Below, in pieces: positions 1 through 64,000 of a DNA stretch of 64,000 bases (position 1 is the first letter of the stretch; every line of letters begins with the position of its first letter). The position numbers were made by a program, and so were the translations under genes. The DNA is from Glycocaulis albus (GTDB lineage Bacteria; Pseudomonadota; Alphaproteobacteria; Caulobacterales; Maricaulaceae). The stretch lies in the NCBI RefSeq assembly GCF_014639075.1, contig NZ_BMFS01000003.1, forward strand, positions 124,001 to 188,000, given 5' to 3'. Below the pieces are notes generated by a model. That model had not been told where the DNA came from, searched no databases, and saw only the letters and a program-made list of their open reading frames with translations.

Positions 1-617
1 CGATCAGCACCGCCTTCCCCGACGGTCCGCCCACAGGCGATATCCGGCTGGAGGCTTCTGCCCATATCGAAGGACCGGCACAGGCCGAAATCATCGTCAT
101 TGCCGACGCGGACTGGCTCGATCCGGCCTTCTATGTGCGGGCAGACGGGATGGGCGGCGAGCAGATGGTGGCCGACAATCTGGCATTCATGCTGAACCTT
201 GCCGATGCGCTGGCGGGTGATCCGGCGCTGGTCAATCTGCGTTCGCGCACCGGATCAGCCCGGCCCATGGTGAGGGTGGAGACCCTGAGGGCGGAAGCCG
301 AGACGCGCTTCCGCGAGCTTCAGGACGAGCTGCGCGCCGAGCTGGCCGATGCGGAAGGCTCGCTGGCGCGCCTGAGCGAGGCGGGAGAGGCCTCCACGCT
401 GGGCGGGGCGGGCCCCGCCAGCGCAGCGCGCGCAGAGGCCCTCCGAGAGCGGATTGTGGCTGCGCGCACGGCTCTGCGCGATGTGGAGCGCGGTTTCCGG
501 CGCGAAATCGTCGCGCTGGAGAACCGGCTGCAATTCTGGACCATATGGATCCCGCCCCTGCTGGTGATCGTGCTGGCCGTACTGACAACCCTCATCCGGC
601 GGAGGCGGCGCAGATGA
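1..617 (+). CDS. GldG-like ABC-associated protein, C-terminal part
   Basis: This is the 3' end of a gene that enters from the left edge; the open frame begins at base 3 and gives 204 residues. The pattern of a beta-strand ending in Ala-Asp-Ala-Asp, followed by an Asn-x-x-Phe-x-x-Asn segment and an Ala-Asp-Ala-Leu-Ala-Gly stretch, matches the end of the GldG/ABC-2 auxiliary domain. A helical, charged region (about residues 90-170) follows, then one transmembrane helix and a run of arginines at the C-terminus, so the protein is anchored with a short cytoplasmic tail. The following DUF4340 gene overlaps its stop (ATGA), as is usual for GldF-GldG-DUF4340 operons. Such proteins accompany an ABC-2 type permease; the substrate is unknown. 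Partial because of the window edge. Confidence 0.75.
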   Translation, partial: ISTAFPDGPPTGDIRLEASAHIEGPAQAEIIVIADADWLDPAFYVRADGMGGEQMVADNLAFMLNLADALAGDPALVNLRSRTGSARPMVRVETLRAEAETRFRELQDELRAELADAEGSLARLSEAGEASTLGGAGPASAARAEALRERIVAARTALRDVERGFRREIVALENRLQFWTIWIPPLLVIVLAVLTTLIRRRRRR

Positions 618-1651
618 TCCGGTATCGCCTGTTTGGCCGCCGTGCCCGGCGCGCTTTCATCATCGCCGCTGGCGGCTTCACACTTCTGCTTGCGGGCGGG
701 GCGGCGCTGGTTGCCGATGCGCTGCGCGATGCGCGCCCGGACGTATCAGGCCCGGTCCTGCCGGGCTGGAGCGGGATCGCCGGCACAGCCACCGCTATCG
801 AGATCATCACGCCGGACAATCTGTTCCGCATGGAGCGAACAGAAGACGGCTGGACCATGCCGTCGCGCGGGCATTATCCGGTCCGCGCGGAGTATCTGGC
901 AGAGCTTGATGCGGGTCTCTCATCGCTGAGCTATGCAGCGGCGCTGACCAATGACCCCGCCCGGTTTGACCGGCTGGGCGTGGATGATCCGGCCACTGGC
1001 GGATCGGGCACCAGCCTGGTCATCACCGACGCGGACGGGAACCGGCTCGCCTCGCTGATCGTCGGCGACACGCGCGGGGACGACCGGCTCTATATCCGCA
1101 CCGGCAGGCAGGAGCGGGCCTTTGCCGTTCAGGGCAGCCTGCCCGACATTGCCGACCCCGGGCGCTGGCTGGGCCTTGATTTCTTCAATGTCGACCCGGC
1201 CCGCATCGCGCGGGCGTTCATCGTGCCGGAAACCGGCCCGGCCTATATTCTCGAGCGTGAGAGCCCGGCCACCCGCAATTTTGACCTGACCAGCCCGCTC
1301 AGCTGGCAGCTGATAACGGCCGGCGCGGCCAACGGGGTCGCCAGTGCGGGCGCCCGGGTACGCTTTCGCGATGTGGGCGAGGCCAGCGGTGATGCCGGCG
1401 CCCCGCTGGCGCTTCACCGCGCATCGACGTTTGACGGCCTTGTCTATGAATACCGCTTCTACCGCGTGGACGGAGCGATCCGCGCGCATATCAGCGTTGA
1501 TACCGGCAATCACGATGTGATGGACGAGGCATCCCGGCTGCGCCGGAATGCGCAAGGTTACTGGTTCGAGATCAGCGCGGATGCCTATGAACGCATGACC
1601 CGGCCGCTCGAACAGGCCGCGGCACGCTCGGTCACGCCGGTTACCGAGTAG
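614..1651 (+). CDS. DUF4340 domain-containing protein
   Basis: A 345-residue protein with an N-terminal membrane anchor (about residues 12-35) preceded by many arginines, followed by a periplasmic region. The sequence (vIxIxxpDNLFRMERxEDGW, then a VGDTRGDDRLYIRTG segment) fits DUF4340, a beta-rich repeat domain that travels with GldG-type ABC auxiliary proteins. The ATG at 614 overlaps the upstream stop by four bases, which supports this start over an earlier in-frame codon inside the upstream gene. It is probably the last gene of the operon, since a convergent gene ends only a few bases downstream. The function is unknown; a role in an ABC-2 export or gliding-type complex is inferred from context. 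Confidence 0.75.
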   Translation: MIRYRLFGRRARRAFIIAAGGFTLLLAGGAALVADALRDARPDVSGPVLPGWSGIAGTATAIEIITPDNLFRMERTEDGWTMPSRGHYPVRAEYLAELDAGLSSLSYAAALTNDPARFDRLGVDDPATGGSGTSLVITDADGNRLASLIVGDTRGDDRLYIRTGRQERAFAVQGSLPDIADPGRWLGLDFFNVDPARIARAFIVPETGPAYILERESPATRNFDLTSPLSWQLITAGAANGVASAGARVRFRDVGEASGDAGAPLALHRASTFDGLVYEYRFYRVDGAIRAHISVDTGNHDVMDEASRLRRNAQGYWFEISADAYERMTRPLEQAAARSVTPVTE

Positions 1652-1658
1652 CCAGGCC

Positions 1659-2390
1659 CTAGTCGTGCAGGCGCGACGCTGCCAGAAGGCGGCCGCCAGA
1701 CCCATCCTGCACGAGCACCGCAAGGCCGAAACCCTCTGCCGGGCCGGGAAATTCCAGCGTGTAGCCGCCCCCTTGCCAGTCATCGAGGCGCTCAAGCGCG
1801 GCCACGGTGTTGTGATGCTCCATACGCGCGCCCTCATTGCGCCCGCCTTCAATGGGAACAACGATCAGTCCGGGACGGTAGGTGACGGCCCAGACCTGCG
1901 CCGGTTCAGCGCGCAACGGGCCATCCAGTTCCAGCCTCAGCCGCTCCGGCGATATACGTGCCAGTGATATGGTGCCGGTCAACGGCATGGTCCTGGCCAC
2001 GCGCCCTGGCACATCATCGCGTGTAAAGCGCAGACGCTCCGGCCCGCCATTGATGACAAAATGAGGCGTGAAGACGCGGCTCGCCTCGCCCGCGCGGATA
2101 TAATCCTTCTGCCGGTCAGCAAAGGCAGGCTGGGCGAACTGGTCTTCCCAGCCGAACATGTCCCAGTAATCGACCCCGTAAGAGAGCGCGATCACCCCTT
2201 CACGCGCCGCAATCTCCCCGAACCGGCGATTGGCTTCCACGCAGGGCGGACAGCCCTGGCTGGTGAAAAGCTCCACCACGACCGGTGTCTCCTCGGAGTG
2301 ATCCGGGTTGGGCGATTCCCCGATGCCGGCCGGGTAGTGGCCGTCGGCGGCACTCAGCGAAAGGGCAAGAAGGGTGGAAATCAGCATCAT
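1659..2390 (-). CDS. DUF1223 thioredoxin-fold protein, secreted
   Basis: 243 residues beginning with a short signal peptide (hydrophobic residues 2-14, cleavage near Ala-Asp-Gly-His). The family signature VELFTSQGC is followed by a CPPC redox motif at C47-C50, characteristic of DUF1223, a thioredoxin-like family common in Alphaproteobacteria. The following GVDYWDMFGWED segment is also conserved in the family. It is predicted to be periplasmic; the redox partner or substrate is not known. It lies convergent to the DUF4340 gene (8 bases between stops) and appears to be a single transcription unit. Confidence 0.85.
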   Translation of the reverse strand: MMLISTLLALSLSAADGHYPAGIGESPNPDHSEETPVVVELFTSQGCPPCVEANRRFGEIAAREGVIALSYGVDYWDMFGWEDQFAQPAFADRQKDYIRAGEASRVFTPHFVINGGPERLRFTRDDVPGRVARTMPLTGTISLARISPERLRLELDGPLRAEPAQVWAVTYRPGLIVVPIEGGRNEGARMEHHNTVAALERLDDWQGGGYTLEFPGPAEGFGLAVLVQDGSGGRLLAASRLHD

Positions 2391-2486
2391 GAACTAACTG
2401 TAATGCGGGATACTCGCACCTGCACAATCAACTCAGCGTGACCATAGTCAAGAGCGCTGGCGCGAGAGCGCCTCGCGGCGCAACCG

Positions 2487-3206
2487 CTAGCGCGCGGGCT
2501 CTCCAGCTGCCGTGCCGGCGTCAGCGGCGGGTTCACCCTCGCCGCCTTCACCCTGATCCTCGTCATCACCCTCGCCGGGCGCGCGCGCCCATTTCAGCGT
2601 GATCGGGATGTTTAGGGCCACAAACACCGCAAAGATCGGATAGGTGCCCAGCAGGCGGAAATTGACCCAGAAGGCCTCGGTCAGGTTCAGCCAGTCGAAC
2701 ATGCGCGCGGAATCCACCACCACGCTGTCGGTGATGTGACGCCAGAGCACTTCGTTCACCGCCGCGAGGAAGATGAAGAACAGCGCCCAGCGGATCGCCA
2801 GGATCGTCCAGATGCGCTCTGGCATCTCGAACACCGAGGAGAAGAGCGCTTTCCACACATTGAAGCCGAAGGCGAAGCTGAACAGGATCGTGAACGCAAA
2901 CAGCAAATTGATGATGGTTGGCTTGATGAAGATGAAGATCGGGTCCTGCAGATAGATCGTCATCGCGCCAAACAGGGTGACGATCACGAAGGTGACCACC
3001 AGCATGGGCGGGAAGCGCTTCTGCGAGATCGCCGCATAGGCAAGCGCAATCGCGGTTGCAGCCATGAACAGCCCGGTCGACCAGTAGATCGCGCCCTCGT
3101 CCAGCACCCGGTTGGCGATATTATAGCTGATCATGAAGACCGCCGCCGGGCCGACATCAACCAGCAGCCTCGCACCCTGTCCGATTGTCTTGCCGTTGGT
3201 GCTCAT
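2487..3206 (-). CDS. ispZ: septation protein A, YciB/IspZ family inner membrane protein
   Basis: 239 residues with five to six hydrophobic segments and the family-typical order: an LLxxxPxxxF start (here VDVGPAAVFMISY), the KPTIINLLFA segment, the LNExxWR-like AVNEVLWR segment and a final YPIFAVFVALN helix. The C-terminal tail of about 35 residues is acidic and Gly/Ala-rich and lies outside the conserved fold. Family members (YciB in E. coli) sit in the inner membrane and influence cell envelope and septum synthesis. It is the last gene of the mtaB-ftsY-EamA-ispZ set; ftsY followed by ispZ is a common alphaproteobacterial order. Confidence 0.9.
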   Translation of the reverse strand: MSTNGKTIGQGARLLVDVGPAAVFMISYNIANRVLDEGAIYWSTGLFMAATAIALAYAAISQKRFPPMLVVTFVIVTLFGAMTIYLQDPIFIFIKPTIINLLFAFTILFSFAFGFNVWKALFSSVFEMPERIWTILAIRWALFFIFLAAVNEVLWRHITDSVVVDSARMFDWLNLTEAFWVNFRLLGTYPIFAVFVALNIPITLKWARAPGEGDDEDQGEGGEGEPAADAGTAAGEPAR

Positions 3207-3287
3207 GGCGGGCGTTCCTGTTCAGCGATGGTGTTGCGGGTAAGAGCCTTGCCTGATTACGTCAGCCTTGGCCAGCCGGATTGGTAG

Positions 3288-4133
3288 CTAGCCCAGCTGC
3301 AGCAGCGCCAGCCCGCCTGCGAGAATGAGCGCCAGCACGCCCCTGCGCAGGCCGAAGGGTTCTTTCAGCACCAGGGCGGCGAGGATCGCGCCGAACACGA
3401 TGGAGGTCTCGCGAAGCGCAGCCATCGGCGCCACCGGAGCTACCGAATAGGCGTAGAGCGCAAGTGTATAGGTGGCGAGATTGAAGCCAGCGCTTTTGGC
3501 GGAGCCGGGAAGCTCCTGCAGCGCTGCGGTTACAAAGCGCCGCCCGCGCCGGGCAATGGCCGTTGCCGACATCGTGACCGCCGAGAGCAGGAAGAACCAG
3601 ACCGCATAGAGGACCGGGTCTCCGGCGGCGCGCACGCCCGATGCGTCTACCACCGTATAGCCAGCCGTCATTACGGCGGCCGACAGCGCAAAGCCCAGAG
3701 CCGCCGCCTTGGGTACGCCATTCCTTTCCGGCCAGGCAAAGGCGACAATCGCGCCGGAGGCGGTGGCAAGGCCGATAATGGCAATCAGGCTCAGCGTTTC
3801 ATCGAGGAAGAAAAAGGCGAAGAGCCCCGCCATGGCGGGCGCGGCCCCGCGCATCACCGGATAGACCAGATTCATCTCGCCGCGCTGGAAGGCGGCGATG
3901 AGGAACATGTTGAACGCCCAGATGATGGCTGCACCCAGGAGCAGGAAGCGCCACACCTCCCACTCAGGAAAGGGCAGGATAATCGCCAATGGCAGGCAGA
4001 CCGGCACGCACAGGAGAATGGTGACGGCGCGGAAGACCAGCGTATCCTTGGCCTTCTTGGTGAACAGCGTCATCACCGAATGCGCCATGGCCGAGCCGAT
4101 CATGGCAAAAGCGGCGAGCGCTGCCTCCTCCAT
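3288..4133 (-). CDS. EamA/DMT family transporter
   Basis: 281 residues forming about ten transmembrane helices in two similar halves, the usual architecture of the drug/metabolite transporter (EamA) family. The second half carries the typical end (ALRETSIVFGAILA, then LKEPFGLRR) seen in this family. The start codon overlaps the ftsY stop (TGATG), so translation is likely coupled. The substrate cannot be told from sequence; EamA proteins export small molecules such as amino acids or purine derivatives. Between ftsY and ispZ it is an unusual passenger, but strand and spacing place it in the same operon. Confidence 0.85.
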   Translation of the reverse strand: MEEAALAAFAMIGSAMAHSVMTLFTKKAKDTLVFRAVTILLCVPVCLPLAIILPFPEWEVWRFLLLGAAIIWAFNMFLIAAFQRGEMNLVYPVMRGAAPAMAGLFAFFFLDETLSLIAIIGLATASGAIVAFAWPERNGVPKAAALGFALSAAVMTAGYTVVDASGVRAAGDPVLYAVWFFLLSAVTMSATAIARRGRRFVTAALQELPGSAKSAGFNLATYTLALYAYSVAPVAPMAALRETSIVFGAILAALVLKEPFGLRRGVLALILAGGLALLQLG

Positions 4134-5293
4134 CAGGCGTCGAGCCCCGCCAGTGCTCTGGCAAAATCGCGCGCGATAAAGGGCTGGAGATCATCCTCGC
4201 CCTCGCCGACACCGATGAAATGGATGGGCAGGCCAAATTTTTCGGCCACCTGCACCAGCGCGCCGCCTTTTGCCGTGCCGTCCAGCTTGGTCATCACGAT
4301 TCCGGTGACTTTCGCCGCTTCCATGAAGGCTTCGGCCTGCGAGATGGCGTTGGAGCCTACGGTTCCATCTAGCACCAGCACGACATGATGGGGCGCGGCC
4401 TCATCGATTTTGGCGATCACGCGCAGTATCTTGCGCAGCTCCTCCATCAGCTCGGCCTTGTTCTGCAGGCGCCCTGCCGTGTCGATGAGGACAGCATCCG
4501 CGCCCGTGCGCCGGCCTTCCTGCACGGCATCATAGGCGAGCCCCGCCGCGTCCGCGCCGTGGGGACGGGAGAGAAATTGCGCGCCGGCCCGCTTTGACCA
4601 GACTTCGAGCTGCTCTACGGCGGCGGCGCGGAAGGTGTCGCCCGCTGCGGTGATCACGCTCGCACCCTCGCGCGTCATCTTGACGGCCAGCTTGCCGAGC
4701 GTCGTCGTCTTGCCGGAGCCATTGACGCCCACGAAGAGAAGCACTTGCGGGGCGGGGCCGGAAATGTCGAGCGGGGCCTGAAACGGCTCCAGCGTCTCGG
4801 TGATCACATCGGCGAGCGCCTGACGGATTTCGGTGTCCGTGACATCCTTGTCGAACCGGTCCTTCGCCAGCCGGTCTATGACCTTGGCAGCCGTGGCCGC
4901 GCCGAGATCGGCCGCAATCAGCAATTCCTCCAGCTCGTCGAGGGCTTCGCTGTCCAGCTTGCGCCTGGTGAACACGCCGGAGAGCTGGGCAGAGGATTTG
5001 GACAGGCCCGATGCGAGACGCTTGAAAAAGCCTTCCGGCTTGGCGGAGGCAGATGCCTGCTGAACCGGCGCTGGCGTGGCGGGCACTTCGGGTGCAGGCG
5101 GCGCCATCGCGGGATCTGGCACAGGGGTCAGCGCATCACCCTGCACAGGGCCGGCAACGGGCTCAGGCGTATCCTCGACCGGGGCGGGAGCAGGTGCCTC
5201 TTCAGCCGGCGCGGCAGGCTGCTCCGGCGCAGCCTCTTCTGGTGCCGGTGCTTCAGACTTGCTCTTTTTCCTGCCAAAGCCGAACCAGTTCAT
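4133..5293 (-). CDS. ftsY: signal recognition particle receptor FtsY
   Basis: 386 residues. After an N-terminal Ala/Pro/Glu-rich acidic region (about residues 12-85) come the SRP54-type N domain and the GTPase G domain. The P-loop GVNGSGKTTT is at residues 189-198, the G3 motif is DTAGRLQNK and the G4 motif is TKLDGTAKGG. FtsY docks ribosome-SRP complexes at the inner membrane for co-translational insertion of membrane proteins. The length and acidic N-terminus are normal for the family. The start overlaps the mtaB stop by four bases, indicating a co-transcribed and translationally coupled pair. Confidence 0.97.
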   Translation of the reverse strand: MNWFGFGRKKSKSEAPAPEEAAPEQPAAPAEEAPAPAPVEDTPEPVAGPVQGDALTPVPDPAMAPPAPEVPATPAPVQQASASAKPEGFFKRLASGLSKSSAQLSGVFTRRKLDSEALDELEELLIAADLGAATAAKVIDRLAKDRFDKDVTDTEIRQALADVITETLEPFQAPLDISGPAPQVLLFVGVNGSGKTTTLGKLAVKMTREGASVITAAGDTFRAAAVEQLEVWSKRAGAQFLSRPHGADAAGLAYDAVQEGRRTGADAVLIDTAGRLQNKAELMEELRKILRVIAKIDEAAPHHVVLVLDGTVGSNAISQAEAFMEAAKVTGIVMTKLDGTAKGGALVQVAEKFGLPIHFIGVGEGEDDLQPFIARDFARALAGLDA

Positions 5294-6624
5294 GCCGCCT
5301 CCAGCGGTTCTGCGATGAGATGGGTGCCGTCATGGCCGGTAATCGCCGCGCGTACCAGCGCGCCGGGGCGGGCCGGGCTCTCCATGCGGGCGGGCGCAAA
5401 GTTCGCGGCGCGCGCCAGACCATCCTTTTCCACCAGCAGCACCTCTTGCGTGCCCACCATGGCCGCCAGATGCGCGGCGAGCGCCGCCTCGCCCTTCTCG
5501 CGCAAGATGCGCGCGCGCTCCTTGATGATAGTGCCATCCACTTGCGGCATGCGCGCCGCTGGCGTGCCGGGGCGGGGCGAATAGGGAAAGACATGCAGAT
5601 AGGCCAGCTGGCACTCGTCGACGAGGCGCAGCGAGTTTTCAAACATCCCGTCTGTTTCGGTCGGGAAACCGGCAATAAGGTCCGCGCCAAAGGCAATATC
5701 GGGCCGGAGGGATTTCAGCTGGTCTGTCAGCGCGATGGCATCGCTGCGCAAATGACGGCGCTTCATGCGTTTCAGGATCATGTCATCACCCGCCTGCAAG
5801 GACAGGTGCAGATACGGGCAGAAGCGCTCCTCGCGCGCGATCACATCCATCAGCTCGTCATCGATCTCGATAGCGTCGATGGAGGAAAGCCGCAGGCGTT
5901 TGAGATCCGGCACCAGTTTCAGCACCGCCTTGACCAGACGGCCAAGCTTTGGTGTGCCGGGCAGGTCCGTGCCCCAGCTGGTCATGTCGACGCCGGTGAG
6001 GACCACTTCGGTATGGCCGGTCTCCACAAGGCGGCGCACCTGGTCGACCACATCGCCCACAGGGGCAGAGCGCGCATTGCCGCGTCCGTAAGGGATGATG
6101 CAGAAGGTACAGCGATGATCGCAGCCGGTCTGCACCTGCACATAGGCGCGCGCGCGGCCCTCCAGCCCGTCCACCAGATGCCCGGCGATTTCCTTGACGG
6201 CCATAATGTCGCCGACAGACACCGTTTCGCCGCCGGAGATGGCGCTGGCCCGGAAAGTATCGCTTTTGAGCTTCTCCGCATTGCCGATGACCCGGTCGAC
6301 TTCGGGCATGACGGCAAAGCGCTTCGGATCGATCTGGGCGGCGCAGCCGGTCACGATCATCTGGGCTGCCGGATTGTCGCGCTTCATCCGGCGGATGGTC
6401 TGGCGGGCCTGACGCACCGCCTCGTTCGTGACCGCACAGGTATTGATGATGATGGCGCCGGAAAGCCCCGCCTCGCGGGCATGGTCGCGCATCACCTCGC
6501 TTTCCCAGGCGTTGAGGCGGCAGCCAAAGGTGACGATTTCCACGCCTTCGGCTCCGCCCTCACGGGCGGGCGCTGCCGGATCGGCAGGCTCAAGGGTGGT
6601 GTTATCGGGGCCGGGGGCGCTCAT
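5290..6624 (-). CDS. mtaB: tRNA t6A37 methylthiotransferase MtaB
   Basis: With the ATG at 6624 the protein has 444 residues; a GTG 30 bases upstream is possible but has no clear ribosome binding site. It belongs to the UPF0004/radical SAM/TRAM methylthiotransferases. The N-terminal cluster ligands start at FGC (C35), then INTCAV and VTGCAA; the radical SAM motif is CDHRCTFCIIP. The length and motif spacing fit MtaB (t6A to ms2t6A) rather than MiaB. It is the first gene of the mtaB-ftsY operon, a frequent alphaproteobacterial arrangement. It acts on tRNAs that read ANN codons. Confidence 0.93.
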   Translation of the reverse strand: MSAPGPDNTTLEPADPAAPAREGGAEGVEIVTFGCRLNAWESEVMRDHAREAGLSGAIIINTCAVTNEAVRQARQTIRRMKRDNPAAQMIVTGCAAQIDPKRFAVMPEVDRVIGNAEKLKSDTFRASAISGGETVSVGDIMAVKEIAGHLVDGLEGRARAYVQVQTGCDHRCTFCIIPYGRGNARSAPVGDVVDQVRRLVETGHTEVVLTGVDMTSWGTDLPGTPKLGRLVKAVLKLVPDLKRLRLSSIDAIEIDDELMDVIAREERFCPYLHLSLQAGDDMILKRMKRRHLRSDAIALTDQLKSLRPDIAFGADLIAGFPTETDGMFENSLRLVDECQLAYLHVFPYSPRPGTPAARMPQVDGTIIKERARILREKGEAALAAHLAAMVGTQEVLLVEKDGLARAANFAPARMESPARPGALVRAAITGHDGTHLIAEPLEAA

Positions 6625-6682
6625 TGCCGGGATAAGTGAGCCTCGAGAGGCCACGGGTCAAGCCGGGTGGTGCGTGCAGCCT

Positions 6683-9600
6683 CTATTCGGCAGGTTCGGC
6701 CTGGGGCTGGACCTCGCGCACCCTCACCCCGCGCAAATCCTCCACAATAAGCACATAGGCTGGCAAGAGCAGGAGGATGAGGGCTGAGGCGAAGAGCAGG
6801 CCGATACCCAGCGAAATGGTCATCGGCACCAGGAATTGCGCCTGCGGGCTGGTCTCCAGCATGATCGGCAACAGGCCGAAAGCGGTGGTCAGCGTGGTGA
6901 TGAGGATGGGGCGGAAGCGCCGGGAGGTGGCCTCCGAAATCGCTTCCGCCGGCGTATAGCCTCGCCCGACATTCATGTTGTAGCGGTCCATCAGCACGAT
7001 TGAGGCGTTTACCACCACGCCGGAGAGCGCAACCATGCCGAACAGGGAGGGGAAGGACACGTCATACCCCATCAGGAAATGGCCGAAAATCGCCCCGCCA
7101 ATACCGAAGGGAATGGCAATCAGAATGACCAGCGGCTGCACATAGCTGCCCAGCTGCGTCGCCAGCAGGGCGTACATGATGATGATGGCAAACAGGAAGC
7201 CTTGCCCGATGGAGGCAAAATCCTCGGCCTGGTCACGGCCCGCGCCAGACAGCTCCCAGCGCAGCTGCGGAAACTCGGCTACAAGGTCGGCCAGAAGGCG
7301 GTTTTCGACAATCGCGCGCGCATCGTCCGGCGTCAGGATGGCCCGGTCGACATCGGCCGTCACCTCGATGACCCGGCGGCCATCCACCGAGTCAATGGCC
7401 GTCAAAGACCGCGTTTCGGTGATATCGGCCGCCACGCTCAAGGGTATGGCCGTCCCATCCGGCGCGCGCACACGAAATTGCGACAGATCATCGAGGCTGG
7501 TGCGCTCTCCTTGCGGATAACGAACAAAGACCTGCACTTCCTCGCTGCCGCGCTGTATCCGCTGGACCTCCTCGCCGAAAAAGCCCTGACGGGCCTGACG
7601 GGCGATATCGGCCGCGCGAAGGCCTGCTGCATCACCAGCCGGAGTCAGCGCAAAGTTCAGCTGGCGCTTGCCCAGCTCATAACCCCCGTCAATGCCGCTC
7701 ACGGCGTCGATATCGCGCAAGCCGGCAACGAGCCGGTTTACCGCCTGCTCCAGCGTTTCGTTGTCGGGATGGGAGAGCTGGTAGGCGATATCGGGGTTTT
7801 GCGGCCCGGCAGAGGCGGTGAAGGTCAGGCGCTCCACCCCGGCCAGCTGGCCGATGCGGGTGCGCCATTCGCGTTCGAGCTCGGTCGAGGAGAGGCGGCG
7901 CTGTGAGGAGGGAACAAGGCGTATCTCGATCTGGGCGACATGGGAGGCGATCGAGGTGGAGCTGACCGAGCCTGGACCGCCGAACAGGCTCGTTTGCCCG
8001 CCAATCACCGCGGAAATGGACTCAAATACCGGCGCGCCACGCTCTGCATATTCCGCCTGCATGGCCTCTGCCTCGTCCAGCATGCGCCGCGCGGCGGCGT
8101 TCGTCGCCTCGAAGGGGGCGCCGGTAGGCAGAACAAGGCTGGCCGTGATGGAATCGGCCTCGATATTGGGAAAGAAGACGAAGCGCACCGTGCCGGTACC
8201 CAGCAAGGTGAAGCAGGCAATCAGGATACAAAAGCCTGCAACGGCCACGAGATAGCGCATCCGGCCGGCAAAGCGTGTCCAGCCGCGCAGCACATTGTCC
8301 GCAAACCCGGCGACATAGCCGTCCACCCAGTTCTGGATGGAACGCATGGGGCCGCGCGACCAGGTGGAGCCGCCTGCGAGCTGGGTCGGCAGGACGAAGA
8401 AGGCGACAATCAGCGAGACGATGAGGATGGAAATCACCAGTATGGGGATGGGCCGGGTGATTTCCCCGAACGTGCCGGTGATGAACACCAGCGGGCCGAA
8501 GGCGGCGACGGTGGTCAGCACCCCGACCAGCACGGGCGCGGCCACGCCGGTGACCCCGGCAATGGCTGCGTCCTTGTTGGAACGGCCCTTCATGCGTTCC
8601 CGGTCGGTGTTTTCGCCGACCACAATGGCGGCATCGACCACGATACCCAGCACGATAATGAGGCCGAACGTGGTGATGAAATTGAGCGTCACCCCGGCCG
8701 CGCCAAACAGGGTAAAGCCCCCCAGAAAGGCAATCGGCACGCCCAGCGCCACCCAGAAGGCCAGGCGCAAATCCAGCAGCAGGACCAGAAGCAGGAAGAC
8801 CAGGGTGAAGCCCAGAATGGCATTGCGCGCCAGCAGCGAGACGCGGTCACGGAAAACCTGGCTCTGGTCACTGGCGACGCTCAGCGACACGCCCGGCGGC
8901 AATACCGCCTGATCCACATAGTCGATGGCCCGCGCCCGCACCCGCAGAAGGTCCTCATTGCCGCGCAGCTGCACATCAACAAGGGCGGCTGGCTGGCCGT
9001 TGAACAGGCTGATGAGCGGATCTTCTGAAAATCCGTCCGTAACCGTTGCCACATCACGCACCCGGATACGCGATCCGTCAGGCTGCGCCCGCAGGATAAT
9101 CTCCTCGAAGGCCTCGCCGGTTTCCGCTCGCGCATTGGTGCGCAGGAGAAAATCCCCGGCCCCTGTGCGTATCTGCCCGCCGGACAGATCTATCGAGGCG
9201 GCGCGCAAGGCCTGTGCAACGTCACCAAAGGTCAGGCCATAGGCGCGCAGCGCGTCTTCGGACACGGAAATCGCGATCTCGTAGGGGCGCACCCCGCGCA
9301 ACTGCACGGTGGAGATGCCGTTTACCGCCATCAGATCGCGCTCGACCTGCTCGGCAGCGCGGCGCAAAACCCCCTCACTGACCGGGCCGCTGAGTACCAG
9401 GGTGAGCACGTTCGTCGTTGGCTGGGGGATGCGTATCTGCGGCTGCTCGGCATCGGCGGGCGGAAAGCTCACCAGCGAGTCCACCGCCGTCTGTACGTCG
9501 TCGCGTACAATGCGCGGATTGGCAAATTCGCTGATCTCGATCGTTACCGTGCCGACATTCTCCGATGCCGTGGCGCGCACTTCGCGTACGCCATCAAGGC

Positions 9601-9877
9601 CGATCACGGCCTCTTCCACACGCCGCGTTATGGATTGCTCCACGTCTTCAGGCGTCGCACCGGGATAGAGCACCGAGACGATAATCGTACGCGGGGTGAA
9701 GGCGGGAAACACTTCGGTGCGCATGGTCGCCGCGCTGATCGCCCCGCTGAGCAGGAGCAGGATCATCACCAGGTTGGCCGCTACGGGGTTGTCGGCAAAC
9801 CAGCGGATCAGGCCCGCGCCGGGCAGGCCCTGGTCTGCGGGCGTGTCCGGCGAACCGGAGGGGCGCGCGCCGCTCAA
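6683..9877 (-). CDS. RND efflux permease (AcrB/HAE-like)
   Basis: 1064 residues with the RND layout: one N-terminal membrane helix, a large periplasmic porter domain, helices 2-6, a second porter domain, and helices 8-12. Helix 4 carries GIVVDAAIVV, so only the first of the two adjacent aspartates known from AcrB helix 4 is kept and the second is alanine. The stop is in an intergenic stretch and the start overlaps the adaptor stop by four bases, so it is the second gene of a two-gene efflux operon. No outer-membrane TolC-type gene is in the window. The substrate is unknown; the family includes drug, detergent and lipid-type exporters. Confidence 0.93.
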   Translation of the reverse strand: MSGARPSGSPDTPADQGLPGAGLIRWFADNPVAANLVMILLLLSGAISAATMRTEVFPAFTPRTIIVSVLYPGATPEDVEQSITRRVEEAVIGLDGVREVRATASENVGTVTIEISEFANPRIVRDDVQTAVDSLVSFPPADAEQPQIRIPQPTTNVLTLVLSGPVSEGVLRRAAEQVERDLMAVNGISTVQLRGVRPYEIAISVSEDALRAYGLTFGDVAQALRAASIDLSGGQIRTGAGDFLLRTNARAETGEAFEEIILRAQPDGSRIRVRDVATVTDGFSEDPLISLFNGQPAALVDVQLRGNEDLLRVRARAIDYVDQAVLPPGVSLSVASDQSQVFRDRVSLLARNAILGFTLVFLLLVLLLDLRLAFWVALGVPIAFLGGFTLFGAAGVTLNFITTFGLIIVLGIVVDAAIVVGENTDRERMKGRSNKDAAIAGVTGVAAPVLVGVLTTVAAFGPLVFITGTFGEITRPIPILVISILIVSLIVAFFVLPTQLAGGSTWSRGPMRSIQNWVDGYVAGFADNVLRGWTRFAGRMRYLVAVAGFCILIACFTLLGTGTVRFVFFPNIEADSITASLVLPTGAPFEATNAAARRMLDEAEAMQAEYAERGAPVFESISAVIGGQTSLFGGPGSVSSTSIASHVAQIEIRLVPSSQRRLSSTELEREWRTRIGQLAGVERLTFTASAGPQNPDIAYQLSHPDNETLEQAVNRLVAGLRDIDAVSGIDGGYELGKRQLNFALTPAGDAAGLRAADIARQARQGFFGEEVQRIQRGSEEVQVFVRYPQGERTSLDDLSQFRVRAPDGTAIPLSVAADITETRSLTAIDSVDGRRVIEVTADVDRAILTPDDARAIVENRLLADLVAEFPQLRWELSGAGRDQAEDFASIGQGFLFAIIIMYALLATQLGSYVQPLVILIAIPFGIGGAIFGHFLMGYDVSFPSLFGMVALSGVVVNASIVLMDRYNMNVGRGYTPAEAISEATSRRFRPILITTLTTAFGLLPIMLETSPQAQFLVPMTISLGIGLLFASALILLLLPAYVLIVEDLRGVRVREVQPQAEPAE

Positions 9878-11028
9878 TTCTCCCGCTCCGCCATGATGGT
9901 GACCGGGCCGGCCAGAACCGCTTCGGGCAAGGGCGAGACGATAACGCCCTCACCGGCGTCAAACGGGGCCGCAAACACCCTGCCGCCGGAGCGATCGAGC
10001 ACGGTGATCTCTACCGGAACGATCCGACCGCCGCGCACGGTGCGCACTTCAGACAATCCGGCCAGCGCCGAAGCAGGCAAGCTGACGGCCTCGGGCAGGC
10101 TGGCACCCTCAATCGAAACATTGGCAAACAGACCCGGGCGCAAATTCCCGGGCTCGTCCGGCAGGACGAAAACCGTGATCAGGCGTGACCTGTCCTCCAG
10201 ACGCGCGCCCTCGCGCACAATTGTGCCCGTCATGTCAGGCGCGGCGCCCGCCTCGAAACTCAGCCGGACCGTGCGCCCGGTAGCGGGCGCAATGCGGGCC
10301 AGCTCTTCCGGGCTCAGCGGCACGGCAATTTCCAGCGCATCAATGGCATAGGCCTCGCCATAGGGCTGACCGGCGCCAAGTGTCTGGCCGAGCTCGATGC
10401 GCGCATCGGCAATGCGCCCGTCAAACGGCAGGCGCAGGCGCGTGCGGTCAAGATTGAGCCGGGCCTGCTCCAGATCGGCGCGCGTGGATGTGACCCGGGC
10501 GCGGGCCGCCTCAAGCTGGGGCTCCAGCGCGGTCAGCGGCGCGATGGGCTCGCCCGGATAAAGCGCCTCCCATTCCTCGCGGGCAAGGGTTGCCTCGGCT
10601 TCCAGACGCTGCAGGGCGCTCTGCGCATCGGCATAGGCTGCGCCGGCGCGGTCCACGGCAAGGCGGTAATTGCGCGGATCAATGACTGCGAGCGTTTCAC
10701 CGGCTTCAAACCGCGCGCCAGTGCGGGCCGAGGGTGAAACCTCCACCACCTGACCGCCGACTTCGGGCGTCAGGGCGACGATGGCCCGGGCACGCACAGT
10801 CCCGGTGGTATTTACCCGCACGCTGTGAGCCTGAACCCGGGGGCGCACGACCTCTACAGGGGCGGCGGAGGCCTCAGCGCCATTGCCGCCTGACGCCGGG
10901 GCCGAACTGCTGGCAGCCAGCCAGGCCGTCAGTGCCAGCGACAGAATGATTATTCCAACGATGATGGCCAGCTGCACCCAGCCAAGCCAGCTGCGCTCCT
11001 CGTGAAGATCCTGCCGGTCATCGTTCAT
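9874..11028 (-). CDS. RND efflux periplasmic adaptor subunit (MFP)
   Basis: 384 residues with an N-terminal cytoplasmic stretch, one membrane anchor (about residues 19-40) and then the membrane-fusion-protein order: a lipoyl half (GGQVVEVSPSARTG, FEAGETLAVID), a helical hairpin, the second lipoyl half (RLPFDGRIADARIELGQTL), a beta-barrel and a membrane-proximal domain. It links the inner-membrane RND permease encoded immediately downstream to an outer-membrane channel. It is not a lipoprotein, unlike the adaptor at 19.2 kb, so the two pumps in the window are not recent duplicates. It is divergent from tamA. Confidence 0.92.
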   Translation of the reverse strand: MNDDRQDLHEERSWLGWVQLAIIVGIIILSLALTAWLAASSSAPASGGNGAEASAAPVEVVRPRVQAHSVRVNTTGTVRARAIVALTPEVGGQVVEVSPSARTGARFEAGETLAVIDPRNYRLAVDRAGAAYADAQSALQRLEAEATLAREEWEALYPGEPIAPLTALEPQLEAARARVTSTRADLEQARLNLDRTRLRLPFDGRIADARIELGQTLGAGQPYGEAYAIDALEIAVPLSPEELARIAPATGRTVRLSFEAGAAPDMTGTIVREGARLEDRSRLITVFVLPDEPGNLRPGLFANVSIEGASLPEAVSLPASALAGLSEVRTVRGGRIVPVEITVLDRSGGRVFAAPFDAGEGVIVSPLPEAVLAGPVTIMAEREN

Positions 11029-11250
11029 GGTGACTGTCCGCCCTCGCCGGTTGGGCTTAACCTAGCGCCTTCGCTGCATTTGCACAGTGGGCGCGGCGCC
11101 GCACCCACATGAAATTCTGTTCAGCTTGTGTGCGCCTGCGCCAATGGCCGCCAGGCTGCAACCGGTGATGACGCTCACCCGTTGAGGCCATATGATGGCC
11201 AGTATTGGGGGGACGCGAAACGGAATGATGAGTTGAGAGCAGTCTTCCCC

Positions 11251-13005
11251 ATGCGGCGGCACATTCTTCTTGCGGCAAGCGCGCTTGTACTGGCTGGCGC
11301 TTCGGCGTCGGCCGTGCCGCTGGCGCGCGTCGAAGGTGTGGACGACCCGGCGCTGAACGCGGCCATTGCCCGCATTGTCGGCGAAGCGCCATCCCATTCC
11401 GACAATCGCTGGCGCAACCGGGAGCGGGCCCGCGATGCCGGAGAGCAGATACGGCGTTATCTGGACTCGCAGGGCTATTTTGCCGCGCTCATTGACCCGC
11501 GGCTCGATGACGATCAGCGCCCCCTGGTACGGGTCCGTCCGGGCGAACGCTTCACCATCAGTACGCTCGACATTCTGTTCGAGACGCCCGCGAACAGTGC
11601 GCGCCCGGGCGAGGACATCCGGGCCGCAGCCGGTCTGCACACCGGCCAACCCATGCGTTCGCAGGACGTTATCGATGCGGAAGCGGCTGTCGTGGAGGCG
11701 CTGCGCAATAATGGCTGGCCGCTCGCCCGCGCAGGCGAGCATGTATTCACGGCCGATCATCTGGATGCATCGGTCAGCGTGGAGATGCGGTTCGACACCG
11801 GTCCGTTCCTGCGCTTCGGCCGTCCGCAGCTCGCCGGCGGCCTGGCCGATATTCGCGAGGATTATGTGGCCAGCCTTGCGCCCTTCAATGCCGGTGATCC
11901 GGTCAGTGCGCGCCAGCTCAATGTCTACACACAGCGCCTGCAGGCGCTCGACAGCGTGGCGCTGGCAGAAGCCCGGCTGGCACCGGAAGGGGAAGGCTCG
12001 GACAATATCCGCCCAGTCGATGTGCGTATGGAACCCACACCGCGTCACCGCATCCAGCTTTCGGCGCGCTATGCCACCACAGAAGGCGCCGGAGCCGGGG
12101 CCGAATGGGCCCGCCGGAATCTGTTCCGGCGCGACGAGACACTGACACTGACCGGGCGCGCGTCAGAGCTCAATACGGGCGGCGAGGCCGCCTTGCTCTT
12201 TCCGCACTGGCGCCGGTTTGCGCAGACACTGGAAATCGGCACCGGAGTGGCGCTGGAAAATACAGACGCCTTTGAACAGGATTCCATCAGCGCACGTGCC
12301 ACACTGTCGCGGCCCGTCACCGATCAGCTGTTTGCATCGGCAGGCCTGTCGGCGCAGATCGCCCGGATCACGGATGCAGCCGGTCAGCGCACGCTGAACT
12401 CGGTAACCTTCCCGGTCAGTCTTGCCTATGATAACCGCGACGATGTTCTCGATCCGCAATCGGGTATCGGGGCCGAGCTGGAAATCCGGCCCGGCCTGAC
12501 ATTCGGCGATACCGAAAGCCGGTATGTGCGCGCCGTCCTGGGGGCGCGTACATACTTTCCGGTAAGCGAGCGCTTGCTGTTTGCCGTGCGCGGGCGGGTG
12601 GGTGCCCTGTTTGGCGTGGATGCGCAGTCTGTCCCTGCTGATCTGAGGTTTTATGCGGGCGGCGGCGGATCGGTGCGCGGCTATGGCTATCAGGCGCTGT
12701 CGCCCCGGGTTATCGGCATCAATACAGGCGAGCTTGAACCGTTTGGCGGGCGCTCGCTGGTGGAAACCAGCGTCGAGGCCCGCTGGCGCTATTCGCAGCG
12801 GCTTGGCTTTGTCGGCTTTGTCGATGGCGGCGTGGCCAGCAGCAGTATCGAGCCGGAATTTGACGATATGCGCTTCGGCGTCGGGGCCGGCGTCCGCTAT
12901 TATCCGGGCTTTGGCCCGTTGCGCGTGGATATCGCGGCGCCGCTGAACCGCCGTCCGGGCGATGCCCCGGTGCATCTCTATATCAGTATCGGGCAGGCTT
13001 TCTGA
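11251..13005 (+). CDS. tamA: autotransporter/translocation assembly outer-membrane protein TamA
   Basis: 584 residues from the ATG at 11251, which opens a clear signal peptide (MRRHILLAASALVLAG..ASA). An in-frame codon further upstream would hide this signal, so it was not used. POTRA-like segments cover roughly residues 25-260, followed by a 16-strand Omp85 barrel. The late GGGGSVRGYGYQ motif corresponds to the conserved barrel-interior R/Y loop of the family, and the chain ends in the aromatic phenylalanine expected for an outer-membrane barrel. The start of tamB overlaps the stop (TGATG). TamA and TamB together span the envelope and help insert a subset of outer-membrane proteins and transport lipids. 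Confidence 0.93.
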   Translation: MRRHILLAASALVLAGASASAVPLARVEGVDDPALNAAIARIVGEAPSHSDNRWRNRERARDAGEQIRRYLDSQGYFAALIDPRLDDDQRPLVRVRPGERFTISTLDILFETPANSARPGEDIRAAAGLHTGQPMRSQDVIDAEAAVVEALRNNGWPLARAGEHVFTADHLDASVSVEMRFDTGPFLRFGRPQLAGGLADIREDYVASLAPFNAGDPVSARQLNVYTQRLQALDSVALAEARLAPEGEGSDNIRPVDVRMEPTPRHRIQLSARYATTEGAGAGAEWARRNLFRRDETLTLTGRASELNTGGEAALLFPHWRRFAQTLEIGTGVALENTDAFEQDSISARATLSRPVTDQLFASAGLSAQIARITDAAGQRTLNSVTFPVSLAYDNRDDVLDPQSGIGAELEIRPGLTFGDTESRYVRAVLGARTYFPVSERLLFAVRGRVGALFGVDAQSVPADLRFYAGGGGSVRGYGYQALSPRVIGINTGELEPFGGRSLVETSVEARWRYSQRLGFVGFVDGGVASSSIEPEFDDMRFGVGAGVRYYPGFGPLRVDIAAPLNRRPGDAPVHLYISIGQAF

Positions 13006-16000
13006 TGCCGGTAGTGTCGTCCTTACGCATACGGCTGATCGCCCTGATCCTGGCCTGGACGCTGGGCATTCTCACGCTGCTGGCCGTCGTCACGGCGGGC
13101 ATTGCGGTCGTCACCCTGACCGGCCAGACAGGCCGCGACCTTGTTGTAAGGCTGGCAGAGGGACGGCAGGTGGCAGGCTATGGCCGGCTGACCATTTCCG
13201 GTCTTGAGGGCAATCTGTTTGACCGGCTGACGGCCCGGCGCATCACCCTGTCGGATGAGGAGGGGGTCTGGCTGGAGCTGGAAGAAGCGGTGTTTGAGTG
13301 GACACCGGCCGCGCTTCTCGCGAACACGCTCGACATTGGCGAGCTGTCGGTGCAGCGGGCCAGCGTGCTGCGCCGGCCCGTTCGCGAGGAACAGGCGCCC
13401 GGCGGGGGCGGTTTGCCAGACCTCGCCGTGAATCTGGAGCGTTTCGAGATAAATGCGCTGTCGCTGGCGGAAGGTGTGGCGGGCGGCGCCGCCACTATTT
13501 CGGTTCTCGGCCGTGCAGCCGGGCAGGGAGCGCAGTGGAACGCGCAGCTGGACGCTGACCGGATTGATGCGCCCGGCGACCGGGTGTCTGTGTCGCTCGT
13601 CACTGACAGCGACATAACGCTGCGCGCGGATATTGATGCTGCGCCGGGCGGACCGCTGGCGAACCTGCTGCAAGCGGCGGAGCAAGGTGCGACGGCGCGT
13701 CTGAACGTGGACGGCACACCGCAGGCAGGCGGCGGCGATATGGTATTGTTCATCGGCGATACCCGCGCCGGCACCAGCACGCTGGAATGGGCCGGGGGCA
13801 CGCTGACAACAACCGGCGAGGTGAGCGCGCGCGCCTGGGAGAATTTCGCACAGATCGACACATTGGTGGGCGGTGGCATGGAGTTCGCCATCGTGATCCC
13901 GCTCGGCGAGGCTGGCATTACCGCGCCGCAGCTTGACGCGGTATCCGGCGAAATCCGCGCGCCCCGCCTGTCACTGACCGCCGCGCGCCAGGCCGAGGGG
14001 ATTGCCATTCAGGTGCGCGAGGCGGCGGGCCTGGTCAACGCGCTGCTGCCGGAGACCGTGCAGCTTGCCTCGCTCGCGGCGGAAGGGCTTCTCACACCGG
14101 CCAGCGGGGACAGCCCGCTTGTATTTGAAGGCAGGATTGGCGCGGAAAGGATAAGCCTGCCCTTCGGGTCCATCGAACGGGCAACAGGGCCGGTACGCGC
14201 CGAAGGCCCGCTTGGCATGATCCGCGTGGTGTCATCGCTTCAGACCGCAGGCAGCACCATGGAGCTGGAGGTCGTCCAGACGCTGGCCGGGCCGCAACCC
14301 GTTCTTCAGTCCGAGCTGGTCTGGAACAATGAGCAGCGCCAGCTGGAGATCGTCTCCGCGCAGCTGAGCGGCGCTGGCAACCTCGCCGTGTCGGGCCGCG
14401 GCAGGGTGGATACGCGCGCTGAACGCATCGCCCTTTCCCTGCGCTATGAGGGTCTCGCTATTGAGCGCCTGACAGAGCAATTATCGGGACGGGCATCGGG
14501 CACAGCCGAGTTATCGCTTGGATTTGACGGAACGGGCCGGTTCGCCGCCAGCGGCAGGGCTCAGGGTCTGGGGCGCGAACTGGGCAACCGCATAGGCGGG
14601 GAAGCCCGCTTCAACGCCCGCGGAGAACGGCGCGCAGACGGCGCCCTGGCTCTGGAGATGGTCGAGATTGAAGCCCCCAACCTGGTGGCCGAGGCGCAAG
14701 GCAATAGCGACGCGCAAGGCTGGGACATCGCCGGGCAAGCTGCCTGGTCGGGTGGTGCGCCGCTGGCGGCCATGGTGCTGGAGGGAACGGCTAGCCTCGC
14801 CTTTGAAGCGCGGAATCGCGACGAAACGCTGCGCATCCGCGCGGACATGACGGCGCCGCGCGCCGGGGCCGGTCCGGTGGTCGTCGAGGATGCACGGCTG
14901 CGCCTGGAAGGCGAGGGGCCGCCAGACGCATTCGACGGCGCCTGGCGGCTAACCGGCGCTACGGGCACCGGCCCGGTCGATATTGGCGGGCGGGCCTCCC
15001 GGGACGGTGAAAGGGCGGACCTCACCGGGATTGAAGGCCGGTTTGGCGGGTTCAATTTCACCGGGGGGCTGCAGGCCGAAGGCAGCCGGGTCGGCGGCGC
15101 GCTGCGTGCTGTACCGGTCAACGGTTTCGGCTCGGCTGAAATCGGCTTCCGGCTGGCAGACGGCAATGTCACGGCACGTATCCGGGCCGAGGACATGGTG
15201 GGTGAGGACCTGACCTATCTCGACCGGCTGGCGTTTGATGCTGCAGGCCCGGTGGACGATATTGCCTTCACCCTGGAAGCCGAAGGGGCGTACGGCGCGC
15301 GCGCCCTTGTGTCGATGGACGGGCACTTACGCTCCGCGGATGCCGCAACTGCGCTCGGATTTTCGCTTATCGGCCGCTATGGCGGCGTGCGCATAGCCAC
15401 GCGCGAGCCTGCCGATATCCGCTTCGGACCTGACGGCATGCTGGCGCGTCTTTCGCTGGGGCTGAACCGGGGCACGCTGGAGGCGCAGCTGGACGCCAAT
15501 GATGGCGGGATGGAGATCAGGCTCGATGCCGCTGGTATTCCGGCCATGCTGGCAAGCTATCCTTCCGGCCGCGAGCCGGTCAGCGGCTCCTTGTCCGGCG
15601 AGGCGAACCTGTCCCGGACCGCAGGAGCCTGGACGGGTAATGTGCGGCTGGAGGCCGAAAATATCTCGCCACCGGAAAGCCAGCTGCCCGAAGGCGGCGA
15701 GATCGCCATAACCGGCACGCTCGCCATGATGCTGGACGAGACCGGAGCGCAGCTGGAAGCGCGGGCGCGCGGGTCCGATCTTCAGGCCACAGCCAGCGTG
15801 CAATTGCTCTCCGGCCCTGTTACCGGCGCGGACAGCCTTATGTCACCTGAAACCGGGCTGCGAGGGCGCGCCGACATTACCGGCGAGATCGGTACACTGG
15901 CGGCCTTCCGGCTTGCCGAAGGGCAGAGCCTGTCAGGCACGGGCCGTCTCGAGGCGCTGCTGGGCGGCAGTGTCGGCTCTCCCGATCTTGATGGCAGGCT

Positions 16001-17129
16001 GGATCTTGAAAACGGGCGCTTTGATGATCCGGCTATCGGCATTTCGGTACGCGAGCTGCGCCTGGATGCGCGGTTTGCCGAGGACGGGCTGGAAATTGAT
16101 TCCCTGCGGGCGCAGAGCGCTGATGGCGGGGAGCTGACAGGCGATGGCAGTTTCAGCCTGGCCGGAGCGCGGCTGGAAGGCCGCGCGGCGCTGCGTTTCA
16201 GCGATTTTCTCATTATCGAGCGTCCCGACCTGACCGTTGTCGGCGGGGGGAATGTCACCTTTACCGTCAGCGAAAACCGTATCGAGATAGGGGGCGAGAC
16301 ACGGGTATCGCGCGCAGAAGTGCGCCCGCCGGAGGCGAGCCGCCCCTCCATAGCGCTGGTGGAGGTTACCCACATCAATGCCGCCGGGGCGCGCAGTGAC
16401 ATGGCGCCCATCCGGCAAGGACCGCAGGTCGTTCTGGACTACCGCATCCGCGCGCCGGGCCGCATTTTTGTCCGCGGTCCCCAGTTTGATTCCGAGTGGT
16501 CGATGGATGTCACGGCCCGTGGCCCGGCCAACGCCGTGCAGCTGAGAGGACGCGCCACATTGTTGCGCGGACGCGCCGATCTGCTGGGCCGTCCGTTCGA
16601 GATGCGCTCCGGCTCGGTGGTGTTTTCCGGCGATCCGATGGATGCCGCCATCAATCTCGTCGCCGCCCGGCAGGCCCGTGAAATCACCGCTGAAATCCGC
16701 GTGGGCGGCATCGTCAGCGCACCAGAGATCACCCTCGCCTCCACTCCCAGCCTGCCCCAGGACGAGATCGCGTCACGGCTCCTGTTTGATCAGGGCGCCG
16801 GGCAGCTGACGGGTGTCCAGGCGGCCCAGCTCGCTGGCGCCGTGGCCAGCATGTCATCAGGCGGCGGGTTTGACCCGTTCGGAGCGCTGCGCAGCGGGCT
16901 GGGCCTCGACCAGCTCTCGGTAAGCTCCAGCCGGACAGGCGAAACGGTTGTCGCGGGCGGACGCTACCTGACCGAGGATGTCTATCTCGAGGTTGAAACA
17001 GGCGGCGGCTCCGCCTCGGCCACCACCCGCATCGAATGGGCGTTGACCCAGAATCTCACCCTGCTCTCCCGTATCGCGCCGGACGGCGACACCGGCGTCG
17101 CCCTGACATGGCGCCGCGAATACGACTGA
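13005..17129 (+). CDS. tamB: translocation and assembly module inner-membrane protein TamB
   Basis: 1374 residues: an N-terminal transmembrane anchor (about residues 10-37), a very long repetitive beta-rich region with AsmA-like character, and the conserved C-terminal DUF490/TamB domain (about residues 1000-1374). The end region contains the family features VVLDYRIRAPGRIFVRG, the SGSVVFSGDP segment and the final aromatic RREYD. The length is typical. TamB forms an inner-membrane-anchored hydrophobic groove that contacts TamA in the outer membrane. The overlap with tamA indicates translational coupling. A convergent gene ends 23 bases downstream. Confidence 0.95.
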   Translation: MPVVSSLRIRLIALILAWTLGILTLLAVVTAGIAVVTLTGQTGRDLVVRLAEGRQVAGYGRLTISGLEGNLFDRLTARRITLSDEEGVWLELEEAVFEWTPAALLANTLDIGELSVQRASVLRRPVREEQAPGGGGLPDLAVNLERFEINALSLAEGVAGGAATISVLGRAAGQGAQWNAQLDADRIDAPGDRVSVSLVTDSDITLRADIDAAPGGPLANLLQAAEQGATARLNVDGTPQAGGGDMVLFIGDTRAGTSTLEWAGGTLTTTGEVSARAWENFAQIDTLVGGGMEFAIVIPLGEAGITAPQLDAVSGEIRAPRLSLTAARQAEGIAIQVREAAGLVNALLPETVQLASLAAEGLLTPASGDSPLVFEGRIGAERISLPFGSIERATGPVRAEGPLGMIRVVSSLQTAGSTMELEVVQTLAGPQPVLQSELVWNNEQRQLEIVSAQLSGAGNLAVSGRGRVDTRAERIALSLRYEGLAIERLTEQLSGRASGTAELSLGFDGTGRFAASGRAQGLGRELGNRIGGEARFNARGERRADGALALEMVEIEAPNLVAEAQGNSDAQGWDIAGQAAWSGGAPLAAMVLEGTASLAFEARNRDETLRIRADMTAPRAGAGPVVVEDARLRLEGEGPPDAFDGAWRLTGATGTGPVDIGGRASRDGERADLTGIEGRFGGFNFTGGLQAEGSRVGGALRAVPVNGFGSAEIGFRLADGNVTARIRAEDMVGEDLTYLDRLAFDAAGPVDDIAFTLEAEGAYGARALVSMDGHLRSADAATALGFSLIGRYGGVRIATREPADIRFGPDGMLARLSLGLNRGTLEAQLDANDGGMEIRLDAAGIPAMLASYPSGREPVSGSLSGEANLSRTAGAWTGNVRLEAENISPPESQLPEGGEIAITGTLAMMLDETGAQLEARARGSDLQATASVQLLSGPVTGADSLMSPETGLRGRADITGEIGTLAAFRLAEGQSLSGTGRLEALLGGSVGSPDLDGRLDLENGRFDDPAIGISVRELRLDARFAEDGLEIDSLRAQSADGGELTGDGSFSLAGARLEGRAALRFSDFLIIERPDLTVVGGGNVTFTVSENRIEIGGETRVSRAEVRPPEASRPSIALVEVTHINAAGARSDMAPIRQGPQVVLDYRIRAPGRIFVRGPQFDSEWSMDVTARGPANAVQLRGRATLLRGRADLLGRPFEMRSGSVVFSGDPMDAAINLVAARQAREITAEIRVGGIVSAPEITLASTPSLPQDEIASRLLFDQGAGQLTGVQAAQLAGAVASMSSGGGFDPFGALRSGLGLDQLSVSSSRTGETVVAGGRYLTEDVYLEVETGGGSASATTRIEWALTQNLTLLSRIAPDGDTGVALTWRREYD

Positions 17130-17152
17130 TGACCGGGACCGGCCCCGTCCGG

Positions 17153-18298
17153 TCAGGGCGCGCCGTGCGCATACGCTGATGCGCCGGACCCGCCGGCAGG
17201 GATGGCGGGGGCGCCGGCGTGGCGGGTTTGGGTTTCAGCCGAGCCGAAAATCTGCTGGCGGATATCGGGCATTGAACCGGTCGCCATGAAGGGCAGGGCC
17301 AGCGCCATTGCCACCGAAACGGCAAGTCCGATACCGGCGCGGCCTATGTCGCTCGCCACGTCAAACATGGCCTCGCCCTTGGAGCGCAGGGAAGCCACAT
17401 AGGTTATCGCGATCTCGCGGCCGGCCAGGAGGCCGAGGAAGACCCAGGTCGTGCTCATCGGCACGTCGTTGAGTTCCTTGAAGTAAAGCAGGATGAAGGC
17501 GTAAATCAGATCGACAAAGGTGGCCGAGCGCGGATCGACGGTATTCGTCTTTGTAAGGACGATTTTTTGTATCTCGCCGCCGCGCGTCGCGAAAATGATG
17601 CCGTGCAGGGCGACCATCAGCAAGGTGGCAAAGACAACAAGGCCGAGCGAGAAGGTGACCTGGACCGAGCCATCGGCAGCCACCACGGTCTCGCGCGGCA
17701 GGAAGATGAAGATGTTGGCCAGGTCCTGCATTAGCCACTGCGACCACAGGAAGGCGGTGGAGCACCATTGGGCGATGAACCAGACCGGCGAGATCGGCCG
17801 GCCGCGCGTTCGCGCCACCCAGCGCTCGAAGAAGCGCGCGATGACCAGAAAGACGGCGGCGCCAGCGGCGAACGCCACCAGATAGCCGGCAAAGCTTTTC
17901 AGCAACATGGAGCCCAGCACGCCTTCGGTGGAGGCGCCGCCGGTGAGCGTGAAAATTGTCAGCACAAGGAACGTTGTCGAAACCGGTATGCCGAACCGCG
18001 TCAAGACGAGCAGGACCAGAGGCGGCAGGACGTGCCACCATTGAATGCCCAGCTCCGGATAAGGGATACGGTTCAGGCGGCCGAACGCGATGTCACCATC
18101 ATAGGCGAGCCAGCCGTAAATCATCACGGCCACGATGATGGATGACGCGAACGCCCAGAGCAGCAGCCAGGGGCGCTTCGCGTTTGACGAGAGGAATGTC
18201 CCCAGCGTCTGGATGACGTCGTTCGCCACAATCGCATACGACGCAAACAGGAATCCCACGAGCGCCAGAAGCGGCACGCCCAGAATGACCATATCCAT
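17153..18298 (-). CDS. PiT-like (inorganic phosphate transporter type) membrane protein
   Basis: 381 residues with about nine to ten hydrophobic segments. Two duplicated signatures resemble those of PiT phosphate permeases: an early ANDVIQTLGTF (compare the ANDVANAFGT type) and PVSTTFLVL, then a second LNDVPMSTTWVF late in the chain. The protein is shorter than most PiT transporters and lacks a clear hydrophilic central loop. The C-terminal tail of about 30 residues is Ala/Gly/His-rich. It is divergent from the TetR-RND operon. An anion, perhaps phosphate, is the most probable substrate, but this is inferred from the motifs only. Confidence 0.65.
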   Translation of the reverse strand: MDMVILGVPLLALVGFLFASYAIVANDVIQTLGTFLSSNAKRPWLLLWAFASSIIVAVMIYGWLAYDGDIAFGRLNRIPYPELGIQWWHVLPPLVLLVLTRFGIPVSTTFLVLTIFTLTGGASTEGVLGSMLLKSFAGYLVAFAAGAAVFLVIARFFERWVARTRGRPISPVWFIAQWCSTAFLWSQWLMQDLANIFIFLPRETVVAADGSVQVTFSLGLVVFATLLMVALHGIIFATRGGEIQKIVLTKTNTVDPRSATFVDLIYAFILLYFKELNDVPMSTTWVFLGLLAGREIAITYVASLRSKGEAMFDVASDIGRAGIGLAVSVAMALALPFMATGSMPDIRQQIFGSAETQTRHAGAPAIPAGGSGASAYAHGAP

Positions 18299-18456
18299 GC
18301 AACAGAGCCTTTACGGGACCAAACGTGCTCGGCGCCGCCCATATCCCAGTTCGTTTGTCAGTGCAAAGAAAAGGGCCCTTCTGGTCCGTTTTCGCGCTGA
18401 ATCTTCATGAAAGCGTCACGAAGCACGGACGGTAAAAAAAACTTCGCCAACCCCCA

Positions 18457-18505
18457 TTGCACAAGCCTGCCCCGCACGCTAAATAGGCAAAACCGTCCAG
18501 ACGGT
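18457..18505 (+). promoter_or_regulatory. promoter and TetR operator 1 of the efflux operon
   Basis: A near-consensus promoter reads TTGCAC (18457-18462), 17 bases, TAAATA (18480-18485). Immediately at the expected transcription start is a palindrome ACCGTC-CA-GACGGT (18492-18505) with perfect 6-base arms. Its placement over the start site fits repression by the TetR protein encoded just downstream. The 300-base stretch between the divergent transporter and this operon holds no other recognisable gene. Confidence 0.7.
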
Positions 18506-18555
18506 ATAGATGCGCTGCACAATAAGCTCCCCCGGCCTCGTTGCAATGCAGCATG

Positions 18556-18567
18556 CCGTCTGGACGG
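18556..18567. promoter_or_regulatory. TetR operator 2 (second copy of palindrome)
   Basis: The sequence CCGTC-TG-GACGG repeats the core of operator 1 in the opposite orientation, 51 bases further from the promoter and before the preferred TetR start at 18601. Two copies of the same palindrome in one leader make chance unlikely and suggest cooperative binding. Confidence 0.6.
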
Positions 18568-18600
18568 GCCGAATCCACTGCCTTCAGCCGAGACAAGCCT

Positions 18601-19167
18601 GTGGCCAACGCCCCGACCAAAGAACCCAGAAGCTCTGCCCGCGACGTCATCCTGGACGCCGCCGAGCGCGTTGTGGAACGCGACGGCGCCGGCCGGCTGA
18701 CCATTGACGCCGTGGTCCGCGAGAGCGGGTTTTCCAAAGGCGGGGTGCTCTATAATTTTCCCTCCAAGCTGGACCTCATCAAGGGCATGGTGGCGCGCAT
18801 CGTCGATGCCGTGCACTGCGATGTGGAGCTGGCACGCAAGGAGGCCCGCGAGCAGGGCCACTCGGAGCTGTCCGCGCTTATCCGCACCGCCTGCGAGAAA
18901 GAGCCCCATAGCCAGAAATTCATGATGGGGCTGCTGGCGGCCGCTGCCGAGCATCCCGAATTGCTGGACCCGGTCCGCGGCCTGATGACCCAGATGCGCG
19001 ACGACCTTCTGGCCAATGCGTCTGATCCCGATCTTGCCCGGATCGTCTTTCTGGCGGTGGACGGGCTGCACTTTGCCGACCTGCTCGGCATGGACTTTCT
19101 TTCCCCTGATGAACGGGCCCGCGTAGAGGCCCGGCTGGTCGATCTCATTTCGGAGCCCAAGTCATGA
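18601..19167 (+). CDS. TetR/AcrR family transcriptional regulator
   Basis: 188 residues from a GTG at 18601; an ATG at 18553 is also in frame but would place operator 2 inside the gene. The N-terminal helix-turn-helix (about residues 12-58) shows the TetR pattern: VILDAAERVV, then LTIDAVVRESGFSKGGVLYNF and PSKLDLI. The C-terminal half is a helical ligand-binding domain. The gene overlaps the adaptor start by four bases, so regulator and pump are one operon. Autoregulation through the two palindromes upstream is the simplest model. The inducer is unknown. Confidence 0.88.
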   Translation: MANAPTKEPRSSARDVILDAAERVVERDGAGRLTIDAVVRESGFSKGGVLYNFPSKLDLIKGMVARIVDAVHCDVELARKEAREQGHSELSALIRTACEKEPHSQKFMMGLLAAAAEHPELLDPVRGLMTQMRDDLLANASDPDLARIVFLAVDGLHFADLLGMDFLSPDERARVEARLVDLISEPKS

Positions 19168-20258
19168 AGACGCGCTACCTCCTCCCCACTGCCACCGTGC
19201 TGGCCGCCGCCCTTCTGGCGGCCTGCTCCGATGTTGGCGCCACCCCTGAAGAAACGCTGCGCACCGCACGCATCGAGACTGTTGCGGCCCCGACAGGCCT
19301 TGCCCGGCGCGAGTTCGTCGGACGGGTCGAGGCGCGATACAGCGTGGATCTGGCCTTTCAGGTTTCCGGGCGGCTGGCCGAATTTGCCATTCCGGAGGGC
19401 CAGATGGTCGAGGAAGGCACACTGATCGCGCGCCTGGAAGACCAGGACTATGAGCGCGCCCTGCGCGAGGCCCGGGTCCAGCTGCAGCAGGCCCGCACCA
19501 ATCTGGAACGTCAGCAGACCCTGCATGAGCGGGGCATTGCGTCGGATGCCGCACTGGAAGATGCACGCACCGCCTTCGAGTTGCGTTCTGTGGCGCTCGA
19601 CACGATGCGCCAGAACCTGTCTTACGCCACTATCGAGGCGCCGTTCACCGGCCTTCTCAGCCGCAGGCTGGTTGACAACTTCACCACGCTGAGTGCCGGC
19701 CAGCCTGTAGCCCGGCTGCAGGATCTGTCCGAACTACGCGTGGCGATTGCCGTGCCCGAAAGCCTGATCGCAACGCTGGAGCGGCCGGACAGTTATACGA
19801 TATCGGCGCGGTTTCCCTTCATGGCGGAGCGCGAGTTTCCACTCCAGTTCCGTGAGCTGATCGCGGAAGCGGACGCGGCGTCGCAGACCTACAAGGTGAT
19901 GTTCGCCCTGCCCGATAGCCTTCCCGGCAATATTCTGCCGGGCATGACGGTGAATGTGCGTGTGCAGCTCGACCAGGAAAGCCTGCCAGGCGGTGATGCG
20001 GTGCGCATCCCGGTAACGGCGCTGGCGGCCCTGCCCGAGGGCGGGTTTCAGGTCTGGGTGTTCGACCCCGATACCAGCGCGGTCACCGCGCGGCCGGTGC
20101 GCACAAGCCGTGTGGAAGGCAATAGCGTACTGGTGCTGGATGGCGTGCAGGCGGGCGAGCAGATCGTCACTGCCGGTGTCAACGCCCTTCGCGAGGGCAT
20201 GCGCGTGAGGCCCATGAGCTCGTCAGGCGCTATGGCGGCCAACGGCGCCGCACGCTAA
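19164..20258 (+). CDS. RND efflux periplasmic adaptor lipoprotein
   Basis: 364 residues with a lipoprotein signal peptide: hydrophobic residues 6-20 and a lipobox LAAC giving lipidated C21. The order is that of membrane fusion proteins: the lipoyl half around QVSGRLAEFAI, an alpha-hairpin with heptad character (RALREARVQLQQARTNL), the second lipoyl half (YATIEAPFTGLLSRRLV) and a beta-barrel (ITAGVNALREGMRV near the end). The ATG overlaps the tetR stop. It bridges the RND permease encoded 25 bases downstream with an outer-membrane channel encoded elsewhere. Confidence 0.93.
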   Translation: MKTRYLLPTATVLAAALLAACSDVGATPEETLRTARIETVAAPTGLARREFVGRVEARYSVDLAFQVSGRLAEFAIPEGQMVEEGTLIARLEDQDYERALREARVQLQQARTNLERQQTLHERGIASDAALEDARTAFELRSVALDTMRQNLSYATIEAPFTGLLSRRLVDNFTTLSAGQPVARLQDLSELRVAIAVPESLIATLERPDSYTISARFPFMAEREFPLQFRELIAEADAASQTYKVMFALPDSLPGNILPGMTVNVRVQLDQESLPGGDAVRIPVTALAALPEGGFQVWVFDPDTSAVTARPVRTSRVEGNSVLVLDGVQAGEQIVTAGVNALREGMRVRPMSSSGAMAANGAAR

Positions 20259-20283
20259 TCTTCAGACCGGCAGGACAACGACC

Positions 20284-23200
20284 ATGACGGACACTTCCCA
20301 GCAGGCGCCGGGCGAACCTGCGCGCACCGATGACGCGTTCAATCTGGCACGGATCTCCATCGAGAAGCCGGTAATCAGCTGGCTGATCATTCTGGCCTGC
20401 CTGCTAGGGGGTATCTGGGGATTCAACACGGTCGGCCAGCTTGAAGACCCGGACTTCACCATCAAGGAAGCGATCATCTTCACCGCCTATCCGGGTGCAA
20501 CCGCAGAGGAGGTGGAAGCCGAGGTAACCGAACTTCTGGAAGCGGCCATCCAGCAGATGGGCCAGCTGCGCATGGTCACATCGAAATCCATGCCCGGCAT
20601 GTCGGAAATTCAGGTCTCGATCCGCGATGACATTCTCGGCCATCAACTGCCCCAGGTGTGGGATGAGTTGCGCAACCGCGTCGGAGACGCCGCAGCCGGC
20701 CTGCCGCCGGGCGCCGCCCAGCCGCAGGTTGTCGATGATTTCGCCGATGTTTACGGCATTCTCTATGCGGTAACCGCGCCTGGCTATTCGGACCGGGAGT
20801 GGCGCGACATGGCGCGCAATCTGCGCCGCGAACTGCTAGTCGTCCGCGGTGTGTCGCGGGTGGAAGTGGCAGGGCTGCCCGATGAGCGGATCTATATCGA
20901 GATCGCACAGGAACAGCTCGCCCGGCTGGGCCTGCCCTTTGACGCCGTCCTGCAGGCGGTGAGCAATGAAAATGCCGTGGTACAGGCGGGCGAAACGCCC
21001 GCCGGTGACCGCCTGTTGCGCGTTACCGTTCCCCAGCGCGTGGACGGTGTGGAAGCGCTGGAGAACATTCTCATCAATCCGCGTGCTTCTGCTGGCGATT
21101 TACGCCTGTCCGATATCGCGGCCGTCTCGCGCGCGCCGCTCGAGCGCGAGGACTTCTACGCCTATCACAATGGCGAGCGCGTGTTCACGCTGGGCATAGC
21201 CGCCCTGCCCGATGCCAATATTGTCGATGTCGGCCAGCGGGTCGAAGAACGCCTGCGTCAGCTGGAGGCCGACCTGCCCGTGGGCGTGGAGCTGAGCCCG
21301 ATCTACGAGCAGCACGTGGTCGTCGACCAGGCGATTGGCGGCTTCCTCATCAACCTCGCCATGTCGCTGGGCATCGTCATTGTGATGCTGTGCGTGTTCA
21401 TGGGCTGGCGGGCCGGCGTGACCGTGGGCGCCACCCTGCTCCTCACCGTGCTGGGCACTCTGTTCTTCATGTCGGTTTTTGACATCACCATGCAGCGCAT
21501 CTCGCTCGGCGCGCTGATCATCGCCATGGGCATGCTGGTCGACAATGCGATTGTCGTCACCGAGAGCATGCAGATCGATGTGCAGCGCGGCGTACGCCGC
21601 CAGATCGCCGCCGAGCGCGCGGTGAAAACCACTCAGATGCCTTTGCTGGGCGCGACGATCATCGGCATCATGGCCTTTTCGGGCATGGGTCTGTCGCAGG
21701 ATTCCACCGGCGAGTTCATGTTCTCCATGTTTGCCGTCATCGGCATATCGCTGGGCCTGTCCTGGCTGCTGGCCATCACCGTTTCGCCGATGATCGCCTA
21801 TGCCCTGTTCAAGTCCGAGCGCGGCTCCAAACCCAACCCCTATGGCGGGCGCACCTATTCGGCCTACCGGGCCATTCTCACCGGAGCGCTGCGCCGGCGC
21901 TGGCTGACCCTGATGGCACTGATAATGATCACGCTCGTCAGCTTCTGGGGTTTTGGCTTTGTTCGGGCCGCCTTCTTCCCTGATTCCGATACGCCGCTCT
22001 TTTACGTCAATATCGAGCTGCCACAGGGGACGGATATTCTGGCAACAGACCGGGCGGTGCGCGATGCGGCAGGCTTTGCGCTGGTGCAGGCGGAAACCGA
22101 GGCCGTGACCACGTTTGTGGGACGCGGGGGCACACGCTTCATGCTGACCTATTCGTCCGAACAGCCCAATACCGCCTACGGACAGCTGGTAGTACGCGCG
22201 CACTCCACCGATGTCATTCCGGCCCTGTCAGAGCGCATTGTCGGCCATATCCGCGAGACACTGCCCGAGGCCGACGTGCGTGGTGAACGCATCGTCTTTG
22301 GCCCGCCTGCGGGTGCCAGGCTGGAAGCGCGCTTTTCCGGACCCGACGCGGACGTTCTGCGCGCGCTGGGCGAGGAGGCGGTCGAACGCCTTCGCGAAAC
22401 CGGCACCCTTGCCGATGTGCGTCATAGCTGGCGCAACCGGGAGCTGATGCTGGAGCCGGTCATCTCTGCCGACCGGGCGCGGGCCACCGGAGTGACGCGC
22501 GAGGATATCGGCGAAGCCCTGCACTTTGCCACCGAAGGCACGCGCGTCGGCCTCTATCGCGAGGGCGATCTGCTGATACCGATCATCGCCCGCGCGCCGC
22601 TGGCCGAGCGCGAAAATCCGTCGGCACTGGAAGACCGGCTGATCTGGAGCCCGTCGCAGAACACCTATGTGCCGATCACACAGGCGGTTGAGCGCTTCGA
22701 GCTGGTCGCGCGCGACACGCTGATCCGCCGGCGTGACCGCGTGCGCACCCTGACGGTGCAGGCCAATCCGCCCGAAGGCGAGACCGCGGCGTCGGCATTC
22801 GGACGCTTCTCCGGCGTGATCAACTCCATCGATCTGCCGCGCGGCTATTCGGTGGAATGGGGCGGGGAGATCGAGGCCAACGAGGAGGCGAACGAGTCAC
22901 TGGGCCAGGTGCTGCCCCTGAGCCTGATCGTGATGCTGGTCGTCAGTTTCCTGCTGTTCCAGAAGGTCCGCCAGCCACTGATCATCTGGGCGATCGTGCC
23001 GATGAGCATTTGCGGGGTGACGGCAGGCCTGCTGATTACCAATATCGCCTTCTCCTTCACCGCGCTTCTGGGTTTCCTCTCGCTCTCGGGCATGCTGATC
23101 AAGAACGCCATCGTGCTGGTGGACGAGCTCGACCAGCGCATTGCCAACGGTGACGAGGCCTTCGATGCCGTGCGCGAAGGCTCTGTCAGCCGTCTGCGCC

Positions 23201-23397
23201 CGGTATTCCTGGCGTCGGCCACCACCATCCTCGGCATGATGCCGCTGATCGCTGATGCCTTCTTCCAGGGCATGGCCGTCACGATCATTGGCGGGCTGGC
23301 GTTTGCGACGGTTCTCACACTGGTGGCAGCGCCCGTACTGTACGCGCTGTTTTTCGGTATCCGCGCGCCTCAGCCTGCGTCTTCGCCGAAAGGTTAA
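20284..23397 (+). CDS. RND efflux permease (HAE-like)
   Basis: 1037 residues in the usual two-half RND layout with twelve membrane helices. An early WLIILACLLGG helix is followed by the porter domain start (EDPDFTIKEAIIFTAYPG). Helix 4 reads GMLVDNAIVVTES, so the second proton-relay aspartate of AcrB is replaced by asparagine, as in many non-AcrB members. Helix 10-11 has LSGMLIKNAIVLVDE. It is the terminal gene of the TetR-adaptor-permease operon. Substrates cannot be deduced. The TolC-type partner is not in the window. Confidence 0.94.
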   Translation: MTDTSQQAPGEPARTDDAFNLARISIEKPVISWLIILACLLGGIWGFNTVGQLEDPDFTIKEAIIFTAYPGATAEEVEAEVTELLEAAIQQMGQLRMVTSKSMPGMSEIQVSIRDDILGHQLPQVWDELRNRVGDAAAGLPPGAAQPQVVDDFADVYGILYAVTAPGYSDREWRDMARNLRRELLVVRGVSRVEVAGLPDERIYIEIAQEQLARLGLPFDAVLQAVSNENAVVQAGETPAGDRLLRVTVPQRVDGVEALENILINPRASAGDLRLSDIAAVSRAPLEREDFYAYHNGERVFTLGIAALPDANIVDVGQRVEERLRQLEADLPVGVELSPIYEQHVVVDQAIGGFLINLAMSLGIVIVMLCVFMGWRAGVTVGATLLLTVLGTLFFMSVFDITMQRISLGALIIAMGMLVDNAIVVTESMQIDVQRGVRRQIAAERAVKTTQMPLLGATIIGIMAFSGMGLSQDSTGEFMFSMFAVIGISLGLSWLLAITVSPMIAYALFKSERGSKPNPYGGRTYSAYRAILTGALRRRWLTLMALIMITLVSFWGFGFVRAAFFPDSDTPLFYVNIELPQGTDILATDRAVRDAAGFALVQAETEAVTTFVGRGGTRFMLTYSSEQPNTAYGQLVVRAHSTDVIPALSERIVGHIRETLPEADVRGERIVFGPPAGARLEARFSGPDADVLRALGEEAVERLRETGTLADVRHSWRNRELMLEPVISADRARATGVTREDIGEALHFATEGTRVGLYREGDLLIPIIARAPLAERENPSALEDRLIWSPSQNTYVPITQAVERFELVARDTLIRRRDRVRTLTVQANPPEGETAASAFGRFSGVINSIDLPRGYSVEWGGEIEANEEANESLGQVLPLSLIVMLVVSFLLFQKVRQPLIIWAIVPMSICGVTAGLLITNIAFSFTALLGFLSLSGMLIKNAIVLVDELDQRIANGDEAFDAVREGSVSRLRPVFLASATTILGMMPLIADAFFQGMAVTIIGGLAFATVLTLVAAPVLYALFFGIRAPQPASSPKG

Positions 23398-23452
23398 CGT
23401 GTCATAAACGCAATCAGCGCGAGATGGCGGTGAAGCCGGAAGGATTCCCGCC

Positions 23453-24259
23453 ATGCTGATTACCAGCCGCGACCGCCTCGAGCCCCGTTCCGGGGAGCAC
23501 ACCTATACCTTGCGGTTTACCCTGCCGGCCAATCGCGATCCGCTGCAGGATGACGCCCTGGCCGAGCACATAGACAGCTTCGTGCGCCTCTACCTGACCC
23601 GGTTTGATGCCCGTTCAACGCGCGCCGCCAGAACCGGACCTTTGCGCTGGATGCTGGTTTCGGGCTCGCAGAAAATGGCCGAGATGGAAAAGGTCCGGGC
23701 CGAGCTGGAAGTGACCCTGTTCGGTTCGGGGGATTCCGGCACGCGCGGGCAGGCCATACTGGTAGAGACTCCGGCCGAAAACGAGGATGAAGCCTATATT
23801 CCCGCAATGCCCGAGGGCTCTGCGGCCGCGGATCGGCCAGCGCAAGCCGGAACAGTGCCGTGCCCGGCGGACGGCCCTGACGCCTTGCGTGAGGAGCTGG
23901 CCGCCTTCCGCGCCGATATGCGCGAAATTGCCGCCAGCTTTCACGGCGCGGATATGGGCGGGACGCTCGATACCTTCCGCGCCGGTCTCGACGCCCTCGC
24001 GCAGCGCATGGAAGCGGGCATTTCCGAAGCGGCAGGCCGGGTAGAGGGCGCTGCCGAACGGATCGACATGGCCACGGCCAGACTGCCCGATGCAGACCGT
24101 CTCGAACTCGCCCTGACGCGCAATGATGCCTCTGCAGCCCTGATCACCAATGGCCTTCAGGAAAGCCTGAAACTGCTGCTCAAGGCGGTGGAAGGGCTGG
24201 AGCGCCAGAATGCAGGCGGGCCAAAGCTGCTCGACCGGCTAGGCCGTGAGGCCGCCTGA
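23453..24259 (+). CDS. hypothetical protein with C-terminal coiled coil
   Basis: 268 residues, no family recognised. The N-terminal 85 residues look folded (alternating strands and helices, with TYTLRFTLPANRD and a RFDARSTRAARTG segment). A Pro/Ala/Glu-rich linker (about residues 95-145) and a long helical region (about 145-260) with repeated Ala/Leu/Glu heptads follow, which suggests oligomerisation. No signal peptide or membrane segment is seen, so it is probably cytoplasmic. A GGAAGGATTCC stretch ahead of the ATG can serve as ribosome binding site. It follows the RND operon by 55 bases on the same strand, but codes for nothing obviously related to efflux. Confidence 0.7.
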   Translation: MLITSRDRLEPRSGEHTYTLRFTLPANRDPLQDDALAEHIDSFVRLYLTRFDARSTRAARTGPLRWMLVSGSQKMAEMEKVRAELEVTLFGSGDSGTRGQAILVETPAENEDEAYIPAMPEGSAAADRPAQAGTVPCPADGPDALREELAAFRADMREIAASFHGADMGGTLDTFRAGLDALAQRMEAGISEAAGRVEGAAERIDMATARLPDADRLELALTRNDASAALITNGLQESLKLLLKAVEGLERQNAGGPKLLDRLGREAA

Positions 24260-24269
24260 TCCTCATTTT

Positions 24270-24298
24270 TTGCTTCAACATTACGGCGAAGTAATGTT
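24270..24298 (+). promoter_or_regulatory. perfect inverted repeat with overlapping promoter-like hexamers
   Basis: AACATTAC (24277-24284), six bases, GTAATGTT (24291-24298) form a perfect 8-base inverted repeat. A TTGCTT (24270-24275) and a TAATGT (24292-24297) are spaced by 16 bases, so the repeat lies within a candidate promoter for the small gene at 24334. It could be an operator or a short hairpin; there is no T-run to make it a terminator. Confidence 0.4.
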
Positions 24299-24333
24299 AG
24301 CCTCTCCGGTGAATGGGGTCTGGGGAGGCAACC

Positions 24334-24540
24334 ATGCGGTTCGTGTTCGGGATTGCAGCAGCGGTCATCATCTGCGCCGGCTGGGCTATCTGTCCGGCTT
24401 CATTGCGTGAAGAGGTGACCCGGTCGGTCACACCCGATGCCGAGACAGTCGAGGAAATGCGCGCGGGCGCCGAGGTGATCCTCGCGGCACTGGCCGTCCA
24501 GGCGCCCGATCTGGACGAAGACGAGCGCGCCGGGCATTAG
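24334..24540 (+). CDS. small hypothetical exported/anchored protein
   Basis: 68 residues. The ATG at 24334 follows a strong GGGGAGG ribosome binding site. Residues 2-19 form a hydrophobic segment (FVFGIAAAVIICAGWAI) with a Cys-Pro-Ala just after it, giving a signal peptide or a single anchor; the remainder is acidic and helical. No family is recognised. The good ribosome binding site and an upstream palindrome-bearing promoter make it likely to be expressed. Confidence 0.6.
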   Translation: MRFVFGIAAAVIICAGWAICPASLREEVTRSVTPDAETVEEMRAGAEVILAALAVQAPDLDEDERAGH

Positions 24541-24570
24541 GGCCGGCAAGACAGCGCGATATCTGCCTTT

Positions 24571-25434
24571 CTACACCGCGCTGTCGTACTCGGTTGTATC
24601 ATCCTCTTCATCGATCGGATCGGTGCGCTCTTCAGGGCGGGCCTTCGGTGGCCAGGGAAACACGGCGCTGGTGCGGGCGGCATAGTCCGCATAGCCCGGA
24701 CGCGAGGTTTTCATCCCCTTTTCCAGCAAGGGCACGCCTGACCAGCGCAGCAGGGTGAAGGTCAGGAAGGCCGGGCCGATGAAGGACCAGAAGCCAAGAG
24801 CCGTTTCCGCCGCAATCAGCCAGATACCCCACCAGGCGCACATCTCGCCAAAATAGTTGGGATGGCGCGACCAGGACCACAGGCCCTGATCCATGACCTT
24901 GCCCTTGTTGGCCGGGTTCTCCCTGAAAACCGAAAGCTGCCAGTCGGCAATGGCTTCATAAGCGATGCCGAACACCGCCAGCGCAAAGCCGAACAGGGCC
25001 AGGATGCCAAAGCCGGCCGGTACCGCACTGACCTGGCCGAGCTGGACCGGCAGGCAGACAATGAAGAGCAGTATGGCCTGCGGGCCAAAAACGGCGATGC
25101 CCGTCGCCTTGTCATAATCCCAGCCGCGCTTGTCCTGCAGCCGGCCGACCAGCGCCTGGTAGCGCTTGTCCGGCCCTTCCCGGCCCCAGCGGTGGAAGAG
25201 ATGCAGGCCAAGGCGCATGCCCCACGCGATAGTGAGGCCCGCCAGGACCAGCTTGCGCTCCAGCCAGCCATCTCCCGCCATGATGAAGGTCGTCAGGGCA
25301 AGGATGACCATGCCGAAGGCCCAGAACGCATCGACAAAGCTCGGATCCTTGATCTTGCGGCTCCACAGCCATAGCCCGGCGAAAAGCGCGGCGATGATCA
25401 GAAAATTGATGATCAGGATCAGGGCAAGCGGCAT
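24571..25434 (-). CDS. DUF1295 domain-containing membrane protein (steroid 5-alpha-reductase-like)
   Basis: 287 residues with about six to seven transmembrane helices. The C-terminal half carries the family hallmark GLWSWSRHPNYFGEMCAWWGIWL, here split by the conserved SRHPNYFGE core, then PLLEKGMKTSRPGYADY. These residues bind NADPH in the 3-oxo-5-alpha-steroid 4-dehydrogenase/ICMT superfamily. A short acidic tail follows. The substrate of bacterial DUF1295 members is unknown; reduction of an isoprenoid or fatty chain is plausible. It is a single gene on the minus strand. Confidence 0.85.
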   Translation of the reverse strand: MPLALILIINFLIIAALFAGLWLWSRKIKDPSFVDAFWAFGMVILALTTFIMAGDGWLERKLVLAGLTIAWGMRLGLHLFHRWGREGPDKRYQALVGRLQDKRGWDYDKATGIAVFGPQAILLFIVCLPVQLGQVSAVPAGFGILALFGFALAVFGIAYEAIADWQLSVFRENPANKGKVMDQGLWSWSRHPNYFGEMCAWWGIWLIAAETALGFWSFIGPAFLTFTLLRWSGVPLLEKGMKTSRPGYADYAARTSAVFPWPPKARPEERTDPIDEEDDTTEYDSAV

Positions 25435-25513
25435 GGCAATCCTCTCAGGACACAGCTGGCTTTGATTACAAAGCTAGCGTACGCCGCCAGGAAGAGCGAG
25501 GGGGCGCTTACGT

Positions 25514-25927
25514 TTAATCGCGTACCAGCCAGCGCCAGCCCGCCATTCCCGCCAGCATGGCGGCTACAAATACCAGAGCGGGCATAGCGCCCGTACCAAG
25601 GGCTGTCAGTGCCGGGCCGGGGCAGAAGCCCACCAGCCCCCAGCCGACGCCGAACATGGCAGCCCCGCCCATCAGGCGCGCATCCAGTTTCGTGGCAGTT
25701 GGCACATTGAAGCGCTCGGCAAAGAGCGGAGCCGGACGCTTCAGGACAAGGCGGTAGCCAATGAAGACAGTTCCGGCAGCGCCCGCCATCACGAAGGCAA
25801 GGCTGGGATCCCATTGCCCGGCAATATCAAGAAAGTTCAGCACCTTGGCCGGGTTGACCATGCCGGACACTATGAGCCCAAGGCCAAAGACCAGGCCGGC
25901 TGCAAGAGCGGAGAGAACAACTTTCAT
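25514..25927 (-). CDS. YeeE/YedE (DUF6691) sulfur-transport half protein
   Basis: 137 residues from the ATG at 25927; an upstream in-frame start would add 54 residues without membrane character and overlap the preceding gene. It has four hydrophobic segments. The conserved VSGMVNPAKVLNFLDIAGQWDPS region (GMxNPxKVxxFLD) and the GLVGFCPGPALTALG motif, with its cysteine, define the YedE half that pairs with the next protein. Together the two halves resemble a split thiosulfate/sulfur importer of the YeeE/YedE family. It follows the sister gene by ten bases. Confidence 0.88.
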   Translation of the reverse strand: MKVVLSALAAGLVFGLGLIVSGMVNPAKVLNFLDIAGQWDPSLAFVMAGAAGTVFIGYRLVLKRPAPLFAERFNVPTATKLDARLMGGAAMFGVGWGLVGFCPGPALTALGTGAMPALVFVAAMLAGMAGWRWLVRD

Positions 25928-25937
25928 GGCGCGCGTC

Positions 25938-26375
25938 CTATACAAGGTGGCGGGTGACAAAAACGGTGAGAAGGGCTGCGGCCATGAAGACACCGGTCGC
26001 CGCCGCAGAACGCAGGGACAGCCTGGCGAGGCCGCACACGCCATGTCCGGACGTGCAGCCCGAACCGATCTGGGTACCAGCACCGACAATCAGCCCGGCC
26101 ACGGCAAGTAGCGGCCAGCTGTCCGTGACACTGACCTCGGGCATGGCGCCGGTAACGGCGAGCCAGATGAGGGGCGCCATGATGAGGCCTGCCGCAAAGG
26201 CGAGCCGCCAGTAGCGGTCGAGACCCGTAAATGGTGCCGGGCCGAGAAGTCCGCCGACTATGCCGGCAATACCGGCGATACGGCCATTGAACGCCATCAG
26301 CATCACCGCTGACAGCCCGATCAGAACCCCGCCCGCGAGCGCGGAAAGCGGAGTGAATGCGGTGGGTGTATCCAT
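25938..26375 (-). CDS. YeeE/YedE family sulfur-transport half protein
   Basis: 145 residues, about four transmembrane helices. The conserved GxxxGxGCTSGHGVCGLARLS motif holds two cysteines thought to handle thiosulfate or persulfide in this family. It starts the two-gene unit that runs away from the ArsR regulator; the shared intergenic region contains a palindrome, so both directions are likely controlled by the same repressor. The pair is a usual companion of the BigR operon. Confidence 0.9.
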   Translation of the reverse strand: MDTPTAFTPLSALAGGVLIGLSAVMLMAFNGRIAGIAGIVGGLLGPAPFTGLDRYWRLAFAAGLIMAPLIWLAVTGAMPEVSVTDSWPLLAVAGLIVGAGTQIGSGCTSGHGVCGLARLSLRSAAATGVFMAAALLTVFVTRHLV

Positions 26376-26426
26376 TTGCGTTTCTGTCCTGTCATGCGGG
26401 CGGGGATAAAGGTCACTGCCTCATAC

Positions 26427-26454
26427 TTGTCATTTATCAAAAATGATATATATG
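26427..26454. promoter_or_regulatory. candidate BigR/SqrR-type operator and arsR promoter
   Basis: Between the divergent YeeE and arsR genes, TTGTCA (26427-26432) and TATATG (26449-26454), 16 bases apart, make a promoter for the arsR side. The spacer holds overlapping AT-rich palindromes: TATCA-AAAA-TGATA (26435-26448) and TCATTT...AAATGA (26430-26446). Location and AT-rich symmetry agree with BigR-type operators. This promoter also shows that the ATG at 26443 lies before the expected transcript start. Confidence 0.55.
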
Positions 26455-26502
26455 TGTTGCGAGCGCAAGCCCCGGCGTGAAATTTCCTTTCCCCGGGGCG
26501 TA

Positions 26503-26868
26503 ATGAGAATGGAGCTGGCCATGCAGGCAGGTCTTGATCTTGAGATGGTGCGCGCCCGCGCCGAGGAGGTGTCCGGGCTGCTAAAGCTGCTATCCCACCC
26601 GAACCGGCTGCTGGTCGTGTGTGAACTGGCGGACGGCGAACTGCCCGTATCGGCGATCGAGGCCCGCACAGGCGTCGCCCAGCCCAATCTCTCGCGTGAT
26701 CTCGCCCGGCTGCGCACCGAGGGCATTGTCTCCACGCGCCGCCAGTCGAAACAGATATTCTATTCCCTGACCGATCCGCGCATTATCGCCGTGATGCGGG
26801 CGCTGTGTGACGCGTTCGCCCCGGCACCCGGCGCGGCAAATGATTCAAGCAAGGAGTATGTGTCATGA
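26503..26868 (+). CDS. ArsR-family persulfide-responsive regulator (BigR/SqrR/YgaV type)
   Basis: 121 residues from the ATG at 26503 (26509 is an alternative). It has an ArsR winged helix: LLKLLSHPNRLLVVCEL, a recognition helix AQPNLSRDLARLR, and a wing (TRRQSKQIFYSL). C40 in RLLVVC sits at the position of the first redox cysteine of BigR-type proteins. The second cysteine, expected close to the C-terminal LxxxYC end, is here at C102 (RALCDAF), about one helical turn earlier. No arsenic-type CVC metal site is present. The hydrolase start overlaps the stop, so the regulator heads the sulfur operon. Confidence 0.85.
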   Translation: MRMELAMQAGLDLEMVRARAEEVSGLLKLLSHPNRLLVVCELADGELPVSAIEARTGVAQPNLSRDLARLRTEGIVSTRRQSKQIFYSLTDPRIIAVMRALCDAFAPAPGAANDSSKEYVS

Positions 26869-27734
26869 CCGGCACGCCCGCCGTCAAAGCCTTTTTCGAC
26901 GAGCCGACCAATACGGTGAGCTATGTCGTCTCCGATCCGGCCACGAAGAAGGCCGCCATCGTGGACTCTGTGCTCGACTATGACCCGAAATCCGGGCGCA
27001 CCTCGCGCGCAAGCGCCGATGCCATCATCGCCCATGTCGAGGAACAGGGCCTTGAGGTGCAGTGGCTGCTGGAGACCCATGTCCATGCCGACCACCTCTC
27101 GGCGGCGCCGTATCTGAAAGAGAAGGTGGGCGGCACGCTGGCCATCGGATCCTTCATCCGCACCGTGCAGGACGTGTTCGGCAAGGTGTTCAATGCCGGC
27201 ACCGAGTTCCGGCGCGACGGCTCCCAGTTTGACCGGCTGGTGGAGGATGGCGACACGTTCAAGCTGGGCGGCATCGATGTGCGCGCCATTCATACGCCCG
27301 GCCACACGCCGGCCTGCATGACCTATGTCATCGGAGATGCGGCCTTTGTCGGCGACACGCTGTTCATGCCCGACTACGGCACGGCGCGCTGCGACTTTCC
27401 GGGCGGGGATGCAGCGGCGCTCTACCGCTCCATCCAGAAGATTTACGCCCTGCCGGAAGATACGCGCATGTTTCTGTGCCATGACTACAAGGCGCCGGGC
27501 CGTGACACGTTCGAGTGGGAAACCACGGTCGGCGAGCAGAAGCGCGCCAACATCCATGTCCATGAAGGCGTGTCGGAAGACGCCTTCGTCAAAATGCGCA
27601 CTGCGCGCGATGCAACGCTTGCCATGCCGACGCTGATCCTGCCCAGCGTGCAGGTGAACATGCGCGCAGGCCACATGCCGCCAGCCGACGATAACGGCAC
27701 CGTCTATCTGAAAATCCCGGTGGATGCGCTTTAG
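26865..27734 (+). CDS. MBL-fold persulfide dioxygenase-like hydrolase (ETHE1/Blh type)
   Basis: 289 residues. The metal motif is THVHADH with H72, H74, D76 and H77; a later GHTPACMTY and a CHDYKAPGRD segment complete the glyoxalase II-like fold in the style of ETHE1/PDO enzymes, which use a single iron to oxidise glutathione persulfide to sulfite. The family lengths are near 240-300. The start overlaps the arsR stop, and the downstream DUF442 and SulP genes fit a pathway that takes hydrogen sulfide-derived persulfide to sulfite and exports it or a related anion. Confidence 0.9.
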   Translation: MTGTPAVKAFFDEPTNTVSYVVSDPATKKAAIVDSVLDYDPKSGRTSRASADAIIAHVEEQGLEVQWLLETHVHADHLSAAPYLKEKVGGTLAIGSFIRTVQDVFGKVFNAGTEFRRDGSQFDRLVEDGDTFKLGGIDVRAIHTPGHTPACMTYVIGDAAFVGDTLFMPDYGTARCDFPGGDAAALYRSIQKIYALPEDTRMFLCHDYKAPGRDTFEWETTVGEQKRANIHVHEGVSEDAFVKMRTARDATLAMPTLILPSVQVNMRAGHMPPADDNGTVYLKIPVDAL

Positions 27735-27767
27735 GAGTAACCCTGTCATCCTCCGGCCACTTCCCTT

Positions 27768-27862
27768 GTCATCCCGCGCTTTATGCGGGGGACCCATGCC
27801 TGAGAGTTGCGGTCTCGCGGAATCTTTCAGGCATGGGTGGCCCGGACAAGCCGGGCCATGAC
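27768..27862. repeat. palindromic intergenic repeat element (GTCAT...ATGAC type)
   Basis: A 95-base element with GTCAT at the left end and ATGAC at the right end. Inside are three nested hairpins: CCCGC...GCGGG, an 11-base perfect pair CCCATGCCTGA (27793-27803) and TCAGGCATGGG (27827-27837), and CCCGG-ACAAG-CCGGG. This format is that of the short dispersed palindromic elements common in Alphaproteobacteria. It sits inside the sulfur operon, between the hydrolase and DUF442 genes, where a hairpin could alter mRNA processing. Confidence 0.75.
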
Positions 27863-27885
27863 ACTGAAACATCAAGGACCCTGCC

Positions 27886-28317
27886 ATGCCCCGTAAAACC
27901 CTCACGCCCACGATTTCGGTTGCCGCCCAGCTGAGCGCGGACGAGATCCGCGCGCTGGCCGCTGAAGGCTACACGACCGTGATCTGCAACCGGCCTGATG
28001 GTGAGGAGCCAGGCCAGCCGCCTCTGAGCGAGCTGCAGGCCGCGGCGCACGAATCCGGCCTTGCCTTTCACCACATTCCGGTCTCGGGCGGGCAGTTTCC
28101 TGAAAGTGCGATTGCCGCCTTTGGCGAGGCCGTCAACACGGCGAACGGCAAGGTGATGGCCTATTGCCGCTCCGGCACACGCTCTACCTGCCTGTGGGCG
28201 CTGTCCCAGGCCAGAAAGGCCGAGCCTGCCGCGCTCATCGAGGCGGGAGCCCGCGCCGGCTATGACCTTTCTCCGCTGGCCCCCGCGCTCGCCGCGCGCC
28301 ATGGCGACAACGCGTAA
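27886..28317 (+). CDS. TIGR01244/DUF442 family sulfurtransferase
   Basis: 143 residues, a cysteine-phosphatase/rhodanese-like fold. The active loop is CRSGTRS with C94. The entry VICNRPDGEEPGQP and HHIPVSGG are family features. In Blh proteins this domain is fused to the persulfide dioxygenase; here it is a separate gene. It probably transfers sulfane sulfur between a persulfide and thiols. It follows the hydrolase after a 150-base gap holding a repeat, and the sulP start is 12 bases downstream. Confidence 0.87.
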   Translation: MPRKTLTPTISVAAQLSADEIRALAAEGYTTVICNRPDGEEPGQPPLSELQAAAHESGLAFHHIPVSGGQFPESAIAAFGEAVNTANGKVMAYCRSGTRSTCLWALSQARKAEPAALIEAGARAGYDLSPLAPALAARHGDNA

Positions 28318-28329
28318 GGACAGGCGGAA

Positions 28330-30036
28330 GTGAAGCTCTCCCGCTACCTGCCCATCCTGGAATGGGGCCGGGAATACCGGCGCGAAACGCTGGTCAGCGA
28401 CCTGATGGCGGCGGTGATCGTCACCATCATGCTGATCCCTCAATCTCTCGCCTATGCCATGCTGGCGGGACTGCCGCCCGAGACCGGGCTTTACGCCTCG
28501 ATGGCGCCGCTGGTGCTCTATGCCATTTTCGGCACCGGGCGGACGCTGGCCGTCGGGCCGGTGGCCGTCATTTCGCTGATGACGGCGGTCGCCGCGGGCC
28601 GCGTCGCAGATGAGGGCTCCATGGGTTATGCCACTGCCGCGCTGACGCTTGCGGCATTATCCGGCGTGATCCTGATGGCGATGGGCGTGTTTCGCATGGG
28701 GTTTGTCGCCAATTTCCTCTCCCACCCCGTCATTTCCGGCTTCATCACAGCGGCGGGCCTGCTGATCGCGGCCGGGCAGATGCGCCATGTTCTCGGCACG
28801 CAGGCCGGGGGGCATACGGGCGTCGAGATCGCGGCCAGCCTTGTGACCACGATCGGCGAGGCCAATCTGTGGACCCTCGCTGTTGCCATACCCGCCCTTG
28901 TCTTCCTGGCGTGGGCGAGAAAGGGCGCAGCGGATCTGCTCTGGCGGCTGGGCCTGCCCCGGTTTTACGCCAGCCTGATCGGGCGCGCCGCGCCCCTGCT
29001 GGCGGTCGCGGCCTCCATTGCAGCGGTGAAGCTGTTTGATCTATCCGCGCGCGGCGTGGCGACGGTCGGCGATATTCCGGCCGGTCTGCCGCCCTTCACC
29101 ATCCCGGCATTTGACCCCGCGCTGATCTCGGCCCTGATAGGTCCGGCGCTGCTCTTGTCGGCGGTGGGCTTTGTGGAATCGGTCTCGGTGGCGCAGACGC
29201 TGGCCGCCAAGCGCCGCCAGCGCATCGATCCCGATCAGGAGCTGATCGGGCTGGGGGCGGCGAATATCGGCGCGAGCGTCTCCGGCGGATTTCCGGTAAC
29301 CGGCGGATTTGCCCGCTCGGTGGTCAATTTCGACGCGGGAGCCGCTACGCCTGCCGCTGGCGCCTTCACCGCCATTGGCATCGGGCTGGCAAGCCTGTTC
29401 CTGACGCCCTGGCTCTCTGATCTGCCCGTGGCCGTGCTCGCCGCCACGATAATCGTGGCGGTACTCTCGCTGGCGGATTTCCCGATCATAAAACGCACAT
29501 GGGCCTATTCGAAAAGCGATGGCGCGGCGATGACCGGCACCATACTCGCCACGCTTCTGGTGGGCGTGGAGGCGGGCATACTCACCGGCGTCGCGCTCTC
29601 CATCGGCCTGCATCTCTACAAGACCAGCCGCCCGCATACCGCTGTGGTTGGCCTTGTTCCGGGAACGGAGCATTTCCGCAATGTGGACCGTCACGCCGTC
29701 ACGCTGGCGCCAAAGCTGATTACGCTGCGCGTGGATGAAAGCCTCTATTTTCCCAATGCCCGCTATCTGGAAGACCGGGTGCTGGAGCTCGCCGCCACGC
29801 AGCCCGAAGCCAGGCATTTCGTGCTGATGTGCCCGGCGGTGAACGCGATTGATGCCAGCGCGCTGGAGAGCCTGGAGGTGATCAATCAGCGCCTGAAGGA
29901 GGCCGGGCTCTCTTTCCACCTGTCGGAAGTGAAAGGCCCGGTTATGGACCGGCTCAAACGCTCCGGCTTCCTCAACCACCTCACCGGCAAGGTTTTCCTT
30001 AGCCAGTACGAGGCGTTCATGGAGCTGGGGGGATAG
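28330..30036 (+). CDS. SulP family inorganic anion transporter
   Basis: 568 residues starting with a GTG twelve bases after the DUF442 stop. The membrane domain has 10-14 helices and the sulfate transporter signature PQSLAYAMLAGLPPETGLYAS near the N-terminus, with SGGFPVTGGFARSVVNF in the middle. A C-terminal STAS domain (about residues 440-555) carries the NAIDASALESLE core. SulP proteins carry sulfate, bicarbonate or other anions. Its place at the end of the sulfide-responsive operon suggests movement of sulfite or sulfate, an inference from context. Confidence 0.92.
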   Translation: MKLSRYLPILEWGREYRRETLVSDLMAAVIVTIMLIPQSLAYAMLAGLPPETGLYASMAPLVLYAIFGTGRTLAVGPVAVISLMTAVAAGRVADEGSMGYATAALTLAALSGVILMAMGVFRMGFVANFLSHPVISGFITAAGLLIAAGQMRHVLGTQAGGHTGVEIAASLVTTIGEANLWTLAVAIPALVFLAWARKGAADLLWRLGLPRFYASLIGRAAPLLAVAASIAAVKLFDLSARGVATVGDIPAGLPPFTIPAFDPALISALIGPALLLSAVGFVESVSVAQTLAAKRRQRIDPDQELIGLGAANIGASVSGGFPVTGGFARSVVNFDAGAATPAAGAFTAIGIGLASLFLTPWLSDLPVAVLAATIIVAVLSLADFPIIKRTWAYSKSDGAAMTGTILATLLVGVEAGILTGVALSIGLHLYKTSRPHTAVVGLVPGTEHFRNVDRHAVTLAPKLITLRVDESLYFPNARYLEDRVLELAATQPEARHFVLMCPAVNAIDASALESLEVINQRLKEAGLSFHLSEVKGPVMDRLKRSGFLNHLTGKVFLSQYEAFMELGG

Positions 30037-30046
30037 GTTTTACCAC

Positions 30047-30138
30047 CTCGTCATCCCCGCGCAGACGGGAACCCAGAGCCACTGGCAACTGCCTGAGCCT
30101 TATGATCTCTGGACCCCCGCCTGCGCGGGGGTGACGAG
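30047..30138. repeat. palindromic intergenic repeat between convergent genes, likely bidirectional terminator
   Basis: The ends CTCGTCATCCCCGCGCAG (30047-30064) and CTGCGCGGGGGTGACGAG (30121-30138) are inverted copies with 17 of 18 matches, and a further CCACC/GGTGG pair flanks them. The element fills the whole gap between the convergent sulP and gyrB stops, so it can form a long hairpin that stops transcription from both sides. It is a different repeat family from that at 27.8 kb. Confidence 0.7.
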
Positions 30139-30148
30139 AAAAGGTGGC

Positions 30149-32578
<2,430 letters not shown>

Positions 32579-32632
32579 CTAGCCCATAGGCGGCCCCTCC
32601 GCCATGTTTCACATGACAAAAGAGAGGGGTGT

Positions 32633-34492
32633 TTATCCGATCTGAAACCGGCGGCGCAAAGCGAGCGCAGAAAGGAATAGCAGCGCAAGCGAACCGATCT
32701 GCTGGAGAATGGACAGAAAGCCCAACCCGAACCGGACCAGGAAGGGAACTTCCACCGCATCCAAGCCGGGTGGGCCGTCATTGCCGATGAGGTACTTGAT
32801 AGGCCCCAGCGCGTTGCTCATGGACAGTTCGATACCCGCCGCAATCGCAGAATGCACGGGCAGGCCGAAGCCGACCGTTACGGGGCCAAACTGGCTACCC
32901 AGAGCAAGCAGAATTAGCCAATTGTAGATACCTGCGAAGAGAATTGCTCCGGCACCGAGCCACCAAAGCGAGCGATGCCATGACAGGCCCCAGTCGCTGA
33001 AGAAGCCATAAGCCCTTCCAGCGAGCCTCTCACCGAATGGCGTCCCAGCGCTAAGCGCCTTCGCCTGCAATTCAAGCTTATGATAAAGCTGTGCACGCAG
33101 GAAATCGCCACGGGGCAGAAGCGCTTGCTTGAGAGTTTGGGCGCCTTGTATGACAGCTTGGATGGCCGCCTCGCCGTTGTCTTTTGCTTCAGCCAACGTT
33201 CGTTGCTTCAAGAGCTTCCGCTCACCCAGTTCATCTAGCCAAGGAAGACTGAGCGCTCCTTCAACTCTGGCTCCAGCCCAGATAGAAACAGCATGAAGCC
33301 CCTCTTTGGACCACGAGACGCTAGACAAGAACTGCGCGCGCTCAAATCCATTTCGATACTCGGCTTCTTCCGGCAATATCGCGTCGTCAAAACTCACTCG
33401 TGACTTAAATACCGCATCACAAAAATCCATTTTGTCAAAAAAACGGGTTGGTATACTGTCTCCGCGCAGCTGGTGGGAAAGACCCGCAATAAATTCCCCT
33501 TCAAACTCCGCTCCCTTTGCGACCATCGGCCCGCTTATTTGAGACCCTTCAACATAAATCGACGCAGCAAATTTGGAGAGGGACAAGTTCAACTCACCGC
33601 TGACATTTAGCTCCTCCAAATTGACCTCATCATGGAAATGACACTTGATTAAATGACAGTTATTTACAACTTTTGCACGCAAGAGCCAAAATAAATCGAA
33701 GAAATCCGATCTATTTATATCGATATTATAAAAATTTCCGTTCTGAGACTCAAATCGGCCAAATATTTTGGATCCACTAATTCTCAAATTAGTCTCATCC
33801 CCATGGGATGATATCCACAGAATTTCTGTTAAAAATGAATTAGTCAAACTTATTTTGGCAGAATACTCTGTAGAAAAATGCCACCTGCCAATTAAGCACT
33901 CTCGGAATTCAAGATCACCAATAATACATTCTTTTTCGGAATTGTTTAGCAATTTGAAATGGCTGTAGCTCGAATTTAAGAATAAAGCCTCCTTGAACAG
34001 CGCGCTGAAATCAGAAACAACCCCAACAAGCTGGACCCGACCATCAAACCCAACAACTCTATCATTCTCTACCCTTATCGAATTTGCAGATGAGGCAGCT
34101 ATACGCTTTAAAATTTCATTCTTGTGTGTGGCATATTGTTCTGATGATTTACGGTATGGTATTTTTTCCAAATTCAGAAAATGAACAATTTTTCCCTTTG
34201 TGTTTTTAATTATTATTTTAGATTTCAATAAATCTTGATCACTTCTAACTTTCATTAAGTTGAAATCTGTTGCCCAGTAATCTTTTACAGTCGCCGGGCG
34301 CGAAGCAGACGTTTGATCTCCTTCATAAACGACACTTCCGTCTTTCTCCACATAAACACCCGCCCATGGCCACTTGGGCTGGCCGTTGATCGCCTTCCCC
34401 AGTCCCGCCCAGCTAAAGTCCTCCGCTTCCCACGACCTTTGCCAAGCCTCCCGCGCCGAGTCCTTTAGTCTCTGCAGCTCAAAGTCGTCCAT
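32633..34492 (-). CDS. pentapeptide-repeat-like protein with C-terminal membrane domain
   Basis: 619 residues, unknown function. The N-terminal 60 residues are soluble (WPWAGVYVEKDGSVVYEGD). Residues about 130-390 alternate hydrophobic and polar residues at five-residue spacing (LEFRECLIGRWHF, FNI-DINRSDF, VNNCHLIKCHF), suggesting an irregular right-handed beta-helix like pentapeptide-repeat proteins. A helical region (about 440-490) and three hydrophobic segments (about 505-615) follow. The central 33.5-34.3 kb is strikingly AT-rich, whereas both ends have the GC content of the neighbours, so the gene is a composition mosaic and probably acquired. It lies directly upstream of gyrB on the same strand. 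Pentapeptide proteins such as Qnr bind gyrase, but a membrane-anchored form could act otherwise. Confidence 0.7.
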   Translation of the reverse strand: MDDFELQRLKDSAREAWQRSWEAEDFSWAGLGKAINGQPKWPWAGVYVEKDGSVVYEGDQTSASRPATVKDYWATDFNLMKVRSDQDLLKSKIIIKNTKGKIVHFLNLEKIPYRKSSEQYATHKNEILKRIAASSANSIRVENDRVVGFDGRVQLVGVVSDFSALFKEALFLNSSYSHFKLLNNSEKECIIGDLEFRECLIGRWHFSTEYSAKISLTNSFLTEILWISSHGDETNLRISGSKIFGRFESQNGNFYNIDINRSDFFDLFWLLRAKVVNNCHLIKCHFHDEVNLEELNVSGELNLSLSKFAASIYVEGSQISGPMVAKGAEFEGEFIAGLSHQLRGDSIPTRFFDKMDFCDAVFKSRVSFDDAILPEEAEYRNGFERAQFLSSVSWSKEGLHAVSIWAGARVEGALSLPWLDELGERKLLKQRTLAEAKDNGEAAIQAVIQGAQTLKQALLPRGDFLRAQLYHKLELQAKALSAGTPFGERLAGRAYGFFSDWGLSWHRSLWWLGAGAILFAGIYNWLILLALGSQFGPVTVGFGLPVHSAIAAGIELSMSNALGPIKYLIGNDGPPGLDAVEVPFLVRFGLGFLSILQQIGSLALLFLSALALRRRFQIG

Positions 34493-34639
34493 TCTTCATC
34501 TCTCGCTCCATTCCACATGAAGCTGACACGATTCTCTCAATGGTGGATCGCTCGCACCCCGCCTGATTGCCCCGAAACCTAACCGCGCCTAGTTTGCGGC
34601 ACGATACTCCCTCGCCCGCTTCCCAAGGACGCAACACCG

Positions 34640-37414
34640 ATGGCCACGAAACGCCCCGTTACCAAGGATTCCCATGTCTATCTGGTGGACGGGTCGGGCT
34701 ATATCTTCCGCGCCTATCATGCGCTGCCGCCCCTGACGCGCTCTGACGGCACGCCAGTCGGCGCGGTGCAGGGCTTTTGCAACATGCTGTGGAAGCTGCT
34801 TGAGGACCTCAAGGGCGAGGACCAGCCGACGCATCTGGCCGTGATTTTCGACCATTCGGCCAAGACCTTCCGCAACGATCTCTATCCGCTCTACAAGGCC
34901 CACCGGCCCGAACCGCCTGAGGACCTCCGGCCCCAGTTCGCCATTATCCGCGATGCCACCAAGGCGTTTGACCTGCCCTCAATCGAGATGGACGGGTTTG
35001 AGGCCGATGATCTGATCGCCACCTATGCCCGCCAGGCGGCGCAAAAGGGTGCGCGCGTCACCATCGCCTCATCCGACAAGGACCTGATGCAACTGGTCAA
35101 TGACCAGGTGACGCTCTTGGACCCGATGAAGGTGCGCCGGATTGGCGATGCGGAAGTGCGCGAGAAGTTCGGCGTCGGCCCGGACCGGGTGATCGACGTG
35201 CAGGCGCTCGCCGGGGATAGCGTGGACAATGTGCCGGGCGTGCCGGGCATCGGCATCAAGACGGCAGCTGAACTCATCAACACCTATGGCGATCTTGAAA
35301 CCCTTCTCGCAAGGGCAGAAGAGATCAAGCAGCCCGCACGGCGCACCAAGCTGATCGAGAATGCGGAAAATGCCCGCATCTCCAAGCTGCTCGTCACCTT
35401 GAAGGATGACATAGAAACCCCTGATCCATTGGAAGATTTCGGCGCAGCGGACCCGGATGGCGAGAAACTGATCGCCTTTTTGCGCTCCATGGAGTTCCGC
35501 ACCATCACAAGGCGGGTGGAGGAGGCGCTGGGGGCGGGCCCGGCCGACGAGACCGGCGATGCGACCGCGCCGATTGACCGTTCGGGTTATGCCTGCGTGC
35601 AGACGGTGGACGCCCTGAAAGACTGGATCGCACGGGCCAAAGCGGCGCGCGTGATCGCGATTGATACGGAGACCGATGCCCTGTCCGCGACCGCAGCGGG
35701 GCTGGTGGGTATCTCCATCGCGGTGAAGCCCGGCGAAGCCTGCTACATACCGCTTGCGCATCTGGGCGGTGACCTTGCCGATGGCGGGGGGAGACCTGAG
35801 CAGATCGAGATGGCCGAGGCCATCGGGCTTCTAAAGCCGCTGCTGGAGGACAGGGCGATCCTGAAAGTCGGCCAGAACATCAAGTATGACCTCGCCGTGC
35901 TGGCCCGTCAGGGCATCAATATGGCGCCGGTCGATGACACCATGCTGATCTCCTATGTGCAGGAGGCGGGCCTGCACGGGCATGGAATGGACGAGCTCTC
36001 CGAGCTGCATCTCGGCCACAAGCCGGTCGCCTTCAAGGAGGTGGCAGGCACGGGCAAGAACCAGAAGCATTTTGGCGAGATCGATCTCAAACGCGCGACG
36101 GAATACGCCGCCGAGGATGCCGACATCACGCTTCGCCTCTACGAGCTCTTAAAGCCGGGTCTTGCTGGCAAGGGACTGGCGACCGTCTACGAGACGCTGG
36201 AACGGCCCATGCCTGCCGTGCTGGCGAAGATGGAACTGAACGGTATCAAGGTCGATGTCGCGCAGCTTTCCCGCCTGTCTTCTGAATTTGCCCAGCGCAT
36301 GGCGCAGGCGGAGGAAGAGGCGTTTGAAGCAGCCGGCACGCGCTTCAATCTCGGCAGCCCGAAACAGATCGGCGATATCATATTTGGCGAGATGGGTCTG
36401 CCCGGCGGCAAGAAGACCAAGACGGGCGCATGGTCCACCGATGCGAGCGTACTGGAAGAACTGGCCAATGAAGGCCATGCCCTGCCGCGCGCGCTGCTCA
36501 CCTGGCGGCAATTTGCCAAGCTGAAATCAACCTATTCCGATGCCCTGAAAGAGGCGATCAACCCGCATACGGGCCGGGTACATACCTCGTTTTCGCTCGC
36601 CGCAACGACGACCGGGCGGCTCTCCAGCTCCGAGCCCAATCTGCAGAACATCCCGATCCGCACCGAAGAGGGCCGCCTGATCCGCGAGGCGTTCGTGGCC
36701 GAAAAAGGCCATGTGCTCGTCGCGGCGGACTATTCCCAGATCGAATTGAGGCTGCTGGCGCATATTGCCGGAGTGGATGCCCTCAAAGATGCGTTCAGGG
36801 CGGGGCAAGACATCCACGCCATGACCGCGTCGGAAATGTTCGGCGTACCGCTGGACCAGATGGACGGGGCGACCCGGCGCAAGGCGAAGGCCATCAATTT
36901 CGGCATTATCTACGGCATTTCCGCGTTCGGTCTTGCCAATAATCTCGGCATCAAGCGCGACGAGGCAAAGGCCTATATCGAAAGCTATTTCGAGAAATTC
37001 CCCGGCATTGCCAGCTATATGGACGCGATGAAGGAAACAGCGCGCGGGCAGGGCTATATCGAGACCGTGTTCGGGCGGCGCTGCCACTTCCCCGGTATCA
37101 AGGACAAGAACCCGGCCATGCGCCAGTTCGCCGAACGTCAGGCCATCAACGCGCCCATTCAGGGCTCGGCGGCTGACATTATCCGCCGGGCGATGGCGCG
37201 CATGGACGCAGCGATTGAAGACGCCGGGCTGAAAGCACGCATGCTCTTACAGGTGCATGACGAGCTGGTGTTCGAATGCCCAGAAGACGAAGCGGAAAAG
37301 CTTATCCCGCTGGTGCAGTCGGTGATGGGAGAGGCGGCGCTGCCTGCGGTCGACCTGTCGGTCCCGCTGGTGGTGGAGGCCAAGGCGGCGCTGACCTGGG
37401 GGCAGGCGCACTAG
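34640..37414 (+). CDS. polA: DNA polymerase I
   Basis: 924 residues with three domains in order: 5'-3' FEN-like nuclease (about 1-300, with DGFEADDLIAT and ASSDKDLMQL), 3'-5' proofreading exonuclease (about 325-515) and family A polymerase (about 540-924). The exonuclease keeps its acidic residues (AIDTETDAL, GQNIKYDLAVL, YAAEDADIT), so proofreading appears intact. The polymerase motifs are DYSQIELRLLAHIA, RRKAKAINFGIIYG and LLQVHDELVFE. It fills gaps in replication and repair. It ends overlapping the convergent dapB gene by four bases. Confidence 0.98.
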   Translation: MATKRPVTKDSHVYLVDGSGYIFRAYHALPPLTRSDGTPVGAVQGFCNMLWKLLEDLKGEDQPTHLAVIFDHSAKTFRNDLYPLYKAHRPEPPEDLRPQFAIIRDATKAFDLPSIEMDGFEADDLIATYARQAAQKGARVTIASSDKDLMQLVNDQVTLLDPMKVRRIGDAEVREKFGVGPDRVIDVQALAGDSVDNVPGVPGIGIKTAAELINTYGDLETLLARAEEIKQPARRTKLIENAENARISKLLVTLKDDIETPDPLEDFGAADPDGEKLIAFLRSMEFRTITRRVEEALGAGPADETGDATAPIDRSGYACVQTVDALKDWIARAKAARVIAIDTETDALSATAAGLVGISIAVKPGEACYIPLAHLGGDLADGGGRPEQIEMAEAIGLLKPLLEDRAILKVGQNIKYDLAVLARQGINMAPVDDTMLISYVQEAGLHGHGMDELSELHLGHKPVAFKEVAGTGKNQKHFGEIDLKRATEYAAEDADITLRLYELLKPGLAGKGLATVYETLERPMPAVLAKMELNGIKVDVAQLSRLSSEFAQRMAQAEEEAFEAAGTRFNLGSPKQIGDIIFGEMGLPGGKKTKTGAWSTDASVLEELANEGHALPRALLTWRQFAKLKSTYSDALKEAINPHTGRVHTSFSLAATTTGRLSSSEPNLQNIPIRTEEGRLIREAFVAEKGHVLVAADYSQIELRLLAHIAGVDALKDAFRAGQDIHAMTASEMFGVPLDQMDGATRRKAKAINFGIIYGISAFGLANNLGIKRDEAKAYIESYFEKFPGIASYMDAMKETARGQGYIETVFGRRCHFPGIKDKNPAMRQFAERQAINAPIQGSAADIIRRAMARMDAAIEDAGLKARMLLQVHDELVFECPEDEAEKLIPLVQSVMGEAALPAVDLSVPLVVEAKAALTWGQAH

Positions 37415-38244
37415 CTCGTCAGCCCCAGCACATCCTCGATGCCGTAAAGGCCCGGCGCCTGCGCGGTCAGCCATTTGCCGGCCTCCAGCGCGCCGCGCGC
37501 GAAGATAAAGCGGTCATTGGCCCGGTGGCGGATTTCCAGCTCTTCAAACGCGCCCAGAAACAAGGCCGAATGCTCGCCAATCGCCCCGCCGCCACGAACG
37601 GCTGAAAACCCGATCGCGCCCACAGGGCGGGCACTGCCCTGGCGCGGGCGCTCGAAAATCGCCTGAGATGACAGATCCAGCCCGCGCGCCTCGGCTGCCG
37701 CCTCGCCAATGGCGAGCGCCGTGCCCGAGGGTGCATCGGCCTTGCGCCGGTGGTGGGTTTCAACGATCTCCAGATCAAACTGTTCAGCGGGCAGAAGCCG
37801 GGCGGCTTCACCTGCCAGCCAGCGCGTAACCGCCGCCCCAAGCGAAAAATTGCGGGCATAAAGGACAGGTACGGACGCGGCAGCTTCTTTGAGTGCCGCG
37901 ACATCGTCCTCACCCAGCCCGGTAACACCGCACACGAAGGGCGGACCGCCGCGCTCGGTAATCTGGCGGGCGAAGGCAGCCGAGGCCTGCGGCGCCGACA
38001 CATCGATCACCAGATCGGCCGCATCGGCCGCATCGCGCATCGAGACGCTGGTTTCGATGCCTGTCAGGGAGGTGCCCGCAAGCTCGCCCAGATCCGCGCC
38101 GAGCATAACCGAATCGTGGCGGACCACGCCGGCAACCAGCTCCATATCGGGCCTGCGCACGATTTCGGCCATGATCAGGCGGCCAAGCCGTCCTGATGCA
38201 CCCAGAACCGCAATCTTGAGAACCCTGACCTGTGCCGCGCTCAA
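37411..38244 (-). CDS. dapB: 4-hydroxy-tetrahydrodipicolinate reductase
   Basis: 277 residues. The nucleotide-binding start is VLGASGRLGRLI and the active-site region ETHHRRKADAPSGTAL carries the catalytic histidine pair and lysine. The FSLGAAV segment is also typical. The enzyme reduces the cyclic product of DapA on the way to lysine and meso-diaminopimelate for peptidoglycan. It follows dnaJ by 73 bases on the same strand; the dnaK-dnaJ-dapB order places it under heat-shock read-through. Confidence 0.95.
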   Translation of the reverse strand: MSAAQVRVLKIAVLGASGRLGRLIMAEIVRRPDMELVAGVVRHDSVMLGADLGELAGTSLTGIETSVSMRDAADAADLVIDVSAPQASAAFARQITERGGPPFVCGVTGLGEDDVAALKEAAASVPVLYARNFSLGAAVTRWLAGEAARLLPAEQFDLEIVETHHRRKADAPSGTALAIGEAAAEARGLDLSSQAIFERPRQGSARPVGAIGFSAVRGGGAIGEHSALFLGAFEELEIRHRANDRFIFARGALEAGKWLTAQAPGLYGIEDVLGLTS

Positions 38245-38317
38245 TGCCTGACCTCCCGCCTCATCATCCGACGTGCCATTGCAGGCCTATTCGGTTAGCA
38301 GGGGGTGAACGGCGATG

Positions 38318-39499
38318 TCAGTGCCCGGCGCCGGGGCGGGCTTCGTCATCGCCGCGGACATCGTCCCAGAAGCGCTTGACCTTCCTGAAGAACCCGTCGC
38401 TATCGGGATTGCAGCCATCGCCGGACAGTTCGCAAAACTCCTTCAGGAGCTCTTTTTGCCGGTCAGAGAGATTGCGCGGTGTCTCGACAAAGAGCTCGAC
38501 GAACATGTCACCGCGCGCCCCGCCACCCTTCAGGCGGGCCATGCCCTTGCCCTTCAGGCGCATGCGCCGCCCGGTCTGGGAACCGGCGGGAATGTGCATC
38601 TCGGCACGTCCACCCTCGATGGTCGGTGCCTGTATCTCGCCGCCCAGCGCCGCTGTGACCATGGGCACCGTCGCCCGGCAATAGAGATTGGGCCCGTCAC
38701 GCTCGAAAATGTCGTGTGGCTTCACCGAAATGAAGATGTAGAGATCGCCCGGCGGACCGCCGCGCCCGCCTGCCTCGCCTTCGCCGGCAAGGCGGATACG
38801 CATGCCGTCCTCGACACCCGGCGGCACCTGGACCTGAAGCTCGCGGTTCTTGCGCACCCGGCCCACCCCGTCGCAGGCCTGGCAGGGGGTTTCCACATAC
38901 TGGCCGCGCCCGCCACAGGTCGGGCAGGTCTGCTCCATGGTGAAAAAGCCCTGCGTGCGGCGGATACGCCCCGCCCCGTTACAGGTCTCGCAGGTGATGA
39001 TCTTGGAGCCGGGCTCGGCGCCGGACGCATCACAGCGTTCGCACGATACCGTTGTCGGCACACGGATCTTGGCATCCTTGCCGTTGAAAGCCTCCTCAAG
39101 GGAGATTTCCATGTCATAGCGCAGGTCAGAGCCGCGTGCCGGGCCGGAACGCCGGCGCCCACCACCACGCCCGGCAAAGGCGTCGCCAAAGACCTGTTCG
39201 AAAATATCGGCAAAATCGGCTGCGCCGCCAAATCCGCCGGGCCCGAACGGGCCGCCTGCGCCAGCCCCGCCATTCTGGAAGGCGGCATGGCCCATCCGGT
39301 CATAGGCGGCGCGCTTGTCGGCGTCCGACAGGATGGCGTAAGCCTCGCCCACTTCCTTGAACTTGGCCTCGGCCTCCGCATCACCCGGATTGCGGTCGGG
39401 GTGATATTGCATGGCGAGCTTGCGGTAGGCGCTCTTGATCGCGCCCGCATCGGCGGTGCGTTCAACACCCAGGATTTCGTAATAGTCTCGCTTGGCCAT
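38318..39499 (-). CDS. dnaJ: chaperone protein DnaJ
   Basis: 393 residues from the ATG at 39499, which opens the conserved [12 protein letters not shown]; a longer in-frame start lacks homology. The J domain includes HPDRN, then a Gly/Phe-rich linker, four CxxCxGxG zinc-binding repeats ([38 protein letters not shown]) and the substrate-binding C-terminal domains. It stimulates DnaK ATPase and presents substrates. It is 89 bases downstream of dnaK with an intrinsic terminator between them, so part of its transcription is expected to be attenuated. Confidence 0.97.
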
Positions 39500-39533
39500 G
39501 GTCCGCCGGTCTGAATGCTTGCTGGTATCAGGC

Positions 39534-39567
39534 AAAAGCCCCGGCCCACCTTCAGGGAGCCGGGGCT
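39534..39567 (-). terminator. intrinsic terminator/attenuator between dnaK and dnaJ
   Basis: Read on the minus strand, a 9-base perfect stem (AGCCCCGGC at 39559-39567 read in reverse against 39537-39545) with a 13-base loop is followed by TTTT. It lies between the dnaK stop and the dnaJ start, and would reduce DnaJ relative to DnaK. Confidence 0.7.
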
Positions 39568-39588
39568 GTCAGCATCTACACGCCGTTA

Positions 39589-41505
39589 TCAGGCGCTCTT
39601 CTTCTTGTCGTCACCGTCCACTTCGGTGAACTCGGCATCGACCACATCGTCCCCGTCCGGGGTGGTGTCATCAGACCCGGCTTCACCGCCAGCGGCCTGC
39701 TGCTGGGCATACATCGCCTCGCCAAGCTTCATGGCCGCCTGCAGAACGGCTTGCGTCTTCTGCTGGATAGCTTCGACATCCTCGCCATCCTTGACCTCTT
39801 TGAGCTCGGAAATGGCGGTCTCGATCGAGGATTTGTCCTCTGCGGAGACCTTGTCGCCAAACTCTTCCAGCTGCTTTTCGGTCTGGTGGACGAGCGCCTC
39901 TGCATTGTTGCGGGCCTCGGCCAGAGCGCGGCGCTTCTTGTCGGCCTCGGCATTGGCTTCTGCGTCCTTGACCATCTTCTCGATGTCGGCGTCGGACAGG
40001 CCGCCAGACGCCTGGATGCGGATCGCCTGCTCCTTGCCCGTCGCCTGATCCTTGGCCGAGACATTCACAATGCCATTGGCGTCGATGTCGAACGTGACCT
40101 CGATCTGCGGCATGCCGCGCGGGGCGGGCGGAATGCCGACCAGATCAAACTGGCCGAGCAGCTTGTTGTCTGCCGCCATTTCCCGCTCGCCCTGGAAGCA
40201 GCGTATCGTCACGGCGGTCTGATTGTCGTCGGCGGTGGAGAAGGTCTGCGACTTCTTGGTGGGGATCGTCGTGTTGCGGTCGATAAGGCGAGTGAATACA
40301 CCGCCCAGCGTCTCGATACCCAGCGAAAGCGGGGTTACGTCAAGCAGCAGCACGTCCTTCACATCGCCCTGCAGCACGCCGGCCTGGATGGCCGCGCCCA
40401 TGGCGACAACCTCGTCCGGGTTCACGCCGCGATGGGGTTCCTTGCCGAAGAAGCCTTTCACGGCCTCCTGCACCTTGGGCATGCGGGTCATGCCGCCAAC
40501 CAGCACGATCTCGTCGATCTGGCCGGTGGAAATACCGGCATCCTTCAGCGCCGCCTTGCACGGCTCGATCGTGCGCTTGATGAGATCTTCAACAAGAGCC
40601 TCGAGCTTGGCGCGGCTGAGCTTCAGATTGAGGTGTTTCGGGCCGGAGGCATCCGCGGTGATGAAGGGCAGGTTCACCTCATACGAGGTCGCGCTTGAAA
40701 GCTCCTTCTTGGCCTTCTCGGCCTCTTCCTTCAGGCGCTGAAGGGCCAGCTTGTCCTTGCGCAGGTCAATGCTGTTTTCCTTTTTGAACTCGTCCGCGAG
40801 GTAGTCGACAATGCGCATGTCGAAGTCCTCACCGCCCAGGAAGGTGTCGCCATTGGTGGCCTTCACCTCGAACACGCCATCGCCAATCTCCAGGATCGAG
40901 ATGTCGAACGTGCCGCCGCCAAGGTCATAAACTGCGATCGTCTTCGACTGGTCAGATTTGTCGAGGCCGTAAGCGAGCGCGGCAGCCGTGGGCTCGTTGA
41001 TGATGCGCAGAACCTCGAGACCGGCGATTCGGCCGGCATCCTTGGTGGCCTGACGCTGGGCGTCGTTGAAGTAGGCCGGCACGGTGATGACCGCTTTCTC
41101 GACTTTCTCGCCGAGATAGCTTTCCGCCGTTTCCTTCATCTTCTGCAGGATGAAGGCGGAAATTTCGGCCGGCGCGTATTTCTTGTCGCGCCCCTGTACC
41201 CAGGCATCGCCATTATCACCCGGCACGATCTTGTAAGGCACCATGTCGGCGTCCTTCTTGACCGTCGGGTCATTCATGTTGCGGCCTATCAGGCGCTTGA
41301 TGGCAAAAAAGGTCTGGTCAGGGTTGGTTACGGCCTGACGGCGCGCAGGCTGGCCGATCAGGCGCTCGCCATCCTCGGTAAATGCCACCACGGACGGTGT
41401 CGTGCGTACGCCTTCGGTGTTTTCGATCACGCGGGCCTGACCGCCCTCCATGACCGCCACACACGAGTTTGTCGTGCCAAGGTCGATGCCGATAACTTTG
41501 CTCAT
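39589..41505 (-). CDS. dnaK: molecular chaperone DnaK (Hsp70)
   Basis: 638 residues from the ATG at 41505 that opens [17 protein letters not shown]; an upstream in-frame extension of 83 residues is not homologous and was rejected. The nucleotide-binding domain shows the [16 protein letters not shown] and [10 protein letters not shown] signatures; the substrate-binding domain (about 395-510) and helical lid follow, ending in an acidic [13 protein letters not shown]-type tail. The ATP-dependent chaperone works with DnaJ and with GrpE, which is encoded 2.8 kb away. A candidate heat-shock promoter lies 170 bases upstream. Confidence 0.98.
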
Positions 41506-41676
41506 AGTCTTGTTCTCTCCACTTTGTGGCAGGGCGGGGTGCGCGGTCCGTAAACCTTCAAAAGCGTTTGCGGCGGCTCGCCGGTCATCCGCCCCCCGTG
41601 CAGCTTGTTGCCTTCGCGTCGTAATTTTCCGTTCGTCGAGCAGGCCATTTGAAAAGACCCCTCGTGATACGGGGCG

Positions 41677-41705
41677 ATTTAGGGAGGCCGGGGCGCAGCC
41701 GCAAG
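41677..41705 (-). promoter_or_regulatory. candidate sigma-32 promoter of dnaK
   Basis: On the minus strand CTTG (41702-41705), 18 bases, then CCTAAAT (41677-41683) resembles the alphaproteobacterial heat-shock form (CTTG spacer CYTATnT). It would start an mRNA with a leader of about 165 bases containing a CCCC...GGGG hairpin. The match is partial (one -10 base differs), so this is a candidate only. Confidence 0.35.
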
Positions 41706-41784
41706 GGTCAGGTGCGGTTTGATTCTTCAGCCCTGTCTGCTTTTGCTGCCACACCCGCCACGAAAAGGCTCATAGACTGGCGCC

Positions 41785-42438
41785 ATGACGGCTTACGCAA
41801 CGACCCGGAATGGATTTCGCCTCCTGCCGGAATATTTTGACCGCGTGCAGCAGGCTGATCTGGCGGCGCAGGTGATGGGCGCCTTGCAGGATGCTCCGCT
41901 CTTCACCCCGTCCATGCCGCGCACGGGCAAGCCGTTGAGCGTGCAGATGAGCAATTTCGGGCCGCTAGGCTGGGTCGCGGACCGCAGCGGCTATCGCTAT
42001 GAGGCGCGCCATCCGGTTACCGGCACGCCATGGCCGGCCATGCCGCAAGCATTGCTGGAGTTGTGGGAAGCGGTATCGGGCTGGCCGGAGCCGCCGCAGG
42101 CCTGTCTGATCAATGTCTATGGCCCGCAGTCGCGCCTCGGCCTGCATATCGATGCCGATGAGGATGCGCGCGAGGCGCCGGTCGTGTCGGTGAGCCTCGG
42201 CGACCGGGCGCGTTTCCGGCTGGGCGGGCCGCAGCGAAGCAGCCCCACGCGCTCGCTATTCCTTTCATCCGGCGATGTCGTCGTGCTTGGCGGCGCCTCC
42301 CGGCGGTTTTTCCATGGCGTGGACCGGATCTATCCGGGCACATCCACGCTATTGTCCGGGCCCTTCAGCCCCGGCCGGATCAATCTGACGATGAGACGGG
42401 TGCACACGGGCGGAGGCGCCGGCACGACGAGGTCCTGA
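41785..42438 (+). CDS. alkB: AlkB family alpha-ketoglutarate-dependent DNA dealkylase
   Basis: 217 residues. The iron ligands are H121 and D123 in LHIDAD and H177 in FFHGVDR; the 2-oxoglutarate-binding arginines are R197 and R203 in RINLTMRR. An N-terminal region with NFGPLGWVADRSGYRY is the nucleotide-recognition lid. The enzyme oxidatively removes methyl groups from N1-methyladenine and N3-methylcytosine. It stands alone, divergent from dnaK, with no ada gene adjacent, though an Ada-like methyltransferase lies 8 kb away. No obvious SOS or Ada box was seen before it. Confidence 0.93.
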   Translation: MTAYATTRNGFRLLPEYFDRVQQADLAAQVMGALQDAPLFTPSMPRTGKPLSVQMSNFGPLGWVADRSGYRYEARHPVTGTPWPAMPQALLELWEAVSGWPEPPQACLINVYGPQSRLGLHIDADEDAREAPVVSVSLGDRARFRLGGPQRSSPTRSLFLSSGDVVVLGGASRRFFHGVDRIYPGTSTLLSGPFSPGRINLTMRRVHTGGGAGTTRS

Positions 42439-42524
42439 TATAATTTTTACTGGATCGTTAACTTTTCTCTTCTGGTTGAGATAAATCTATGCCAGCATTC
42501 ATGAGCTGAAATCGGGGCGGCATC

Positions 42525-43232
42525 ATGAAGACAATATTTCAACTGCTTTGCCTTTTTGCCTTCATTGCCACATCTGCGTGCGCCACCCGTTACGACCAGT
42601 CCGGCGCTCCGATCGCGATGTTTGATCTGACAATCGATGCGGAGACCGCGCAGGTGATCGCGCCTTCCCTTAACCCTTCGCGCGCGGCGCCGGGCAATAC
42701 GCGCGCCCGGGCGAACAATCCCGTGCGGGCGATAACGCTGGTGGCGCATGTGCTGGCCGACGAGGGTGCGGACGCGGACCGGAGGGCAAACGGGCTGATC
42801 CCGTTACTCTTCTATGCGTCTGATGCAGCCTGCGACGACTATTTCGCCGTGCTCAACTCGTCGCGGAACGTCACCGTCACCGCACTCGACCTCGCATCCA
42901 TAGCGTCCATGGGCACGGCCGCGGTTGCGGGAGATGCCAATGAATGGGCCGGCGCGTCCGGGGCATTCGGTGCCGCGCGCCGGTCTCTGGAAAACAACCT
43001 GCTATCGCAAACCCAGGTGCCGCTCCTTTATGCCGCCGTGCGGCAGGCCCGCGTGGAACGCAGGGCGGCGATCATGAATATCGAGGGCATGGCCTCGATG
43101 TCCGGACAGCAACGGTTGCAGCGCGTGGCCGCCGAGTTCGGTGATTATCACGCCATGTGCGGCGTCGGGTTCGGCATTCAGCAGGTATCGCGCATGATCG
43201 CGCAGAGCAGCGAAGAGCCGGACGATCAGTGA
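42525..43232 (+). CDS. hypothetical lipoprotein
   Basis: 235 residues. A signal peptide (residues 2-18) ends in an SAC sequence that can serve as a lipobox with C20, followed by CATRYDQSG. The mature part is helical (ALDLASIASMGTAAVAGDANEW). No family is recognised. Gly/Ala-rich small residues near 125-150 recall the glycine-zipper lipoproteins encoded downstream, but no zipper pattern is clear. It may belong to the same envelope cluster, since the next two genes are small lipoproteins on the same strand. Confidence 0.65.
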   Translation: MKTIFQLLCLFAFIATSACATRYDQSGAPIAMFDLTIDAETAQVIAPSLNPSRAAPGNTRARANNPVRAITLVAHVLADEGADADRRANGLIPLLFYASDAACDDYFAVLNSSRNVTVTALDLASIASMGTAAVAGDANEWAGASGAFGAARRSLENNLLSQTQVPLLYAAVRQARVERRAAIMNIEGMASMSGQQRLQRVAAEFGDYHAMCGVGFGIQQVSRMIAQSSEEPDDQ

Positions 43233-43341
43233 CGCCCGCTGGAACCGGGCGCGTTCATCGCGCGTATAGCTTTGGCCTGATCTAGTGTCAGAAGGCGGCA
43301 CCATGAGGGTTAGAGCCGCCGGCAAACAATGGAGGCATCCA

Positions 43342-43695
43342 ATGCGGAAGCTCATGATTATTGCCGTGGCCGCGCCTGCCGTCGTGATGGCGGGCTGCGC
43401 CACCAACAACACGGTCCGCGGGGCTGCGGGCGGCGCGGCCGCCGGCGCACTGGCCGGCGCGGTGATTGGCAACAATACCGGCAGCGGCGATGCCCGGCAG
43501 GGTGCAGCCATCGGCGCTGTTGTCGGCGGCGCGGTGGGCGCCTATGCGGGCTGCCGCGAGGATGGCGGTTGCCGCTGGAACCAGAATAACCGCAACCATT
43601 CCCAGCTCTATTACGACCAGCGGGCCGGCCGGTATTACTATATCGACCAGCGCAGCGGCGTGACCTACTGGCAGAATGGCGAATACCGCGGCTAG
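43342..43695 (+). CDS. glycine-zipper (YMGG-type) lipoprotein, copy 1
   Basis: 117 residues from the ATG at 43342, preceded by a GGAGG site; earlier in-frame starts hide the signal peptide. The lipobox is MAGC, and the mature chain begins CATNNTV. A glycine zipper with GxxxG spacing (GAAGGAAAGALAGAVIGN, then IGAVVGGAVGAYAG) can form a membrane-spanning hairpin. The C-terminal signature HSQLYYDQ, a Tyr-rich stretch and TYWQNGEYR follows. Likely outer-membrane or periplasmic. It is a tandem paralogue of the next gene. Confidence 0.8.
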   Translation: MRKLMIIAVAAPAVVMAGCATNNTVRGAAGGAAAGALAGAVIGNNTGSGDARQGAAIGAVVGGAVGAYAGCREDGGCRWNQNNRNHSQLYYDQRAGRYYYIDQRSGVTYWQNGEYRG

Positions 43696-43747
43696 TCCCG
43701 GTCCAGTGCCTGGCGGTCCGTTATCCCCTTGGCGGAACGCCCGAAAG

Positions 43748-43778
43748 AAAACCCCGGCGCCCGGCGCCGGGGTTTTTC
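43748..43778 (+). terminator. rho-independent terminator
   Basis: An 11-base perfect stem AACCCCGGCGC / GCGCCGGGGTT (43750-43760 and 43764-43774), a 3-base loop, and T43773-43777 form a strong intrinsic terminator behind the first glycine-zipper lipoprotein gene. Confidence 0.9.
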
Positions 43779-43844
43779 AATTGCGGAACCCTGAGGCACG
43801 CCTGAAAGTTAATCCGTTACAAGCGATCCATGGGAGCAAGTTCA

Positions 43845-44216
43845 ATGACCCGCAATATCCTCTTCGCAGCGGTGCTTAGCGTGCCGCTTCTGGCAACCGC
43901 CTGCGCCACGACGCCCGCCGTTCGCGGCGGTGCAACCGGTGCAGCGGTCGGCGCAGCGGGCGGCGCTGTCATCGGCAATAATGTCGGCAGCGGCAATACG
44001 GCGGCCGGCGCGGCTATCGGTGCGGTCGGCGGCGCCGTCGTCGGCGCAGCCATTGCCTGCCAGCAGCAGGGCGGGTGCAGCCACAACCCCAACAACCCGC
44101 GTCACTCACAGCTCTATTATGACCAGCACAATAACCGCTACTGGTATGAGGACCGCCAGACCGGGAACACCTACTGGCAGAATGGCGAACCGCGCACCCG
44201 CGCGCCGCGCCGCTAG
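43845..44216 (+). CDS. glycine-zipper lipoprotein, copy 2
   Basis: 123 residues from the ATG at 43845. The signal peptide ends LLATAC with a lipobox-like cysteine. The zipper GGATGAAVGAAGGAVIGN and GAVGGAVVGAA matches copy 1, and the C-terminus repeats HSQLYYDQ...RYWYEDRQTGNTYWQNGE, so the two arose by tandem duplication. A basic tail (RAPRR) is extra. Each copy has its own terminator, so they are separate transcription units and may be regulated independently. Confidence 0.8.
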   Translation: MTRNILFAAVLSVPLLATACATTPAVRGGATGAAVGAAGGAVIGNNVGSGNTAAGAAIGAVGGAVVGAAIACQQQGGCSHNPNNPRHSQLYYDQHNNRYWYEDRQTGNTYWQNGEPRTRAPRR

Positions 44217-44239
44217 GCGGCCGGGGACCGGAAAGTAAA

Positions 44240-44268
44240 GGGGCGGCTCATGCGGGCCGCCCTTTTTT
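44240..44268 (+). terminator. rho-independent terminator
   Basis: GGGCGGC (44241-44247) pairs with GCCGCCC (44256-44262) and is followed by six Ts (44263-44268). It ends the second glycine-zipper gene; the convergent grpE gene stops 16 bases further. Confidence 0.88.
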
Positions 44269-44283
44269 CATGGGAGTAACGTA

Positions 44284-44946
44284 TCAGGCCTCGACATCAA
44301 GGCCGCTGCCGGGCTTCTGGCCCGGCGGCCCCGGTTCCGCAGCCGGCCTGTCTCCGGCCGGAGCGGTGCCTTCCGCCGGACCCGCCGACACCACCACCAT
44401 CGCCGCACGCAAGGTGCGTTCGCCAATGACATAGCCCGGCTGCATCACGTGGGCGATGCGCCCCTTGGGCTGGTCAGCGGGAATCTGCGCCGCGGCCTGA
44501 TGCAGGTTCGGGTCCAGCGGATCGCCCGGCTCGGGCGACACACGTTTCACGCCATGGCGTTCCAGCGTGCTCATCAGGCGGCGCTGGGTCATTTCCACGC
44601 CCTCGACCAGCGGCTTGACGTTCTCCGGCAAGCTGGCGCGTACATCCTCGCCAAGCAGGCCCAGCGCGCGCTCCAGATTGTCGGCAATGTCCAGCATGTC
44701 CCGCGCAAAACCGGTAACGGCATATTCGCGGGTTTCCTTCACCTCGCGGGCGGCGCGCTTGCGGGTGTTTTCCGCGTCCGCCACCGCGCGCAGCAAACGG
44801 TCGCGCAAATCATCGAGCTGGGCCTGCAATACCTCCAGACCGTCGTCTCCGGACTGTTCACCGGCATCTTCCGCCGCGTCCACTGTCTCATCTGGCCGGG
44901 TGCCGGCCGTGTCTTCGGTTTCGCCGGTCTTGTTGTCGTCACTCAT
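44284..44946 (-). CDS. grpE: nucleotide exchange factor GrpE
   Basis: 220 residues: an acidic N-terminal segment (about 1-40), a long helix (about 40-100; DLRDRLLRAVADAENTRKR and REVKETREYAVTGFA are typical), and a beta-wing domain containing LDPNLHQAAAQIP and VMQPGYVIGERTLR. The C-terminus is longer and Pro/Gly-rich. GrpE releases ADP from DnaK. It follows hrcA by 56 bases on the same strand, the common hrcA-grpE order. Confidence 0.96.
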   Translation of the reverse strand: MSDDNKTGETEDTAGTRPDETVDAAEDAGEQSGDDGLEVLQAQLDDLRDRLLRAVADAENTRKRAAREVKETREYAVTGFARDMLDIADNLERALGLLGEDVRASLPENVKPLVEGVEMTQRRLMSTLERHGVKRVSPEPGDPLDPNLHQAAAQIPADQPKGRIAHVMQPGYVIGERTLRAAMVVVSAGPAEGTAPAGDRPAAEPGPPGQKPGSGLDVEA

Positions 44947-45002
44947 GAAAGGCGTCCTGTCGTCAGTTCTGAGGGTATCGGGTTGACCGACACATAGGGA
45001 TG

Positions 45003-46073
45003 CTAGCTGCGCCCGTCGAGGAGGCGTCCCACAAGCTGGGCGGTATAATCGACCAGCGGAATGACGCGTGCATAGTTGAGCCGGGTCGGGCCGATCACGC
45101 CCAGCGCGCCCAGTATGCGCTGGTCCCGGTTACGATAGGGGGCGACGATCACGCTGGACCCGGACAGGGAGAAAAGCGGGTTCTCCGAGCCGATGAACAG
45201 GCGCACACCCTGCGCCCCGCGCGCCTCGTCTAGAAGGGCGAGAAGATCTTCCTTGCGGTCGATATCATCAAACAGCAGGCGGATGCGTTCCAGATCCTCG
45301 CTCGCCTCCACCGATTCCAGCAGCTTGGCCTGTCCGCGCACGATGAGTGAACGGTTTTCCGAGCCGCTCCAGTCGGCCAGTCCGGCCTCTACCAGGCTGG
45401 CTGCCGTCTCATCCAGCTGAGCGCGCTTTTCGGCGATCTCGCTCTGGATCGCCTTCAATGCCTCCGACAGCGTGCGCCCGCGAAGCCGGGCCGAGAGATA
45501 ATTGCCCGCCTCTACCAGTGCCGCAGGCGGCAGGCCCGCCGGGGCCGTCATCAGCCGGTTTTCCACCACGCCGGATTCCGACACCAGCACGGCAAGCACC
45601 TCCACCGGCGACAGAGGCACAAATTCCACATGACGCAGCGGCACATCCTGTTTTTGCGTCGCGACCAGCCCGGCCCCGCCGGCGAGGCCGGACAGGAGGG
45701 AGGAAGCTTCGGCCAGAAGATCTTCCGGGCGCTTGCCCGCCGAGCCCACGCGCGCATCGATCTCGCGGCGCTCCTCCTCGCCCACCTCGCCAATCTGGAG
45801 AAGTCCGTCGACGAACAGGCGCAGGCCCGCATGGGTCGGCATGCGCCCGGCGGACGTGTGAGGCGCGGAAAGCAGGCCTGCACTGGCAAGGTCGGCCATG
45901 GTGTTGCGGATGGAGGCCGGCGACAGGTTCAGCCCGCCGCGCTTGGACAGGGTTCGCGAGCCGACAGGCTCGCCGGTGTCCAGATAGGCCTCCACAAGCT
46001 CACGGAAGATTTCCCGCGAGCGCGCATCAAGCTCTGACAGAGATGAATTCATCGGCGCATTGGTGTCGGTCAT
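45003..46073 (-). CDS. hrcA: heat-inducible transcription repressor HrcA
   Basis: 356 residues. The winged-helix start ([29 protein letters not shown] and the following [13 protein letters not shown], quoted in parts) and the C-terminal [16 protein letters not shown] region with [13 protein letters not shown] match HrcA. It represses groESL through CIRCE elements. No CIRCE (TTAGCACTC-N9-GAGTGCTAA) was seen anywhere near hrcA, grpE, dnaK or dnaJ here, so its target is probably elsewhere. The divergent rph gene starts 139 bases away. Confidence 0.95.
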
Positions 46074-46212
46074 GGCAGCCTTCAGTTAAGCCAGCCGTGC
46101 GCGCGCTGCAACGGTGTCGTCGCTTGCGCCGCTATACGTGCGCGGCGCGTGGCTTTCATCGGGATGCCTTTCAGGCTAGGTCACACGCCTGATCACGAAC
46201 GGAGAGATGATG

Positions 46213-46935
46213 ATGCGTCCTGACAACCGGCCTGCCGATTCCTTGCGCGCGGTCCATTTCGAGCTGGGGGCCGCACCCTATGCCGAGGGTTCGTGCCTTG
46301 CGGTGTTCGGCAATACGCGCGTTCTGTGCGCGGCGAGCGTGGAGGAGACCACACCGCCCTGGCTGCGTGGGCGCGGGCAGGGCTGGGTGACGGCCGAATA
46401 CGCCATGCTGCCGCGTGCCACGCACCAGCGCACGCGCCGTGAGGTCACCAGCGGCAAGCCGTCAGGCCGCACGCAGGAAATCCAGCGCCTGATCGGACGC
46501 TCCCTGCGCGCGGTCGTCGACCTGAAAGCGCTGGGCGAACGCCAGATCATTATCGATTGCGATGTGCTGCAGGCCGATGGCGGCACGCGCACAGCGGCCA
46601 TTACCGGCGCCTGGATCGCGCTGAAATCAGCCTGCGCCTATCTGATGGAAGAGGGGCTGTTGAAGACCGATCCCGTCACCGGGCAGATCGCGGCGGTTTC
46701 TGCCGGCATCATCAAGGGTGAGGCGCGCCTCGATCTCGAGTATGAGGAAGACAGCACGGCGGACGCGGATGCCAATTTCGTGCTGACCGCCAATGGCGGG
46801 GTTGTGGAGATACAGGCAACCGCGGAAACTGATCCGATGAAGCCGGAGGAGTTCGACGCCCTGTTTGCGCTGGCACGCAAGGGCATTGGAGAGCTTGCCG
46901 TGCTGCAGAACGAGGCCCTGAAAGCCCGGCGCTAG
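46213..46935 (+). CDS. rph: ribonuclease PH
   Basis: 240 residues from the third of three consecutive ATG codons (46207, 46210, 46213), which is the one correctly spaced from GGAGAG at 46201-46206 and begins the conserved [12 protein letters not shown]. The RNase PH signature [23 protein letters not shown] is seen in pieces ([26 protein letters not shown]), and [11 protein letters not shown] carries the phosphate/catalytic residues. The phosphorolytic exonuclease trims tRNA 3' ends. In related genomes rdgB and hemW usually follow; here they are 7 kb away. Confidence 0.96.
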
Positions 46936-46963
46936 TCCGGGACCGGCCGTACGGGGAGGAGCC

Positions 46964-48154
46964 ATGACCGACCGCCGCAACGACACCCGCGCGCCCGTGC
47001 CGCGCGACAAGACGAACGATCATACGCATGAGGCCGCGCGTATGCGCCGGGAGTTTCTGACCCAGCGTACCGGCCTGCCGCTCGATCATGTCGGGTCATA
47101 CTCGTTCGACCCGGGTGTGACCGCCGGAAATATCGAAAATTTCATCGGCGTGGCGCAGGTGCCCATCGGCCTTGCCGGCCCATTGCGGATCAGCGGCGAG
47201 CATGTTGACGAAGATGTCTATGTGCCGCTGGCGACAACCGAGGGTACGCTGGTTGCCAGCTATAACCGGGGCATGCGCATTCTGACCGAGTCCGGCGGGG
47301 TGAAGACCACGATTCACGAGCGCTTCATGCAGCGCGCGCCGGTTTTCCATTTTGACGATGCCCGCGGCGCACGATCGTTCGCGCAATGGGTCGACGCTAA
47401 TCTGGATGGGATCCGCACTGCGGCCGAAACGACGTCATCGGTCGCGAAGCTTTCCCATATCGAGCGCTATTCAATAGGGCCGATGCTGCATCTGCGCTTC
47501 AATTACGAAACCGGCGATGCGGCCGGTCAGAATATGAGCGGGAAGGCGACACTGGCGGCCTGCCAGTGGATCGCGGCCAATCATCCGGGCGGCGCGCGCT
47601 TTACGCTCTCTGGCGCGATGGATACCGACAAGAAGCATTCCCACATCAATGTGCTGCATTCGCGCGGCGCGCGGGTGATCGCCGAGGCGCGCATTCCTGA
47701 CCGGATATTGCGCGAGCGGGCAGGCGTGGCGGCAGCCGATCTGTTCCGTGCGCGTCTCAATTCGTTTGCAGGATCGGTGATGGCGGGCAGTGCCAATAAC
47801 GGCATGCATGCCGCCAACGGGCTCGCGGCCCTATTCATTGCCTGCGGGCAGGACGCCGCCAATATCGCCGAATCCCATACCGCCATGACCTATGTGCGCC
47901 TGGAAGATGATGGCGAGACCTATTACTGGTCGATCACGCTTCCCGCCCTGATCGTGGCGACATTTGGCGGCGGCACGCAGCTGCCGACGCAAGGCGAGTG
48001 CCTGGATGTTCTGGGGTGCCGGGGCAAGGGGAAGGTCGGGCGTTTCATCGAGATCTGCGCGGCAACCGTGCTGGCGGGGGAGATATCGCTGGCGAGCGCG
48101 GTCGTGGCGGGGGACTGGGTGGAGAGCCACGACCGGCTCGGCCGCAATCGCTGA
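46964..48154 (+). CDS. hydroxymethylglutaryl-CoA reductase, class I type
   Basis: 396 residues, preceded by a strong GGGGAGGAG site. It shows the ENFIGVAQVPIGLAGPL entry of class I enzymes, ATTEGTLVAS (E93), MDTDKKHSHIN (K223), ACGQDAAN (D297) and a final ESHDRLGRNR (H389), aligning with the Glu, Lys, Asp and His catalytic set of human HMGR (E559, K691, D767, H866). The cofactor segment reads GDAAGQNM. The enzyme would interconvert HMG-CoA and mevalonate with NAD(P)H. No other mevalonate gene is in the window, and alphaproteobacteria generally use the MEP route, so the gene is likely acquired and its physiological role is open. Confidence 0.88.
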   Translation: MTDRRNDTRAPVPRDKTNDHTHEAARMRREFLTQRTGLPLDHVGSYSFDPGVTAGNIENFIGVAQVPIGLAGPLRISGEHVDEDVYVPLATTEGTLVASYNRGMRILTESGGVKTTIHERFMQRAPVFHFDDARGARSFAQWVDANLDGIRTAAETTSSVAKLSHIERYSIGPMLHLRFNYETGDAAGQNMSGKATLAACQWIAANHPGGARFTLSGAMDTDKKHSHINVLHSRGARVIAEARIPDRILRERAGVAAADLFRARLNSFAGSVMAGSANNGMHAANGLAALFIACGQDAANIAESHTAMTYVRLEDDGETYYWSITLPALIVATFGGGTQLPTQGECLDVLGCRGKGKVGRFIEICAATVLAGEISLASAVVAGDWVESHDRLGRNR

Positions 48155-48175
48155 CCTGCGGGGGCGGTCAGCGTA

Positions 48176-48493
48176 TCAGTTGAAGAGTTCCAGCTGGCGG
48201 GCTTCACGGGCGAAGGGGGCGATGCTCGCCGGACCGGCATTCAGCTTGCGGGGCTTGAGCGCGGGCCGTGCGACCGGCACGCTTTCGGGTGCTTCAGCCA
48301 GCTCCAGATGCAGGGCAGACGCCTTGGCGCGGATCGCGCCTTCGGGCCGGCCGAGCTTTAGCGAAATACGCTGCAGCGGCAGACCGCGCCGTGCCAGATC
48401 GCGCAGTTCACGCTCATCCTCATAGCGCCAGCGCTTGCCCGCATTGCGGGCATAGCCGCCGCCGGAAGCCTTGAGTTTGGACGCATAGGACAT
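48176..48493 (-). CDS. SOS-box-controlled SANT/Myb-like small protein
   Basis: 105 residues. Residues 19-63 form a tri-helical SANT/Myb or GcrA-like helix-turn-helix (WRYEDERELRDLARRGLPL, then ISLKLGRPEGAIRAKASAL). The N-terminus is basic (YARNAGKRW) and the rest is low complexity with a PFAREARQLELF end. It should bind DNA. The ATG is preceded by AGGAG and by a consensus promoter whose -10 is covered by a LexA box, so expression during DNA damage is likely. No known homologue is named here; it could be a damage-inducible DNA-binding regulator. Confidence 0.75.
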   Translation of the reverse strand: MSYASKLKASGGGYARNAGKRWRYEDERELRDLARRGLPLQRISLKLGRPEGAIRAKASALHLELAEAPESVPVARPALKPRKLNAGPASIAPFAREARQLELFN

Positions 48494-48516
48494 GGCAATG
48501 CTCCTGTTCTGACTAA

Positions 48517-48546
48517 GAACATAAGCGGAACATTAACCAAAGTCAA
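48517..48546 (-). promoter_or_regulatory. SOS promoter with LexA box
   Basis: On the minus strand TTGACT (48541-48546), 17 bases, TATGTT (48518-48523) is a near-consensus promoter. The alphaproteobacterial LexA motif GTTC-CGCTTAT-GTTC (48517-48531) covers the -10 hexamer and lies 24-38 bases before the ATG, with AGGAG between. The motif alone would be expected about twice in 64 kb by chance; its exact placement on a promoter makes this one convincing. Confidence 0.8.
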
Positions 48547-48564
48547 GGGAAGGTGGATAAAATC

Positions 48565-49032
48565 CTACCAGCTCCCCGTGCTTTCCATGCTGGCCCAGGG
48601 CTCTTTCGCGGGCAGGCTTTCCCCCTCCTGCAGCAGCTCGACCGAGATATTGTCCGGCGAGCGTACAAAGGCCATGTGGCCGTCGCGCGGCGGGCGGTTG
48701 ATTGTATAGCCCATGGATTGCAGGCGCGCGCAAAGCGCGTAGATATCCTTCACCCGGTAGGCGAGATGGCCGAAATTTCGCCCGCCCGTATAGGCTTCAG
48801 GATCCCAGTTATAGGTCAGCTCGATGCAGGGCAGGCCTGCGGGGAGGGAGCCGGTTTCGGGCACGCCGCCTGCCGCCTCGATATCATCGGGCGAGCACAG
48901 GAAGATCAGGGTGAAGCGGCCCTTCTCGCTCTCCATGCGCCGGACTTCTTTCAGGCCCAGCCCCTCGCAATAGAAGCGCAAGCTCGCATCCACATCGCTG
49001 ATGCGCACCATGGTGTGGAGATATCTCATCAT
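48565..49032 (-). CDS. VOC family protein, glyoxalase I-like
   Basis: 155 residues, starting MMRYLHTMVRISDVDASLRFY (a second ATG follows at once). The lactoylglutathione lyase pattern is seen: HTMVRI (metal His), ESEKGRFTLIFL, ELTYNWDPEAY (metal Glu), FGHLAYRV (metal His) and the final VELLQEG (Glu). This fits a GloA-type enzyme that acts on the methylglyoxal-glutathione adduct. The C-terminal 20 residues are extra. It is a single gene, with the next genes on the same strand starting 30 bases upstream. Confidence 0.88.
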   Translation of the reverse strand: MMRYLHTMVRISDVDASLRFYCEGLGLKEVRRMESEKGRFTLIFLCSPDDIEAAGGVPETGSLPAGLPCIELTYNWDPEAYTGGRNFGHLAYRVKDIYALCARLQSMGYTINRPPRDGHMAFVRSPDNISVELLQEGESLPAKEPWASMESTGSW

Positions 49033-49062
49033 ACGGGCCTTTCGATCTGCTGTACGCCCAGC

Positions 49063-49653
49063 CTAATCGCTGCTGCCACCATCACCAGCGCTGGCGCTGC
49101 TATCGGCGTCCGCGTCCGTATCAGGCCGCACCCGGCGGGCCCATTTGGGCCGCCTTCGCCAGCCGGTTTCCTCCGGGATGGGTTCGCCGCGGGCGCGGGC
49201 AAGGGCGTGGGTGAAGGGCTCGGGCGCGCGGGTATGGTGCAGGCGTGCCAGCACGAAGGCAGGCAGAGCGCCAAAGGCGACAACGCCGAAAAACACCGTG
49301 AACATGAAGACATAGCCACCACGCCCGGCCCAGTCTGCTGCGCCTGTGGCCCGCCATATCTGGTCATAGATCGCCGGGATGATCACCAGCGCGACCGGGC
49401 TCAGCACAATTGCGACCGCGCAGCCCGCAGCCAGGTAAAACGCCCAGCGCGGGGCGAAGCTTTTCACATAGAGGCTTACAAATTCTCCTTCGCTCACTCC
49501 GCGCAAAGTTGCCGGCTTGGTGGCGGCACGGTCTGCATACTCCTCGCGCGCATCGGCGCTGAGCGCCCTCAGGCGCAGCAGGCCATAGCCCAGGCATGCA
49601 AGGATAAAGACCGCGAAGACGGCAAGGAGAAGCTGAAGCGAGAAATCATACAT
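49063..49653 (-). CDS. hypothetical membrane protein
   Basis: 196 residues with three or four predicted membrane segments (residues 5-25, about 75-95, 110-135) and a charged C-terminal tail rich in Asp/Ser/Gly. No family is recognised. It lies between the VOC gene (30 bases) and the Ada-like gene (10 bases) on the same strand, and may be co-transcribed with both. Confidence 0.65.
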   Translation of the reverse strand: MYDFSLQLLLAVFAVFILACLGYGLLRLRALSADAREEYADRAATKPATLRGVSEGEFVSLYVKSFAPRWAFYLAAGCAVAIVLSPVALVIIPAIYDQIWRATGAADWAGRGGYVFMFTVFFGVVAFGALPAFVLARLHHTRAPEPFTHALARARGEPIPEETGWRRRPKWARRVRPDTDADADSSASAGDGGSSD

Positions 49654-49663
49654 GATTTCCCAT

Positions 49664-50527
49664 TTAGCGCGTTGCGGCCTCGTAGGCGAGCATGGCGCGC
49701 TTACGCTCCAGCCCCCAATGGTAGCCGTTCAGCCGCCCGTCACTCGCCAGCACGCGGTGACAGGGGATGAGCCAGCTGACCGGGTTGGCGCCCACAGCCG
49801 CCCCCACGGCGCGGCTCGCTCTTGCGGTGCAGACCTCGCGGGCGATATCGCCATAGGTGGTTGTCTCTCCGGGCGGAATGGCGAGCAGTGCCCGCCAGAC
49901 CTGGCGACGCCAAGGCGTGCCATAGAGGACGAGAGGGACGGGCCTTGTGCCGCCTTCGCCGAATATAGCCTGCGCATAATGATCTGCGGCCGTGTGATCG
50001 ACCGTGAAATCCGCTGCCGGAAAGCGTGCTTTCAGATCGGCCTCAGCCTCCGCCTCGCCGCCTTCATCGGCAAAGGCGAGCGCCGACAGACCGCGCGGGG
50101 CGATGAGAAACACGCCGGTGCCGAACGGTGTCGGTGCATGGCCAATGGCAAATTCGAGGCCCATTCCGGCGGTGCGGGCATTGCCGGGCGTGACGGCCTC
50201 TTCCGCGATGAAGACATCATGCAGGCGCGACGGGCCGGAGAGGCCGGTTTCCAGCGCCGCTTCCAGCACGCTCGCGCCCTCGCGCATCAGGCGCCGGGCG
50301 CTGGCATGGGTGAGGGCCGCGATCATGCGTTTGGGGCTCGCCCCGGTCCAGCGGGTGAAGACACGCTGGAAATGGTGGGGCGACAGGCCGGCTGCCTGCG
50401 CAATGCGCTCCAGCGAGGGCTGTTCATCCCAGTGCGCGGCGATGAAATCCAGCGCGGCATTGATGCGCGGATAATCGCTGGCGCGCACGGCCAGGGTGGG
50501 GTCGGGTGTGTCGGCCAGATGGGTCAT
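49664..50527 (-). CDS. Ada-like bifunctional AraC-type regulator / O6-methylguanine-DNA methyltransferase
   Basis: 287 residues from the ATG at 50527; a 40-residue upstream extension is Arg-rich and non-homologous. An AraC-type HTH (about residues 20-115, with LERIAQAAGLSPHHFQRVFTRWTG in pieces) is fused to a methyltransferase domain ending in the active site IPCHRV (C256), with GETTTYGDIA and RAVGAAVGANP before it. It lacks the N-terminal Cys-rich methylphosphotriester domain of full Ada, so it should repair DNA and regulate but cannot sense via the usual Cys38. It is part of a run of minus-strand genes in the rph-rdgB island. Confidence 0.92.
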   Translation of the reverse strand: MTHLADTPDPTLAVRASDYPRINAALDFIAAHWDEQPSLERIAQAAGLSPHHFQRVFTRWTGASPKRMIAALTHASARRLMREGASVLEAALETGLSGPSRLHDVFIAEEAVTPGNARTAGMGLEFAIGHAPTPFGTGVFLIAPRGLSALAFADEGGEAEAEADLKARFPAADFTVDHTAADHYAQAIFGEGGTRPVPLVLYGTPWRRQVWRALLAIPPGETTTYGDIAREVCTARASRAVGAAVGANPVSWLIPCHRVLASDGRLNGYHWGLERKRAMLAYEAATR

Positions 50528-50549
50528 GGCACCAAAATGGCGCGCGGCG

Positions 50550-51137
50550 TCAGGAGGCGCCACCCGTTTCTTGCGCAAGCCTTTGCGGGGTAGCGCGCGC
50601 CTTTTCCAGCGCCCCGGCAATCGCGCTGGCCAGATCGCGGCGTTCACGCGGAGAGAGCACCGATCCTACCAGTACATGCTTGCCCATGGCGGTCAGGCGC
50701 GGCTGAACATCCGGATCGTCCTCATGGTCCACCACAAGCCGGGTCCAGGCAGAGGGCAGGCGGTAGAGCGTTTCATATCCTGTCGGCCAGCGGCGCATGA
50801 CATGGATGGCTTCAGGCGTGATGTGGATGCGCTCGAGGCGCCGCCCATCACGGTAATTCAGGCGGAAGGCGAGCCAGACGATCAGCACGTCCAGCCCGAA
50901 AAACCCCAGCACCGGCCACGCACCCGCCAGCAGAAAGGCCAGACCTGCCGTAAAGCTGATAACGGCAATCGCGATCATCAGGATGAGAAAGGCCGGGCCT
51001 CCCAGAGAGCGGTTGGGCCGCACATGCGCGTCCAAGAGCACATCCTCCCCGGCCTCGAGATGATCAAGGCGGAGCGGGCGGCCATGGGCCTCGACCGGCC
51101 AGTTTTCCATGACAGAGCGACGTTTCATGCCGCTCAA
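50550..51137 (-). CDS. DUF2244 family membrane protein
   Basis: 195 residues. After an N-terminal charged stretch, two transmembrane helices (about 45-90) with the DUF2244 sequence (VRPNRSLGGPAF then AGAWPVLGFFGLDVLIVWLAF in parts) precede a cytoplasmic segment RRWPTGYETLYRLPSAWTR. The short tail is charged. Its function is unknown in all family members. It is 22 bases upstream of the Ada-like gene. Confidence 0.85.
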   Translation of the reverse strand: MSGMKRRSVMENWPVEAHGRPLRLDHLEAGEDVLLDAHVRPNRSLGGPAFLILMIAIAVISFTAGLAFLLAGAWPVLGFFGLDVLIVWLAFRLNYRDGRRLERIHITPEAIHVMRRWPTGYETLYRLPSAWTRLVVDHEDDPDVQPRLTAMGKHVLVGSVLSPRERRDLASAIAGALEKARATPQRLAQETGGAS

Positions 51138-51317
51138 GATAGGGCGAAGGCACGATCGAAGCGAGCCGGGCCGGTGCGGCGAATGGCACTGCGCCGGGCT
51201 TTTTGCGTTATGGATTGCTGTCGCGCAGATGAACGCAAACGCCTTTCATGGGCCGCAATTTGCTTTTAGCCATAGGGCCGTAGTCATTGTCCCCGGCATG
51301 AAGGAAAGGGACCAATA

Positions 51318-52067
51318 ATGCTGACCACGCTTGCCACCGCCCTTGCAGCGCTGTCCACCGGCTGGAGCACGGCGGACGCCGGTGCTGCCACGTTCGATGT
51401 GAGCGCCGATACGGGCCTTGCTTTCGCTCAGGAGGCGGAGGAAACGCAAGAGGCCGAAACCCTGCCGCCGCCAGAGGCTGTTGAACAGTCAGGCCGCGGC
51501 GAAGCGGTGGAGCGCGCCCGCGCGCTGGAAATTTTCGCCGCGGTTGAAACCCTGCAGGCGCGCTTCCGGCAGGTAAACCCGGACGGGTCTGTCAGTGAGG
51601 GCGATATCGCCCTGTCGCGCCCCGGACGTGTGCGCTTTGCCTATGACGCGCCCTCGCCCTTGCTGATCGTGGCTGATGGCTCGACCGTCGCCATTGCCGA
51701 CAGCGCGCTGGAAACGGTTGACCGCGCACCGATCCGCTCCACACCCTTGCGCTGGCTGCTGGCGCCTGCTTCTGAACTGGAATCCTCCGGCGCGATTGTG
51801 GAGGTGGGCCGCTATGACAATCAGCTCTATGTGACGCTGGAAGACCCTGAAGGTGAGGCAGAAGGCCGCGTGACGCTGGCCTTCGCCGATGCCGACCCGG
51901 CTGCACCTGCGGGCGAAGTGGCGCTTGCCGGCTGGTATGCGGTGGACGGGATGGGCTCGCTCACGCAGGTAACGCTCGATGAGGTGCGCCTTGGTCAGCG
52001 CGTTGATCCGCGCCAGTTCGTGCTCGATGATGACATGTTCTCATCGCGGCGGAGGGGGCGGCGGTAG
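51318..52067 (+). CDS. lolA: outer-membrane lipoprotein carrier LolA family
   Basis: 249 residues with an N-terminal signal peptide (residues 2-24) and a linker rich in Glu/Pro (about 34-58). The LolA-like domain includes VETLQARFRQVNPDGSVSEGD, RPGRVRFAYDAPSPLLIVADG and PLRWLLAP, all family marks. It carries lipoproteins through the periplasm between the LolCDE complex and the outer membrane. A GAAGGAAAGG site precedes the ATG. No ftsK is adjacent as in many relatives. Confidence 0.85.
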   Translation: MLTTLATALAALSTGWSTADAGAATFDVSADTGLAFAQEAEETQEAETLPPPEAVEQSGRGEAVERARALEIFAAVETLQARFRQVNPDGSVSEGDIALSRPGRVRFAYDAPSPLLIVADGSTVAIADSALETVDRAPIRSTPLRWLLAPASELESSGAIVEVGRYDNQLYVTLEDPEGEAEGRVTLAFADADPAAPAGEVALAGWYAVDGMGSLTQVTLDEVRLGQRVDPRQFVLDDDMFSSRRRGRR

Positions 52068-52073
52068 GCTTAT

Positions 52074-52272
52074 CTGAAACCCCGGACGCGCAGCGATCCG
52101 GGGCCTGTTTTCCGCCAGTTCTGCATCAGGTCCCGGATGGCCCTTCGGCCTCCGGGATTTCAAGAGAATATATTCACTGAAACCCCGGAACGCCGAAGGT
52201 GTATCCGGGGCCTCCCTCAGGACTATCCTGCACGAGGTCCCGGCTCTGCGCTTCGCTTGGCCGGAATTTCAG
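52074..52272. repeat. two tandem copies of a palindromic REP-like element
   Basis: Copy A (52074-52162) and copy B (52177-52272) both begin CTGAAACCCCGGA, continue with TCCGGGGCCT and a GGTCCCGG core, and end in CCGGxATTTCA. The ends are imperfect inverted repeats of each other (CTGAAA against TTTCAG), a format like REP/BIME units. The LolA gene ends just before and no gene lies within. Confidence 0.7.
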
Positions 52273-52287
52273 AACGCTGTGAGAACC

Positions 52288-52341
52288 CTACTCCGTCCCG
52301 TCATCCTCCGCGCCGGATTCATCTGTGAACTGGAGGAGATC
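52288..52341 (-). pseudogene. remnant of an XRE-type gene 3' end (C-terminal 17 codons plus stop)
   Basis: The minus strand reads DLLQFTDESGAEDDGTE and a TAG stop, matching in frame the end of the XRE gene at 52807-53040 (DLLQFTDEPGEDDDGTE, stop). Base identity is high over 54 nucleotides and stops abruptly at both sides. The remnant and the live copy flank the hypothetical gene at 52363-52761, as left by a duplication or an imperfect insertion. Confidence 0.7.
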
Positions 52342-52362
52342 ATATCACAAAGTAATTCGCCC

Positions 52363-52761
52363 TCACTCGAGTGGGCGAGATGAACACTCGAGTATTTCCA
52401 AGTCACACGTCACGGCCAGAGTCCTCTGCCGGAGGGTGTCTGGCGGGTAGAGCTCACCAACATACCCAATATTGACAACATACTGATCTTCGAAGCGGTA
52501 TATTCTGAATAATGCAGTCGCCAAGTCTGCATCTGCGGCGCTCGTTGCATCTTTGTATAAATCCCATGCGCGCAGAATGAGCAGCGCATGATCGCCCGGA
52601 ATCGCACAGAAAGCCTGAAACTGAAAATCTGCGCCAGGCTCACTGGTGAGCGGCCCGCAAGTTGGGGCCGCGCTCGACGGATCCTGATCCGTCTCCGGTT
52701 CTAGCCCACCTGCATTGGCTGCAGCGAGCAGGGCGAGGCTGAGAATGGCGATCATCTGCAT
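52363..52761 (-). CDS. hypothetical secreted protein
   Basis: 132 residues from the ATG at 52761, which starts a clear signal peptide (MQMIAILSLALLAAANAGG). The mature part has several cysteines (CGPLTSEPG, FCAIPGD, TCDLEILECS) that may form disulfides in the periplasm. No family is recognised. It is enclosed by the XRE remnant and the live XRE gene, so it may be an insertion into an XRE tandem. Its GC content is lower than that of the neighbours by eye. Confidence 0.6.
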   Translation of the reverse strand: MQMIAILSLALLAAANAGGLEPETDQDPSSAAPTCGPLTSEPGADFQFQAFCAIPGDHALLILRAWDLYKDATSAADADLATALFRIYRFEDQYVVNIGYVGELYPPDTLRQRTLAVTCDLEILECSSRPLE

Positions 52762-52806
52762 GCTTTCCGTCGTGGCACCCCTTGCACCCACTTTATCCTG
52801 CCACCC

Positions 52807-53040
52807 CTACTCCGTCCCGTCATCATCCTCGCCGGGTTCGTCGGTGAACTGGAGCAGGTCGCCGGGCTGGCAATCGAGCTCGCGGCACAGCGCCTCCAGC
52901 GTGGAAAAGCGCACGGCCTTGGCCTTGCCGGTCTTCAGGATGGAGAGATTGGCCATGGTGATGCCAACACGGTCGCACAGCTCGGTCAGCGACATGCGCC
53001 GTTCGAGAAGCATACGGTCGAGGGTGACGCGGATTGCCAT
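52807..53040 (-). CDS. XRE/YozG-type transcriptional regulator
   Basis: 77 residues. Nearly the whole chain is a Cro/CI helix-turn-helix: MSLTELCDRVGITMANLSIL and a following KTGKAKAVRFSTLEALCREL with CQPGDLLQF, typical of the YozG group. The acidic tail is EDDDGTE. It starts 12 bases after DUF2975 ends, which is the usual partner of such regulators. The two tandem TATCG-N5-CGATA operators near 53.97-54.01 kb are the likely binding sites. Confidence 0.88.
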   Translation of the reverse strand: MAIRVTLDRMLLERRMSLTELCDRVGITMANLSILKTGKAKAVRFSTLEALCRELDCQPGDLLQFTDEPGEDDDGTE

Positions 53041-53052
53041 GTCTCGCGCCCC

Positions 53053-53604
53053 CTAGATCGTCAGCTTCTGCTCGTCGCGCAGGCGCGTTCCCTCACGGAA
53101 CACTTCTGACAGGACGAGAAGCGCGATGACGGCGATCCAGGCGCCGATATTCAGCCCGAACTGGGGCTGGATGGACACGCCGCTTTCAACCGGGCGGCCA
53201 AACACAGTGAAGATGAGCGCGATAATGCCGTGCGCGCCATAGCGGATGATCTGGTAGATCGCGATGGCAATCGCGATGGCGCGCAGATGGCCGGCATTTT
53301 CCGGCACGAAGGGATCACCCTCAACGAGGGTGATGACGATGCGGCGCAGCCGGTCGGTGATGAACAAAATGGCAATGATCGCGGCCACGCCCAGCGGCAG
53401 CGCGATGACAAAATCAAGCTGAAGGAAGCGCACAAAGCTCTCGGGCAGGTCCGGGCCCATGCCCGTCACGCTGAATATCCCGAAAACCATGAGGGAGAGG
53501 GTGACGAGGCTGGCCAGGACCAGAAGGCCCCAGAGCACGATAATCGCCACATCGAGAAAAATTTTCAGAAGGGATGTCAAAAATCCCGGACTTAATGCAC
53601 GCAT
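53053..53604 (-). CDS. DUF2975 membrane protein
   Basis: 183 residues, four transmembrane helices (about 10-45, 55-85, 105-130, 145-165) with a conserved VEGDPFVPENAGHLRAIA loop typical of DUF2975. It ends with a short basic/acidic tail. It forms an operon with the XRE regulator downstream and the 38-residue gene 99 bases upstream. DUF2975-XRE pairs are widespread but uncharacterised; the membrane protein may sequester or control the regulator. Confidence 0.85.
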   Translation of the reverse strand: MRALSPGFLTSLLKIFLDVAIIVLWGLLVLASLVTLSLMVFGIFSVTGMGPDLPESFVRFLQLDFVIALPLGVAAIIAILFITDRLRRIVITLVEGDPFVPENAGHLRAIAIAIAIYQIIRYGAHGIIALIFTVFGRPVESGVSIQPQFGLNIGAWIAVIALLVLSEVFREGTRLRDEQKLTI

Positions 53605-53703
53605 CCCTGCCCCTTCTGTGACGTCACACCGGGCGCGATGCTGCCTCCAAGGGGGAAGAGGTCAGACGCACCCGGTGCCGTCATGCTGCCTCACGGCGCC
53701 GCC

Positions 53704-53820
53704 TTACGCGACAATCGGTGACAGCGCCGCAGCCATACCCGCTACAACCGTAGCGACCAGAACCACATTCATGATAGCCGCAAACGGAACGCGGCGGGTG
53801 TTGTTTTCGAGCCTGACCAT
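53704..53820 (-). CDS. small membrane peptide (38 aa) heading the DUF2975-XRE cassette
   Basis: A 38-residue frame on the minus strand, beginning MVRLENNTRRVPFAAI and then a hydrophobic stretch of about 20 residues with Ala/Val/Met (NVVLVATVVAGMAAAL), ending SPIVA. A textbook ribosome binding site, AAAGGAGACAAAG, lies directly before the ATG. The polar, basic start and single membrane helix predict a small inner-membrane protein. It is followed in the same direction by DUF2975 and XRE genes. No homologue is known to me; it may be a regulatory peptide for the membrane partner. Confidence 0.6.
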   Translation of the reverse strand: MVRLENNTRRVPFAAIMNVVLVATVVAGMAAALSPIVA

Positions 53821-53959
53821 CTTTGTCTCCTTTGAGGTCCAGTGTTATCGATCAACCTTCGGCCTTTGCTCCGGTCATGTGTTCCGCCGGGGCTTTTGCC
53901 GTGAGGCAGCGGGGTGTTCCCCTTGCCTCGAAAACACATCTAGCAAGGCTCTCATCGCT

Positions 53960-54010
53960 TTGCAACAAAAAAATATCGAAAAACGATATGAATTTTTCGA
54001 AAGGCGATAT
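53960..54010. promoter_or_regulatory. tandem XRE-type operators and divergent promoters between cassette and rdgB
   Basis: Two sites: ATATCG-AAAAA-CGATAT (53973-53989, perfect palindrome) and TTTCG-AAAGG-CGATA (53995-54009, one arm imperfect). Their CGATAT halves are exactly 21 bp apart, two helical turns. On the minus strand TTCGAA (53996-54001), 17 bases, CGATAT (53973-53978) could drive the cassette. On the plus strand TTGCAA (53960-53965), 18 bases, CGATAT (53984-53989) could drive rdgB. The second site ends 7 bases before the rdgB ATG. Confidence 0.6.
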
Positions 54011-54016
54011 GCGTAA

Positions 54017-54640
54017 ATGGATGTAGTAACCATAAAGCGGCTTTTCCGGGAGGCTCCGCTATGGATTCTGGCCAGCCATAATGCGGGCAAGATCAAGGAG
54101 ATAGCGGACCTTGTCGCGCCCTTCTCGATCACGGTCAGAGGGGCTGGCGAGATGGGTCTGGAGGAGCCGGAAGAGACTGAAAAAACTTTCTCCGGCAATG
54201 CGCTTTTGAAGGCGCGAGCCGCCGCCAGAGCCTCCGGAGCGGTCGCGCTGGCCGATGATTCCGGTCTGGAAGTGACCGCACTCGGCGGCGATCCGGGGGT
54301 TTATTCTGCCCGCTGGGCCGGACCGGAGAAGGATTTCGGTCTCGCCATGGAGGCGGTTGAGCAGAAACTCGCCGCCTCGGGGAGCGCAGACCGCTCGGCG
54401 CGCTTTGTGTGTGTACTGGCGCTGGTTCATCCCGGCGGCGCCGAGCTGGTGTTCGAAGGCGAGGTGAAGGGCGATCTGGTCTGGCCGCCACGCGGGGAGC
54501 GGGGCTTTGGCTATGATCCGGTGTTTGTTGCCAGGGGCGAAACCCGCACCTTTGCCGAGATGAATGCAGCAGAGAAAAAGGCGCTGAGCCATCGCGCCGC
54601 CGCTTTCGGCAAGCTGACAGACACGGTGTTTGGCGCGTGA
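54017..54640 (+). CDS. rdgB: XTP/dITP pyrophosphatase RdgB (HAM1 family)
   Basis: 207 residues. The ASHNAGK phosphate-binding motif, ADDSGLEVTALGGDPGVYSARWAG (in parts) and the C-terminal GERGFGYDPVF and SHRAAAF segments define the family. It removes non-canonical purine nucleotides (ITP, XTP) before incorporation. The start codon is unusually close to the operator pair of the divergent XRE cassette, so its promoter may be affected by that repressor. The hemW start overlaps its stop (GTGA). Confidence 0.96.
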   Translation: MDVVTIKRLFREAPLWILASHNAGKIKEIADLVAPFSITVRGAGEMGLEEPEETEKTFSGNALLKARAAARASGAVALADDSGLEVTALGGDPGVYSARWAGPEKDFGLAMEAVEQKLAASGSADRSARFVCVLALVHPGGAELVFEGEVKGDLVWPPRGERGFGYDPVFVARGETRTFAEMNAAEKKALSHRAAAFGKLTDTVFGA

Positions 54641-55788
54641 GCATATCTTCGCCGGCCGCACTCGGGCTTTACATTCACTGGCCCTATTGCGCGCGCATTT
54701 GCCCGTATTGCGATTTCAATGTCTACAAGGCCAGGGGCGCAGACAGCGCCCCTCTGGTTGAGGCCCTGCTGGCCGACATGGCGCGCTGGCGGGAGGTGAC
54801 GGGTCCGCGCGCCCTCACAAGCGTGCATTTTGGCGGCGGCACCCCATCGCTGATGGAGGCGCGCGATATCGCCCGCGTGCTGGAAACGGCAGAAACCTTG
54901 TGGGGGCTGGAGCCGGACGCGGAGCTGGGGCTGGAGGCCAACCCGGCCGAGCGCGCGCGTCTGGCAGATATCGTGAGCGCCGGGATCAACCGGCTCTCGG
55001 TCGGCGTGCAATCGCTCGACGATGCGGCGCTGGCGCGGCTGGGACGCGATCACGATGCCCGCGCCGGTCTCGATGCGCTGGAGATTGCCCGGTCTCTGGT
55101 GGCGCGCGTCTCGGCTGACCTCATCTATGCGCGGCACGGCCAGAGCCTGAAAGACTGGGAAGGCGAGCTTGCGGCCGTGCTGGCGCTGGGGGTTGATCAT
55201 TTATCGGCCTATCAGCTGACGATCGAGGACGGCACGGCGTTTGCCCGGCAGGTAAAGCGCGGCACGCTTGTACCGCCGCCCGAAGAGCTGGCCGCAGACA
55301 TGTTCGAGCTGACGCAAGGATTGACCGGCGCAGCCGGGCTGGAGGCTTACGAGATTTCCAACCATGCGCGCGGGGACGCACACCGCTCGCGCCACAACCG
55401 GCTCTACTGGACGGGCGGGGACTGGATCGGGATCGGGCCCGGCGCGCATGGACGAATCGCATCGCATGCCGCTGGCGGGCGCATCGCCCATGCCGCGCCC
55501 CTGCGCCCGGCCGATTACATCGCCGCCAGCGGACAGCCGCTGTGCGGCCTTGAGCGGCTATCCGCGCTGGAGGAAGCGCAGGAGCGCGTGCTGATGGGCC
55601 TGCGTATCATTGATGGGCTGGACCGGACCCGCCTGCGTAGCCTGACAGGCCATGACATTGACGCGAACGCCGCACAGGCATTGCACGATGACGGCCTGAT
55701 CGCCATGGACGCAGCGCGCGTGCGCCTCGCGCAGCAGGGCAGGCTCTATGCCGATCGCATCGCCACCATGCTGGCGCCGGACGGCTGA
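54637..55788 (+). CDS. hemW: radical SAM heme chaperone HemW
   Basis: 383 residues beginning with GTG. The cluster motif is CxxxCxxC with C18, C22 and C25 (YCARICPYC). HFGGGTPSLM, SVGVQSLDD and SRHNRLYW are HemN/HemW landmarks. It lacks the residues needed for coproporphyrinogen oxidation, so it is HemW, which inserts heme into respiratory enzymes. The four-base overlap with rdgB indicates one operon. Confidence 0.93.
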   Translation: MSISSPAALGLYIHWPYCARICPYCDFNVYKARGADSAPLVEALLADMARWREVTGPRALTSVHFGGGTPSLMEARDIARVLETAETLWGLEPDAELGLEANPAERARLADIVSAGINRLSVGVQSLDDAALARLGRDHDARAGLDALEIARSLVARVSADLIYARHGQSLKDWEGELAAVLALGVDHLSAYQLTIEDGTAFARQVKRGTLVPPPEELAADMFELTQGLTGAAGLEAYEISNHARGDAHRSRHNRLYWTGGDWIGIGPGAHGRIASHAAGGRIAHAAPLRPADYIAASGQPLCGLERLSALEEAQERVLMGLRIIDGLDRTRLRSLTGHDIDANAAQALHDDGLIAMDAARVRLAQQGRLYADRIATMLAPDG

Positions 55789-57153
55789 TCAGGATTCGCC
55801 AGGTTCGATATCCGCGCCTGCAGGGCCGAAGCGCTCGGGCGCCGGATCGAGCACCTCGAACTGTCCGTTACGGATCGTGTAAAGGGCAAGACCGCGTTCG
55901 ACCGTACCGTCACCACGCAGGCGGAACAGCCCGTCCACACCGAGGAACCCGTTCGGGTCTTCCAGTACCGTGCGGTCAATTGCGCCGGTATTGGCGGCCA
56001 TCAACGCGGCAAGGGAGGCGGCATCATAGCCAAGCCCGGCAAGCCGGGAGGGCTGCTCGCCAAACGCGCTCTGGTAAGAGGCCTCGAAGCGGGCGCGCAT
56101 CGCGGCATCCGGGCCGGCAAACCAGCCATTGGCCAGCGCCGGTTCACGCGCGCTGTCCGGATTGCGCCACAGGCCGGTGCCGACAAACTTCACCAGCAAG
56201 GGATCAATATCGGCAAACAGCATGGACGGGGCGAGCATGCGCAGATCATCGCCGCCCGCCGGCAGCATCACGACCTGAAACGCTCCGCCCTCAGCCGGCT
56301 GCCAGTTCTCGCCCGTCATCGCCAGCGCGCGGCCAACCTCCAGCCGGCCGATTCCCGCCCGCGCCAGACGCCTCGCCGCCTGGCTCATGGAATCCACGCC
56401 GCCTGAATAGACCTCCTCGGCCGTGACGGTACCGCCTGCCTCGGCTGCGGCCCGGCGATAGGCCTCACTGACAAGCTGGCCATAGGGGGTGGCCGGAGCG
56501 GCGATGGCAAACCGGCTGGCACCAAGCGATGCCGTGTAGGAGACCACCCGGCGCACTTCTTCCTCGGGCGGGAAGCTAAGCAGGTAAACGCCGCCGCCAG
56601 CGACACTGGTGTCGGTGGAGAAAGAGATGACCGGCACATTGGCGCGCCGGGCGGGCGCCGACACGGCACGGACTTCAGCAGCCAGAAGCGGGCCGATGAT
56701 CAGATCGGCCCCGTCGGCGATCACGGCCTCCGCAGCGGCTTCGGCGCCGCGGGCCGTGCCTTCGGTATCCTTGGGCAGGAGAACAATGTTTTCCACGCCG
56801 CGTTCAAACAGGGCCAGCTCCGCCCCGCGCAGCAAATGACCCGCTTCGGAGCGCAAGGCGCTGGCCGAGCCGGAAAAAGGCAGCAGGACGCCGACACGGA
56901 CCAATTCCCTGCCCTCAAGATGGGGCGGCGTGAACGCCAGCCGCTCCGGACTCATCTCGACACCCAGCACGGCCGGATCCGGGGCGGTGCCGACAACAGG
57001 CGACGCGGTGCCCTGCTGGACCGAGGGGCCCGGCGTGCCGCTTGTCGCGCCGCAAGCCGACAAGAGCAGCGCCGCACCGGCTACCCAGACCGCCATGCGC
57101 GAAAGCCGGGATATTGGCACCAGCGCAGAGCTAGGCAACACTGATTGCGTCAT
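55789..57153 (-). CDS. penicillin-binding protein activator (LpoA-like) lipoprotein
   Basis: 454 residues from the ATG at 57153. A signal peptide ends in LLLSAC with the lipidated C34. A Pro/Gly/Thr-rich linker precedes a periplasmic-binding-protein-like fold (VRVGVLLPFSGSAS, then IIGPLLAAEV and SFSTDTSVAGGG, and GYDAASLAALMAANTG). It matches the COG3107 group in Alphaproteobacteria. It probably stimulates a bifunctional PBP from the outer membrane. The rsmI gene common between this gene and yraN in other bacteria is absent. Confidence 0.85.
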   Translation of the reverse strand: MTQSVLPSSALVPISRLSRMAVWVAGAALLLSACGATSGTPGPSVQQGTASPVVGTAPDPAVLGVEMSPERLAFTPPHLEGRELVRVGVLLPFSGSASALRSEAGHLLRGAELALFERGVENIVLLPKDTEGTARGAEAAAEAVIADGADLIIGPLLAAEVRAVSAPARRANVPVISFSTDTSVAGGGVYLLSFPPEEEVRRVVSYTASLGASRFAIAAPATPYGQLVSEAYRRAAAEAGGTVTAEEVYSGGVDSMSQAARRLARAGIGRLEVGRALAMTGENWQPAEGGAFQVVMLPAGGDDLRMLAPSMLFADIDPLLVKFVGTGLWRNPDSAREPALANGWFAGPDAAMRARFEASYQSAFGEQPSRLAGLGYDAASLAALMAANTGAIDRTVLEDPNGFLGVDGLFRLRGDGTVERGLALYTIRNGQFEVLDPAPERFGPAGADIEPGES

Positions 57154-57273
57154 GGATCGTGTCCTTATCACTGCCGCGGCGGGCACTGCGCCGGGATGCG
57201 TTTCGCGCCAAAGCTACCGGTGTGACCGGTCAGGGGCAACTGCGGACCTGACTATTCCGGCGGCCTGGAGGGA

Positions 57274-57666
57274 GTGTTGAAGACACGCGCGCGCCAGAAA
57301 GCAGAGCAGCGTGGCCGCCGCGGCGAGTGGCTGGCCGTGGCGGCGCTGGTGCTGAGAGGTTGGCGCATTGTGGGGCGGCGCGTGAAGACGCCGCTCGGCG
57401 AGATCGACATCATCGCGCGCAGGGGCCGGGTGCTGGCTTTTATCGAGGTGAAGTGGCGGTCCAGTGAAGCAGGCGCCCGCGAGGCCTTTCATCCGCGCCA
57501 GCAGGCCCGGCTGATGCGGGCCGCGGCACTCTGGCGGGCGCGGCGCACCTCACTGGACCGGCTGGCCACACGGTTTGACCTTATCTGTGTATCGCCGGGC
57601 CGCTGGCCGCTGCACCTTTGCGGTGTGCTGAGCGCCGACTCAGGCCGGGAAAACGATCTGATTTAG
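57274..57666 (+). CDS. UPF0102 protein YraN, nuclease fold
   Basis: 130 residues from a GTG preceded by GGAGGGA. The PD-(D/E)XK core GEIDIIA...AFIEVK places E43/D45 and E58-K60 in the active-site positions. The chain ends WPLHLCGVLSA and a short polar tail. Family members are presumed nucleases of unknown target. It runs toward comM and is divergent from the LpoA-like gene by 120 bases, where rsmI would usually stand. Confidence 0.88.
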   Translation: MLKTRARQKAEQRGRRGEWLAVAALVLRGWRIVGRRVKTPLGEIDIIARRGRVLAFIEVKWRSSEAGAREAFHPRQQARLMRAAALWRARRTSLDRLATRFDLICVSPGRWPLHLCGVLSADSGRENDLI

Positions 57667-57714
57667 AAGGGTTTGGCAAAAAGTTAATGTGACGCCTTGA
57701 CGTTTGGGGCAAGT

Positions 57715-57743
57715 TTGTTCTTTTCTTGTTCTGGATTTATACC
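57715..57743 (+). promoter_or_regulatory. comM promoter with LexA box
   Basis: TTGTTC (57715-57720), 17 bases, TATACC (57738-57743) forms a promoter about 87 bases before the comM ATG. GTTC-TTTTCTT-GTTC (57717-57731) matches the alphaproteobacterial LexA box and overlaps the -35 and spacer, consistent with SOS repression. Confidence 0.65.
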
Positions 57744-57829
57744 GGTCTGTTCAGGCTGTCTGTGGATAAATCGTGAAGGCCACCTACCAAATCTGAATTT
57801 GTTCAGTGAATATGTTTTCGGAGGCAATA

Positions 57830-59395
57830 ATGAGCGCTTATACCCATTCTGCCTCGTTTGAAGGCGCTGATGCCCGGCTGGTTGATGTACAGGTACAGAT
57901 TGCAGGCGGCACGCCGGCCTTCAGCGTGGTCGGGCTCGCCGACAAGGCTGTTGCAGAAAGCCGGGAGCGGGTGCGTGCGGCTTTTGCTGCCATCGGCCTG
58001 TCCCTGCCCGGCCAGCGCCTCATCGTCAATCTGGCACCGGCTGACCGGCCGAAGGAAGGCGCGCATTTCGACCTGCCCATCGCCATTGGCATTCTGATCG
58101 CCATGGGTGTGCTGCCGCCGGAAGCAGGATCGGAATATCTGGCGATGGGGGAGCTTGGCCTGGACGGTTCCATCTCGCCGGCGCCGGGCGCCCTGCCAGC
58201 GGCCATGCTCGCCGTGGAGCAGGAAACCGGCTTCATCTGCGCGCATGATAGCGGGCCGGAGGCGGCCTGGGCGGGCGGTGAGCTTGCTATTCTGGCCCCG
58301 GCATCGCTCATCCAGCTGATCAATCATTTCAAGGGCGGACAGGCGCTGGCGCGGCCCCAGCCCGGGGATCTCGTCGAGGGGCCGGGTTTCCGCGACATGC
58401 GTGATGTGCGCGGCCAGGAAACGGCCAAGCGCGCACTGGAGATCGCCATGGCCGGCGGCCACAATATCCTTTTCATCGGCCCGCCAGGTTCGGGCAAGTC
58501 CATGCTGGCCGAACGCGCGCCGGGCCTCCTGCCCCCGCTATCGGCAAAGGAATTGCTGGAAATCTCCACCGTGCAGTCGGTGGCCGGACTGCTGGAACGT
58601 GGCGAGCTTAGCCGGACGCGGCCCTTCCGCGCCCCGCATCACTCCGCCTCCATGGCGGCGATGGTGGGCGGGGGCACGCGGGTGCGGCCCGGCGAGGCCT
58701 CGCTGGCGCATAATGGCGTATTGTTTCTCGACGAGCTGCCAGAGTTTCACCCCCAGGTGCTCGATTCCCTTCGCCAGCCGCTGGAGACCGGCGAGATTGC
58801 TGTGGCCCGCGCCAATGCGCGCATCACCTTTCCGGCACGCTTCCAGCTGATTGCCGCGATGAATCCCTGCCGCTGCGGCTGGGCGGGCGCGGACGGGCGG
58901 GCGTGCGCACGCGGCAAGAATTGCGCAGAGAGCTATCAGGCACGCATTTCCGGCCCGATGATGGACCGCATCGACCTGCAGATCGAGGTGCCGCCGGTCA
59001 CGCCTTCAGACCTTGCCCTGCCCCCCGCACATGAAGGCACAGCGCAGATCGCCGCGCGGGTGGCGCAGGCGCGCGGCGTGCAGGAAGAACGCGGAGGGCT
59101 CAATGCCCGGCTCTCGGGCGAGGCGCTGGACCGGATTGCCGAGCCGGACGCCGCAGGGCGCGAGCTGCTTTCGCGGGCAGCAGAAGCCATGGGGCTGACC
59201 GCGCGCAGCTATCACCGGGTGCTGCGCACGGCCCGCACGATCGCCGATCTTGACGGGGCGGACGGGGTGCGCCGCATCCATATTGCCGAGGCCCTGAGCG
59301 CACGGCGTAATACGCGCCCGTCCAGCCCGGCGCCCGGGTGGAAGGCGGGCGATGGTGAGACAGAAAAACTGCTCCGGCACTCGACGCTTCGTTAA
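57830..59395 (+). CDS. comM: YifB/ComM family Mg-chelatase-like AAA+ ATPase
   Basis: 521 residues from the ATG at 57830, which follows GGAGG; an earlier frame start adds eight unrelated residues. An N-terminal Lon-like domain (about 1-175) precedes the AAA+ domain with Walker A GPPGSGKS at 217-224, a Walker B LFLDELPEF and AAMNPCRCG with the cysteine-rich insert CARGKNCAES. ComM acts as a hexameric branch-migration helicase in DNA uptake and recombination. The LexA box in its promoter suggests DNA-damage induction. Confidence 0.95.
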   Translation: MSAYTHSASFEGADARLVDVQVQIAGGTPAFSVVGLADKAVAESRERVRAAFAAIGLSLPGQRLIVNLAPADRPKEGAHFDLPIAIGILIAMGVLPPEAGSEYLAMGELGLDGSISPAPGALPAAMLAVEQETGFICAHDSGPEAAWAGGELAILAPASLIQLINHFKGGQALARPQPGDLVEGPGFRDMRDVRGQETAKRALEIAMAGGHNILFIGPPGSGKSMLAERAPGLLPPLSAKELLEISTVQSVAGLLERGELSRTRPFRAPHHSASMAAMVGGGTRVRPGEASLAHNGVLFLDELPEFHPQVLDSLRQPLETGEIAVARANARITFPARFQLIAAMNPCRCGWAGADGRACARGKNCAESYQARISGPMMDRIDLQIEVPPVTPSDLALPPAHEGTAQIAARVAQARGVQEERGGLNARLSGEALDRIAEPDAAGRELLSRAAEAMGLTARSYHRVLRTARTIADLDGADGVRRIHIAEALSARRNTRPSSPAPGWKAGDGETEKLLRHSTLR

Positions 59396-59419
59396 CCTGA
59401 AACGCATTAGCGTCACAGG

Positions 59420-61318
59420 ATGACCCAAGCGCTGCCTTCTACTTCTGACGCCCCGCTGCCGGACAATCCGGGTGCCGATGACGCCACCGCGCCGGACAGA
59501 CCCGGTGTGGCAGCCTTGCGCGGCATATTCGACGCGATGGGCGAGCTGGTGATCGTGCGCGACCGGGACGGGCGGCTGAGCGATGTGAACGGTGCTTTCC
59601 TGCGGGCATTCGGCGGCACGCGGGAGGACTGGACCGGGCGATGGTTCGCTGTGGCCCCGGCCTTCGGGGAGAGCGCTTCGCACCGCCGTTATGATGTCGC
59701 CATGCGCACGCGTACAGGTCCGGTGTGGATTGAATGGTCCGAAACGCTCACTGCCGACGGATCCATCATTGCAGTTGGCCGCGACGTGACCGAGCAGCGC
59801 AGCCTCGTTCAGCGCGAAAGCGAGGCCGCGCGGGGCAAGGGCGTGTTCTTTGCCGCTGTGACGCATGAGCTGCGTACGCCCCTGTCCGGTGCGCTGGGCA
59901 CGGCACGGCTTCTGGAAGACACCGGGCTGAAGCCGGACCAGGCCGCCTATGTCTCCGCCCTGAAGGCAAGCGCCAGCCATGCCCTGAAGCTGATAGACGA
60001 CATTCTTGACCTCTCCCGGCTGGAGGCGGGCAAGCTCGATCTGCGCCCGGAGCCGGTCGATCCGTCAAGGCTGGTGGAAGAGGTCTGCGAGCTATTGTCT
60101 GAAAAGGCCGCCGAGAAGGGGCTGGCGCTGGCGCACGCGCAAGGGCCGGGCGTGCCGGCACAGATCCGCGCCGATCCGGCCCGCCTGAAACAGATTCTCT
60201 ATAATCTGGCCGGCAATGCGGTGAAATTCACGCGCGAAGGCGGGGTGCTGGTCACACTCGAAGCGGAGGACCAGAATCTGCGCCTTTCGGTGCGCGATAC
60301 CGGCCCCGGCATCAACCCGGCCGACCAGGCGCGGCTGTTTGAACAGTTCGAGCGCGGTGCGGCCGAACGCGACAATAGCGCGCCCGGCGCGGGGCTGGGC
60401 CTTGCCATGGTCAAACGGCTGGCCGAGGCCATGGATGGCGAGGTCGGGGTCCGTTCCCAGCCCGGCGAAGGCGCGCTTTTCTGGTTCACCTTCAAGCCTG
60501 AAACCTTGCAGCGCGCACCGGTTCACCGTCCGCTGGCCGGCCGGCGCATTCTCATTGCCACGCCCTGCGCAATTGAGTCGGACGCGCTGCTCCTGCACGC
60601 GGAAACGCTCGGGGCATGGGCGGAAACCTGCAACAATCAGGGTCAGCTGGTGGCGCGCGCGCAGGCTGTGCGCCCCGACATCATCATTCTTGACGATGGC
60701 TGGACCGAAGATGCGTCCGCCCTTGCGGCCAGCGGCTGCGCAGGGCGCATTCTCGCGCTGGCCCGTCCGCGCACCAAGGGCCGCTATGCGGGCAAGAACC
60801 GTCCCGAAGGCATTGATGGCTGGCTGGTGGCGCCCGTGCGCGCGGGCTCCCTTGCGCGGTTTGCGCTGGGCAAGAGTTCGGGCGACGAAAAGCGTGAGAC
60901 CAGCCTCGCCGGGCCCGTGCTCGCGGGCTATCGCATCCTGCTGGCGGAAGATGATCCGGTGAATGCGCTCATTGCGCGGACGCTGCTTTCGCGGCTGGGG
61001 GCCAGCGTCGTCATTGCCACTACCGGACGTGAGGCCGTGCTGGAGGCGTCACAAGGCGGATTTGATGCCGCGCTGCTGGACCTTCGCATGCCCGAGCTCG
61101 ACGGGCGGGACGCCGCTGCGCAAATCCGCGCCCTGCCCGGCGAGCCGGGCGCTGTGCCGCTGGTCGCGCTGACCGCGAACGCGACGGAGGCCGACCGCGA
61201 TGCGTGTCTCGCTGCCGGAATGGACGCCTTCCTCGCAAAGCCGGTGGACCCCGATGATCTGGCAAGCGTCCTCTCCGGCTTGTGCGGCGGGCAAAACCGG
61301 GCAAGGCTGAGCGCGTGA
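59420..61318 (+). CDS. soluble hybrid histidine kinase with pseudo-receiver (ShkA-like)
   Basis: 632 residues without a membrane segment. In order: a PAS domain (about 30-125), a dimerisation helix with phosphoacceptor H149 (THELRTPLSG), an HATPase domain (NLAGNAVKF, DTGPGI, GAGLGLAMVKRL), a degenerate receiver (about 375-500) and a C-terminal receiver with phosphoacceptor D554 (LLDLRMPELDG). The first receiver lacks the acidic pair and ends WLVAPVRAGSL, like the c-di-GMP-binding pseudo-receiver of Caulobacter ShkA, in which a Tyr and Arg of a YLVxPVR-type segment contact the ligand; here the Tyr is Trp. Orthology to ShkA is inferred from architecture and gene neighbourhood. Confidence 0.85.
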   Translation: MTQALPSTSDAPLPDNPGADDATAPDRPGVAALRGIFDAMGELVIVRDRDGRLSDVNGAFLRAFGGTREDWTGRWFAVAPAFGESASHRRYDVAMRTRTGPVWIEWSETLTADGSIIAVGRDVTEQRSLVQRESEAARGKGVFFAAVTHELRTPLSGALGTARLLEDTGLKPDQAAYVSALKASASHALKLIDDILDLSRLEAGKLDLRPEPVDPSRLVEEVCELLSEKAAEKGLALAHAQGPGVPAQIRADPARLKQILYNLAGNAVKFTREGGVLVTLEAEDQNLRLSVRDTGPGINPADQARLFEQFERGAAERDNSAPGAGLGLAMVKRLAEAMDGEVGVRSQPGEGALFWFTFKPETLQRAPVHRPLAGRRILIATPCAIESDALLLHAETLGAWAETCNNQGQLVARAQAVRPDIIILDDGWTEDASALAASGCAGRILALARPRTKGRYAGKNRPEGIDGWLVAPVRAGSLARFALGKSSGDEKRETSLAGPVLAGYRILLAEDDPVNALIARTLLSRLGASVVIATTGREAVLEASQGGFDAALLDLRMPELDGRDAAAQIRALPGEPGAVPLVALTANATEADRDACLAAGMDAFLAKPVDPDDLASVLSGLCGGQNRARLSA

Positions 61319-61345
61319 GCCCACGCCTGCCGGAGCATTGCATCC

Positions 61346-62773
61346 ATGACTGATACCAGCGCCGCCGGTTCGGGACGCCGCAGTCTTCTGGACTCGGTGA
61401 TGGCGCTGGGCTGGCGGCGGTCGGCCGTCATGCTGCTGCTGGGCTTCGCCGCCGGGCTGCCCATTCTGCTGGTCTTTTCCACCCTGTCGGCCTGGCTGCG
61501 GCTGGAGGGCGTTTCGCGCACCGAGATCGGCTTTTTTGCCTGGGCAGGCATGGCCTACACATTCAAATTCATGTGGTCGCCACTGGTGGACAGGCTGCCC
61601 TTACCACTTCTTGACAGGCTGCTGGGGCGGCGGCGCTCGTGGATATTGCTGGCCCAGATTATTGTCATCGGCGCGATATTGCTCGCCTCCTCAGCCACCC
61701 CCTCGACCGGGCTTTTCGTCATTGCGCTCGCCACCGTGATGATCGCATTCGGCTCTGCCACCCAGGACATTGCACTGGACGCCTGGCGGATCGATGTCGC
61801 CGAGGACGAATATCAGGCGCTGCTGGTAGCGATTTACCAGTGGGGCTATCGCTTCGGCATGATCGCCGCAGGCGCGGGCGCGCTGGTGATGGCCGATTTT
61901 GGCGGGTTTTCCTTTGCCTATACGGTGCTCGCCGGCCTCATGCTGATCGGCGTGGCAGGCGTGTTTCTCGCGCCGGAGCCAAAACGCCCGGACGCGCTGG
62001 GTGGCGGCAGCGAAGCCATTGAGGGCGCGGTGAAGGGCAACCCAGTGGGGGAGGCGGCTGCCTGGCTCTACTCGGCCGTGGTCGCGCCATTTGTTGATTT
62101 CATCGTGCGCTATCGCTGGATCGCGCTGCTTATCCTCACCCTGATCGGTGCCTACCGGCTCAATGATTTCGTACTCGGCTTCATGGCCTATCCCTTCTAT
62201 GTGGATATGGGCTATACGCTGTCCGAAATCGGCGCTGTTTCAAAGGTTTACGGCGTATTTGCCATGCTGGGCGGCGCCATGCTCGCCGGCATTGCCGCCA
62301 CGCGCTGGGGTGTCTATCCGGTGCTGATGGTGGGCGCGATCATCAGCGCGGTATCCGCGCTGGCCTTCACCTGGCTGGCGCTTGTCCAGCCGACCGGCGA
62401 GATCACGCTGGTCAATGGGGTGGCCATGACGCCCTGGCCGCAGGAAAAAGACCCGTCCATTCTATTTCTGACGCTGGCCATCACGGCAGAGAACGTGGCC
62501 GGCGGCTGGGCTGGCACAGCCCTCATCGCCTATATGTCGAGCCTGACCAACCGGGCCTTCTCGGCGACGCAATACGCGCTCTTCAGTTCTTTCTACGCGC
62601 TGCCGGGCAAGCTCTTTGGCGGGTTTTCCGGCATCATGGTGGACTCTCTTGGCTATGCCAATTTCTTCACCACCACCGCCCTCATCGGCGCGCCAGCGGT
62701 ATTGCTGGTGTGGATCGTAATGCGCTGGCGGGCCGCGCGCGAGGTCGCCGCCCACAAGCCCCAGATCAGCTAG
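61346..62773 (+). CDS. AmpG-like MFS permease
   Basis: 475 residues with about twelve to fourteen transmembrane helices. The N-terminal FAAGLPILLVFSTLSAWLR and the WSPLVDRLPLP segment are typical of the AmpG/PAT-family permeases that import muropeptides for recycling. QDIALDAWRIDV and AFSATQYALFSSFYALPGK are further matches. It overlaps the convergent malic enzyme gene by eight bases. It follows the hybrid kinase by 27 bases on the same strand. Confidence 0.85.
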   Translation: MTDTSAAGSGRRSLLDSVMALGWRRSAVMLLLGFAAGLPILLVFSTLSAWLRLEGVSRTEIGFFAWAGMAYTFKFMWSPLVDRLPLPLLDRLLGRRRSWILLAQIIVIGAILLASSATPSTGLFVIALATVMIAFGSATQDIALDAWRIDVAEDEYQALLVAIYQWGYRFGMIAAGAGALVMADFGGFSFAYTVLAGLMLIGVAGVFLAPEPKRPDALGGGSEAIEGAVKGNPVGEAAAWLYSAVVAPFVDFIVRYRWIALLILTLIGAYRLNDFVLGFMAYPFYVDMGYTLSEIGAVSKVYGVFAMLGGAMLAGIAATRWGVYPVLMVGAIISAVSALAFTWLALVQPTGEITLVNGVAMTPWPQEKDPSILFLTLAITAENVAGGWAGTALIAYMSSLTNRAFSATQYALFSSFYALPGKLFGGFSGIMVDSLGYANFFTTTALIGAPAVLLVWIVMRWRAAREVAAHKPQIS

Positions 62774-64000
62774 CGCTCACCGCGCTCTTCTCCGCCGACA
62801 GGTCATGCGCAGCCAGGGCCGCGAGGGTGAGGATATCGGCCACGCCCGCACCGAGGCGCGCGATCTGGACCGGCTTTTCCAGACCCACCAGCATCGGGCC
62901 CAGAACGGTTGCCCCGCCTGCGGCGCGTAGCAGCTTGGTGGAGATGGAGGCTGAATGGATGGCCGGCATGATCAGCACATTGGCCGGGCCGGTCAGGCGC
63001 GAGAACGGGTAAAGCCGGGTATGGTCAGGGTCGAGCGCCACGTCAGCGTTCATCTCGCCCTCGTACTCGAAATCGGGATTGCGCGCATCGAGCAGGCGGA
63101 CCGCCTCCTGGATTTTCTCCGAGCGCTCCCCGGCCGGATTGCCAAAGGTGGAGTAGGAAAGCAGCGCCACGCGCGGCTCCACCCCGAAGCGGCGCGCGGC
63201 GGCCGCCGCCTCGCACGCCATGTCGGCCATGGCTTCAGCGCTTGGAAACTCGGTGACATTGGTGTCGGCGATAAAAAGCGTGCGGCCGCGTGAGAGCACG
63301 AGCGACATGCCCATCACCCGCTCGCCGGGCTTGGGGTCCAGCGCCATCTGCACGTCCGCCAGCGCTTGCGCATAATTGCGCGTGGTGCCGGTGACCAGGC
63401 CATGGGCATCGCCCAGCGCCACCATGCAGGCGGCAAACACGTTGCGGTCATTATTGACCATGCGCTGCACGTCGCGTTTGAGATAGCCCTGCCTTTGCAG
63501 GCGGGCGAACAGCCAGTCGGCATACACCGCATTATGATCTGACAGGCGCGCATTGACGATCTCGATCCCGTCTTCAGGCACGCCGACAAGGCGCATATTG
63601 GCCCTGGTCGTTTCCTCCCGGCCGACCAGCACCGCCTTGCCGAGGCCTTGCGTCTGGAAGGCATGGGCGGCGCGGATGACGGTCGGCTCCTCGCCTTCGG
63701 CGAAGACAATCGTCTTGCGGTCGGCCGAGCGCACTTCCTCGTGCAGGGCCTGCAAAATGGCCGCTGTCGGATCGAGGCGCTGGGCGAGGGTCGCCTTGTA
63801 GGCCTCCATGTCCGCGATAGGGCGGCGGGCAACGCCTGAATCCATCGCGGCCTGCGCCACATAAGGGGGCACATGGCTGATCAGGCGCGGATCGAACGGG
63901 GCCGGGATGATATAATCCTTGCCGAAGCTCGGGCGTGATCCGTGATAGGCGGCCGCCACCTCGTCGGGCACATCCTCTCGCGCCAGCTCGGCCAGTGCGC
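62766..64000 (-). CDS. maeB: NADP-dependent malic enzyme, phosphotransacetylase-like C-terminal part
   Basis: The visible 411 residues are the C-terminal portion; the reading frame continues past the right edge with no start. The beginning (SFGKDYIIPAPFDPRLI and AQAAMDSGVARRP) is the end of the malic enzyme domain, followed by the PTA-like domain (about 320 residues: FAEGEEPTVIRAA, VNNDRNVFAACMVALGDAHG, MPAIHSASISTKLL, GPMLVGLEKPVQI). Such two-domain enzymes make pyruvate and CO2 from malate; the PTA domain is regulatory rather than catalytic. Confidence 0.92.
   Translation of the reverse strand, partial: ALAELAREDVPDEVAAAYHGSRPSFGKDYIIPAPFDPRLISHVPPYVAQAAMDSGVARRPIADMEAYKATLAQRLDPTAAILQALHEEVRSADRKTIVFAEGEEPTVIRAAHAFQTQGLGKAVLVGREETTRANMRLVGVPEDGIEIVNARLSDHNAVYADWLFARLQRQGYLKRDVQRMVNNDRNVFAACMVALGDAHGLVTGTTRNYAQALADVQMALDPKPGERVMGMSLVLSRGRTLFIADTNVTEFPSAEAMADMACEAAAAARRFGVEPRVALLSYSTFGNPAGERSEKIQEAVRLLDARNPDFEYEGEMNADVALDPDHTRLYPFSRLTGPANVLIMPAIHSASISTKLLRAAGGATVLGPMLVGLEKPVQIARLGAGVADILTLAALAAHDLSAEKSAVSAS

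Follow-up and report, generated by a model that had tools for sequence, protein, structure and literature searches.

The 38-aa membrane peptide, the DUF2975 protein and the HTH_26-type XRE protein encoded in the window (the whole 64,000-nucleotide stretch of Glycocaulis albus DNA analysed here) make up a cassette that is real and old, and on balance we favour the view that it works as a membrane-signalled repressor module over an envelope regulon. All three genes lie on the reverse strand, as the initial annotation had described: the single-helix membrane peptide (53704..53820), with a Shine-Dalgarno motif AAGGAG read from the sequence ahead of its ATG (53827..53832, reverse strand), the 183-aa DUF2975 membrane protein (53053..53604) and the 77-aa DNA-binding XRE protein (52807..53040). 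Both larger genes reached the Pfam gathering cut-off for their families (PF11188 for DUF2975, E 2.8e-11, 43.9 bits against 27; PF13443, HTH_26, for XRE, E 1.7e-22, 79.9 bits against 22), with no other Pfam domain above cut-off on the XRE protein. Divergent to the cassette on the forward strand is rdgB (54017..54640; PF01725, Ham1p_like, E 2e-61), a Ham1-type nucleotide-pool pyrophosphatase gene whose end is overlapped by a hemW-type radical SAM gene (54637..55788, forward strand; PF04055, Radical_SAM, and PF06969, HemN_C). This overlap, seen in this strain, is the sole finding that bears on the shared control with hemW that had been suggested, and we treat the hemW-type gene as a neighbour whose membership of the module is unsupported.

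DUF2975 was present in 174 of the 199 genomes of the order that were searched, including the window's own, and 130 loci, one per genome, were taken from those 174 for close inspection (L001 and L002 duplicate L003, and L033-L035 are duplicate genomes of L006, L007 and L019). An XRE gene stood within 60 bases of DUF2975 in 129 of the 130 loci, and rdgB was divergent to the cassette, within the stretch examined, in 125; between operator and rdgB, L120 and L143 carry a gene of 196-197 codons that by eye is a glutathione S-transferase relative. DUF2975 and XRE genes were also adjacent in 16/16 loci of Sphingomonadales (L061, L062, L064, L067-L079), where the stop of one and the start of the other share one base, and a search of approximately 10 kb at each of these did not find rdgB. 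Further afield, 5 of 14 well-known control genomes from several phyla carried DUF2975, a count of that family alone without regard to XRE pairing. Pairs of DUF2975 (PF11188) with an HTH_26 XRE gene involve the same two families in the same adjacent arrangement as here; the present case goes beyond them with an operator, a candidate regulon and a third, small gene. No paper on DUF2975 function was found by title or abstract in the open-access literature.

The candidate operator consists of a perfect ATATCG-N5-CGATAT palindrome (operator 1, 53973..53989) and a degenerate copy with two mismatches in the 12 fixed positions (operator 2, 53994..54010), which is 21 bp from operator 1, in register with it, and separated from the rdgB ATG by six bases. 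These are the two TATCG-N5-CGATA-type sites at 21 bp reported earlier, and they proved to be conserved in the near genera. Within the window alone they are unremarkable (3 matches with up to 2 mismatches against a shuffle mean of 1.13, with 12 of 100 shuffles reaching 3), so that their significance comes from conservation: a site with at most one mismatch was found in 41 of 44 near-genus loci (38 of them perfect) and the 21-bp pair, allowing up to 3 mismatches per member, in 36 of the 44. In Sphingomonadales, each of the 16 loci had a site ahead of the cassette with two mismatches or fewer. Because it precedes the Sphingomonadales cassettes, where rdgB is absent from the locus, the operator travels with XRE and not with rdgB, and across the two orders the palindrome appears to track the XRE gene whether or not rdgB is there. 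In a scan of the 199 genomes the exact palindrome occurred at 108 sites in 82 genomes, compared to 9 in the reversed control, and it was seen in 78 of the 174 genomes that have DUF2975 and in 4 of the 25 that lack it (Fisher p 0.008, kinship ignored), a value that is only indicative as the genomes are related and the motif varies among groups. The XRE core ANLSILKTGKAKA[IV]RFSTL was invariant in the 16 rows of alignment A6, drawn from both orders (L062, L075 and L078, with A for E at the end of the core, and L066, with R for K, were left out); of 146 loci from the two orders, 102 had exactly this string and 44 had variants of it. A search of Rfam with 52700-54200 returned nothing up to E 0.1. 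From the sequence patterns, binding of this palindrome by the XRE protein is predicted with high confidence.

The 38-aa peptide is a conserved coding gene under purifying selection. A peptide frame between operator and DUF2975 was called in 44/44 loci of the seven near genera, in 10/15 loci of family f3, in 6/6 of f5 and in 16/16 of Sphingomonadales; the same search found it in 0/20 loci of f2 and 0/11 of f4, and flagged 2/34 loci (both in g12) in ten other genera of the window's own family, f1, neither of which resembles the peptide or was counted as a carrier. The search accepted only short frames that had a single hydrophobic segment together with a Shine-Dalgarno-like motif, so all these counts are conditional on hydrophobicity and that motif. 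The expectation that relatives would keep the frame beside DUF2975 was borne out in the near genera and did not extend to every family. In six order-level groups the pN/pS of the peptide was 0.32, 0.41, 0.34, 0.37, 0.59 and 0.47, with shifted frames at 0.92 to 3.80; in three Sphingomonadales groups it was 0.29, 0.40 and 0.21, with shifted frames at 0.99 to 4.04. The order-level values cover peptides of the commonest length (6/6 in g1, 13/14 in g5, 5/7 in g8 and 12/13 in g10, and, from other families, 5/5 in f3 g21 and 5/5 in f5 g23 and g35 together; g11, g14, g15, f5 g36 and the remaining f3 genera were left out), and the Sphingomonadales values cover 10 of the 16 loci. Alignment A1, of 19 chosen near-genus peptides, has M1, V2, N18, L21 and V25 invariant. 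The peptide has no Pfam match, and an NCBIfam match to an NADH-quinone reductase subunit was rejected (17.8 bits against a cut-off of 329). The idea of a bare signal peptide was weighed from composition alone.

As f2, f4 and the ten other f1 genera keep DUF2975-XRE without it, the peptide is not essential to the module, and this is also what would be expected if DUF2975-XRE were a stand-alone autoregulated pair with which an unrelated 38-aa peptide merely shares a promoter. The peptide-group profiles fit that account as well, since hhalign gave the near-genus profile A1 a probability of 4, 5 and 10% against A2, A3 and A4, showing no convincing homology; we treat the groups as apparently analogous, pending contrary proof. 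Single-helix frames nevertheless stand between operator and DUF2975 in four separate groups and are under selection wherever tested, and we regard the stand-alone pair as possible, with the chances well against it.

Beyond the cassette, the site marks a small candidate regulon. The pattern WTATCG-N5-CGATAW occurred at exactly four sites in each of six genomes of the genus (0 for the reversed control), where about 0.13 per genome would be expected from the base composition of the window. One of the four is at the cassette, two precede an exported bactofilin-domain gene and one precedes a small immunity-like membrane gene. The two form a tandem pair in an 18-bp register before a 283-aa exported protein (Bactofilin match of 31.8 bits, cut-off 27.9), which is followed by a 418-aa protein that also has a Bactofilin match (30.5 bits), and the single site precedes a 63-aa Imm_superinfect-type membrane protein (66.9 bits, cut-off 27.9). 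A Bactofilin-type match was found in 50 of the 199 genomes; 26 of 30 such loci examined had a relaxed-pattern site within 400 bp upstream of the match, with 47 occurrences of the relaxed pattern in the 30 loci and 0 of its reverse, these counts including partial matches. The immunity-like gene stood behind its site in 5/5 genus loci examined (L267 by eye) and in 2/3 loci of another genus. In the near genus the site-bearing genes outside the cassette thus belong to the envelope or membrane, in keeping with the earlier prediction that the membrane proteins relay an envelope state to XRE.

The genes behind the site differ in family f2, which comprises Henriciella- and Hyphomonas-like genomes (the latter label, for g20, is based on near-identical DUF2975 proteins). 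Here the site precedes a PspB-like gene in 6 genomes (two proteins scanned gave 23.2 and 20.1 bits with NCBIfam pspB, below its cut-off of 51.7) and toastrack genes in 3 (DUF2807 at 139.7 and 137.9 bits for two, with one more recognised by eye). Two genomes have it before an S49 peptidase gene, two before an S9-type peptidase gene (23.9 and 20.7 bits against a cut-off of 22.6) and one before a YbjQ gene; a further two sites lead to a protein for which the scanned portion gave no Pfam match. A looser pattern, run on 12 genomes at greater distance, yielded 31 forward sites, part of which were inspected, compared to 7 in the control, so that some of these sites are due to chance. Several single sites in distant genomes (L201, L203, L211 and L213) look like chance matches. 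No qualifying gene was found behind the site in 4 of 20 stretches examined (L296, L302, L306 and L311). Four f3 genomes showed no regulon: each had a single site, located at the cassette for 3 of them and at another place for 1. In six Sphingomonadales genomes the strict pattern gave 7 sites in 5 genomes, compared to 2 in the control, and by coordinates all 7 fall in the cassette region. Sites with two mismatches in the window's own genome (75 places, compared to 40 for the reversed control) were largely chance and were not used.

The direction of control was considered from the position of the sites relative to promoter elements read by eye. In most of the Sphingomonadales loci shown, the sites cover TTGACA or TTGACG and TATTGA, with a 17-bp spacer; in f2, f4 and f5 they overlap the candidate -10; at the immunity-type gene the site lies just past the -10, and at the bactofilin-type gene it lies between a conserved CGCTTYC-like string and the start codon. 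On these candidate promoters most of the site geometry is that of a repressor, and it is likely, judging from the sequence, that XRE represses the regulon. The near-genus cassette is arranged otherwise. In the window its putative -35 (TTGCAA, 53960..53965, reverse strand) is 7 bp from operator 1 and its putative -10 (TAGATG, 53937..53942, reverse strand) follows after a 17-bp spacer; in the near-genus alignment the TTG stands 6 or 7 bp past the site, with 6-7 bp between the end of the inner site and the putative -35. On the rdgB side, the sites fall in that gene's promoter or 5' region. The position upstream of the putative -35 is easier to square with activation, or with control of rdgB, and counts against repression.

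The near-genus layout, with sites 6-7 bp upstream of the putative -35 in a 21-bp register, is what an activator held back by DUF2975 in a LytTR-like manner would use, such that XRE, once DUF2975 is inactivated, would switch on its own operon from sites immediately ahead of the -35. The S. mutans LytTR systems have a like layout, in which 9-bp repeats 11-12 bp apart lie 4-11 bp upstream of the -35 (PMC6193735). The repressor positions seen by eye in Sphingomonadales, at the immunity-like gene and at the bactofilin gene argue against activation, which we consider unlikely, and repression by XRE is the reading retained below. As to rdgB, the suggestion that it shares control with the cassette is plausible in so far as the near-genus sites sit where its promoter or 5' end is expected; the Sphingomonadales operators without rdgB and the intervening gene of L120 and L143 speak against a wider role. 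Control of rdgB is thus plausible near home and not general, and even in the near genera its co-regulation is something we would put at slightly below an even chance.

The sequence itself shows which genes and sites are present, which genes lie behind the sites, how the sites are placed, and that the peptide is under selection; from this we infer the following chain of binding, regulation, protein contact, signal and peptide function. XRE would bind the ATATCG-N5-CGATAT palindrome and repress a small regulon, composed of the cassette itself (in most families), the exported bactofilin-domain gene and the small superinfection-immunity-like membrane gene, or, in Henriciella- and Hyphomonas-like genomes, of PspB-like, toastrack, S49-peptidase and other genes instead. 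The XRE proteins compared are only 68-85 aa long, so a partner should supply the signal. On perturbation of the membrane, DUF2975 would anchor or titrate XRE through its loop and C-terminal tail and repression would be relieved; that DUF2975 antagonises XRE in this way is somewhat more probable than the contrary. In alignment A5, of 30 DUF2975 proteins, the GDPFVPEN loop is invariant and the C-terminal tail conserved, and the AlphaFold2 model (mean pLDDT 86.8) has four long helices, with no Foldseek match in the PDB at E 0.001 or better. Judged by eye from charge and hydrophobicity, both loop and tail would face the cytosol and could there hold on to the XRE protein. For the latter, a profile search of solved structures returned one sequence (3tyr/3tys), and an NCBIfam VanU match was far below cut-off (27.4 bits against 150). 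The 38-aa peptide, from the same operon, may bind DUF2975 in the membrane and so set the threshold or reset the response, although action through DUF2975 is a tentative prediction that we hold at rather less than even strength. In near genera the same two sites may damp rdgB too.

Two other accounts of the peptide are very unlikely. As a short, hydrophobic, single-helix product encoded behind an operator it could be a membrane-toxic, type I-like peptide controlled by the XRE/DUF2975 pair, but its locus is fixed beside rdgB across the order, and not patchy or mobile, and every group tested shows purifying selection on it. A translated leader frame that governs synthesis of DUF2975, with an amino-acid sequence of little account, would suit the first frame past the putative promoter and the hairpin conserved in the 5' region of one group, and is hard to reconcile with selection at the amino-acid level (pN/pS 0.32-0.59, shifted frames at least 0.92).

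In the SdpRI/SdpC system of Bacillus subtilis, a membrane protein sequesters a repressor and a small peptide is the signal. The proposed module shares this logic of repressor, membrane protein and peptide, and differs in its protein families and in having no known secreted toxin. The LytTR Regulatory Systems (HdrRM and BrsRM) likewise combine a soluble DNA-binding regulator with a membrane protein (PMC6193735), and the near-genus sites resemble theirs in lying just upstream of the putative -35 in a 21-bp register, which is not so at the candidate promoters of Sphingomonadales and others. Here, however, the regulator is XRE and not LytTR, the membrane protein is DUF2975 and not DUF3021 or DUF2154, the sites are palindromes and the geometry is mostly that of a repressor. 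Pfam gave no LytTR match at the locus, where the regulator matches HTH_26, and its membrane partner matched PF11188 only, with no DUF3021 or DUF2154; having no LytTR domain and another membrane family, the module is not a LytTR system. HigX of Caulobacter crescentus is likewise associated with the membrane, regulates envelope genes and is conserved across many Alphaproteobacteria, but it is a single-chain transmembrane transcription factor in place of a split XRE/DUF2975 pair, and the main text of its description makes no mention of DUF, XRE or rdgB (PMC13384398). The PspB-like and toastrack genes behind the site in Henriciella- and Hyphomonas-like genomes recall the phage-shock/toastrack envelope stress network (PMC11237479). 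In four genomes searched for Psp proteins, PspA was matched in 3 and PspC in 2; the window's own genome has no match to either, so the module is not a Psp system.

A more speculative reading, to which we give a clearly minority chance, is of a three-part module set apart from two-component, ECF and LytTR systems, in which an HTH-only repressor, a four-helix membrane anti-repressor and a lineage-specific gating micropeptide would govern a Psp-like envelope regulon in Alphaproteobacteria, with rdgB drawn in where it adjoins the operator. The regulon so described takes in bactofilin-type, toastrack, PspB-like, S49 peptidase and small membrane proteins. A gene as small as that of the peptide is easily missed.

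DUF2975 is widespread, and an operator, four candidate regulon sites common to all six genus genomes and a small additional gene now make its pairing with XRE testable as an envelope-response system. In the window's organism this candidate system stands in a genome without a PspA or PspC match.

Beyond the XRE gene of the cassette, the last part of its coding sequence was found to be duplicated, with a 54 bp copy of the 3' end lying at 52288-52341 on the minus strand. The copy matches the XRE 3' end at 47 of 54 positions, and the alignment score of 40 compares with a maximum of 19 among 200 shuffles. The two copies of the XRE 3' end flank a secreted-looking frame of 129-142 aa (52363-52752/52791). 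At locus L005 of a relative, lolA lies close behind XRE, and at two other loci (L009 and L166) a small membrane peptide is present in two tandem copies upstream of DUF2975.

The exact palindromic site recurs in three genomes of one genus group (f4 g31; loci L204, L205 and L206), where it lies between a small exported protein and a frame that we take to be DUF1289-like. Genome G119 carries PspA and PspC together (C1:568321-569629), separate from its PspB-like gene with a site (C1:487726).

In genera g8 and g10, the cassette 5' region contains a short hairpin, GGACGG...CCGTCC, close to the expected transcript start, and compensating changes are present in it. In the near genera, a string of the form GGTTGGTC or resembling TTGGTC is found repeatedly in the 5' region of the cassette (at about 53840 in the window, in the 5' untranslated part), and at many loci such a string stands directly behind the operator of the bactofilin-type gene, again in the 5' untranslated part (5186-5191 in L195, one such locus). 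Within L195 alone, the frequency of TTGGTC was not above chance. The string common to the cassette and bactofilin-type 5' parts is possibly a shared post-transcriptional element.
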